A DNA stretch of 33,348 nt from a virus. Below, in pieces: positions 1 through 33,348 of the stretch. Each line of letters starts with the position of its first letter. Position 1 is the first letter of the stretch. Under the pieces are notes generated by a model that was not told the DNA's origin, ran no database searches, and saw nothing but the letters and a program-made list of their open reading frames with translations. The position numbers and the translations under genes were made by a program. The stretch spans positions 1-33,348 of the IMG/VR virus record IMGVR_UViG_3300045967_000367; one strand, 5' to 3'.

Positions 1-981
1 GTCGCCGTCACCCGCGTCGCCCCGTTGGGAAGGACCCGCGATCGCGGGGAAGTCATCGTGCGTGCGTGCGTCCAGCGCCCGACCAGCGCGACGCTTGCCC
101 ACGCGCTCCACGTACCAGCTCCCGAGGGGGGGCTGCTTATCGTCCATCCATACATAGCCCTGGGGGTCGAGTGCCTGAACCTCACCGCGTCCATCGAGGT
201 CCGCCTCGGGATCTCCGTACACGGGGCCGGCGGGCTCGTACTCGCCCCATTGCTTGAAGAAGAACGCCACGCTCCTAGCCAGGCATTGATCGCGGATTGA
301 ACGAGCCCAGTCTGGATGCATGGGGCGTGCGTTGGGCCCTGACTCACCACCCACGATGACCCAGTCCAGGCCTCGCCCTAAACGCATGAACGGGTAGAGG
401 TTGATGTGCCCGAGGAGTGGTTCGGCTGACACGAAGCGAACGGCGGCCACAGTGGCCAGGAGCCGGGGGATGCGCTCATCTGCCGCCGACTGGTGCTCGG
501 CACTGACACCCAACCAGACGTTAGGCAGAGGCCACGGCATCGTGGCGGGCTCGCCGGCGCGGCACCAGATCCGAAGGTGGGCGCCCCCTCCATTACCCAG
601 GTAGTCGACCATGCGCTGCGGGCGCTTCGTGAGCACTTGGAACGTGTGCTGTGGGCACTCGGCCATCACCGCGAAGATGCGGTCGATCGTGTCGTCCTCG
701 AGGCGCTCGTGGAAGAGGTCGCTCATTGAGTTCACGAAGATCCGGCGGGGCTTGGTCCAGCGAAGCGGGTCGCCCAGGTGCTCCTCGATCAGGCGAACCT
801 CACCCGTCCACCGTGGGCCCGCCGGCGTCGGGCGGGCGAGGCCCTCGTAGGGCAAGCCCGGGCCCGAGAAGCGGGCGGCGACGGCCTCGGCGTAGCAGTT
901 CCGGCAGCCCTCGGAGACCCGCGTGCAGCCCCGGATCGGGTTCCACGTGGCGTCGGTCCACTCGATCTTGGTCCGGTTCAA
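1..981 (-). CDS. DUF5131 / phage Gp37-Gp68 family protein (3' end outside window)
   Basis: A TTG start (979-981) follows GGAGG by four bases and overlaps the stop of the small membrane gene upstream. The frame is open for 327 codons to the window edge, so the C-terminus is missing. The N-terminus carries the family signature: W-x-T-x-x-T-W-N-P near residues 8-15, then C19-x6-C26-x2-C29-Y-A. Further in are the family-typical stretches VRFVSAEPLLG and VIVGGESG. The clustered cysteines suggest a metal or iron-sulfur site, as proposed for this radical-SAM-like family, but the spacing is not the canonical CX3CX2C. The family is common in phages and mobile elements and its reaction is unknown. It is the last visible gene of the leftward operon, behind csrA and a 37-residue membrane protein. 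Confidence 0.88.
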   Translation of the reverse strand, partial: MNRTKIEWTDATWNPIRGCTRVSEGCRNCYAEAVAARFSGPGLPYEGLARPTPAGPRWTGEVRLIEEHLGDPLRWTKPRRIFVNSMSDLFHERLEDDTIDRIFAVMAECPQHTFQVLTKRPQRMVDYLGNGGGAHLRIWCRAGEPATMPWPLPNVWLGVSAEHQSAADERIPRLLATVAAVRFVSAEPLLGHINLYPFMRLGRGLDWVIVGGESGPNARPMHPDWARSIRDQCLARSVAFFFKQWGEYEPAGPVYGDPEADLDGRGEVQALDPQGYVWMDDKQPPLGSWYVERVGKRRAGRALDARTHDDFPAIAGPSQRGDAGDGD

Positions 982-1091
982 CTGTCCTCCCAAGAGCCGC
1001 GGAAGATGGTGATCGCAACGGCGAGGATCACCAGCGCGAATGCAGCCAGGACGGCGGCAAGGGCGTAGGTCACGGCTTCCTGAGGCGTCAC
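978..1091 (-). CDS. Small single-pass membrane protein (37 aa)
   Basis: This short gene has a GTG start that overlaps the csrA stop (GTGA), and its own TGA overlaps the TTG start of the DUF5131 gene. It is therefore stitched into the operon by overlaps at both ends. The product begins MTPQEAVTYALAAVLAAF and is almost entirely one hydrophobic helix (about residues 8-31), followed by a short tail ending in W-E-D-S. The exact overlaps and high third-position GC support a real gene despite its size. The function is unknown; a holin-like or regulatory membrane peptide is possible. No family is recognised. Confidence 0.55.
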   Translation of the reverse strand: MTPQEAVTYALAAVLAAFALVILAVAITIFRGSWEDS

Positions 1092-1282
1092 CTGCGGGCC
1101 TTCCTGTCCTTGGCTCGACGGCGTTCGTCCAGAATCCGACGCCAGACCTCGAGGCGGTGGACGGTGACCTCGGGCGGGGCCTGGACGTCGAGCGCGACCC
1201 GGCCTGCGCCTATGTCCCGCACGGTCACGGAGATGCGATCGCCGATCATGATCGTCTCGCCCTCGCGCCTAGACAGCACCAT
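1088..1282 (-). CDS. csrA: CsrA/RsmA-type RNA-binding translational regulator
   Basis: The 64-residue product matches CsrA almost end to end: MVLSRREGETIMIGD, then SVTV, then a V-A-L-D-V-Q-A-P-P-E-V-x-V-H-R segment. CsrA is a homodimer that binds GGA motifs in mRNA leaders and blocks or promotes translation. The residues needed for RNA contact in E. coli CsrA (Leu4 and Arg44) have counterparts here at Leu3 and Arg43; the N-terminus is one residue shorter. A basic tail (RRRAKDRKARR) extends past the usual end. The start has a strong AGGGAGG ribosome site. The gene overlaps the upstream 95-aa membrane gene by 14 bases and ends in a GTGA overlap with the next gene. CsrA is normally a chromosomal global regulator; on a phage it could reprogram host translation or control the phage's own leaders. 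Confidence 0.92.
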   Translation of the reverse strand: MVLSRREGETIMIGDRISVTVRDIGAGRVALDVQAPPEVTVHRLEVWRRILDERRRAKDRKARR

Positions 1283-1556
1283 GGCGGCCCTCCCTGATCG
1301 GGGCCTGCCTGCGGCCCAGATCGCGCTGCAGCTCGAACAGACCCTTCACCACGTACCATTCGACGAGCCACGAGCGGGCCCACAGGAGGGCCAGCGAGCC
1401 CGCGCAGACGGGGAACGCGGCGCCCCGCAGGGACGGGTTCCAGTGCAGCACGCAGGCGGCCACGAAGGCGCCCAGAGAGGCCAGGCGCAGGACCTGCGTC
1501 ACGACCAAGACCCAGAGATCGCCCGGGCGCTGGACCCACGCTGGGCGGGCGATCAT
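1269..1556 (-). CDS. Membrane protein with two predicted helices (95 aa)
   Basis: The ATG start overlaps the stop of the 166-aa gene (ATGA), and the end overlaps csrA by 14 bases. The product has two hydrophobic segments: about residues 14-40 (LWVLVVTQVLRLASLGAFVA) and about residues 44-70, containing W-L-V-E-W-Y-V-V. A charged C-terminal tail follows (LQRDLGRRQAPIREG). The topology would place a short loop between two helices, as in many phage holin-like or sensor proteins. No family is recognised and I assign no function. Its place directly before csrA suggests coordinated expression. Confidence 0.7.
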   Translation of the reverse strand: MIARPAWVQRPGDLWVLVVTQVLRLASLGAFVAACVLHWNPSLRGAAFPVCAGSLALLWARSWLVEWYVVKGLFELQRDLGRRQAPIREGRHGAV

Positions 1557-2053
1557 GGGCGGGCCTGCCGATGCTGGGCGGGCTCGGCGACCGACTCGGG
1601 GCGTGGCGCCAGCGGGCGAGCCTCCTCGGGCCAGGTGGCGCCGAGCTGGCGCAGGCGGGTGATCGCATGGGGGTTGATCTCGGGGTATCCGATGCCGCGC
1701 ATGACCTCGAGGGTCTCGGCGAGGTCGCAGGGTCGGGGCTGCCGAAGTGCGATCAGGGCAAAGAGTTGGACGTACAGCTCTCCGTAGCGGGCGCTCTCTC
1801 GAGTGAGCTGCTCGCGCTGCAGCCGCTTCTGCTCTCTGGCGTTCGCGATGGCTTCTTTGCACTTGTTCACGAAGAGGCCGGCTGGGTTCCGGACGCGCCG
1901 CGCCGTTCCGGCAGTGCGTTGAGACCACTCCCGGATTCCAGCGGCGATCGCATACACGTCGACGTCCGACGGCGCGCAGCCAGCCAGCCGGCAGTTGCCT
2001 TCCCAGCGTTCGACTAAGGCGGGATCGATGAGACTACTGGCGCGTGCGCTCAT
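1553..2053 (-). CDS. Hypothetical replication-region protein (166 aa)
   Basis: The ATG overlaps the stop of the DUF1376-type gene (ATGA). The product is mostly helical and charged. A segment N-P-A-G-L-F-V-N-K-C-K-E-A (about residues 56-68) resembles the 'NPAGYL/F' pattern seen near the C-termini of phage replication initiators and helicase-loader partners. With the DUF1376-type gene just upstream, a role as a replication accessory is plausible but not shown. One arm of the perfect 39-bp inverted repeat (1779-1817) lies inside this gene and encodes the QLTRESARYGE stretch. The Arg/Gln/Glu-rich segment preceding it looks like a coiled coil. Confidence 0.72.
   Translation of the reverse strand: MSARASSLIDPALVERWEGNCRLAGCAPSDVDVYAIAAGIREWSQRTAGTARRVRNPAGLFVNKCKEAIANAREQKRLQREQLTRESARYGELYVQLFALIALRQPRPCDLAETLEVMRGIGYPEINPHAITRLRQLGATWPEEARPLAPRPESVAEPAQHRQARP
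1779..1817. repeat. 39-bp perfect inverted repeat, left arm
   Basis: This segment is the exact reverse complement of 2079-2117; all 39 bases match. It lies in the coding part of the 166-aa gene. It contains a near-palindrome centred on CTCGAG. Confidence 0.95.
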
Positions 2054-2667
2054 CCGCCGCCGCCAGCCTTTCCCAGCCGCGCGAGCAGCTCACTCGAGAG
2101 AGCGCCCGCTACGGAGAAGTCCCGCTGCCGTGGCACGAGGCCGAGCACACCACGCTCAGTACTGGCTATGGCCTGTTGTTTCACAACAGGAGTAGGAACT
2201 GGATCTGGAGAGGGGTATCCCTGAGCCATGGCTTGGCGCATGGCCCCCCTATTCATGTCGTTGTCGCCCCAGCGGTTGGAGGCGCCCTTTTTCCCAGCTG
2301 CGCGCGCTCGGTTGTATCTGATTTTCTGCGCGGCGCGCTCGCGCCGGGCCCGCTTCTGGATCCACATCCCGTCGCGGCGGACGGTGTGGAGCGCCAGAAA
2401 CTTCTCCCGGACCGCTTGCCATGACTCCAGTGTGTATCCTGCCCAGGCCATACACTGGAGTTCGGTGTAGACGCCCACCGTCTTGGTCCCCTGGGTGTAG
2501 CACAGCACGTCCATGAAGCCGCCGCGTTCCTCCCTCGTGAGCGCCCGCAGCTCGGGCGACGACAGCCAGTCGCGCCAGTAGAGCGGGAAGCTCGCCGGGT
2601 GACTCGACTGCGAGCCGCGCTCGACCCGTCGCGCGCGCGCCTCTTTCCCTTCGGACCGCTCGGTCAT
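2050..2667 (-). CDS. DUF1376 (YdaU-like) phage replication protein
   Basis: I chose the ATG at 2667 (205 aa) because GGAGG lies four bases before it; an in-frame ATG at 2730 would overlap the upstream gene and has no such site. Residues about 25-90 match the DUF1376 pattern: F-P-L-Y-W-R-D-W-L-S-S-P-E-L, then L-T-x-E-E-R-G-G-F-M-D-V-L-C-Y. This domain is found at the N-terminus of phage replication initiator-like proteins. A basic region follows (about residues 105-135, K-R-A-R-R-E-R-A-A-Q-K-I-R-Y-N-R), a likely DNA-binding segment. The C-terminal tail is low in complexity and contains one arm of the 39-bp inverted repeat plus a hairpin at 2172-2190. The downstream 166-aa gene is probably its partner. 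Confidence 0.82.
   Translation of the reverse strand: MTERSEGKEARARRVERGSQSSHPASFPLYWRDWLSSPELRALTREERGGFMDVLCYTQGTKTVGVYTELQCMAWAGYTLESWQAVREKFLALHTVRRDGMWIQKRARRERAAQKIRYNRARAAGKKGASNRWGDNDMNRGAMRQAMAQGYPSPDPVPTPVVKQQAIASTERGVLGLVPRQRDFSVAGALSSELLARLGKAGGGG
2079..2117. repeat. 39-bp perfect inverted repeat, right arm
   Basis: This is the partner of 1779-1817, separated by 261 bp. It lies near the 3' end of the DUF1376-type gene and encodes its FSVAGALSSELLAR stretch. Because the arms are inverted, the two genes read different strands of the same sequence and so encode unrelated peptides. Confidence 0.95.
2172..2190. other. Short perfect hairpin within the DUF1376-type gene
   Basis: CCTGTTGT and ACAACAGG form an 8-bp stem around a three-base loop. 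It is AT-richer than its surroundings and sits between the two 39-bp repeat arms' region and the body of the replication gene. Phage origins sometimes lie inside initiator genes, so this could be part of an origin or operator; nothing else proves it. Confidence 0.45.
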
Positions 2668-2698
2668 GCGTCCTCCGTGACTGCGTGAACGACGACGT

Positions 2699-3028
2699 TC
2701 AGTGCGTGACTTCCGGGCCGCGCTCTTCACCCTGCTTCTTTCCCTTGCCGGGGACGATCCCCATCTCGCCCTGCCCAGACGGGGGCTTCGTACGCTTGGG
2801 GAACTCGAGGTGCTGCTGGTGGTCCGTGATCGTGACCCGCAGCGACCGCCCGATCGGCCACTCCTCGAGGTCGTCGCGCTCGATCGGGAGCACCGCCTTC
2901 CGTGGCTTCCCCATCGCCGGCTTCAGCGACGACACGACGAGCTTCACGAGGATCCCCTCGCGATCCTGCTTCGGATCGGGGATGAACACCTCGTGCCCGA
3001 CCACCTTCGCGTTGAACTCGATCTTCAT
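2699..3028 (-). CDS. Hypothetical protein (109 aa)
   Basis: The ATG at 3028 is preferred because AAGGAGG lies just upstream, and it overlaps the preceding stop (ATGA). A start five codons earlier lacks this. The product begins MKIEFNAKVVGHEVFIPD and alternates charged and hydrophobic residues as in a small beta-rich domain, ending in a basic tail with a G-K-G-K-K-Q-G-E-E-R segment. No family is recognised. Its place between the replication gene and the C1 peptidase region suggests an early gene. Confidence 0.75.
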   Translation of the reverse strand: MKIEFNAKVVGHEVFIPDPKQDREGILVKLVVSSLKPAMGKPRKAVLPIERDDLEEWPIGRSLRVTITDHQQHLEFPKRTKPPSGQGEMGIVPGKGKKQGEERGPEVTH

Positions 3029-3393
3029 GCACCCTCCTTCCACCGGGCAGCGCTCACGTCTCCAGGCTCACCCCGCACGATGGCGAGGCGCTTGAGGGCG
3101 CGGTCGTAGGCCCTGCGCATCAGCCACCAGTCATCGCGGTTCTCCTGGGTGCGGATGAGCCCCTTGAGGGGCGTCGCGTAGCACACGTTCAGATCGTTGA
3201 TATGGCTGTGACCGTCATAGACGAACTCCACGGGCGACGGCATCAGGCCGAAGCAGATCATCGAGTCGCCAGGGTGGTGATCCACAGCACCCGCGTCCCA
3301 TTGCTGCTGCGTCGGGGCCGGCACCTGGAACAACGGCCGACAACGCTGCTCCGGACAGCACCGAGGCCGCGGGTATTCTCTCGGGTCGCTCAC
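3025..3393 (-). CDS. Hypothetical protein (122 aa)
   Basis: GTG start, five bases after the stop of the C1 peptidase gene; the end overlaps the next gene by ATGA. The N-terminus has a small cysteine cluster (P-R-C-C-P-E-Q-R-C) that could bind metal. A central region H-S-H-I-N-D-L-N-V-C-Y-A-T precedes a helical C-terminus (Y-D-R-A-L-K-R-L). No family is recognised. Confidence 0.7.
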   Translation of the reverse strand: MSDPREYPRPRCCPEQRCRPLFQVPAPTQQQWDAGAVDHHPGDSMICFGLMPSPVEFVYDGHSHINDLNVCYATPLKGLIRTQENRDDWWLMRRAYDRALKRLAIVRGEPGDVSAARWKEGA

Positions 3394-3397
3394 TCGA

Positions 3398-4099
3398 TTA
3401 CGCCGCCTTCTCGATCGCGGTGCAGCACTCGCCGCCGTCGCGGATCAGGCGCTCGAGATCGCGGAACGGGAGGTAGAACTCGCCGCTTCGGCCCCAGCTG
3501 TCGCCCCACGAGTTCGTGCACAGCGCGAGCGCGCGCGTGGTGTTCACGCCGCGCAGCAGGTAGCAGTGGCCGCCGAGCACCGAGGCGCTCGGCGTGATGC
3601 GCACGATCCCCTCCTCGTCGGGCGTGCTGAAGCTCGAGTACCAGTCCGTGCCGAGCACGATCGGACCGCGCGTGAGCACCCACTCGATGGCGGGCTGTAG
3701 GAAGAACGACCACACGTACGACTCGAGGTGTCCGAGCGCCATGAGCGCCTTGGCGCCGGCGCGCACGGACGTGCCGAAGTCGAGCCGCACGTCGCCGTCG
3801 GGCAGGCCGGACTCGTCGTCGTTGTCGCGCCACCCGTCGCGCAGCACGGCCGCGCGGTAGATGTCCCAGGCCGAGGGTCCGCTCTTCTCCGTGCGCCGCG
3901 GCGTGCAGCGCAGGAAGTTCCGCCAGCCGTGGCCCACGCACGTGCCGGTGGCGCCCTGGTTCAGGGCCGCGGGGTTCACGCCCCACGTCTTCCGCGCGGG
4001 CAGCTCGCGGGCGGTCGTGTCGAGCAGCGCGGTCATCAGGAACCGGTGATCGCGCGTATCCACCTCGTGCAGTCGTCCGAACTTCAGCGGCTCGTTCAT
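3398..4099 (-). CDS. Papain-like (C1-type) cysteine peptidase
   Basis: ATG start overlapping the stop of the nuclease gene (ATGA); 233 residues with no signal peptide. The papain catalytic set is complete and in order: the oxyanion Gln48 and nucleophile Cys54 in NQGATGTCVGHG, His178 in VLGGHCYLLRG, and Asn196 in TNSWGDSWG. The last motif (N-S-W-G-x-x-W-G) is characteristic of the C1A fold. The protein is the size of a mature enzyme and lacks an obvious inhibitory pro-domain, though the first 40 residues could act as a short one. In a phage the target could be a host protein or a phage precursor. It sits between a VRR-NUC nuclease and small early genes rather than among head genes, so a capsid maturation role is less likely. 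Confidence 0.9.
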   Translation of the reverse strand: MNEPLKFGRLHEVDTRDHRFLMTALLDTTARELPARKTWGVNPAALNQGATGTCVGHGWRNFLRCTPRRTEKSGPSAWDIYRAAVLRDGWRDNDDESGLPDGDVRLDFGTSVRAGAKALMALGHLESYVWSFFLQPAIEWVLTRGPIVLGTDWYSSFSTPDEEGIVRITPSASVLGGHCYLLRGVNTTRALALCTNSWGDSWGRSGEFYLPFRDLERLIRDGGECCTAIEKAA

Positions 4100-4614
4100 C
4101 GCACCCCCATGCCGTTCACGTCGATCGGGCCCACCACCCGCACATCCGTGTCGCCGCGCAGCCGCCCACGGCGCTTTGCCTCCGTCACGTAGGGCTGCAG
4201 GTCGAGCGCGTTGCGCACGACCAGGCACAGCGCGCCGGCCGTGCGGAAGCGCGCCTGCAGCTCCACCTGGTCGCGCGAGCGGCGCGCCTCGCCGGTCTTG
4301 CACTCGATCAGCGCGAGCTGGCCGTCGGGTGGGAGCGCGGCCGCGACGTCGCTGAAGCCGCGCTGCCCGGGGTTCGCCCGCAGGTTGAAGCCACCGCCCT
4401 CGCGCGGCGTGACGCGCGGCCCGGTGAACACCGGGATCGCCGGGATGCCGTTCAGCGCCAGGTACTCGAGCACGGCCGCCACCAGCGACTCGTGCGCGCG
4501 GTAGGAGCCGCCCACCAGCTGGCCGAGATGGGCGGCCGCGGACGTCGCCGGCGGCGCCGGCGGGCGCCGGTTCTGCCGGCGGCCGGTGCGCGAGCGCGCG
4601 AGCCACGCGACCAT
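4096..4614 (-). CDS. VRR-NUC domain nuclease
   Basis: 172 residues from the ATG at 4614. A GTG at 4623 overlapping the upstream stop (GTGA) is an equally possible start and would add three residues. Residues about 40-140 follow the VRR-NUC (PD-D/EXK-like) plan: H41-E-S-L, then R-G-F-S-D89, the central I-E104-C-K106-T-G, then S-R-D-Q116, and a following strand C-L-V-V-R-N. D89, E104, K106 and Q116 are the expected metal-binding and catalytic residues. The N-terminus is basic and Pro/Arg-rich, suiting DNA binding. Phage proteins of this family are structure-specific or Holliday-junction-type nucleases used in replication and recombination. The DUF1376-type replication gene lies downstream in the same operon. 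Confidence 0.88.
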   Translation of the reverse strand: MVAWLARSRTGRRQNRRPPAPPATSAAAHLGQLVGGSYRAHESLVAAVLEYLALNGIPAIPVFTGPRVTPREGGGFNLRANPGQRGFSDVAAALPPDGQLALIECKTGEARRSRDQVELQARFRTAGALCLVVRNALDLQPYVTEAKRRGRLRGDTDVRVVGPIDVNGMGVR

Positions 4615-4619
4615 GCGCT

Positions 4620-5537
4620 TCACTCGGCCGCCGGCGATGCGGCCGCCGCCTCCTTGCGCACCGGGATCGACGACTCGAGGAACGACGGCATGGGCAGACG
4701 GCGCAGCGCCGAGCCGAACGACAGCTCGCGGAACTCCACGCTCGAGAGCGGCGGGCCGATGCGCTTGCGGTCCGACCTCAGCACGGCGATCACGCGCACC
4801 GTCTGCTGGCCGCGGCGCCACAGCGAGCCGGGCACGAGCGCCTCGACCTTGGGCAGCGTCAGGTCGCGGCCGCTGACGCCCTGCGGGATCTGGCGGACCG
4901 CGACGGTGCGCGCGCCGGGGCTTTCGCTGGTGCCGACGGCGCTGGGCTTGTGGACCGTGACCGCAGGAGTCGCAGGCGGCGCCGGACCCGGCACAGGTCC
5001 CGGTGGATCCCCGCGGCCAGCTTCCCGTCGCGAACGAACAGCCCGCCGTCGCGTGTGCGCGCCAACGCCCCCTCGAGCCGCGTCTCCTCCGCCACCAGCC
5101 ACTCCTCGTTCCGCATTCGCTGCCTCCTTGTGTGCGGGAGGGGCCGGCTGTCCGGGGTTCACCGGTTCCCCCTCCCTCTCGCTGGCCCCGTCGCGCGTGC
5201 CGTGCCGGGTGAGCACGCTGGCGGCCCCGGCTTCCGCGCCAACGCTCTTGGTCGAACGAGACGCACGCACTTCGTCCGACGGCATGCCTGCGACACGGGC
5301 GAACTTCGCCCGCTTCGGGGCCCTTGGATTCCTCTCGCACACCTCCGCCGTCAGTTCGGGCGCACCCTCTGCACCCCAGTCGCCACGCGCCCTGAGCTCG
5401 AGCGACCGGCCCCGTTGCCGCACCGCGGTGATCCGCAGGTCGTGCGGCAGCATCGGGGGCGGGGCCGGCGTCGCCTCGCCCCGCAGGATTCGGGCGAGCA
5501 GCTCGAGCGGCAGGGTCAGCGTGGCGATGCGCTTCAT
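4620..5537 (-). CDS. Open frame of 305 codons with two dissimilar modules; gene structure uncertain
   Basis: The ATG overlaps the stop of the 39-aa gene (ATGA). Residues 1 to about 130 look coding (MKRIATLTLPLELLARIL, then D-L-R-I-T-A-V-R-Q-R-G-R-S-L-E-L), ending in a disordered Ser/Gly/Glu-rich stretch. From about 5116 to 4960 the frame turns into Gly/Arg/Ala repeats with poor third-position GC, while the neighbouring frame (the 85-aa ORF) looks like real protein. From about 4955 to 4620 this frame is again clearly coding. It ends in a compact module with V-P-G-S-L-W-R-R-G, T-V-R-V-I-A-V and L-P-M-P-S-F-L, resembling small SH3-like phage proteins. A GTG near 4812 with GAGG upstream could start that module on its own. 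I suspect a 1-base frame disruption near 4955. Function unknown. Confidence 0.5.
   Translation of the reverse strand: MKRIATLTLPLELLARILRGEATPAPPPMLPHDLRITAVRQRGRSLELRARGDWGAEGAPELTAEVCERNPRAPKRAKFARVAGMPSDEVRASRSTKSVGAEAGAASVLTRHGTRDGASEREGEPVNPGQPAPPAHKEAANAERGVAGGGGDAARGGVGAHTRRRAVRSRREAGRGDPPGPVPGPAPPATPAVTVHKPSAVGTSESPGARTVAVRQIPQGVSGRDLTLPKVEALVPGSLWRRGQQTVRVIAVLRSDRKRIGPPLSSVEFRELSFGSALRRLPMPSFLESSIPVRKEAAAASPAAE
4859..5116 (-). CDS. Overlapping 85-codon ORF, probably the true 5' part of a second gene
   Basis: The start ATG (5116) is preceded by AAGGAGG at ideal distance, one of the best ribosome sites in this region. The first 50 residues are convincing: MRNEEWLVAEETRLEGALAR, then D-G-G-L-F-V-R-D-G-K-L-A-A-G-I-H, with high third-position GC. 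From about 4955 on, the frame becomes Ser/Ala/Arg/Pro-rich with poor codon use, while the enclosing frame becomes good. The simplest reading is one gene starting here and continuing in the other frame to 4620 after a single-base disruption. A true overlapping gene is the alternative. No family is recognised. Confidence 0.5.
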   Translation of the reverse strand: MRNEEWLVAEETRLEGALARTRDGGLFVRDGKLAAGIHRDLCRVRRRLRLLRSRSTSPAPSAPAKAPARAPSRSARSRRASAAAT

Positions 5538-5653
5538 GACCAGGGCCCGAAGAGCCGCACCGCGATCGCCGCGAGCACCACGACGACCAGGGCCGCGCCC
5601 CAGTAGACGACGAAGAGCCCGTAGTCGGGCTCGTGATCGTGCCTGTAGGCCAT
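5534..5653 (-). CDS. Small single-pass membrane protein (39 aa)
   Basis: ATG overlapping the stop of the 246-aa gene (ATGA), and its own stop overlaps the next start (ATGA). The N-terminus MAYRHDHEPDYG is polar. One strong transmembrane helix follows (about residues 13-33, with a V-V-V-V-L run) and the tail is R-L-F-G-P-W-S. It directly follows a larger membrane protein, so the pair may act together at the envelope. No family is recognised. Confidence 0.65.
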   Translation of the reverse strand: MAYRHDHEPDYGLFVVYWGAALVVVVLAAIAVRLFGPWS

Positions 5654-6393
5654 CAGAACGGCACCCACAGCCCGACCTCGCCCCGCGGCCGGTGCTTGCC
5701 GGGTGTGTCCCACGTGAGGCGCACGCGGGCCGCCAGGTGGTCGGACGCGTTGAACCCGACCTGCCCGCCGAGCCACCAGGTCGGGGCGCCGGAGAGGTCG
5801 TCGTAGCGCACGCCGGCCCCGGGCGCGATCGAGAAGCGGGGCCCGGGCCCGGTCCACGTCGCGATCCCCAGCTTCGAGACCGGGGCCTTCACCGCCGGCG
5901 CCGCGCTCAGCTCCGGTAGCGGAGCGGTGCCCTGGGCCTGCGCGCCAGGCGCCGCGACCAGAAGGAATCCGACGATGAGGGCGATGCTTTTCCCGGGCCG
6001 TGCGGAGGGCGCCTTCACCATGCTGCGGAGCCCGGCCGCGAGCACGCCCCCGAGCGGGTTGCCGGTCATCCACCACCCGAGCAGCCACACCGCGACGGCG
6101 TTCACGAAACGCTTCCAGTTCACGCCGCCGGCGACCACGTGGCCCGCCTTCCACTCGTCCACGATCGGCGCCACGCCCGGGAACTGCCCGACGACCCAGA
6201 GCACGAGCCGCTCGAGCACGCCGAAGGCGAACCCGACGACGGCCGCGATCAGCGCCGCACGCATGGGCTCCGGCAGGAAGCCGAGCCACTGGCCGACCGT
6301 CCCGGTCAGCCAGGTCACGACCGCCACCGAGTCCGCCGGCGTGTGCACCTGGAGCGCCACGAGCGACACCATCACCACGAACATCGAGAGCAT
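5653..6393 (-). CDS. Multi-domain envelope protein: membrane helices, internal signal-like segment, beta-strand C-terminus
   Basis: I use the ATG at 6393 (246 aa), which has AGAGGAG eight bases upstream. An in-frame ATG at 6564 overlaps the previous stop (ATGA) and would add 57 residues, but that stretch carries an inverted repeat (6463-6532) better explained as regulatory. Hydrophobic helices lie at about residues 2-18, 46-70 and 95-122. Residues 125-155 look exactly like a secretory signal peptide: M-V-K-A-P-S-A-R-P-G-K, a hydrophobic run, then A-Q-A-Q. The remainder alternates like outer-membrane strands (W-L-G-G-Q-V-G-F-N, L-A-A-R-V-R-L-T-W) and ends in an aromatic residue, G-L-W-V-P-F. 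It could be a holin fused to an outer-membrane domain, or a spanin-like linker; neither is proven. Confidence 0.65.
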   Translation of the reverse strand: MLSMFVVMVSLVALQVHTPADSVAVVTWLTGTVGQWLGFLPEPMRAALIAAVVGFAFGVLERLVLWVVGQFPGVAPIVDEWKAGHVVAGGVNWKRFVNAVAVWLLGWWMTGNPLGGVLAAGLRSMVKAPSARPGKSIALIVGFLLVAAPGAQAQGTAPLPELSAAPAVKAPVSKLGIATWTGPGPRFSIAPGAGVRYDDLSGAPTWWLGGQVGFNASDHLAARVRLTWDTPGKHRPRGEVGLWVPF

Positions 6394-6462
6394 GAGCGTT
6401 CTCCTCTGCCGATGGGTCCCGGACTCCGAGCCGGCTCGGAGATCCACGTGCGTGAGGATCAT

Positions 6463-6532
6463 GTCGCAGGGCGATTCCCGGCGCGGTGGCTGCGGGTACC
6501 GGTTCAGCCTCGTTACCGGTTCGCCCTGCGAC
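6463..6532 (-). promoter_or_regulatory. Candidate structured RNA leader (three-way junction)
   Basis: On the minus strand, GUCGCAGGGCGA at the 5' end pairs perfectly with UCGCCCUGCGAC at the 3' end, a 12-bp stem. Inside, the self-complementary hexamer ACCGGU occurs twice around an 11-base loop (AACGAGGCUGA), and CCCG pairs with CGGG in a third arm. It lies about 70 bases before the ATG at 6393, in a 167-base gap that is unusual for this packed operon. It may be a leader element, an attenuator, or, read as DNA, a protein site. Confidence 0.4.
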
Positions 6533-6560
6533 GACACGGGCGGTTGCAGGGCCGCCGTCT

Positions 6561-7364
6561 TCATCGGTACACGCCCTTCACCCGGCCCCACGTCGAGGGG
6601 CGCGCGGGGGTGGCGCGCTCGAAGCCGCACGGGGGGTGGGGGCAGCCCGGCAGCTCGCTGCAGGCCTCGAGGTCGTCGATGAAGAACGGCGAGTAGGCGC
6701 CGTTGCCCACGCCGTTTTCGTACGGGTGCCGGATGTGGATCCGGTTGAAGCCGTCGGGGTGCGCGAATGTCACGGTGCCCCAGTGGCACAGCGTGCCGGA
6801 GGTGTCGCCGGCGCACGCGGCCCCCGCCAAGTGCGAGCCCTCCTCGTCCGCCACGACGGTGCCCACGAGCCCTCCGGGCACCGTGTACGACTTCCAGAAC
6901 GTGACGGTCGCGGGCAGCGCGCCGAGCTGGGTGCACGTGCAGTTGTATCCGGGCGGGCACGAGGCGCCCCCGGTGCAGTTGTAGGCGTGGATCGCGTTCG
7001 ACCCGGAGTAGCGGAAGGTCACGCTCTTCACCGGGGTCGAGAAGTAGATCTCGCTCACGCCGCACACCGGGTGCGCGTGGCGCAGGGCGTAGCCATCGCT
7101 CGGCTCCTGGGCGAAGAGTCCGTCCCAGCCGAAGATCATGCTCACCCAGTCCAGCTCCGACATGCAGTCCATGCCGGGCGCGTCGCGGTCCTTGTCGATC
7201 GTCCACTCGTCGCAGGCGTAGCTGATCGTGATCCCGTTCTGGGTCACGCTCCGCACCCCGGAGACCGAACACACGCCCTCCGGGCCCGGCGCGAACTGAT
7301 CGAGCACACACGCGGCGTGCGCCTCGACGGCGAGCAGGGCGAACAGCATCGCCAGCGTTTTCAT
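6561..7364 (-). CDS. Secreted Cys-rich protein
   Basis: The ATG at 7364 has GGAGGG close upstream; a start at 7385 overlapping the previous stop (ATGA) would add MTTEGRR. The N-terminus MKTLAMLFALLAVEAHA is a clear Sec signal peptide, with cleavage expected after A-H-A. The mature part (about 250 residues) has roughly 14 cysteines, including a C-P-P-G-Y-N-C-T-C cluster, which suits disulfides outside the cytoplasm. The segments Y-F-S-T-P-V-K-S-V-T-F-R-Y and N-R-I-H-I-R-H, and a C-terminal F-F-I-D-D-L-E, recall beta-sandwich carbohydrate-binding domains; the last motif is frequent at the end of such domains. No family is certain. A secreted phage product could alter the cell surface or attach to particles after lysis. 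Confidence 0.75.
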   Translation of the reverse strand: MKTLAMLFALLAVEAHAACVLDQFAPGPEGVCSVSGVRSVTQNGITISYACDEWTIDKDRDAPGMDCMSELDWVSMIFGWDGLFAQEPSDGYALRHAHPVCGVSEIYFSTPVKSVTFRYSGSNAIHAYNCTGGASCPPGYNCTCTQLGALPATVTFWKSYTVPGGLVGTVVADEEGSHLAGAACAGDTSGTLCHWGTVTFAHPDGFNRIHIRHPYENGVGNGAYSPFFIDDLEACSELPGCPHPPCGFERATPARPSTWGRVKGVYR

Positions 7365-7381
7365 CCTGCGACCCTCCGTAG

Positions 7382-8371
7382 TCATTCGATCACCCGGTTG
7401 CGGCGGCGGCTCACCCGGAGCGTGCGGGAGCGGTCCGAATCGCCGCCCTGGCGGTGGATCGTGTTGCCGCGCGTGTTCGTATCGTCCACCGCGCACCCGA
7501 CGCCGGCGTGGTAGGCCGTGTGGATTTCGCACCCCGTGGTCGAGCCCTCGAGCCGGATGCTGGTCTCGCCGCGGCGGTAGGAGCCGGAGTAGATGCCCCC
7601 GATCACAGTGCACCCGCTGCAATCCCGCAGGACGAGTCCGGGCATGGGATCCGGGCCCTCGCCCGCGAAGGTCTCGATGTGCGGCGTGAGGATCGTCATG
7701 CCGACGCAGCCTTCGAGCAGGATCCCGCCCGCGACGTTCTCGGCGGTGAGGCGGTTGAGCGTGCCCGACTGGCAGTTGCGGATCGTGTAGCCGCGGCCGG
7801 TCCACGGCGCGTCGTCGCGGCCCCAGTCCTTCCGGTGGCGCACGCTCCACACCTGGTCCCAGTTGAGCGTGGTGGCGCCCTCGATCCGGATCCCCTCGTC
7901 TCCGCACGCCCCGTACGTGGTGAACTCGCGGAGTACGCAGCCGACCACGCTGTAGACACTGCCCTTCGCCGGCAGGATGCGCAGCCCGTTCCGTCCCATG
8001 TAGAGCGCCGAGACCCGCTCGAGCGTGAGCTGCCCCACCGGCCCGCCCCGCTCGGGTAGGTCGAGCACGATCGCATCCCCGGTGCCGGGCTCGTGCCCCC
8101 AGCTTCCGCCCTTGCGCGGCCACGAGAGCACGAGATCGTGCAGGTGGCTGAGCGTGTTCTGGACCCGCAGGATCGTGCTGTTCCGGGTGTTCCCGCTCGC
8201 GTCCGGGCAGTAGACCAGCCCCCGATCCTCGGGGTGCCGGCCGTCGCCACAGAGCGTCACCGCGAACGGCGCGAGCGCGAGCCCGTCCGGCGTGTCGGGC
8301 ATGAAGGGCCCGTGGTCGTACTCGAGCCGGGTCGCGCGGGCCTCGAGCAGCGGGGGGATCAGCGGCCACAC
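7382..8371 (-). CDS. Right-handed parallel beta-helix protein (tail spike / pectin-lyase fold)
   Basis: The most upstream plausible start is GTG 8371, overlapping the MazG-like gene by 13 bases; the ATG at 8302 is an alternative. The protein shows repeated short strands with Asn/Gly turns typical of beta-helix rungs: G-Q-L-T-L-E-R-V-S-A-L-Y, G-Y-T-I-R-N-C-Q-S-G-T-L-N-R-L, G-I-L-L-E-G-C-V-G-M-T-I, G-L-V-L-R-D-C-S-G-C-T-V-I, and S-I-R-L-E-G-S-T-T-G-C. Such folds are used by phage tail spikes and depolymerases and by secreted polysaccharide lyases. There is no signal peptide, which favours a virion protein. No catalytic set can be assigned by eye. It lies far from the tail genes, next to other surface-directed genes. 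Confidence 0.75.
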   Translation of the reverse strand: MWPLIPPLLEARATRLEYDHGPFMPDTPDGLALAPFAVTLCGDGRHPEDRGLVYCPDASGNTRNSTILRVQNTLSHLHDLVLSWPRKGGSWGHEPGTGDAIVLDLPERGGPVGQLTLERVSALYMGRNGLRILPAKGSVYSVVGCVLREFTTYGACGDEGIRIEGATTLNWDQVWSVRHRKDWGRDDAPWTGRGYTIRNCQSGTLNRLTAENVAGGILLEGCVGMTILTPHIETFAGEGPDPMPGLVLRDCSGCTVIGGIYSGSYRRGETSIRLEGSTTGCEIHTAYHAGVGCAVDDTNTRGNTIHRQGGDSDRSRTLRVSRRRNRVIE

Positions 8372-8811
8372 TCCCCAGGGATCGCCCCGTGTTCGCGCTC
8401 CCACGCTTCGAGCATCGCCGTCGCGACCGCCGCGACCTGGACCAGTTCGCTGCGGATCTCGGCCCGGTCGCGCTTCAGGATCGCCTCGGCGAGCTCGCCC
8501 ACTTCCTCGACCAGGCACGCGAGCCCGTGTTCCCCAACCGGCTGCAGGGCGAGGGACTGGCGCCCCCACGTGACGTCCTGGCGCGCGCGCTCCTGGATGA
8601 TCAGGCCGAGCGCCAGCGCCTGACGATCGAGGGCGGCCTGCGCAGACGTCTGCACCCCCGCGGGATCGAGGACTTCACCGATGCATACGTGCGCGGGGTG
8701 CCGGTCGGGCTGTCCGCAGATCTCGCAGTCGCGATCCAGCCGGCCCTGGAAGTAATGGCGTCCGCCTCCGTGGCGCACGTTCACCGCGTAGGCCGGCGTC
8801 GTCGAGCTCAC
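8359..8811 (-). CDS. MazG-like nucleotide pyrophosphohydrolase with N-terminal Cys motif
   Basis: GTG start in a GTGA overlap with the 87-aa gene; 150 residues. Residues about 65-140 form the all-helical MazG-like domain: a first helix with I-I-Q-E-R-A-R-Q, then L-A-C-L-V-E102-E103-V-G-E106-L-A-E-A, and the helix S-E122-L-V-Q-V-A-A-V-A. The E-E-x-x-E set coordinates Mg2+ in this family; the usual ExxD in the second motif is here E-L-V-Q. Such enzymes hydrolyse NTPs or dNTPs to monophosphates and in phages may adjust nucleotide or alarmone pools. The N-terminus carries C-E-I-C-G-Q-P-x-R-H-P-x-H-V-C, a probable zinc-binding loop. Confidence 0.8.
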   Translation of the reverse strand: MSSTTPAYAVNVRHGGGRHYFQGRLDRDCEICGQPDRHPAHVCIGEVLDPAGVQTSAQAALDRQALALGLIIQERARQDVTWGRQSLALQPVGEHGLACLVEEVGELAEAILKRDRAEIRSELVQVAAVATAMLEAWEREHGAIPGECGR

Positions 8812-9071
8812 GCCGCCCCCCGGAGCAGGCTGCCGCGCGCGCGCCGGCCGCGGACCGCGCGCCGGCGCTCGCCGAGCATCCGCTGGACGTCGCGGCGCAC
8901 GGCCTCGATGAAGACCGTCTCGAGCGGGAGCGAGAACCACTTCCGCGTGCGGTACTCGCGGAACTCGATCCGGGCGGGCTCGTCGCCGCGGGGGGGCACG
9001 AGGCGCATCACGAGCGGGGTGCGGCTCGCGCGGATCACCGCGCGCACGATCTCGCGTTCGAGTCGGGTCAT
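8808..9071 (-). CDS. Hypothetical protein (87 aa)
   Basis: The ATG overlaps the stop of the 138-aa gene (ATGA) and its TGA overlaps the start of the MazG-like gene (GTGA). The product MTRLEREIVRAVIRASRTP is basic and begins with a helix, has a central strand-like E-F-R-E-Y-R-T-R-K-W-F-S-L, and ends in an Arg-rich tail. A nucleic-acid-binding role fits the charge but is only a guess. Confidence 0.72.
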   Translation of the reverse strand: MTRLEREIVRAVIRASRTPLVMRLVPPRGDEPARIEFREYRTRKWFSLPLETVFIEAVRRDVQRMLGERRRAVRGRRARGSLLRGAA

Positions 9072-9484
9072 GCGCCACCCCGCTCGGTGAGCACGTGCAG
9101 GGCCCGGGCCCGGCCCTCGAGCTCGTGGAGGCTGCGGCGCGCCGCGTCCTCGGTCTCGTCCATGTCCCGGTGGAACTGGTTGACCGCCTTCTGGAACCGG
9201 ATCGCCTCGGTGACCAGCTCCTTCACGATCTCGAGGCGGCGGCGGCCGTGCAGGTAGAGCGTGGGGTCGAGGATCGGGGCGACCGAACCGCAGCGTGCGA
9301 TCGTGCGCGCGAGCCCCGCCAGGTTGACGTCGGCGATGAACTGCCCGGCCAGACGCAGGCGCAGCATCTCGGCCTCGTACTCGGCGAAGTGCAGCACGTC
9401 CTTCGGAACGGAGTCGGCCGCGGCGGGCCCGGCACCGTGGAGCGCGCTGGTCACGGGTGCGGTGTTCTCGGCCGCGGCGCTCAC
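9068..9484 (-). CDS. Hypothetical helical protein (138 aa)
   Basis: GTG start overlapping the parB-like stop (GTGA), and it ends by ATGA overlap with the next gene. After a flexible Ala-rich start, residues about 30-138 are strongly helical and charged, including F-A-E-Y-E-A-E-M-L-R-L-R-L-A and a long C-terminal helix H-R-D-M-D-E-T-E-D-A-A-R-R-S-L-H-E-L that could form a coiled coil. Tight coupling to the ParB-like gene suggests the two products are made together. No family is recognised. Confidence 0.72.
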   Translation of the reverse strand: MSAAAENTAPVTSALHGAGPAAADSVPKDVLHFAEYEAEMLRLRLAGQFIADVNLAGLARTIARCGSVAPILDPTLYLHGRRRLEIVKELVTEAIRFQKAVNQFHRDMDETEDAARRSLHELEGRARALHVLTERGGA

Positions 9485-10959
9485 GACTTCTTCGCCTTCC
9501 TGGCGGCCGTCGGCTTCGCGGGCGCGTGCTCGTTCAGGAGCTTGCCGATGTCGATGCCCAGCTCCTTCACGCGAACGCTGAACCGATCGAAGGCCCACGC
9601 GTCGCCGGCCAGGTGTTCGACCTCGCGGAACGCCAGGTGGCGGACGAGGTCCTCGGCCGTGCGACCGGCCGGGACCAGCGCGTTCTTGCCCGACCCCGGG
9701 GTGAGGTTCATGGCCAGCACGAGCACCCGCGCGAGCGGGCCGCTCGCGCCGGCGGGCGCCTTCTTCACGAAGTCGGCGATCGCCTCGAGGATCTTGGGCC
9801 GCGCCTTCACGAAGCGGTTCCAGCGCTCCTGCCGCTTCTGCTGGGCCTCCCGGCGTTGCTGCTCCTGCTTCTTCCAGCTCTCCGCCTCGCGCTGCTCGGC
9901 CGCACGGCCGCCGTCGCCGGCACTCTTCGCCTTCTTCTTCGCCTTGCCGGCGGTCTGCGGGAAGTGCACCTCGCAGGTGCGGTTCACGCACACCTCGAAG
10001 GCGTCGCCGCGGCCGGGCCCGGCCACGATCACGCCCAGGCCGCTCTTGTCGCAGGTCTTGGACTTGATCTTGCGGCCCATGTCGTCGCGCGCTTCCTCGC
10101 CGTCCGCGCGCTTCCACGAGCGTGGTCCGTAGATGCGCCCCTCGCCGCGCGCCGCGGGCTGCACGTAGTGCTCCCACGTGATCGCGATGACCTTGCGCTT
10201 GCGGTCGCCGCCGCCGGCGACGTCGGCCACGGCCGCGGCGGTCTCGGGGAAGAGGTCGGGCACGTCCTTCCCCTGCCAGTCGAAGCGGACGTGCTGGTCG
10301 ATCCAGCCCTGCAGCTCGCGCACGGTGCGGGCCTTGAGGTCCTCGTGGCCGTTCCGCCCGGCGTAGCGGCCGCCTTCGTCGGGGTTCCATAGCGTGCCCT
10401 CGTGCTCGAACACGCCGCCCTTCTCGTCGTCCAGCGCGCGCTTCTGGTCTTCGGGCTTGAGGCGCGCGAGCAGGATCGCGTGGCCGGCCTGGATCCGCTC
10501 CTCGAGGAAGGCCTGCTTCGCATCGGGCACGAGCTGCAGCAGCTTCACGCGGTCGTATACGTACTTCGCCGAGCGCCCGATCTTGGCCGCGATCTTCGCG
10601 ACGTCGTACTTCGCGCGGGCCATGAGCTGCTGGTAGCCCGCGGCCTCCTCGAGCGGGTGGAGGTCCTCGCGCTGCAGGTTCTCGATCAGCTGGAACTCGA
10701 GCGCGTCGTCGTCGGAGAGCGACCGCACGATCGCGGGGATCTCCGTCAGCTCTGCGGCCTTCGCCGCGGCGAGCCGGCGGTGCCCGCACACCAGCTCGAA
10801 GAGGTTGCCCGACGTCGGCCGCACGATCACGGGCTCGAGCACGCCCTTCGTCCGGATGCTCTCGGTCAGATCCTTCATGCGCTCCGGGTTGAAGGCCTTC
10901 CGTGGATTCGTCTTCGAGATCTCGATGTCCGCTACGGCGACCGCCTGCAGCGTCTGCAT
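9481..10959 (-). CDS. ParB/Srx-fold DNA-binding protein with C-terminal Cys-containing region
   Basis: ATG with AAGGAG upstream; 492 residues. Residues about 8-95 form the ParB N-terminal (sulfiredoxin-fold) domain: N-P-R-K-x-F near 18-23, V-L-E-P-V-I-V-R-P, and the C-G-H-R-R motif near 58-62 that binds CTP or nucleotide in this superfamily. E-N-L-Q-R-E-D-L-H-P-L-E-E-A (about 93-106) follows, then a helix-turn-helix (D-V-A-K-I-A-A-K-I-G-R-S-A-K-Y-V-Y). The long C-terminal half has C-D-K-S-G and C-V-N-R-T-C, perhaps a metal site, then a Lys/Gln/Arg-rich coiled coil. No parA is present in this window, so simple plasmid-type partition is not supported; a regulator or nuclease role is possible. 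Confidence 0.88.
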   Translation of the reverse strand: MQTLQAVAVADIEISKTNPRKAFNPERMKDLTESIRTKGVLEPVIVRPTSGNLFELVCGHRRLAAAKAAELTEIPAIVRSLSDDDALEFQLIENLQREDLHPLEEAAGYQQLMARAKYDVAKIAAKIGRSAKYVYDRVKLLQLVPDAKQAFLEERIQAGHAILLARLKPEDQKRALDDEKGGVFEHEGTLWNPDEGGRYAGRNGHEDLKARTVRELQGWIDQHVRFDWQGKDVPDLFPETAAAVADVAGGGDRKRKVIAITWEHYVQPAARGEGRIYGPRSWKRADGEEARDDMGRKIKSKTCDKSGLGVIVAGPGRGDAFEVCVNRTCEVHFPQTAGKAKKKAKSAGDGGRAAEQREAESWKKQEQQRREAQQKRQERWNRFVKARPKILEAIADFVKKAPAGASGPLARVLVLAMNLTPGSGKNALVPAGRTAEDLVRHLAFREVEHLAGDAWAFDRFSVRVKELGIDIGKLLNEHAPAKPTAARKAKKS

Positions 10960-10993
10960 CGTCAGCTCCTTTCCCTGGCACCGGAGCGCGGCG

Positions 10994-11016
10994 GACGGGG
11001 GCTCCCGGTCCCCGTC
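10994..11016. other. GC-rich hairpin upstream of the parB-like gene
   Basis: GACGGGG and CCCCGTC form a perfect 7-bp stem around 9 bases. A second hairpin at 11042-11058 (GCGGCA/TGCCGC) lies beside it. Both are in the 112-base gap between the glycoside hydrolase gene and the parB-like gene, and could end or attenuate transcription. There is no T-tract, and a parS-like site is not recognised. Confidence 0.4.
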
Positions 11017-11071
11017 ACCCGCATCGCGTCCCCCATAGACCGCGGCACGAGCTGCCGCCGCCCCGGCGCCT

Positions 11072-12346
11072 TCACTTCGCCCTCAGCAGGAACAGCCCGT
11101 CCCGCGGCGGCAGCGTGAATGCCGTGTCGCGGCGGCCGTCATAGCCGGGCAGGGAGGCGCGGATGCGCCGGAAGGCCCCGCCCGGGGTGACCGTTGCGAA
11201 TGCGTTCGTGGGGTTGACCAGCACGAGGCCGCGCTTGAAGTCGCGGCGCCACACCCCGCTCGCGAGCCGGCGCGCGGGCCCGAGCGGCGCCCCCAGCCAG
11301 CCCTTCCAGTAGCCGTTCGTGCTCGCCTTGCCGTACTGGTTCACCGCGTACTCGGGGAACCACCAGAAGCGCCGGCGCGGCTCGGATTCGCACCGGCACC
11401 ACGAGTGGGCACCGTTGCCGAGCGTGACCGAGGCGAGCCCGTAGCGGTGCCTGCGCAGCGTCTCGGCCGAGAGCGAGTCGTAGCCCGGGTTGCTCACGAT
11501 CCAGTTGAGCGTGGGCCGCACGCAGGCCGTGTCGCGCACCAGGTAGCCGGGCTGGCGCCACTGGTTGTAGAGCATGTTCCCGGTCCACGGGTCGTCCTGG
11601 GGCCCGTGGTTCTGGAACGGGAAGTTCTCGATCATCCAGCCGTTGTGGAGGTCCAGCTCGCGCGCCTCGCCCCAGTTCGCCATGATCGGGAAGCCGGGAG
11701 GACTCCCGGCCCGCAGTCGCGCCGTGAACGCGCGATGGCTCGCCTCCCATGCGGCGTGGAACGCCATCTCGCTTGCGAAGCCGAGGCGCGCGATGTCGAT
11801 CGTGTCCTGCTCGCTGAGGGTGATCCCGTAGAGCCGGGCCGGGCTCACGTCGAGGAACAGGCCGTCCCAGAGCCCGGGCCATACGACGTCCGTGAGGATC
11901 AGGTCCGCGAGGGCCTGCATCGTGGCGGGCTTCGCCACGTTCACGTTCATCCACTGGCAGGGCCGGTTGCCCTTGCACCAGAGGATCCCGTCGGTGTCGC
12001 GCACCCGGGCCCAGTACCGCCACGGGAAGTCGGTCGTGGTGTCGCCCAGGGCGGGGCGCGGGTTCCGCCAGTAGATCGCGCCCATGACGTAGGCATAGAG
12101 CTTGATGCGCGGGTTGTAGTGCCGGAGCGTCCGGAGGATCTCGGGCCGGAGCTTGGGCGGCGGCGCGTCGAGGATCACGTGATCGAACTTCGCCTGCTCG
12201 CGGCAGGCCGCGGAGTCGATCGACCCGTCGGCGCGCAGGAGCGGCCAGCCGTTGCCGCGCATCGCGGAGTACATCCCGACCCGGGGGAAGTCCCCGTGGC
12301 CCGGCGCCAGTAGCGCCGCGGCGAGGACCAGCACGAGGGGCTTCAT
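11072..12346 (-). CDS. Secreted glycoside-hydrolase-like protein (TIM-barrel type, GHL15-like)
   Basis: ATG overlapping the stop of the 93-aa gene (ATGA); 424 residues. The N-terminus MKPLVLVLAAALLAPGHG is a Sec signal peptide. The body has the strand-loop rhythm of a TIM barrel: F-D-H-V-I-L-D-A-P, I-K-L-Y-A-Y-V-M-G, W-D-G-L-F-L-D-V near residue 165, F-P-I-M-A-N-W-G, and W-M-I-E-N-F-P-F. D in F-L-D-V and E in I-E-N-F are likely catalytic acids by analogy with the hypothetical glycosyl hydrolase families (GHL15 type). The C-terminal G-L-V-L-V-N-P-T-N and D-G-L-F-L-L-R resemble the beta-sandwich that ends such enzymes. Its substrate is unknown; an exported enzyme could trim capsule or exopolysaccharide. 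Confidence 0.72.
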   Translation of the reverse strand: MKPLVLVLAAALLAPGHGDFPRVGMYSAMRGNGWPLLRADGSIDSAACREQAKFDHVILDAPPPKLRPEILRTLRHYNPRIKLYAYVMGAIYWRNPRPALGDTTTDFPWRYWARVRDTDGILWCKGNRPCQWMNVNVAKPATMQALADLILTDVVWPGLWDGLFLDVSPARLYGITLSEQDTIDIARLGFASEMAFHAAWEASHRAFTARLRAGSPPGFPIMANWGEARELDLHNGWMIENFPFQNHGPQDDPWTGNMLYNQWRQPGYLVRDTACVRPTLNWIVSNPGYDSLSAETLRRHRYGLASVTLGNGAHSWCRCESEPRRRFWWFPEYAVNQYGKASTNGYWKGWLGAPLGPARRLASGVWRRDFKRGLVLVNPTNAFATVTPGGAFRRIRASLPGYDGRRDTAFTLPPRDGLFLLRAK

Positions 12347-12624
12347 CGGCCGTCCCGCCCGTCCCGGTAGTAATCGCGATCCTCGACCGGATCGCCTGGG
12401 GAAGTAGCCGGATGGGGCACGACCGGAGTCCGTTTGGCCAAAGCTGCGCGGACTAGATCCCGCGTCTCGAGGATTCGCGGGACGTAGCAGTCAACGAGGT
12501 GGCCGCTGTCCCGCTCCCGCGGGCTGCACGGGCACGACTGGATGGCGTCGGTCAGCGCGAGGTCTGCCTCGCGAAGGGCGCCCTCCGCGGCCGAAACGAA
12601 CGGAAGCAGGTCGACGGCTTTCAC
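12343..12624 (-). CDS. Hypothetical protein (93 aa)
   Basis: GTG start overlapping the stop of the 98-aa gene (GTGA), and it ends by ATGA overlap with the glycoside hydrolase gene. The first 30 residues are helical (F-V-S-A-A-E-G-A-L-R-E-A-D-L-A-L-T-D-A-I). A Cys-containing turn S-C-P-C-S-P and a second Cys in V-D-C-Y-V-P follow, then a helix I-L-E-T-R-D-L-V-R-A-A-L. The C-terminus is acidic and disordered. No family is recognised. Confidence 0.68.
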   Translation of the reverse strand: MKAVDLLPFVSAAEGALREADLALTDAIQSCPCSPRERDSGHLVDCYVPRILETRDLVRAALAKRTPVVPHPATSPGDPVEDRDYYRDGRDGR

Positions 12625-12917
12625 AGCCCCACCTGGCGCGCCCGCAGGCGCTGGACCGCGGCGACGCACGGGGCGCAGTCGCACGGACAGTAGTCGTCGC
12701 CGTGCTGATTCTCGCCGTCGCACTCGCCGAAGCGGTGGGGGCAGGGGCGGCGCCCGGGCACGACCGCGGGCTGGGTGGTGGGCGGGCCCGTGCGGCGGGC
12801 TCCGCGCGCGGGCGGATCGGGGAAGAGCCGGGGCTCGGAGTGGGGCGCCGCAGCGCTGAGGCCGTGGGCCCGGTGGAACGCGAGCAGCGCTCTCCCGTGC
12901 GAGCGGTGAGGATGCAT
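12621..12917 (-). CDS. Hypothetical Cys-rich protein (98 aa), first gene of the leftward operon
   Basis: ATG with GGGAGG six bases upstream. The N-terminal two thirds is Pro/Arg/His-rich and probably disordered. The C-terminus holds a dense cysteine cluster, Y-C-P-C-D-C-A-P-C, followed by a helix, which suggests metal binding. Its start lies only 24 bases from the attP tandem repeat, so the operon begins beside the attachment site. No promoter is obvious to me in the short space available. Confidence 0.62.
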   Translation of the reverse strand: MHPHRSHGRALLAFHRAHGLSAAAPHSEPRLFPDPPARGARRTGPPTTQPAVVPGRRPCPHRFGECDGENQHGDDYCPCDCAPCVAAVQRLRARQVGL

Positions 12918-12940
12918 CCGCGCCTCCCTGCGGGATGCAT

Positions 12941-12970
12941 CTGACCTTCGGGCTCCTGACCTTCGGGCTC
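12941..12970. repeat. Tandem 15-bp direct repeat at the attachment site
   Basis: CTGACCTTCGGGCTC occurs twice in immediate tandem (12941-12955 and 12956-12970). The second copy merges into the anticodon stem of the tRNA fragment. This is probably part of the integrase core or accessory binding sites. Confidence 0.85.
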
Positions 12971-13012
12971 ATAACCCGAAGGTCGCTGGTTCAAATCCAG
13001 CCCCCGCTACCA
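12963..13012 (+). other. attP core: 3' part of an initiator tRNA-fMet(CAU) gene
   Basis: From the 5' side of the anticodon stem onward the sequence is tRNA: stem TCGGG, loop CTCATAA with anticodon CAT, stem CCCGA, variable AGGTC, T arm GCTGG-TTCAAAT-CCAGC, acceptor strand CCCCGCT, then A and CCA. The three G-C pairs next to the anticodon loop mark an initiator tRNA. The 5' half (acceptor, D arm) is absent upstream, so this is not a full tRNA gene. A tyrosine integrase gene starts nearby and tRNA 3' ends are classic integration targets; with phage genes on both sides, this is an attP rather than a prophage end. Confidence 0.85.
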
Positions 13013-13014
13013 CT

Positions 13015-13062
13015 GGGCCTCGAGGACTTCGGTTCTCGAGGCCCGATCCTTTTCGGATCGGG
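13015..13062. terminator. Two overlapping strong hairpins between attP and the integrase
   Basis: The first (13015-13044) is a 13-bp stem capped by a TTCG tetraloop (GGGCCTCGAGGAC with GTTCTCGAGGCCC, one G-T pair). The second (13042-13062) has an 8-bp stem, CCCGATCC with GGATCGGG. They share three bases, so only one can form fully at a time. Read rightward, the first hairpin is followed closely by CTTTT; read leftward, they would end the integrase transcript. Confidence 0.7.
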
Positions 13063-13081
13063 CTGCGGGTCGAGCGAGGGG

Positions 13082-13909
13082 TCAGTGCACCCTTCGTTTG
13101 AAGACCTGCTCGGCTTCGCGGCGAACTTCGTCGTCGCTGAGCCTCGCGTAATGCTGCGTCGTGGTGACCGACGCGTGACCGAGCACCTGCTGCAGCGACG
13201 GCAAGCTACCGCCGGCCGCGATCCAGTTGCAAGCAAAATTGTGGCGGAGCTGGTGGACGTGGAACCCGGGCACCCCGGAGCGCCGTCGTACCAGCTTGTT
13301 GAAGCTCCCGGCCGACCCCTCCCGGTAGGGCACGAGCGGCCCGCGGCGCTGCCGGATCTCGCCGAGGATTTCAGGGGATAGCGGCACCCGCCGCACCCGG
13401 CGCGACTTCGTGTGGGCCACCTCGAGAACGGTACCCCGGACGTGCTCGGCGCAGGCCCGGCACAGCTCGCCCCAGCGCAGCCCGGTGGCCAGGCCGAGGC
13501 GGATGATAAAGGCCTGCGGCTCGCCGATCTCGAGGATCGCCTCCACTTCCTCGTCGCTCAGCCGGTCGGGGAAGGACTCCTCGATCCGCGGCATGACCCG
13601 GGCCGGAAACGGCGAACGCTGGAGGATCCCCGCGGCCACCGCCCAGTGCATGAGGCAGCGCACATCGGAGAGCACGTGGCGCACGGTGCGCGGGGCGAGC
13701 GCCCGCGACTCGAGCCACAGCCGGTAGCTGCGCAGGTCATCGGGCCGGATCGTGCCCACCATGCGGGCCCCGAAGAAGGGCTCGAGGTAGTCGCGCACGC
13801 GCTGGGTGGCGATCATGAGGTTTCGCGGGGTGCGCATGGTGGCCACGTACAGATCCAGCCAGCGCGCTGCCAGTGCCCTCAGGGTTACGATTGCGATGGG
13901 ATCGACCAA
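13082..13909 (-). CDS. int: Tyrosine recombinase / phage integrase
   Basis: TTG is the most upstream start in frame; 275 residues, short but complete for the family. Residues about 10-100 are the SAM-like core-binding domain. The catalytic set is present: Arg145 in G-L-R-W-G-E-L-C, Lys168 in H-T-K-S-R, His219 and Arg222 in H-Q-L-R-H, His245 in V-L-G-H-A, and the nucleophile Tyr254 in T-T-Q-H-Y-A-R-L. There is no extra N-terminal arm-binding domain of the lambda type, so it may use simple core sites. A good sigma70-type promoter lies at 13973-14001. The gene ends beside the attP tRNA fragment, the expected arrangement for site-specific integration into the fMet tRNA gene. Confidence 0.95.
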   Translation of the reverse strand: MVDPIAIVTLRALAARWLDLYVATMRTPRNLMIATQRVRDYLEPFFGARMVGTIRPDDLRSYRLWLESRALAPRTVRHVLSDVRCLMHWAVAAGILQRSPFPARVMPRIEESFPDRLSDEEVEAILEIGEPQAFIIRLGLATGLRWGELCRACAEHVRGTVLEVAHTKSRRVRRVPLSPEILGEIRQRRGPLVPYREGSAGSFNKLVRRRSGVPGFHVHQLRHNFACNWIAAGGSLPSLQQVLGHASVTTTQHYARLSDDEVRREAEQVFKRRVH

Positions 13910-13972
13910 GCGGGGGCTGGGTCGGCATCCGTACCGCCTCGGCGGCGCTCATCACTCTGAAGCGCTGGGCCC

Positions 13973-14001
13973 AGTATCGGCGGGGGGCTCTGCAGAGTCA
14001 A
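13973..14001 (-). promoter_or_regulatory. Predicted integrase promoter with overlapping palindromes
   Basis: On the minus strand, TTGACT (5 of 6 to consensus), a 17-base spacer, then GATACT (4 of 6). The -35 is overlapped by the perfect palindrome CTCTGCAGAG (13988-13997) and abuts an imperfect palindrome at 13997-14020, whose loop is a T run. These are likely control sites. Confidence 0.55.
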
Positions 14002-14038
14002 CCGTTTTTTTACGGCTGACGCCGGGGGGCTTCTGGTG

Positions 14039-14311
14039 CTATGCTCGGGCCTTGAAGGGACCCTGCTTCTCCTGACGCATCTTCTGCGTCCTCCGCAGGG
14101 CGGCCCGCACCCTGGCCACCGGCTGGCCAATCGCCTGGGAGTATAACTCGATGAACCGCTCGGGGGGCTCCAGGTACTTCCCGCGCTCGAAGTCGCTGAT
14201 GGTGTCCACGCTGCGCTGCAGGCCGCGTCGCGCCATGAACGCCGCCACCTTCGCCGCCGTGAGGGAGCCGGGGGCGGCCTTCCGCATCACGGTCAGGGGC
14301 GTGTTCAGCAC
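14039..14311 (-). CDS. XRE-family (CI-like) helix-turn-helix repressor
   Basis: 90 residues from a GTG with no ribosome site. The only structure upstream is a promoter whose -10 ends six bases before the GTG, suggesting a leaderless mRNA. Residues about 17-70 are an XRE-type HTH: L-T-A-A-K-V-A-A-F-M, S-V-D-T-I-S-D-F-E-R-G-K-Y, and P-P-E-R-F-I-E-L-Y-S-Q-A. The S-D-F-E-R-G-K-Y part is the usual end of the recognition helix. A basic tail follows; there is no cleavage or peptidase domain, so induction would not be by LexA-like self-cleavage. Its position between integrase and a divergent gene, with an inverted repeat in the promoter, suits a lysogeny repressor. Confidence 0.82.
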   Translation of the reverse strand: MLNTPLTVMRKAAPGSLTAAKVAAFMARRGLQRSVDTISDFERGKYLEPPERFIELYSQAIGQPVARVRAALRRTQKMRQEKQGPFKARA

Positions 14312-14317
14312 GCGCGC

Positions 14318-14347
14318 TATTTAGCACCGGTTCCGCACGGCGGTCAA
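14318..14347 (-). promoter_or_regulatory. Predicted leaderless promoter of the XRE repressor, with operator-like repeat
   Basis: On the minus strand, TTGACC (-35), an 18-base spacer, and TGC-TAAATA (extended -10), then GCGCGC and the GTG start at 14311. Transcription would start at or next to the start codon. CCGGTT (14327-14332) and AACCGG (14346-14351) form an inverted repeat across the promoter, the likely operator for autoregulation and for the divergent lipoprotein gene. Confidence 0.55.
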
Positions 14348-14370
14348 CCGGAAAAAGACGGGAGAGTGTC

Positions 14371-14934
14371 ATGCGTGCTAAGCGGAATCCGTCCGGTCTG
14401 TTGATGGTACTGGTTCTCAGTGCTGGGTGCGCCTCTTCCGGGACGCCTGCGAGTCGTGGATGGGGAATCTCGGAGCCCAACCGCAAGGCGTCTACACCCG
14501 TACGCTCGACCACGACAAGTACGCCAAGTGGTAAACCTGAAGTCCTAATACCTGGGTCGTCCAAGAAGTCGGTTACCGACGCGTTGGTGAACCAGATGAT
14601 TGCCCAAGGCTACAGCATCGGAAAGATCGACGATTACAAGGCGCAGTTCGAAAAACCGGGGGGCTTCTGGTTGGACCTGCTCGCTGGGTCGAGATTCAAC
14701 AGTACAGCCGTCTGGCGGATCTCATACTCATTGGTCGAAACTGAGGGAGGTGTTCGCGTTCTCGCCGATATGGGTGCCGTAACCAACCCCGGCAGCGGGT
14801 TCGAGAGGATCACGGTGATCAAGGGCGGCAAGAATGCGGCGGCCGTCCAAAGCATCCTCGATGCGGTCAAGAACGAGACGGCGCGAATCGTCCTTCCCGA
14901 GCCCACGGTTCAGGACACGTCCGTCACTCGATGA
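14371..14934 (+). CDS. Lipoprotein, probable lysogenic-conversion gene (moron)
   Basis: The only plus-strand gene in the left half, 187 residues, with GGGAG before the ATG. The N-terminus RAKRNPSGLLMVLVLSAGC is a lipoprotein signal with lipobox L-S-A-G-C (Cys20), so the mature protein would be lipid-anchored. A Ser/Thr/Pro linker (about 21-60) leads to a folded part: V-T-D-A-L-V-N-Q-M-I-A-Q-G-Y, W-L-D-L-L-A-G-S-R-F-N and V-W-R-I-S-Y-S-L-V, ending in a helix. Hand-counted GC is about 58%, clearly below neighbours, suggesting recent transfer. It diverges from the repressor gene, a usual place for genes expressed from the prophage. Possible roles are surface change or superinfection exclusion; no family is assigned. 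Confidence 0.82.
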   Translation: MRAKRNPSGLLMVLVLSAGCASSGTPASRGWGISEPNRKASTPVRSTTTSTPSGKPEVLIPGSSKKSVTDALVNQMIAQGYSIGKIDDYKAQFEKPGGFWLDLLAGSRFNSTAVWRISYSLVETEGGVRVLADMGAVTNPGSGFERITVIKGGKNAAAVQSILDAVKNETARIVLPEPTVQDTSVTR

Positions 14935-14942
14935 CCGATCCT

Positions 14943-15203
14943 CTAGTCGCTGTTTTCGCGTAAGGAACGGACTGCCACCGCGTGCGCGTAGATGTCGCCC
15001 AGCCCGATTGCGCCGGCGCTGAGTCTGACAAGCGCGACCGCGCGGCCAGCGCGAGGCGCCCGCTGGCCGCTGATCCACTGGTAGACCGCGCCGGGCGTCA
15101 CGGGTTCTCCGGCACGGGACAGCTCGGACGTGATCCGCTGGACGCCCACGCGCCTCACCCAGCGCCCGAACCGGGTCCGCCAGCGCCGCGGCTCAGCTCT
15201 CAC
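14943..15203 (-). CDS. Small helix-turn-helix protein (Cro/YdaS-like)
   Basis: GTG start overlapping the 106-aa membrane gene by 11 bases; 86 residues. A central HTH is visible: V-Q-R-I-T-S-E-L-S-R-A-G, then V-T-P-G-A-V-Y-Q-W-I-S-G-Q-R-A-P, where the second helix is a typical recognition helix of YdaS/Cro-like proteins. The N-terminus is Arg/Trp-rich. It is the last gene of the long rightmost minus-strand operon and ends eight bases from the convergent lipoprotein gene. It could be a late-expressed counter-regulator of the XRE repressor, or control the late operon itself. Confidence 0.7.
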   Translation of the reverse strand: MRAEPRRWRTRFGRWVRRVGVQRITSELSRAGEPVTPGAVYQWISGQRAPRAGRAVALVRLSAGAIGLGDIYAHAVAVRSLRENSD

Positions 15204-15513
15204 GCTTGCCCCCGTAGCGGCCCTCGTACAGCGCCTGCCGGAAGGAGAACGCCAGGCGGCAGGTGAAGTAGGCGGCGGCGGTCTGGGTGAGCATGATCGA
15301 GACCAGCACCACGTCGGGGCTCCCGTAGCTCGGCCACGTCTGCCACGCGCGCACCAGCCAGGCGGCGCAGCGGATCGCCTCGAGGCTGGACACCCAGCAG
15401 AAGAAGCGCCATGTCGGACCATTTGGGGTGCGCCAGCTCCACAGCGCGAGCCCGCTGTACGCCAGCATCGCGCCCACGATCACCACGATCGCAGCGGCCT
15501 GTGCGAGATTCAT
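15193..15513 (-). CDS. Membrane protein of the lysis region (106 aa)
   Basis: ATG overlapping the stop of the 64-aa gene (ATGA). Hydrophobic segments lie at about residues 4-27 (A-A-A-I-V-V-I-V-G-A-M-L-A-Y-S-G), 34-55 and 66-90, consistent with three helices, with a basic C-terminal tail (Y-G-G-K-R-E-S). It is the third of three small membrane genes directly after the endolysin. The size and topology match class I holins, but no family is recognised. Confidence 0.72.
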   Translation of the reverse strand: MNLAQAAAIVVIVGAMLAYSGLALWSWRTPNGPTWRFFCWVSSLEAIRCAAWLVRAWQTWPSYGSPDVVLVSIMLTQTAAAYFTCRLAFSFRQALYEGRYGGKRES

Positions 15514-15704
15514 CTACGTCTCCGACGCTTGCGCCCGGCACCCATCCGGCGCGCCATCTTGTAGGCCCCCGCACCGTTGGCCGTGCGCCTCACCACGTGA
15601 TGGATGTGCAGGTTCAGGGCCCGGATCGTGGACCAGACGAACGCTGTGAAGAGCCCGAGCATGACCAGCACGTCCCGGTGCTGCCCGATCCATTCAGCGA
15701 GCAC
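15510..15704 (-). CDS. Small single-helix membrane protein with very basic tail (64 aa)
   Basis: GTG start with GAGG six bases upstream, overlapping the 68-aa gene by 11 bases; it ends by ATGA overlap. One transmembrane helix (about residues 12-32, V-L-V-M-L-G-L-F-T-A-F-V-W) is followed by an Arg/Lys-rich tail ending RKRRRRR. This N-out, basic-tail design fits small holins or holin partners. It lies in the endolysin cassette. Confidence 0.65.
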   Translation of the reverse strand: MLAEWIGQHRDVLVMLGLFTAFVWSTIRALNLHIHHVVRRTANGAGAYKMARRMGAGRKRRRRR

Positions 15705-15900
15705 GGGCGCCTCGCCGGTGGTGGGTTTCGACGTGCACGGACAGCGAGTCGTGGACCGCGGCGCCGACAAACTGCCCGGCCTGGTTGCGGGCGAATTTGC
15801 CGACCGCGGCAACGCAGGCCACTAGAGTGCAGATGGCGATCGCGATGTTGAGCATGGCCTGGATCCTGCTGAGACGGTCACGCTTTCGCGAGCTCGTCAC
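15694..15900 (-). CDS. Small membrane protein next to the endolysin (68 aa)
   Basis: ATG overlapping the endolysin stop (ATGA). A basic N-terminus (MTSSRKRDRLSRIQ) precedes one hydrophobic helix (about residues 16-36, L-N-I-A-I-A-I-C-T-L-V-A-C) and a polar C-terminus. By the positive-inside rule the C-terminus faces the periplasm, as in i-spanins or type II holins. No coiled coil is obvious, so holin is the more likely guess. Confidence 0.65.
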   Translation of the reverse strand: MTSSRKRDRLSRIQAMLNIAIAICTLVACVAAVGKFARNQAGQFVGAAVHDSLSVHVETHHRRGARAR

Positions 15901-16436
15901 ACAAGGCCCTCCATCTGCCCGGCCACCCGGTTTACCCAGCCCGACGCCATCTCCGTGTTGTCGGGGATGCCGTCCTTGTCGGCGTCGGTCAGGTTGTGGG
16001 TGACGATGCGGCCGATGAACTTGAGGCGGTCGATCTCGACGAGTAGGGCGAGCCGGCGACCGTCCATGGCGTTGGCGCGCTCTTCGGTGAGCGGGCCGAG
16101 CAGGGCGTCCGCGCGAACGCCCATGGCGCGCTGCAACATGCGGACCGCGTTCCCCTCGCCGTGGAGGACGCAGCAGTCCATGAGGACGCCGCGCAGGACG
16201 GGGGATTGGATGCGCCCGAACCCGGGCCCGATCAGGTACCAGCGCCGCAGGATGAGGCGGGCTTCGGCCTGGGTGAGCTGCTCGACGTCCGCGGCCGTGA
16301 CCTGGGCGTCGCGCCAGGCAGCGAGGGTGGCGAGGCGGATGCCGAACTTCGTGGGCCCGCCCCGGTCGGCGGGGTTGTCCACGTAGCCGCCTTCGCGCGC
16401 GAGGATCTCGTCGATGATCGTGTCATCGGTGAGCAC
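15897..16436 (-). CDS. GH108 endolysin (N-acetylmuramidase) with Ca2+-binding-like loop
   Basis: GTG start with GGAGGG about ten bases upstream; 179 residues. The N-terminal motif A-R-E-G-G-Y-V-D-N-P-A-D-R-G-G-P-T-K-F-G is the GH108 signature; Glu15 is the catalytic acid. A helical peptidoglycan-binding-like region follows, with R-M-L-Q-R-A-M-G-V and L-G-P-L-T. Such enzymes cut the glycan strand of peptidoglycan at the end of infection. There is no signal peptide, so it needs a holin, and three small membrane genes follow at once. Residues about 151-160 read D-A-D-K-D-G-I-P-D-N, an acidic loop typical of calcium-binding repeats and unusual in this family. Confidence 0.92.
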   Translation of the reverse strand: MLTDDTIIDEILAREGGYVDNPADRGGPTKFGIRLATLAAWRDAQVTAADVEQLTQAEARLILRRWYLIGPGFGRIQSPVLRGVLMDCCVLHGEGNAVRMLQRAMGVRADALLGPLTEERANAMDGRRLALLVEIDRLKFIGRIVTHNLTDADKDGIPDNTEMASGWVNRVAGQMEGLV

Positions 16437-16492
16437 TGCATGACGGCCCTCCGCGCCTCCATGCGCGAGTCCAGCACCGGCACGATAACCGA

Positions 16493-17287
16493 TCAGCCTC
16501 CGAGATTCACGCGGAGGGCGCGGCCCAGCTCCTTCCGGACGTTGCCGCGCAGGATGGGCCCGAACTCGCGCAGCGCGGTCCGGTGCGCGGTCTGGATCCA
16601 CTCCAGCATCTTCTTCAGCCTGGGGCCCGCTACGAAGGGGTAGATGAGCCGGATGTCGTCCCGCTTCGGCCCGACGCGCTGGAAGATCCCGCCCTCGGGG
16701 GCACGGGACGTGCGCTCGAGGATGAAGGTCCGTTGCCGGCCCTTGATCTGCACCTTGCCCGTGCTCGTCACGTGGGCCTTGAACGCAACGTTGCGCCGCT
16801 CGCGCTTCGAGCGGCCCTTCCTGGTCTTCTGCACCTGGCCGCGGCGGACCTTGATGAGCCGCAGCGCCTGGACCCGGAGAGAAGCCGGCACGGGCGACGC
16901 GAAGCTGGGCCGCGCGGGCCCGCCCGTGCGCGGCACGGCCACCCGCCGGCCGCCGCCGAAGGACGGGCGGGTCCCGCCCGTCTCAAGCTTCCCGAGCAGC
17001 AGGCGATCCTTCTCCCCGATCTGGATGCGGGCCTGAAACCGGCTCTGCGCGACGCTGGCGAAGCCGCTGCCGCCGCCGGCGCCGCGGATGACACCGGCCT
17101 CGCGCTTGATGAACTCGCTCTTGCGCACGGTGAGGCGCGATGTCACCCGCTCACGCACCGCCGGCTGCACCAGCTTGATCGTGGCGTTGACCGAGTTCAC
17201 CACGGCGTACGAGGCGCGGCGCTGCCCGTTTCGGAGCGCGAGTAGAACGCCTGCAGCCTCGACCCGCACATCGAGAGCGACCGGCAT
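16493..17287 (-). CDS. Distal tail / baseplate-type structural protein (264 aa)
   Basis: ATG eight bases after the stop of the large tail gene. No family is certain. The protein is basic with Val/Arg-rich strands; the middle (about residues 125-190) has a dense cationic stretch (V-Q-K-T-R-K-G-R-S-K-R-E-R-R-N). The C-terminus is helical (L-K-K-M-L-E-W-I-Q-T-A). It lies between the large tail protein and the endolysin, where minor tail or fibre-attachment genes are found. A non-tail role is possible. Confidence 0.65.
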   Translation of the reverse strand: MPVALDVRVEAAGVLLALRNGQRRASYAVVNSVNATIKLVQPAVRERVTSRLTVRKSEFIKREAGVIRGAGGGSGFASVAQSRFQARIQIGEKDRLLLGKLETGGTRPSFGGGRRVAVPRTGGPARPSFASPVPASLRVQALRLIKVRRGQVQKTRKGRSKRERRNVAFKAHVTSTGKVQIKGRQRTFILERTSRAPEGGIFQRVGPKRDDIRLIYPFVAGPRLKKMLEWIQTAHRTALREFGPILRGNVRKELGRALRVNLGG

Positions 17288-17294
17288 TATCGGC

Positions 17295-20200
17295 TCACCC
17301 GATCTGCACTCCCACGACGTCGGCCAGGTACGAGGCTCCGCCGCCCTGCTGGTGCACTTCGAGCACGAGCCAGCGTTTCCCATCGCCCGCCCACGAGCCG
17401 TTGCTCCCTTCGACGCCGAACTTCACCAGGTCGTCCACGCTCGCATCGAACTGGATCACCCGCCCCACCTCGAGATCCGGCGCCCATTCGGTCTTGAACC
17501 TGACCGGCGGCCGATCGACAGCCGCGAGGTCGATCAGGCGGTCGCGCACCTCGCGGGCGGTCAGGCTGTCGTAGATCGTGCGGCCCTCAACGCCCACCTC
17601 GCGCTTGCCGCCATGCTGGTCGCGGGCGTTGGTGAGCAGGTTCTCGCGATCGCGCTTCGGGCTGTGGGCGGAGAACGAGCCGGTGAGGTTCGCCACGTAG
17701 TTCATGTCGGCCAGGGTGTCGAAGCCGAGGAGGCTGGCGCAGTTCTTGAGGCCGGCGTTCATGCCGTTCGGGCCGGTTTCCCACTCGAGGTTGAAGGCGT
17801 GTGATTCGACCATCGAGACGCCGATCACGAACAACTCCTCCTCGCGGGGCGACACGGCCGCGAGGGTGCTCACCGTGCCGCTGTTGTCGTTCGCCAACCC
17901 GAAGAGGATCCCGGCAGTCCACAGCTCGGCGTCGGTTCCGCCGTTCGGGTTGTAATTGAAGTTCCCTCCCGAGCGGCTGATCGTGAAGAGCCGCGTCGTC
18001 CGGCTGTAGCTCACGGTGAAGCCCGTGGACGCGGCGTTCATCTTGGTCTGGAGGTGGGCGGCCAGCTCGTCCATGGTGTAGGTGCCCGGGTCGAGTGTGA
18101 CCGTGAACTCTTCCGGTGCGAAGACGTCCGTGGAGAACGTGAACTTGTCGTTCGCCCCGGTCACGACCAAGCCGCCCCAGCACAAGACCCAGCGGGGCGT
18201 GGAGTCTCCGGCCTCGAGCGCGGCCTGGACCTCGGTGCGCAGGGTGGCCGGCGTGTAGGTGCCGGCGGTGAGGGTCGCCGTGAAATCCCCGAGGCCGTTG
18301 CGGTTGACGTCCAGCTTGTTGTTCTGGCCGGACCCGCTGCTGATCACCTCCATCTGCTGGTCGCGCAGGTTGCGGTACAGGTGGCCGCTCGAGCTGCGGC
18401 CGGGGGCCGCGAAAGTCTCGTGGGAGGACGAGCCGCTCCGGTGGTCGAACCCGTAGGGCACCTTGACCGCGGTCGCGATCATGGTCTCGGGGGTGCGGCC
18501 CAGCTCGGGCCCGGGCTCGGCGATCTGGTCCTTGCCGAAGACGAGGTCGTAGTCGACCGGCGCGCCGTCCTCCCATACCAGGCAGTGCCATTTGTCGGTG
18601 AACGGGCTGATCCGGAACCAGCAGAGCGAGTCCTGCGACAGCATCTCGAGGAAGCGGATGAGGTCCACGTCGGCGTCGGCCAGCGAGACCGCGTGGACCA
18701 TGTCGGTGCCCCGCCACGTCTTGAGCTTGGCGCGCGCATCCTTGAACGAGCCGAAGGTTGAGGTGCCACGTTCGACCTTCGCGAGGTCCTCGAGCCCGTA
18801 CGTCACCAGTGCGTGCGTCGCCATGTCCGGCGCCCGTTGGATGAGAGCGGATGCGACGTCCGTGATCGTGCCCGAACCGTCGTCGAAGTGGCCCTCGAGG
18901 TTGGCGTAGACCGGCGAGTCCACCGCGGCGAACTGTGCGATGACGGGCAGAGTGGTGCCGGGGCCGCGGATTCGCCCGGGAGGATCACCACGCCCACGCT
19001 CGCGGGGGTGGCGCAGGATCGGCCCCGGGATGAACCGGGGCGGGGTCTGCCCGAGCAGGGCTCGATTCGGACGCAACCGGACGGAGAGCCCGAGCTTGTA
19101 AAGCTCCACCTGCACGTTGCTGGCCGGCGCTGACGTGAAGAGCACCTCGAGGACGCAGTCCCCGAAAGCCCAGGGTTGCCCCGGCATACCTGACCCGCCG
19201 CCCCAGCCCGCCGTGATGGCCGAGGATTCGACGTAGGTGAGACCACCGGTCGCGAGCGCCATGGTGGTGTCGGTCTGCGAGGCGACCACGGTGTTGCGCA
19301 GGCGGAGGACCAGGTTGGTGGTGGCCGGTCCCGTCGGCGTGTAGTAGAGCGCGATCGCCCGAACGCTCACCAGGTCCCCCGGAGTGCCCAGCGAGGGCAG
19401 ACGGGCGGTCAGCTTCCGCTTCGAGGCGTTGTAGTCGAGCTTGGCAAAGCTGTTCTCGTTCCACGGATCCAGCACGTAGCGCGGGTTGTCCGCGTTCTCG
19501 GAGGCGGCGAGCTCGATCTGGACCGGGACGATCGCCAGGTGCGCGATGTTGAAGGGATCGGTGCCGCCGCTCACGCTGCCGATATCGAACCCGCAGCCGT
19601 CCGTCGCGTTGTTGAAGATGTCGCCGCCGGCGACGTCGATGAAGGCGAGGTTGCCGTCCACGTCCATCCAGACGGCGCACCCCTTGGTGGTGTCCGAGAA
19701 GGTCTTGCACGCGTGCGGGGCGAAGAGCACGCGGGTCTTGCTGGTGGGCCCGGCACCGACATCTACGAGCACGGCGCGGGTCAGGCGCGACGCGCCCCGG
19801 ATGCGTTCCAGGCGGTGCTCGACCGTGCCGTACGCCGAGGGGAACGGGTGGCGCGCCGGCGCCGCCGGCATGGAGCCGTAGAGGATCGGGATGATCTGGC
19901 CGAGGCCCTGCTCGGGGGCGCGCGGGTTGGCGTCCCGCGTGACGCGCTTGCCGACCATCTCCTTGTTGAAGTCGCGCCGTTGCAGCAGGTCCACCTGCGC
20001 GCCCTTGGCGGTGAGCTGGTAGTCGAGGACCCGGCCCTTGAATCGTTGCAGGACATCCGGGGAATTCCGCTCCCAGAAGTAGATCGTGACCGTCGCGCCC
20101 TTCCACTTGTAGTCGGCGAAGACCTCGGCGATGGTGCGATTCGTCCCGGACTGGTAGGAGAGCTGGCGGTTCACGATCGAGAAGTTCGCCGAGCTGAGCA

Positions 20201-20414
20201 CCACGGCGTTCGTGAGGAACGACGCCTTGTCGTGGATGTCGACCTCGGAGATGCCGGATTCCCAGACCTGGCCGTCCGGGGTGGCAACCTCCGCGGTCGC
20301 GAGGTAGAGCGTGCGCGCACTGGGTGACGTCAGCTCGACCTTGACCAGCGTGACGGGCCGCTTCGCGCTCGAGCGCCACGCTGCCAGGAATGCCGCGCTG
20401 GCCGGGCTCGCCAT
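17295..20414 (-). CDS. Large tail-tip / baseplate hub protein
   Basis: The ATG at 20414 overlaps the upstream TAA (TAATG); 1039 residues. The N-terminal 180 residues look like a phage tail-hub domain: V-T-L-V-K-V-E-L-T-S, W-E-S-G-I-S-E-V-D, and R-F-K-G-R-V-L-D-Y-Q-L. The middle (about 700-825) has two tandem copies of a module with L-x-x-G-T-Y-T-x-x-x-L-x-x-x-L (TAGTYTPATLRTEV and DPGTYTMDELAAHL), seen in other viral structural proteins. The C-terminus resembles hub domains (D-L-E-V-G-R-V-I-Q-F-D, W-L-V-L-E-V). A short stretch near 18955-19016 (R-H-P-R-E-R-G-R-G-D-P-P) is unlike the rest; the neighbouring frame fits better there, hinting at two compensating indels. It follows the tape measure and a 270-aa tail gene. 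Confidence 0.85.
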   Translation of the reverse strand: MASPASAAFLAAWRSSAKRPVTLVKVELTSPSARTLYLATAEVATPDGQVWESGISEVDIHDKASFLTNAVVLSSANFSIVNRQLSYQSGTNRTIAEVFADYKWKGATVTIYFWERNSPDVLQRFKGRVLDYQLTAKGAQVDLLQRRDFNKEMVGKRVTRDANPRAPEQGLGQIIPILYGSMPAAPARHPFPSAYGTVEHRLERIRGASRLTRAVLVDVGAGPTSKTRVLFAPHACKTFSDTTKGCAVWMDVDGNLAFIDVAGGDIFNNATDGCGFDIGSVSGGTDPFNIAHLAIVPVQIELAASENADNPRYVLDPWNENSFAKLDYNASKRKLTARLPSLGTPGDLVSVRAIALYYTPTGPATTNLVLRLRNTVVASQTDTTMALATGGLTYVESSAITAGWGGGSGMPGQPWAFGDCVLEVLFTSAPASNVQVELYKLGLSVRLRPNRALLGQTPPRFIPGPILRHPRERGRGDPPGRIRGPGTTLPVIAQFAAVDSPVYANLEGHFDDGSGTITDVASALIQRAPDMATHALVTYGLEDLAKVERGTSTFGSFKDARAKLKTWRGTDMVHAVSLADADVDLIRFLEMLSQDSLCWFRISPFTDKWHCLVWEDGAPVDYDLVFGKDQIAEPGPELGRTPETMIATAVKVPYGFDHRSGSSSHETFAAPGRSSSGHLYRNLRDQQMEVISSGSGQNNKLDVNRNGLGDFTATLTAGTYTPATLRTEVQAALEAGDSTPRWVLCWGGLVVTGANDKFTFSTDVFAPEEFTVTLDPGTYTMDELAAHLQTKMNAASTGFTVSYSRTTRLFTISRSGGNFNYNPNGGTDAELWTAGILFGLANDNSGTVSTLAAVSPREEELFVIGVSMVESHAFNLEWETGPNGMNAGLKNCASLLGFDTLADMNYVANLTGSFSAHSPKRDRENLLTNARDQHGGKREVGVEGRTIYDSLTAREVRDRLIDLAAVDRPPVRFKTEWAPDLEVGRVIQFDASVDDLVKFGVEGSNGSWAGDGKRWLVLEVHQQGGGASYLADVVGVQIG

Positions 20415-21226
20415 TACGCGAGTCGCTCCAGGTCCATCTCGAGGTCGTAGGTGGTATCCGCGTCTTCCTCCCACATGCGCGTCACACGGATCTCGGCACG
20501 CGGGACCACCTGCTCGCTGAAGGCGTCATTCTTGTCGATCCAGGCGAACGCCTTCTTGCGAGAACGCAGCTGCTCGAGTTTGGCCAGAACGGCGCTCCTC
20601 GCGCCACGGAACCGAAGGGTGGTCAGGGTCCGATCGTCGCCCGGGTAGCTGAGGACGGGATTACGACCACCGGTCCGCGATTCGATCACCGGCGAATGCG
20701 GTAGCTCGGTCACGCCGGGAGAACCGAGGCTGCCGAGGTCGAAGTCCACCGCGCCGAGGAGAAAGCGGCTGAGCGTGAAGGCGTCAAAGACTCCGTCGAG
20801 ATCGAAGCGCCAGTAGCGGGCGGAGACGTTCCCCCCCGCGAAGATCACGCCAGAGTCCCGGTCGGAGAAGGGCGTCAGGGTGGCCACGTTCGTCCACGAA
20901 CCACCTCCGCCGGGCGGATATCCGGTCGCGGCCGTCGCATACATCACCACGCAGGAGGAGATCCCAAGGCCGGTCGAACCCACGGGCCGGTGCCCGAGCA
21001 GGGCCGCGACGCCGATGGTGCGGTTGGCGCCCAGGTCGAAGTCCACCGCGAGTACGTCGCCGCTCGACTGACGCCACAGGATGAGGCGGTCGAGCTTCAT
21101 GGCGTTTTCCATGACGTAGGGCGAGACTTCGTCGCGAGCCGGTGCCCCACCGCCGGTGCCGTTCTTGAGCACCGTGGCCGTACCCTCGACCCAGTTGGTC
21201 AGTACCGCACGATACGAGGTGGCCAC
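20414..21226 (-). CDS. Tail protein, possible distal tail or carbohydrate-binding module (270 aa)
   Basis: GTG start one base after the tape-measure stop, ending in TAATG overlap with the large hub gene. The chain is beta-rich: L-D-R-L-I-L-W-R-Q, A-V-D-F-D-L-G-A-N-R-T-I-G-V-A-A-L-L-G-H, and A-R-Y-W-R-F-D-L-D. The pattern 'DFDLG..RTIG...L.GH......Y.R' recalls discoidin-like (F5/8C) carbohydrate-binding folds seen in phage tail proteins. The C-terminal 80 residues resemble the tail-gene domain with L-R-S-R-K-K-A-F-A-W-I-D-K. Its place after the tape measure fits a distal tail protein. Confidence 0.78.
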   Translation of the reverse strand: MATSYRAVLTNWVEGTATVLKNGTGGGAPARDEVSPYVMENAMKLDRLILWRQSSGDVLAVDFDLGANRTIGVAALLGHRPVGSTGLGISSCVVMYATAATGYPPGGGGSWTNVATLTPFSDRDSGVIFAGGNVSARYWRFDLDGVFDAFTLSRFLLGAVDFDLGSLGSPGVTELPHSPVIESRTGGRNPVLSYPGDDRTLTTLRFRGARSAVLAKLEQLRSRKKAFAWIDKNDAFSEQVVPRAEIRVTRMWEEDADTTYDLEMDLERLA

Positions 21227-21227
21227 G

Positions 21228-22910
21228 TCAGTACTCGGACACCAGGTTGACGCGGTCCTGCGCGCGGCGCAGCTCGCCGGACGGGCTCGACAGCTCCATC
21301 ACGAGGCTGCGCACCCCCAATGTGCTGATGTTGAATGTGTTGATCGTAGAAGCGCCCTCTTCCCGCGGACGCCCCGCCCTATTTCCACTGGCAGCGGTCT
21401 CGAGTACCGTCCCGGCGCCAGGCAGGATGACGTTCAAGAAGAAGCCGAACACCTTTGCTGCGGCAATGCGGGCGAGCTGGGCCAGCATTTCGTCCACGAG
21501 CGTGTGCGTGATGTTGTTGATGATGTTCGCAGAGTACTTCCAGCGCGCGGTCAACTGGCTGAATGCTCGGCCAGCGCTGAGCTGAAGACCATTCCAAAGT
21601 CCTTCCATGCTGGCCCTGAGAACCCCGATGCGAGACGTCACCTCTGCAGCAACATCCGCCCACTCCAGTAGGACAACCAGCGCCTCAAGACTCGAACGGC
21701 TAACAGTGCCCATCCCTTCGTCGAACGTGGCGAGGCCGCGGACCAAGGCATCCATCTGAGCGTTGGTCTCGGCGGTTGTGGTGGCCAGAACATCTTGGCC
21801 TTCGCCGACGTCCGTGGTGGCCTCGACGACTTGCCCGGCGACCACGAGCAGATCCGACCCCGACTTCTCCATTTCGCGCAAGGCCTTCGGCCCACCCTTG
21901 AGCAGGCGATCGACCTCAGCGTTGATCTTCGCGATCTGCTCGGCGGTGAGGTCGAGCCCGAGCATGCGCTCGATCGGGTCCGTGATCCGCGAGGCAGTGA
22001 CGGTGATTTCGAACCGCGAGTCGGCGATGTTCGCGAGGACCTCGTCGCCCTTTTTCTGGAAGGTGGTCATGTGCGTGGGATCAGCGACGTTCGTCGGCTC
22101 GGCCATCCCGCGCTCGGCCTTGAGCTTAGACAGGTCCTCGAGCGGGTCCACCAGCTGCGTGCGCAAGATCTCGCCGGTAGCCCTTGCCGCCTCGAGGATC
22201 GCGTTGAGCGTGCCCACCACGGCCGCCGAGATGGGGACAGCCAACGCCTGGAAGGACGTGGCGATCCCCTTCCAATTCCGTCCGAGCTTGTCGAGCTGCT
22301 CGTCCAGTTCGCGCGCGGCCGGGGCCATCTCTTCGGTGATGATCGCGCCCGTGGCGCGCAGCTCCTCGCCCGTTTCGCGGCTCTTCGTCGCGAGGTCGTC
22401 GATGTTGCCCAGCAGGTCGGCCGAGCCCTTCCCGAGCAGCCGGTAGGCGATCTCGGTTCTCTTCGCAACGTCCGCGGTCGAGGCCAGAACCTGCACGATC
22501 TGGGTAAACGCCTGTTCGGTGTCGCGCGTGGTGACGTGAAGCTGCTTCAAGAGCGGATCGTTGCTCGCGATCGTGCGATTGAGGAAGGTGAGCGCCGAGG
22601 TGAGCGCTTCGCTGGAACCGCCTGCGTCTTCGAGGACGCGCTGCCAGATCTGGAGCGTCTCGATGCCGACTCCACTCCGCGCGGACAGCCGGTCGAGCTG
22701 CTCGACGGCGTCGGCCATCTGCTTGGCGCTGGCGACTACCGCCCCACCGATCGCCGTGATTCCCGCCACACCCGCCCCGATCAGCCCGGCCTTGGCGGCC
22801 AGGTTGCCGACCGCTCCCGTGAGGCCGGTGATCCCCTGCCGCGTCCTGGCGATCGTCGCCGTGGCCTCGTCTCGGGCCCGGAGGATGAACTCAACGGTGT
22901 CGGTGGCCAT
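21228..22910 (-). CDS. Tape measure protein
   Basis: ATG just after the tail-chaperone reading (stop 22914). The 560 residues are mostly helical with hydrophobic stretches near residues 30-60 (G-L-I-G-A-G-V-A-G-I-T-A-I-G-G-A-V-V-A-S) and near 480 (V-F-G-F-F-L-N-V-I-L-P-G). The start (F-I-L-R-A-R-D-E-A-T-A-T-I-A) is typical of tape measure proteins, which set tail length. At about 0.15 nm per residue in an extended helix, the tail would be near 85 nm, a medium siphovirus. The location after the two overlapping chaperone frames is diagnostic. Confidence 0.92.
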   Translation of the reverse strand: MATDTVEFILRARDEATATIARTRQGITGLTGAVGNLAAKAGLIGAGVAGITAIGGAVVASAKQMADAVEQLDRLSARSGVGIETLQIWQRVLEDAGGSSEALTSALTFLNRTIASNDPLLKQLHVTTRDTEQAFTQIVQVLASTADVAKRTEIAYRLLGKGSADLLGNIDDLATKSRETGEELRATGAIITEEMAPAARELDEQLDKLGRNWKGIATSFQALAVPISAAVVGTLNAILEAARATGEILRTQLVDPLEDLSKLKAERGMAEPTNVADPTHMTTFQKKGDEVLANIADSRFEITVTASRITDPIERMLGLDLTAEQIAKINAEVDRLLKGGPKALREMEKSGSDLLVVAGQVVEATTDVGEGQDVLATTTAETNAQMDALVRGLATFDEGMGTVSRSSLEALVVLLEWADVAAEVTSRIGVLRASMEGLWNGLQLSAGRAFSQLTARWKYSANIINNITHTLVDEMLAQLARIAAAKVFGFFLNVILPGAGTVLETAASGNRAGRPREEGASTINTFNISTLGVRSLVMELSSPSGELRRAQDRVNLVSEY

Positions 22911-22913
22911 GGC

Positions 22914-23138
22914 TCAGGCGTCCTCGTGAATCCCAACCAGCAGCGCCCCCAGGGCATCGCCGGGGGGCTGCGTGCGCATGGCCTTGATCCAGCGCCGGTA
23001 CTCGTCGTGGGCGCGCATCACGGTCACGTTGTAGGCGAGGCGGGGGTCATGCATGGTTTCCCACGGCGTCCGGCCGCTCGCCCGCGCCAGGCGCCACAGC
23101 TCCCACGCGACCCTCCCGGCCGTCTCCGTCTCCAGCAT
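22914..23138 (-). CDS. Tail assembly chaperone, downstream frame (gpT-like), made by frameshift
   Basis: This 74-codon frame (MLETETAGRVAWELWRLARA ...) lies directly before the tape measure gene. The ATG at 23138 lacks a ribosome site; the sequence before it is GC-rich repeats ending GGG TTT C. In the upstream chaperone frame those last codons are GGG TTT, and a +1 step (TTT to TTC) enters this frame exactly at the ATG. A stop in this frame upstream limits entry to this stretch. The product would be a C-terminal extension on the 195-aa upstream chaperone, as gpT is on gpG in lambda. Overlap with the upstream frame is 92 bases. Confidence 0.8.
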   Translation of the reverse strand: MLETETAGRVAWELWRLARASGRTPWETMHDPRLAYNVTVMRAHDEYRRWIKAMRTQPPGDALGALLVGIHEDA

Positions 23139-23634
23139 GAAACCCGGCGCCGGCGCCGGCGTCGGCGTCGTCCTCCTTGCCGAAGCCGCTCAGGGCGATG
23201 ACGGTGGTGGTGAGCAGGGCCTTCTCGTCGATGCGGAGGACGCTGCAGGGGAGTGAGAGCGGGTGGCGCGGGGTGGCGGGATCGAACCAGAACGCGGGGC
23301 GGACCTCCCCACCCTCCCCGTCGTCGAGGACGGTGCCCAGCTCGATGAGCCGGGGCGCGATCTCTTTCAGAAACCGGGAGCCGTCGCGAACTTCGGCCTC
23401 GCTGGGTGCGGGCTCGGGCTGCCCCGCGGCGGTGGCCTTGCGCCGCGCGACGCGCGCCCGGGCTCGTTCCACCGTGTCGCCGGGCAGCCGCTGCAGGATC
23501 TCGGCGGCCTCGTCGATCTTCTCGCAGCGCACGCGCACGGGCTTGCCGTCGCGCGTCTTCAGGTGCGTCAGCTCCACGATGCGGGACGTCTCGGGCACCT
23601 GCACGTCCGCCGCGCTGGTCGCCTTCCCTTCCAT
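23047..23634 (-). CDS. Tail assembly chaperone, upstream frame (gpG-like)
   Basis: The ATG at 23634 is preceded by GGAGGT six bases away, the reason for choosing it over an earlier in-frame ATG. 195 residues. The N-terminal 160 are good protein (L-T-H-L-K-T-R-D-G-K-P-V-R-V-R-C-E-K-I-D-E-A, then F-L-K-E-I-A-P-R-L-I-E-L-G). After about residue 165 the frame becomes Ala/Gly/Asp repeats and then noise-like, while the other frame takes over. This is the usual design of tail-assembly chaperones: a common short form plus a rarer frameshifted long form, both binding the tape measure during tail assembly. Confidence 0.85.
   Translation of the reverse strand: MEGKATSAADVQVPETSRIVELTHLKTRDGKPVRVRCEKIDEAAEILQRLPGDTVERARARVARRKATAAGQPEPAPSEAEVRDGSRFLKEIAPRLIELGTVLDDGEGGEVRPAFWFDPATPRHPLSLPCSVLRIDEKALLTTTVIALSGFGKEDDADAGAGAGFHAGDGDGREGRVGAVAPGAGERPDAVGNHA
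23139..23145 (-). promoter_or_regulatory. Probable +1 ribosomal frameshift site (GGG TTT C)
   Basis: In the gpG-like frame the ribosome reads GGG TTT CAT. Phe-tRNA on TTT can shift one base forward to TTC, a better match for its GAA anticodon, and then read ATG CTG GAG. No canonical -1 heptamer is present and a -2 shift does not re-pair. Confidence 0.7.
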
Positions 23635-23738
23635 GGTGTACCTCCGCGTGAGGGCGGTTTCGGGCCGGTCCGGTCGGGGTGTCACGCCACCCGGCCCTTG
23701 CGGGCAACCGGCCCTACGCCGCTGACCGTTCGGCCTGG

Positions 23739-23984
23739 CTACTCGACCGTGATGACCTCCCTCGTGACGCGCCCGCCGGCGGCCGTCTCGAGATCGAGCG
23801 TGAGGGCTTCATGGAGCTGGAGCGAGCCTTTGCATGTGGGGCAGCGCTTCGCGTGCACCCGCTCCTCCAGCTCCTCGAGGGCCCCCGTCTCCTTCCAGGA
23901 GACCAGGGCCCCGCAGACCAAGCACTGCGCGGTGCCGGCCACCGCCAGCACCCGCAGCTTGATGACCAGCTCGCAGCGCGCCAT
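23739..23984 (-). CDS. Zinc-ribbon-like protein between the tail tube and the chaperones (81 aa)
   Basis: ATG overlapping the tail-tube TAA (TAATG). The product has two cysteine pairs, C21-L-V-C-G and C48-P-T-C, 24 residues apart, a small zinc ribbon. It begins MARCELVIKLRVLAVAGTA and ends in a strand-rich tail. Small genes here sometimes encode assembly factors; no family is recognised. The 104 bases between this gene and the chaperone start hold no gene. Confidence 0.72.
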   Translation of the reverse strand: MARCELVIKLRVLAVAGTAQCLVCGALVSWKETGALEELEERVHAKRCPTCKGSLQLHEALTLDLETAAGGRVTREVITVE

Positions 23985-24997
23985 TACGTGAGCGCGGCCT
24001 CGGTGTTGCGCAGCCGGACGTAGAGCGCGGCCGTGTCGGTCGGGTCGTAGAACGCGCGCCACGTGACGGTCGAGAGGATGATCCCGTAGGCCTCGATGGG
24101 GGCCGACCACTCGACCAGCTGGGCGCTGCCGGAGCGGATCTCCAGCTCGCGCTTCGAGGTGCTGCCGATCGTGGTCGGGTCCTGGAACACCAGGCGGGGC
24201 GAACCCGCCGTGAAGTTGCGCGCGGCATCGAACTGGGTCTTGGTCTTGAACTCCTGGGTGAGCTTCCAGGTGACGTCGAGGAAATCCGAGCGCAGGGGCT
24301 CGTCGATGTTCTGGCTGCCGAGGTAGAAGCGGTCCTCGTGGTGGGGCGCCGCCACCGCGATCTCGAACGATCGGACGCGCACGTTCGCCGCCGTGTCCCC
24401 GGTGCCGTCGTCCACCACGCCGCCGGCGTTCTTGGTGTCGTGGTAGCGCACGGGGAGCAGCGCCGGGAAGGCGAGCGAGCCGGTCGGGGTCTGGTCGCTC
24501 TGGTAGTCCTTGGAGATCGTGGGCCACTCGATCATGACCAGGGCGTCGTCGCCGTTGCCGGCGGTACCGCGGATCGTGAGCCCCATGTGCTTGAGGCCGA
24601 GGGCACGGAAGCACTTGCCGGCCGGGATGTCGCCGTGAATCACCTCGGGCGAATAGCTGTTCAGCTTGCCGCTGCCGGCGCCGTCCGAGAGGAACACGTG
24701 GTCGCGCACCCCGGTCTCGACCAGGCTGTTCGAGTAGGTACCGAGGGCGCCGCGCAGCAGCTCGAGCAGCCCCTCGTAGTTGGCGCGGGTGACGAACGAG
24801 CCCTTGTGCAGGATCCCGCCCTGGTAGAGGCCGCGGCGCGACTGCCCGCCGTAGAGGCTCCCGTCGTTGATGACGCCGATCTCGGGGTCGAGGTTCCAGC
24901 GCACCACCTCGAGCTTCTTCGTCGGCGCCTGGAAGGTGCCGTAGGTGGTCTCCTTCGGCCCAGTCTGGATGTAGCTTAGGTGTCCGAGGCCCGACAT
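23984..24997 (-). CDS. Major tail (tube) protein
   Basis: ATG with ACAGGAGGAAACC upstream, a strong ribosome site for a highly expressed gene; 337 residues. The sequence is beta-rich, with long strands such as F-L-D-V-T-W-K-L-T-Q-E-F-K-T-K and A-S-Q-N-I-D-like turns (R-F-Y-L-G-S-Q-N-I-D-E-P). It opens MSGLGHLSYIQTGPKETTYG, similar in layout to phage tail tube proteins that begin with 'G..G...A.ET.YG'. The gene order (terminator candidate, this gene, chaperones with frameshift, tape measure) makes it the tube protein. Family assignment by sequence alone is less certain than by position. Confidence 0.85.
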   Translation of the reverse strand: MSGLGHLSYIQTGPKETTYGTFQAPTKKLEVVRWNLDPEIGVINDGSLYGGQSRRGLYQGGILHKGSFVTRANYEGLLELLRGALGTYSNSLVETGVRDHVFLSDGAGSGKLNSYSPEVIHGDIPAGKCFRALGLKHMGLTIRGTAGNGDDALVMIEWPTISKDYQSDQTPTGSLAFPALLPVRYHDTKNAGGVVDDGTGDTAANVRVRSFEIAVAAPHHEDRFYLGSQNIDEPLRSDFLDVTWKLTQEFKTKTQFDAARNFTAGSPRLVFQDPTTIGSTSKRELEIRSGSAQLVEWSAPIEAYGIILSTVTWRAFYDPTDTAALYVRLRNTEAALT

Positions 24998-25009
24998 GGT
25001 TTCCTCCTG

Positions 25010-25456
25010 TTACTCGAGGTTGTGGTCCGTCTCGTACTGGATCTCGATCACCTGCGGCGACAGGTAGACGCCGGCGCGCACGCCGCCCTGGAGCTGATCG
25101 GAATCCACCGGGTAGGCCGGTTCCTTGTAGGCCGCGATCATTGTGGCCTCGCCGTTCAGCAGCGCCGTGAGGATGTCCTTGCGCACGCGGTTCACGGTCC
25201 GCTGGTCCTTGGCGCACACCCAGGCGACGAACCTCGAGGTCCAGCGGTGGTGGTTGCCCGACCTGGGGGGCGTGGCCGTCTCGGTGGTCACGTGGCTCAC
25301 GTACACGCGCGGCTGCACGTCCACGGTGGGGATCGGGTCGGGCAGCGGGCCCTCCGCGATCGCGGGCGACGTGAGATACGTGGCGCCGGCGACGATCGGC
25401 GCGAAGAGCGCCATCAGCGAGGTGAGGATCAGGTTTTCCTTGGCGTCTGCGGGCAC
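25010..25456 (-). CDS. Tail terminator / head-tail completion candidate (148 aa)
   Basis: GTG with GGAGG five bases upstream. The N-terminus (A-K-E-N-L-I-L-T-S-L-M-A-L-F) is a helix; a long strand and helix R-V-R-K-D-I-L-T-A-L-L-N-G follow; the C-terminus ends in strands (V-I-E-I-Q-Y-E-T-D). The size, the alpha/beta layout and the place just before the tail tube gene all fit tail terminator proteins (gpU-like), which cap the tail tube. No diagnostic motif is visible. Confidence 0.68.
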   Translation of the reverse strand: MPADAKENLILTSLMALFAPIVAGATYLTSPAIAEGPLPDPIPTVDVQPRVYVSHVTTETATPPRSGNHHRWTSRFVAWVCAKDQRTVNRVRKDILTALLNGEATMIAAYKEPAYPVDSDQLQGGVRAGVYLSPQVIEIQYETDHNLE

Positions 25457-25466
25457 CGGTCCTCCC

Positions 25467-25790
25467 CTACGTCTTGCGTGCGCACCAGGCCCTGGTGAGG
25501 GCGGCGTCGTTGCCGTTGGGGCCGCCGACGCGCACCTGGGTGACCCGGTAGTCGGTGCCGTTCAGGGTGAGCGTGTCGCCGGCCTTGAGGCCCGGGAAGA
25601 CGTCCGTCTTGTACGTCGCGACGATCACGCGAGCGGCGATCGTGCCGCCCTCGGCCGTGGCCACCTCGTCGTCCCCTTCGTCGACGGCCGCGTAGCTCTC
25701 GTGCAGGATTCCGACCGAGTCGGTGAAGCTCGCGGGGTCGCCGACCACGGAGAACTGGTGATCGATGTCGGACGCCCCGAGCGTGTTCAT
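25467..25790 (-). CDS. Head-tail joining protein candidate (107 aa)
   Basis: ATG with weak GGACC upstream. The product is a compact beta protein: A-A-R-V-I-V-A-T-Y-K-T-D, V-F-P-G-L-K-A-G-D-T-L-T-L-N-G-T-D-Y-R-V-T-Q-V. The pattern 'GDTLTLNGTDYRVTQV' is characteristic of small phage head-tail adaptor/stopper proteins of the lambda gpFII type. It lies between capsid-associated and tail terminator genes, the expected place. Confidence 0.72.
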   Translation of the reverse strand: MNTLGASDIDHQFSVVGDPASFTDSVGILHESYAAVDEGDDEVATAEGGTIAARVIVATYKTDVFPGLKAGDTLTLNGTDYRVTQVRVGGPNGNDAALTRAWCARKT

Positions 25791-25815
25791 GATCGGTCCG
25801 CGATCGCGACTCCGG

Positions 25816-26187
25816 TCATCCCGTCACCCGCGGGACGAAGATGACCTGCACCGCGACGCCGCCCTGCGAATCGCCCGCGTCGAGGTACTTCACCCACTTC
25901 TGCACGCGGTCGCGGGGAATCTTGAGCATCTGGAGACTGGCTGCCGTCTTCGGCGTGAACGCACCACCCACCACGTCGACGAAGGGTCCTCCCGGGAGGT
26001 TGGCGGTCTGAAGCTTCCCGTTGAGGGTTCCCGACTGGACGTTCGACTCCTCGGCGAAGAGCAGGACGCCGTCGGAATTCAGGATGTCCACGACGAGGGT
26101 GGACGCCGGGCCGCCCGCCGGGTCCTGGGGGGCGACGATGGTGACCACCGTCGCCTGCCCCACGGCATTGCCGACCCACGGGCTCAC
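25816..26187 (-). CDS. Capsid-associated or head-completion hypothetical protein (123 aa)
   Basis: GTG start one base after the stop of the 136-aa gene. The chain is beta-rich with Gly/Val strands (A-T-V-V-T-I-V-A-P-Q-D, S-T-L-V-V-D-I-L-N-S, V-A-V-Q-V-I-F-V-P) and resembles the gene before it in general plan. The two may be paralogous decoration or cement proteins. No family is recognised. Confidence 0.7.
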   Translation of the reverse strand: MSPWVGNAVGQATVVTIVAPQDPAGGPASTLVVDILNSDGVLLFAEESNVQSGTLNGKLQTANLPGGPFVDVVGGAFTPKTAASLQMLKIPRDRVQKWVKYLDAGDSQGGVAVQVIFVPRVTG

Positions 26188-26188
26188 G

Positions 26189-26599
26189 TTAGCCCGTGAC
26201 CTTCTTGGTGCCGACCAGCGTCACCGAGATCAGGACCGGACCGGTGACGACCGTGCCGACGAACTTGAGGAACCGCCGGGCCTCGCGGACGTCGACGGTG
26301 ATGACGCGCGTCTGGTTCGCGGTCGAGACCTGCGCGGCCGTCTTCCCCGCGATGTCGGCGTAGGTGCCACCCGACGTGTCGCAGTCCTGGAGCTTCGGGT
26401 CCATCGTGCCGGTGATGGCGCCGGTGTTGATCACGATGGCGACGACGCCCTCGTAGCCCGTGAGGTCGATGGCGCCCGAGGTCGCGGCCGCGGTGTTGGC
26501 CGCGGACTTGGACTCGAGCACCAGGAGCGGAGTCGTCTCCGCCATGGCGCTCACCTGGGCCGGCGACCACAGCCGGTTGCTGCCGGGTCTGTGGAGCAT
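26189..26599 (-). CDS. Capsid-associated beta protein (136 aa)
   Basis: The ATG at 26599 has GAGGAGG nine bases upstream and adds M-L-H-R-P-G-S-N-R-L-W-S to the alternative start at 26545, which has only GGTGAG. The body reads as a small beta-sandwich: G-V-V-A-I-V-I-N-T-G-A-I-T-G-T-M-D, R-F-L-K-F-V-G-T-V-V-T-G-P-V-L-I-S-V-T-L-V-G. Proteins of this layout often follow capsid genes and decorate the head, but no family is certain. Confidence 0.7.
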   Translation of the reverse strand: MLHRPGSNRLWSPAQVSAMAETTPLLVLESKSAANTAAATSGAIDLTGYEGVVAIVINTGAITGTMDPKLQDCDTSGGTYADIAGKTAAQVSTANQTRVITVDVREARRFLKFVGTVVTGPVLISVTLVGTKKVTG

Positions 26600-26672
26600 G
26601 TTCCTGATCCTCCTCGCTGTGGCCGGCGCCGCCGCCGGACCGGGTTCCCTCGCGCCGCGCGGGCTCTCCGCG

Positions 26673-26927
26673 CTACTCGTCGCCCGCGTGCGACCGCCCG
26701 CGCTTGCGGGTGGCCGGCTCGCGGTCTTCGACGGCGGCCGGTTCGCCCTGGGGCGCCCGATCCGCCGGCACTTCCTCTCCCACCGCCGGCTTGAGCTTGA
26801 GCCGGCCGATCGCCACGTGCGGTGCCGCCTCGCGCGGGCGGAGCTCGACTTCCTGCCCCGGATAGACGTCACCGTGCGGCGGGCCGAGGCAGAAGCCGTC
26901 CTGCACCAGGTACCGCTGCGTCTCCAT
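26673..26927 (-). CDS. Small protein after the capsid gene (84 aa)
   Basis: ATG with GGAG about five bases upstream. The chain METQRYLVQDGFCLGPPHGD continues V-Y-P-G-Q-E-V-E-L-R-P-R, like small phage proteins with an SH3-like fold, and ends in a charged disordered tail. It shares its frame with the unshifted capsid ORF, so if the capsid frame really runs on without a shift, this would be its C-terminal extension. I think a separate gene is more likely. Confidence 0.65.
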   Translation of the reverse strand: METQRYLVQDGFCLGPPHGDVYPGQEVELRPREAAPHVAIGRLKLKPAVGEEVPADRAPQGEPAAVEDREPATRKRGRSHAGDE

Positions 26928-26989
26928 CGCTTCTCCGTGCCGACCCGGGGGCTGCGTGCGCCCCCGGGCCGTCTCAGGGTCCTCTCGGC

Positions 26990-28904
26990 CTACGCGGTCG
27001 CGCCGGTCGCCTTCGAGAACGACTCCCCGTGGCGGATCAGGATGTCCGCCATCTGGAAGCTCGTTCAGGCCGCTCTGCTTCGCGGTGTACGGATCGACGA
27101 TCAGCTCCATCGCGAACCAGAAGCCGATCAGCACGTCCCGCCAGTTGCCGAAGATCGCGCCGATCTCCGTGCCGCCGCTGAACTCGCTGCCCGACATGAC
27201 CTTCGAGATCTGGTTCGTCGCGATCGCGCGGTAGCCGTCGACCACGCCCTCGGTGATCGGGCCCTCCCACACCGGCGAGTACGTGTTCGTCGCCTTGTGG
27301 ACCTGCTTGAGGTTGGCCGACATGGTCGGGTTCATGAGCCACCCGAGCGTGCCGAGCATCGCGTTGGCCGTGGCGACCTGGCCTTCCATCGCGACGACCT
27401 TGGCGTAGGACATCGCGCCACCGACCGCGGTCGTGCTGACGCCGGCCGCCTTGTAGATGCCGGTCGGCTCGCCCGCGGCGCCGAGGCCGTGGGGCACCGC
27501 GAGGTCCACCGCGATCGAGTGCACCGCGCTCAAGTCGTCACGCACCATCTCCTCGGTGTCGAAGGCCCCTTCGACCAGGAGCTGGCGCGAGAACGACGTC
27601 GCGCCCATCAGGGTCTTGGGCGCGAACTGAGCGAGCGCGAAGGACATGTCGCCCTTGGTGATCGGAGCCGGGGGATTCTCGCCGACCCACTTGGCGGGAA
27701 TCGCACCGCTCTGCTTCGGGAACGTGACCGGAGCAGTGAGGCCCGTGATCACCCGCGCACCGAGCCGGATCGCTGCCGTCTGGTTGCGCAGCAGCTCGAT
27801 GACGTCGCCGGCCTGCTCGAAGGTGAGCTCCGCGCCCTTGCCGCCGGTCTTCGTGTCGAGCGCGCGCTTCTTGAGGCCCAGGCTCGCCGGGATGAGCAGT
27901 CCGCCCTTGCGCGCCATTCCGGCGGAGTGGCGCTCGAGCTCGCGGTGCATCTCCCACTCGAGTCCCTTGCCGTCGCGCCCCTCGCGCATCTCGGAGGCCG
28001 CGAGGATCGCGCGGGCGTACGAGTAGCCGCGCCGGTCCTTCTCCGGCACGTCGATGACCTCGGACGCCGGCTGGGTGCGCTTCGGGATGCGGTCGGCCTT
28101 GATCGTCAGGATCTCGCGCCCGACCTCGTCGGGGGTGAGCCCGCGCTCGAGCCACCCGCCCATGCGGTCGAGCATGTTGTGCGAGTCGGCCAGCTCGTAG
28201 ATCTGCTTCATCTCGGCGCGGTGATCGCGCTCGGCCGTGGCCGGCGCGGCTCCACCGCCGCCGCCGGCGCCCGCGTTCAGGTGGCCGTTGCCCTGCTTGA
28301 GCTTCATGTTCCGGTCCTCCTTCGGCGGGTCGTCCGCCTCGATCTCGATCGGCGGCCCACCGCCACCGTTCGCGTCCCGGCCGACACCCACGGTGGGGTC
28401 GGCGGGCACACCCACGCTCGAAAGCTCCACGGGCTCCCACTGGGTGATGCGCCAGAGGTCGCCCTTGTCCTCGTCCTCCTCGACCAGCTTCGCCCGCTTC
28501 GGGATGTAGCCGACCGAGATGTTCCCGCGGATCCCATCCACGAAGTCGCGCTCGACATCCTGGCCGCGCTGCGTGCGCGAGAAGACGATCACGGCGCGCA
28601 GCACGTGGTCGTCGTCGATGCGGGCCGACTCGATGACACCGACCGGCGCGCCGCGGTGCTCCTCGAGCACGGCCGCGCGGCCCGAGGTGAAGCGCTCGAG
28701 CTGCACCGATTCGCCCGCGTGGTCGAGGACCTCGCGCCATTTGCCGAACCAGCCGTAGCGCTCGACCTCGTACTCGGAGCTGACGGCGACCTCGTAGCGG
28801 GCGCGCTCGTCACCCTCGGCCGCGCGCGTCGCGACGGGCGCGAGCTTGCGGAACTCGCGGATCGGCAGGAATCGCATGCCGGCGGCTGCGGGGAATCGCT
28901 TCAC
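26990..28904 (-). CDS. Prohead protease fused to HK97-type major capsid protein (apparent frameshift near the end)
   Basis: I start at GTG 28904, which has GGAGG five bases upstream; an ATG at 28979 has no ribosome site and lies in a palindrome. Residues about 30-185 are a U35/HK97-like prohead protease: V-L-E-E-H-R-G-A-P-V-G-V-I, D-F-V-D-G-I-R-G-N-I-S-V-G-Y, and W-E-P-V-E-L-S-S-V-G-V-P-A-D-P. A helical, scaffold-like linker leads to the capsid part (P-A-S-L-G-L-K-K-R-A, F-P-K-Q-S-G-A-I, G-N-W-R-D-V-L-I-G-F-W, L-I-V-D-P-Y-T). Near 27058-27065 the protein only continues sensibly (F-Q-M-A-D-I-L-I-R-H-G-E-S-F-S, stop at 26990) in the next frame. Unshifted, the ORF runs to 26673. An internal strong start exists at 28307. 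Confidence 0.88.
28307..28322 (-). promoter_or_regulatory. Internal ribosome site and in-frame start within the protease-capsid gene
   Basis: AAGGAGG (28316-28322) lies eight bases before an in-frame ATG (28305-28307, reading MKLKQGNGHLNAG) at the junction of the protease and capsid parts. This is a full Shine-Dalgarno match and would yield a capsid-only product of about 438 residues. Confidence 0.7.
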
Positions 28905-28975
28905 GTCGTCCTCCATGGCGTCGCGGGGCTGGCGCGTCGTCTGCGTCCCAAAGTCGGGGACGCCGGAGGCGATGT

Positions 28976-28998
28976 CCATTACACTATTAGTGCAATGG
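28976..28998. promoter_or_regulatory. AT-rich 23-bp palindrome between the divergent structural operons
   Basis: Arms CCATTACACTA and TAGTGCAATGG are reverse complements with one mismatch around a central T. It is strikingly AT-rich here and sits between the leftward capsid gene and the rightward connector gene. It is a likely operator for a dimeric regulator of both operons. I do not see a clear -35/-10 pair for either side. Confidence 0.6.
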
Positions 28999-29031
28999 TA
29001 TCGGGGTCAGCGGGCCCGTAGCGTGGCCTCC

Positions 29032-29562
29032 ATGCAGGACCTGACGGCCCTTCCCGCGAGCTTCGCAGCCGGCACCACGGTGAAGTACACGCGGAGCCAC
29101 ACGGACTACCCCGCGAACGACGGCTGGGCGCTGACCGTGGTGCTCTCGGGCCGCGATCGCCTGGAGGTCGCGGCCACGCCGAGCGGGGCCGCCTTCGCCG
29201 TGACGCTGCCGGCGACCGAGACGGCGAAGCTGCGGCCGGGCGTCTACCGCTGGACCGAGCGCGCGTCCAAAGCCGGCGAGGCCTTCACCGCCTGCGATGG
29301 CGAGATCACCGTGACGCCCGACGTCGTCGGAGCCTCGGTGGGCGATCTCCGCAGCCAGGACGAGAAGGAGCTCGATCTCGTGAACACCGCGATCGAGAAG
29401 ATTCTCACCGGCACGCTGCAGGCGTTCTCGATCGCGGGCCGCCAGGTGGAGTACGCGGACCTCGACAAGCTGCAGGCCCGGCGCGCGGTGCTCGAGGCGA
29501 GGATCTCGCGGCGCAAGAACGGCGGCCGGATCGCACGGGTCCACCGCGTGGCGTTCCGGTGA
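29032..29562 (+). CDS. Head-tail connector, gpW/DUF6148-like C-terminus (176 aa)
   Basis: ATG with no clear ribosome site; it ends in a GTGA overlap with the portal gene. Residues about 1-95 form a beta domain (T-V-K-Y-T-R-S-H-T-D, W-A-L-T-V-V-L-S-G-R-D-R-L) like small phage proteins that precede portal genes. Residues about 105-165 are a helical hairpin: D-L-V-N-T-A-I-E-K-I-L-T-G-T-L-Q-A-F, then I-A-G-R-Q-V-E-Y-A-D-L-D-K-L-Q, the pattern of lambda gpW-like and DUF6148 proteins ('...G.....ADL..L...'). Such proteins help join head and tail. The fusion of a beta domain to this hairpin is less usual. Confidence 0.72.
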   Translation: MQDLTALPASFAAGTTVKYTRSHTDYPANDGWALTVVLSGRDRLEVAATPSGAAFAVTLPATETAKLRPGVYRWTERASKAGEAFTACDGEITVTPDVVGASVGDLRSQDEKELDLVNTAIEKILTGTLQAFSIAGRQVEYADLDKLQARRAVLEARISRRKNGGRIARVHRVAFR

Positions 29563-31154
29563 GGCGGCGCGTGGCGCCGCGCCGGGCGCTGACCGTCGGC
29601 GAGCGGATGAAGCGCGGCTGGGACACGCTCCTCGAGCTGCTGAGCAGCACCGGGGGTGCGCACCCGAGCTTCAAGGGCGCCGAGGTGTCGCGGATCCGCC
29701 CCGGCCAGTTCGGCCTGATCCGCGGGGCCGACCGCGAGATCGAGTGGGACCTCCGGCTCCTGCGCGGCCGCGCGCGCGCGCTGCGGCGCAACAACCCGTA
29801 CATCGAGAACTACCTGAACCTGCAGCGCACGAACGTGCTGGGCCCCGAGGGGCCCGAGCAACAGGCGCAGGTACGAAACGCCGGCGGCGAGCTCGAGAAA
29901 GAGATCAACGACCGCATCGAGGCCGCGTGGCGCGCGTGGTCCGAGGGCCCAGTCTCGGTGGACGGGCAGATGAACCTTGCGATGTTCCGCCAGCTCGCGC
30001 TCGAGACCGCCACGGTGGACGGCGAGGCCTTCACGCTGCCGGTGTTCGACACGGAGTTCCCCCACGGCCTGGCGCTCGACTCGATCGACGCCGACCTGGT
30101 GGACGAGCGGATGTGGCGCATGGCGGGGTCCGAGGGCCCCGAGGTGCGGATGGGCGTCGAGGTGAACGAGCGGGGACGCCCCCTCGCCTACTACTGCTGG
30201 GACTACCCCGAGTACGGGCCCGGGCGCACCAACCGCGGGCGGCTGCGCTACGACGCCGCCGATGTGCTCCACCACTTCCGGCGCCGGCGCGCGCACCAGA
30301 CGCGCGGCGTGACGCGCTTCACGGCCGCGATCGTGGACACGATGGACCTCGACGGCTTCGAGGAAGCGGTGATCGTCGGGGCGCGCGCCGCGGCGAACCA
30401 GGTGGCCGCGATCGAGTCGGGGGACGCCGCCATGTACACCGCACCCGAGGAGGACGCGCCGACGAAGCAGCCGGCGATGGTCGAGAGCGAGGCTGGGATG
30501 TACCTCGAGCTGCAGCCGGGCCAGAAGATGTCCAGCTTCACCCCCGAGCAGCCGCAGTCGGTGTACGACCCGTTCGTGCGCAACCGCCTGCGCCGCCTCG
30601 CCGGCGCCCTGGGCGTGGCGTACGAGGCGCTCGCGAACGACCGCTCGGGCGTGAACTACGGCTCGATGCGCGGGGGCTCGCTCATCGAGCGCGACCTCTG
30701 GCGCCTCGAGCAGGCGTGGTGGGCCTGGACCTTCGAGCGCCCGATCCGCGAGCGCTGGCTCCAGTCGGCGCTCGCGAGCGGGGCGCTCGTGCTGCCGTCG
30801 CGCGACTGGCGGAAGTACTCGGCGGTGAAGCTCGTGTTCCGCGGCTGGCCGTGGGTGGATCCGCTCAAGGACGCGCAGACCGCCCAGCTCGAGATCGAGA
30901 TGGGCTTCAACTCGCGCACCCGGATCCTCGCCCAGCGCGGCGCCGACTTCGCCGAGATCCTCGACGAGCTGGCCGCGGAGCAGAAGGCGGCCGCGGCGAA
31001 GGGCGTGGACGTCGAGCCGCGGGCGACGGCGGCGCCGGCGGAGAAGGAGCCGGCGGACGAGGACGGCGGCGCCGGCGACGAGAGCGAGGACGGCGGGAAC
31101 GGCAACGGCCGCGCGCACAACCGCGTGCGGAAGGCGCTCGCGCGCGGGCGCTGA
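29559..31154 (+). CDS. Phage portal protein, lambda gpB family
   Basis: GTG start in a GTGA overlap; 531 residues, normal for the family. Motifs of lambda-type portals are evident: R-A-R-A-L-R-R-N-N-P-Y-I-E-N-Y near residue 75, D-G-E-A-F-T-L-P-V, the V-L-H-H-F-R-R-R-R-A-H-Q-T-R-G-V-T-R-F region, A-L-G-V-A-Y-E-A-L-A-N-D-R-S-G-V-N-Y-G-S-M-R near 350, and W-V-D-P-L-K-D-A-Q-T near 430. The C-terminus is acidic and Gly-rich, then basic. The portal is the dodecameric DNA gate of the capsid. It is transcribed away from the capsid gene, and no terminase precedes it. Confidence 0.95.
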   Translation: MRRRVAPRRALTVGERMKRGWDTLLELLSSTGGAHPSFKGAEVSRIRPGQFGLIRGADREIEWDLRLLRGRARALRRNNPYIENYLNLQRTNVLGPEGPEQQAQVRNAGGELEKEINDRIEAAWRAWSEGPVSVDGQMNLAMFRQLALETATVDGEAFTLPVFDTEFPHGLALDSIDADLVDERMWRMAGSEGPEVRMGVEVNERGRPLAYYCWDYPEYGPGRTNRGRLRYDAADVLHHFRRRRAHQTRGVTRFTAAIVDTMDLDGFEEAVIVGARAAANQVAAIESGDAAMYTAPEEDAPTKQPAMVESEAGMYLELQPGQKMSSFTPEQPQSVYDPFVRNRLRRLAGALGVAYEALANDRSGVNYGSMRGGSLIERDLWRLEQAWWAWTFERPIRERWLQSALASGALVLPSRDWRKYSAVKLVFRGWPWVDPLKDAQTAQLEIEMGFNSRTRILAQRGADFAEILDELAAEQKAAAAKGVDVEPRATAAPAEKEPADEDGGAGDESEDGGNGNGRAHNRVRKALARGR

Positions 31155-31163
31155 GGTCGGTCG

Positions 31164-32177
31164 ATGACCGTCTCCCTGGACATCGGGCGGCAGGTCGTGG
31201 GGCTCGGGATCGATCCACGGATCGTCGGGCTCGGGCTCGATCGGCAGCTGGCGGCACTGGGGATTGGCTCGGGGGCAGAGGACACGATGACCGCGCTGCA
31301 GGAGTTCATCCAGAACCCGTACCGCATCTATCCGGTCACAAAGGCGCTCGGCTCGGAGGTCGCGGGCCAACCGGCGCAGGCGTCGCCGTCGGCCCCGAAC
31401 TGGATTCTCCGCGCATGGCGGTACGGGCTCGGTGGCGCGAGTCACTACGCCGCGCTCCCGCCGTTCATGCTCAACGACACGGGGCGCGGGGAGGACTCCG
31501 AGAATCCCGGCGTCGCGGTTGAGTGCGGCAAGGTGTTCTCGGAGGACTACAACCTCTTCCGCCCGAACCCGACCGAGGGGATGCTGGCGGTTTCGGGCGC
31601 GCAGATGTGGCGCTACCGCAAGATCATGGGCGCGTGGCTCTCGCTCACGAACCGGACCTTCGCGGGCGCGCAGCCGAGCCGGACGCAGCTGGTTGGCATC
31701 GGTCAGGGATACCCGACGTGGGAGATCGACCTCGCAACGCAGTCGTTCGCGATGCCGCCGTGGCCCGACCCGCCGCTCGCAGACTACGTGCAGCTCCGCA
31801 TCCGCGGCGACCTCATGCAGTGGGAGCTGGTCGCGGGTCGCACGGGCATCGCCACGACCGTGGTCCCGCTGGTCGGGGTCGAAGCGCCGTCCATCACGAT
31901 CATCCAGTTCGCGCACTTCGTGTGGGACCCGGCGGGCGGGCCGGGTGGCGGCCCGCTGCTCCAGGGCTACGTCAACGGCGTTCTCGGCGCCGAGATCTCG
32001 GACCCGGCGCTGCTGCCGGGAGGCGGCGAGGACTCGTGGGGGCAGTGCGTGTTCTACAACAACCACTTCTCGTTCAGCGGGAACCCGAGCGCGGAGTTCC
32101 CGGGCACGTTCGGGTACGTGACGGGGCGGCACGGAGCGATCTTCTGTCAGGAGTTCAACGTGCTGGGGGCATCGTGA
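31164..32177 (+). CDS. Unknown virion-like protein (337 aa)
   Basis: ATG with GAGG seven bases upstream, ten bases after the portal gene. The N-terminus has short repeats of V-x-G-L-G-I/L-D (residues about 8-35) of unknown use. The rest is Gly/Pro/Trp-rich and beta-like (W-R-Y-G-L-G-G-A-S-H-Y-A-A-L-P, V-F-Y-N-N-H-F-S-F-S-G-N), as in jelly-roll or lectin-like virion proteins. There is no signal peptide. Position favours a decoration, fibre or receptor-related protein, but I cannot name it. Confidence 0.7.
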   Translation: MTVSLDIGRQVVGLGIDPRIVGLGLDRQLAALGIGSGAEDTMTALQEFIQNPYRIYPVTKALGSEVAGQPAQASPSAPNWILRAWRYGLGGASHYAALPPFMLNDTGRGEDSENPGVAVECGKVFSEDYNLFRPNPTEGMLAVSGAQMWRYRKIMGAWLSLTNRTFAGAQPSRTQLVGIGQGYPTWEIDLATQSFAMPPWPDPPLADYVQLRIRGDLMQWELVAGRTGIATTVVPLVGVEAPSITIIQFAHFVWDPAGGPGGGPLLQGYVNGVLGAEISDPALLPGGGEDSWGQCVFYNNHFSFSGNPSAEFPGTFGYVTGRHGAIFCQEFNVLGAS

Positions 32178-32512
32178 GCCTGGTCCTGACGTTCGTGCGC
32201 GGCGACACCCGCACGCCGCTGCGCTGGCCCGTGCGGGAGAACGGCGCCATCGTCAACGTCACGGGCTGGTCCGCGTACGCGCGCGCGGTCTCGATGGACC
32301 TGCCGGGCGTCGTGATCGACAACCTCGCCGGCGCCGTCGCGGACGGACCCAACGGGATCTTCGAGTGGGCGTCGTTCGGGAACACCATCTCGTCCGGCCA
32401 GATGGGGACGCGCAAGCGCGTGCGCTTCACCGCGCAGCTGCACGCCGTGGACCTGGCGGGGGAGATCGCCTACACGGAGGAGTTCGAGCTGGTGTTCGTG
32501 GCGCCGGTGTAG
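32174..32512 (+). CDS. BppU-like N-terminal module protein (112 aa)
   Basis: GTG start in a GTGA overlap; 112 residues. The opening L-V-L-T-F-V-R-G-D-T-R-T-P-L, then V-N-V-T-G-W-S-A-Y-A-R-A, follows the 'F..GDT.PPL...L.D..G..VDLTGA.V' pattern of the BppU N-terminal module and related phage Ig-like domains. A Gly/Asn turn and V-R-F-T-A-Q-L-H-A-V-D end the fold. Such modules anchor fibres or decorate virions. It is the last gene before a hairpin. Confidence 0.72.
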   Translation: MSLVLTFVRGDTRTPLRWPVRENGAIVNVTGWSAYARAVSMDLPGVVIDNLAGAVADGPNGIFEWASFGNTISSGQMGTRKRVRFTAQLHAVDLAGEIAYTEEFELVFVAPV

Positions 32513-32546
32513 CGGCGCCGGCGCGGCGCGCCCCACGAGAAGCACG

Positions 32547-32577
32547 ACGCCCCGCACAGTGTGCGTGTGCGGGGCGT
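32547..32577. terminator. GC-rich hairpin ending convergent operons (copy 1 of 2)
   Basis: ACGCCCCGCACA and TGTGCGGGGCGT form a perfect 12-bp stem with a 7-base loop. It lies between the end of the plus operon and the end of the minus-strand 64-aa gene, so it could serve both directions. A near-identical hairpin occurs at 33076-33105. Confidence 0.75.
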
Positions 32578-32590
32578 TCGTGTGGATGGC

Positions 32591-32785
32591 CTACAGCGGG
32601 CGCAGGGGGCGTTCCGGCTCGCTCACCGGGATCGCCGCCAGGGCGATGAGGGTGAGGAGCGGGCTTAGGAAGAGCGCAGCCATGACCCACGGGAAGACGC
32701 GTTCATTCTTTCGGCTGGCGACCATCGGCACGAGCGTCGCGCTGGCAACAGTCCAGACGATGATGAGGAGCACTGCTTCGACCAT
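32591..32785 (-). CDS. Small membrane protein, paralogue A (64 aa)
   Basis: ATG with GGAGGTCGCCC upstream. Two hydrophobic segments (about residues 3-22 and 31-52) flank the motif L-V-P-M-V-A-S-R-K-N-E-R. It shares this motif and the later S-P-L-L-T-L-I-A-L-A-A-I-P with the 67-aa neighbour, so the two arose by duplication. Small two-helix proteins like this can be holins or superinfection-exclusion proteins; no family is recognised. Confidence 0.72.
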   Translation of the reverse strand: MVEAVLLIIVWTVASATLVPMVASRKNERVFPWVMAALFLSPLLTLIALAAIPVSEPERPLRPL

Positions 32786-32808
32786 GGGCGACCTCCAGCG
32801 GTTGGGGT

Positions 32809-32826
32809 GTACACGAATCGTACACG
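32809..32826. repeat. Direct repeat of GTACACG, 11-bp spacing
   Basis: GTACACG occurs at 32809-32815 and 32820-32826, one helical turn apart, in the gap before paralogue A. It may be a binding site for a regulator, or just part of the duplicated region. Confidence 0.35.
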
Positions 32827-32848
32827 TTCGCTGGAAGCCCGTGCGGCG

Positions 32849-33052
32849 TCAGCCCTGCCCTTTCGGGGTCCCGAGGTGTGGAATCGCTGCGAGCGCGAGC
32901 AGGGCCAGCGGCGGCGAAAAGATGATCGCTACGAACGCCCAAAGCCCGCCGCTCTCACCCTTGCGGGACGCCACGACCGGGACCAGCAGGATGCTAGGCA
33001 CGAGCCACAGGTAGACGACGACGGCTGCGAGCATCATCTCGATCGGAATCAT
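32849..33052 (-). CDS. Small membrane protein, paralogue B (67 aa)
   Basis: ATG with GGAGGTCGC upstream. Like paralogue A it has two hydrophobic segments and the shared motif L-V-P-V-V-A-S-R-K-G-E, then I-F-S-P-P-L-A-L-L-A-L-A-A-I-P, and a short polar tail. The gene pair is bracketed by two near-identical hairpins. Divergence between the two is enough that it is not a recent copy. Confidence 0.72.
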   Translation of the reverse strand: MIPIEMMLAAVVVYLWLVPSILLVPVVASRKGESGGLWAFVAIIFSPPLALLALAAIPHLGTPKGQG

Positions 33053-33075
33053 GCGACCTCCGGGATGGAAGTACG

Positions 33076-33105
33076 ACGCCCCGCACGCACAACCGTGCGG
33101 GGCGT
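33076..33105. terminator. GC-rich hairpin (copy 2 of 2)
   Basis: ACGCCCCGCAC and GTGCGGGGCGT form an 11-bp stem with an 8-base loop. Matching bases continue outside the stem on both sides compared with 32547-32577. It lies between the partial upstream gene and paralogue B on the minus strand. Confidence 0.72.
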
Positions 33106-33151
33106 TCCTGTGGGGGGGGAGGGGACTACTGCGCGGACGGTCCGACGTCGG

Positions 33152-33348
33152 CTAGCGAGCAGCCTTCCCCAGAACCGGTGCCGGCGCGGCAGCCTGCGCG
33201 GATTCGACTTGCAGTCGAAGCAGTTCGAACCGCTCGGGTGAGATCCCGGCCCGCTTACAGAGGAGCCTCACGCGCTTCTCGACCAACACGTTCGGTAGCG
33301 AAAAGGCGATCGGACCTACGCCTTCCTTGGCCATGGTCACGAGCTGTC
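33152..33348 (-). CDS. Unknown protein, C-terminal part (5' end outside window)
   Basis: The frame is open from the window edge to TAG at 33152, so it may be the end of a longer gene; in-window GTG (33340) and ATG (33334) starts would give about 60 residues. The chain G-P-I-A-F-S-L-P-N-V-L-V-E-K-R-V-R-L-L-C is followed by a helical G-I-S-P-E-R-F-E-L-L-R-L and an Ala/Pro-rich tail. No family is recognised. Confidence 0.5.
   Translation of the reverse strand, partial: QLVTMAKEGVGPIAFSLPNVLVEKRVRLLCKRAGISPERFELLRLQVESAQAAAPAPVLGKAAR

Follow-up and report, generated by a model that had tools for sequence, protein, structure and literature searches.

Two overlapping open reading frames in the 33,348-nucleotide viral contig analysed here (the window), ORF1 and ORF2, appear to encode one tail assembly chaperone pair, G and GT, and the long form is very probably made by a +1 slip of the ribosome on a UUU_C site, an arrangement that we trace by sequence comparison through a family of uncultured tailed phages. 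We infer both the slip and its rate as follows: the majority of ribosomes would continue to ORF1's own stop codon and yield G (195 aa, 20.6 kDa), and in the others the P-site tRNA-Phe would re-pair from UUU to UUC, one base forward, after which translation would proceed in the +1 frame and yield GT (239 aa, 26.2 kDa) with the junction ...GAGAGF-MLETE.... The long product has the first 165 residues of ORF1 in common with the short one, and the peptide expected across the +1 junction is EDDADAGAGAGFMLETETAGR (calculated average mass 2084.1 Da). The tRNA-Phe anticodon GAA reads both UUU and UUC, so re-pairing after the +1 step would be full. The same UUU to UUC re-pairing has been argued for influenza PA-X (PMC3498833), and UUU_Y has been described as especially +1-prone in bacteria (PMC5009743). 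Going by lambda gpG/gpGT, one would expect G to bind the tape measure protein and the T domain to bring in tail tube subunits.

Layout of the two frames

The features of the region are listed in Table 1. ORF1 starts with the ATG at 23634, where GGAGGT 5 nt upstream provides a good ribosome site, and stops at the TGA at 23049-23047; past codon 165 its tail is low-complexity, in agreement with the preliminary description, which had judged this frame to be of low quality beyond about residue 165. The ORF2 frame is open from 23189 to 22914 and stands at +1, equally -2, relative to ORF1, and the in-frame TGA that had been said to confine entry into it was located just upstream of this open stretch. 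The two frames do meet, as had been stated, at GGG TTT C directly before an ATG without a ribosome site: the junction reads GCC GGG TTT C and then ATG CTG GAG, with TTT at 23142-23140, and the best Shine-Dalgarno match of the ATG at 23138 is GGT at a spacing of 3. This ATG is probably an internal Met codon of the fusion.

No -1 step from ORF1 reaches ORF2. The preliminary description had also claimed that no -1 heptamer is present, and this part needs correction: one phased heptamer, G_GGA_AAC from 23062, does lie in the overlap of the window, but it leads to the third frame and leaves the argument unaffected, and it is present only in the window and in a near-copy of this locus (L002). A second in-frame TTT_C occurs within ORF1 on the minus strand (TTT 23373-23371, codon 88); it cannot feed ORF2, because a TGA (23369-23367) comes directly next in the +1 frame.

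Table 1. Features of the chaperone region and its flanking genes in the window
Feature	Position	Strand	Remarks
Tape measure protein gene, directly downstream	21228..22910	-	PHROG tape measure families, best named 8.6e-12
ORF2, T-like C-terminal domain reached by +1 shift (proposed)	22914..23138	-	74 aa
ORF1, G-like tail assembly chaperone gene (putative)	23047..23634	-	195 aa to own stop
Shift site TTT C (UUU_C)	23139..23142	-	TTT-Y in 13/13 independent loci
AAGGAGG, Shine-Dalgarno-like, candidate stimulator or pause element	23172..23178	-	29 nt spacer to shift site
TGA in ORF2 frame, limits entry to positions downstream	23190..23192	-	window sequence
Small ORF between tail tube gene and ORF1	23739..23984		
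Tail tube protein gene, upstream	23984..24997	-	PF18906 Phage_tube_2, phrog_290

AlphaFold2, run with the ORF1 alignment (A6, 12 members), predicted a domain that is folded up to about residue 150, and disorder over residues 154-165, just before the shift. ORF2 was predicted, confidently except at its C-terminal end, as four helices (H6-22, H26-30, H35-56 and H63-74) that start right after the junction. The predicted helical domain, together with the conservation of ORF2 in relatives, bears out the earlier impression that the downstream frame is coding. Differences between the window and L002 in ORF2 fall at codon positions 1/2/3 as 5/1/12, a pattern that, with such small numbers, is consistent with coding in the ORF2 frame.

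Homologous gene pairs

Scans of viral contigs, for which ORF1, ORF2 and the tape measure served as queries, gave 13 independent loci (window included) and the near-copy L002; all loci are metagenomic contigs, the window being an IMG/VR viral contig. The independent loci show about 27-60% protein identity, and the most distant member, L028, is linked to the others by its tape measure protein (24% identity), its gene order and the same junction. For the T-domain alignment, a row translated through an N was omitted whole. In all of the gene pairs (14/14), ORF2 stands at +1 to ORF1. The search does not yield a +1 relation by itself, since three further loci (L029-L031), which have a partial tape measure match only and form a separate family, carry overlapping chaperone ORFs in the -1 relation.

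Outside these contigs, ORF1 and ORF2 gave no significant family in Pfam, PHROG and PDB sequence searches (phrog_389, XkdN-like, reached only E 0.08), and fold searches gave none in PDB and, in BFVD, only a weak best match (E 6e-3) to a viral protein without a name and an E of 0.7 to a named tail assembly chaperone. By tblastn, no relatives of ORF1 or ORF2 were found among isolate phage records; tape measure matches in isolate phages were remote only, none of them accompanied by a second family member, and two scans of bacterial and archaeal genomes found no relatives.

Conservation of TTT-Y at the junction

Alignment of the homologous phages at the site, which had been proposed as a check, upheld the proposal: a zero-frame TTT-Y stands at the junction in every independent locus (13/13), as TTTC in 12 and as TTTT in one (L003). 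TTT makes up 1-33% of the Phe codons in these loci, the junction TTT is the sole TTT of ORF1 in 11 of the 13, and the product of the per-locus TTT fractions is about 10^-14, a figure that overstates the significance somewhat, the loci being homologous. Among 64 aligned nucleotides around the site, the three T are the only invariant columns, and the fourth base (Y) comes next in conservation, tied with a few columns of G or C. Both neighbouring codons vary, the one 5' of TTT being GGG, GGC, ACC, GCC, CGA, TCG, TCC or ATG and the one 3' of it CAT, CCT, TCT, CCG, CGT, CGA or CTT. A demand for zero-frame Phe alone would predict TTC, because TTC dominates the other Phe codons of the loci, and a demand for Phe in the +1 frame alone would leave the first T free, which leaves the four-base word TTTY as the sole explanation. 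For 10 of 12 tabulated independent loci, the codon in the zero-frame A site is less frequent than the one read in the +1 frame, a bias partly forced by the +1-frame amino acid. Downstream RNA structure showed no consistent element across loci, with z-scores from -2.8 to +0.9.

Other routes to ORF2

The rival that survives best holds that ORF2 is a separate gene with its own start (ATG 23138 in the window), reached by internal initiation or coupling, and that the overlap is incidental; we consider this improbable. The window and four other independent loci have an ATG after the site, preceded in two of them by purine-rich sequence (AAGGAG at 9 nt in L006, AAGGA at 11 nt in L026), and GGAGG lies further upstream in most loci; judging from the purine-rich stretches, an additional internal start is possible in L006 and L026. 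The eight remaining independent loci, however, have CTG, CTC, CTA, CGG, GTT, GAG or TTC in place of the ATG. Between the upstream stop and +60, the T frame of L038 is devoid of ATG, GTG and TTG, and the window ATG itself has no ribosome site. The T frame of L014 has a single GTG, upstream and without a ribosome site, and the zero-frame ORF1 of this locus stops 5 codons past TTT. An internal start would also leave unexplained why TTT rather than TTC is invariant.

A -2 shift would reach the same frame with one extra residue inserted, and phage Mu employs such a shift in the equivalent gene (PMC3498833, PMC5009743), but we regard it as very improbable here. After a -2 step, tRNA-Phe would face GGT, GCT, CCT, GAT, CGT or TGT, all of them unreadable, and the conserved fourth base Y is relevant to the +1 step only; the earlier contention that only a +1 step lets Phe-tRNA re-pair thus holds across the family.

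An artefact of sequencing or assembly, or the decay of a single gene into two frames, might be suspected in that every sequence is a metagenomic contig, but the 13-locus comparison refutes it, with the same frame relation and TTT-Y in 13 independent assemblies and an ORF2 that is conserved and predicted to fold, and its probability is negligible. Hardly any probability attaches either to transcriptional slippage at the T run, which would alter the mRNA rather than act on the ribosome: on long homopolymer runs it is known to take the place of ribosomal frameshifting, whereas the run here, with only three T (four in L003), falls short of the length at which polymerases are known to slip.

An upstream GGAGG element

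If GT is made by a +1 slip on UUU_Y, a Shine-Dalgarno-like element upstream of the site may contribute to it. Of 12 independent loci, 10 had GGAGG between -36 and -10, versus 3.7 expected from synonymous codon resampling by each locus's usage, and a count of 10 was never reached in 20,000 simulations. L038 is an eleventh locus with GGAGG (11/13 in total), and L017 and L024 are without it. The spacer from GGAGG to TTT is mostly 16-20 nt, with 23 nt in L028 and 29 nt in the window. The codon phase of the element also varies, being GGA GGx in most loci, AAG GAG GAC in the window, L002 and L006, and CCG GAG GGG in L028; because of these differing phases, a single amino-acid motif does not explain it. 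Known Shine-Dalgarno stimulators lie closer to their sites, at about 3 nt in prfB (+1, at CUU_UGA) and about 10 nt in dnaX (-1), and the distance observed here fits no known stimulator rule. We tentatively entertain, while leaning against it, the idea that GGAGG is a real +1 stimulator, acting through pausing or through anti-Shine-Dalgarno pairing at an unusual distance. If so, GGAGG and UUU_Y would together make up a bipartite +1 cassette, distinct from that of prfB, across a phage chaperone gene family.

Gene neighbourhood and the phage

The tail tube gene, the ORF1/ORF2 pair and the tape measure gene follow one another in the window, and the same order is found in relatives; in lambda-like phages, G and T occupy the equivalent place between tail tube and tape measure. 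The tail tube assignment is given by matches to PF18906 (E 1.7e-13, 51.2 bits vs a cut-off of 27) and to phrog_290 (7.1e-17). As neither ORF1 nor ORF2 significantly matches a known family, their putative assignment as chaperones is based on their location and architecture and on the overlap being conserved. The tape measure protein of the window has 560 residues and is free of the long tract of degenerate proline-rich repeats present in L005, whose tape measure ORF (4164-7409 of that contig) has 1081 codons.

Genes for an integrase, for ParB and CsrA, and for a glycosyl hydrolase 108 muramidase suggest a temperate phage with a bacterial host. The phage-encoded CsrA (1088-1282, minus strand; PF02599, E 1e-16) belongs to a bacterial post-transcriptional regulator type, which supports a bacterial host. 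In the head module, a single ORF of 768 residues (26673-28979, minus strand; phrog_617) joins the maturation protease to the major capsid protein, and the portal gene (29559-31154, plus strand; phrog_21) is oriented against it. The contigs of L002 and L014 share this divergent layout, and the portal and protease-capsid genes are co-oriented in those of L005, L006, L015 and L026; the head module thus seems to be inverted in one group of contigs. The portal frame of the L038 contig (32899-34473, minus strand) contains one internal TGA.

Comparison with known systems

The gene pairs appear, from the comparisons above, to form a sequence-distinct chaperone family, absent from the isolate phage records searched, with a well-localised +1 site on a sense codon. 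The preliminary description had called a +1 signal on a sense Phe codon unusual; this is fair in that described tail chaperone shifts are mostly -1, but it has to be qualified, given a precedent in HF1-like haloviruses and the +1-proneness of UUU_Y. Lambda gpG/gpGT, other -1 chaperones and the -2 system of Mu resemble the window in gene order and in producing a short G and a long GT by frameshifting; they differ in the direction of the shift and in the slip site, and no sequence relation to them was detected.

Outside tail chaperone genes, influenza A PA-X (UCC_UUU_CGU) and amalgavirus UUU_CGN have the same UUU to UUC re-pairing in the P site on a sense codon (PMC3498833, PMC5052127). They differ in using eukaryotic ribosomes and a conserved UCC or CGN context, and this cassette is not found in the window family, in which the 5' codon varies and CGN occurs only in L024 and L028. 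Bacterial UUU_Y sites (argI leakiness and, likely, YopN-TyeA) are described as +1-prone without a stop codon (PMC5009743), and no stop codon follows the site here either. The +1 site of prfB also has an upstream Shine-Dalgarno stimulator; unlike prfB, the window family has a sense codon after TTT and GGAGG 16-29 nt upstream. In Listeria phages PSA, A118 and A500, a +1 shift occurs at CCC_UGA in tail shaft genes (PMC5009743), likewise in a phage tail gene, but the product there is the major tail protein and the site is a Pro codon beside a stop.

The paper on PRFect, a recent predictor, notes that forward frameshifts lack an identified general motif (PMC10885494). In the window family, comparison narrows the +1 site down to four bases, a motif usable by annotation tools, and the family lends itself to a simple test, on natural sequences, of whether UUU_Y slips on a sense codon in prokaryotes.

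The nearest parallel is found in HF1-like haloviruses (HF1, HF2 and relatives), for which a +1 tail chaperone shift has been proposed at TTT-CGC (PMC7230728); the HF2 sequence, when inspected, did contain the arrangement AAG TTT CGC AGA TAG. Like the window, these viruses have, in the interval from tail tube to tape measure, two ORFs that overlap in a +1 relation, with TTT-C at the junction. They differ in their archaeal hosts, their contractile tails and a zero frame that ends two codons past TTT, the shift there being likewise a proposal, and the HF2 G protein has no detectable homology to the window family (hhalign probability 0.1%). Placed beside these unrelated haloviruses, the window family suggests, as far as sequences can tell, that tail chaperone genes arrived at this +1 solution on more than one occasion.
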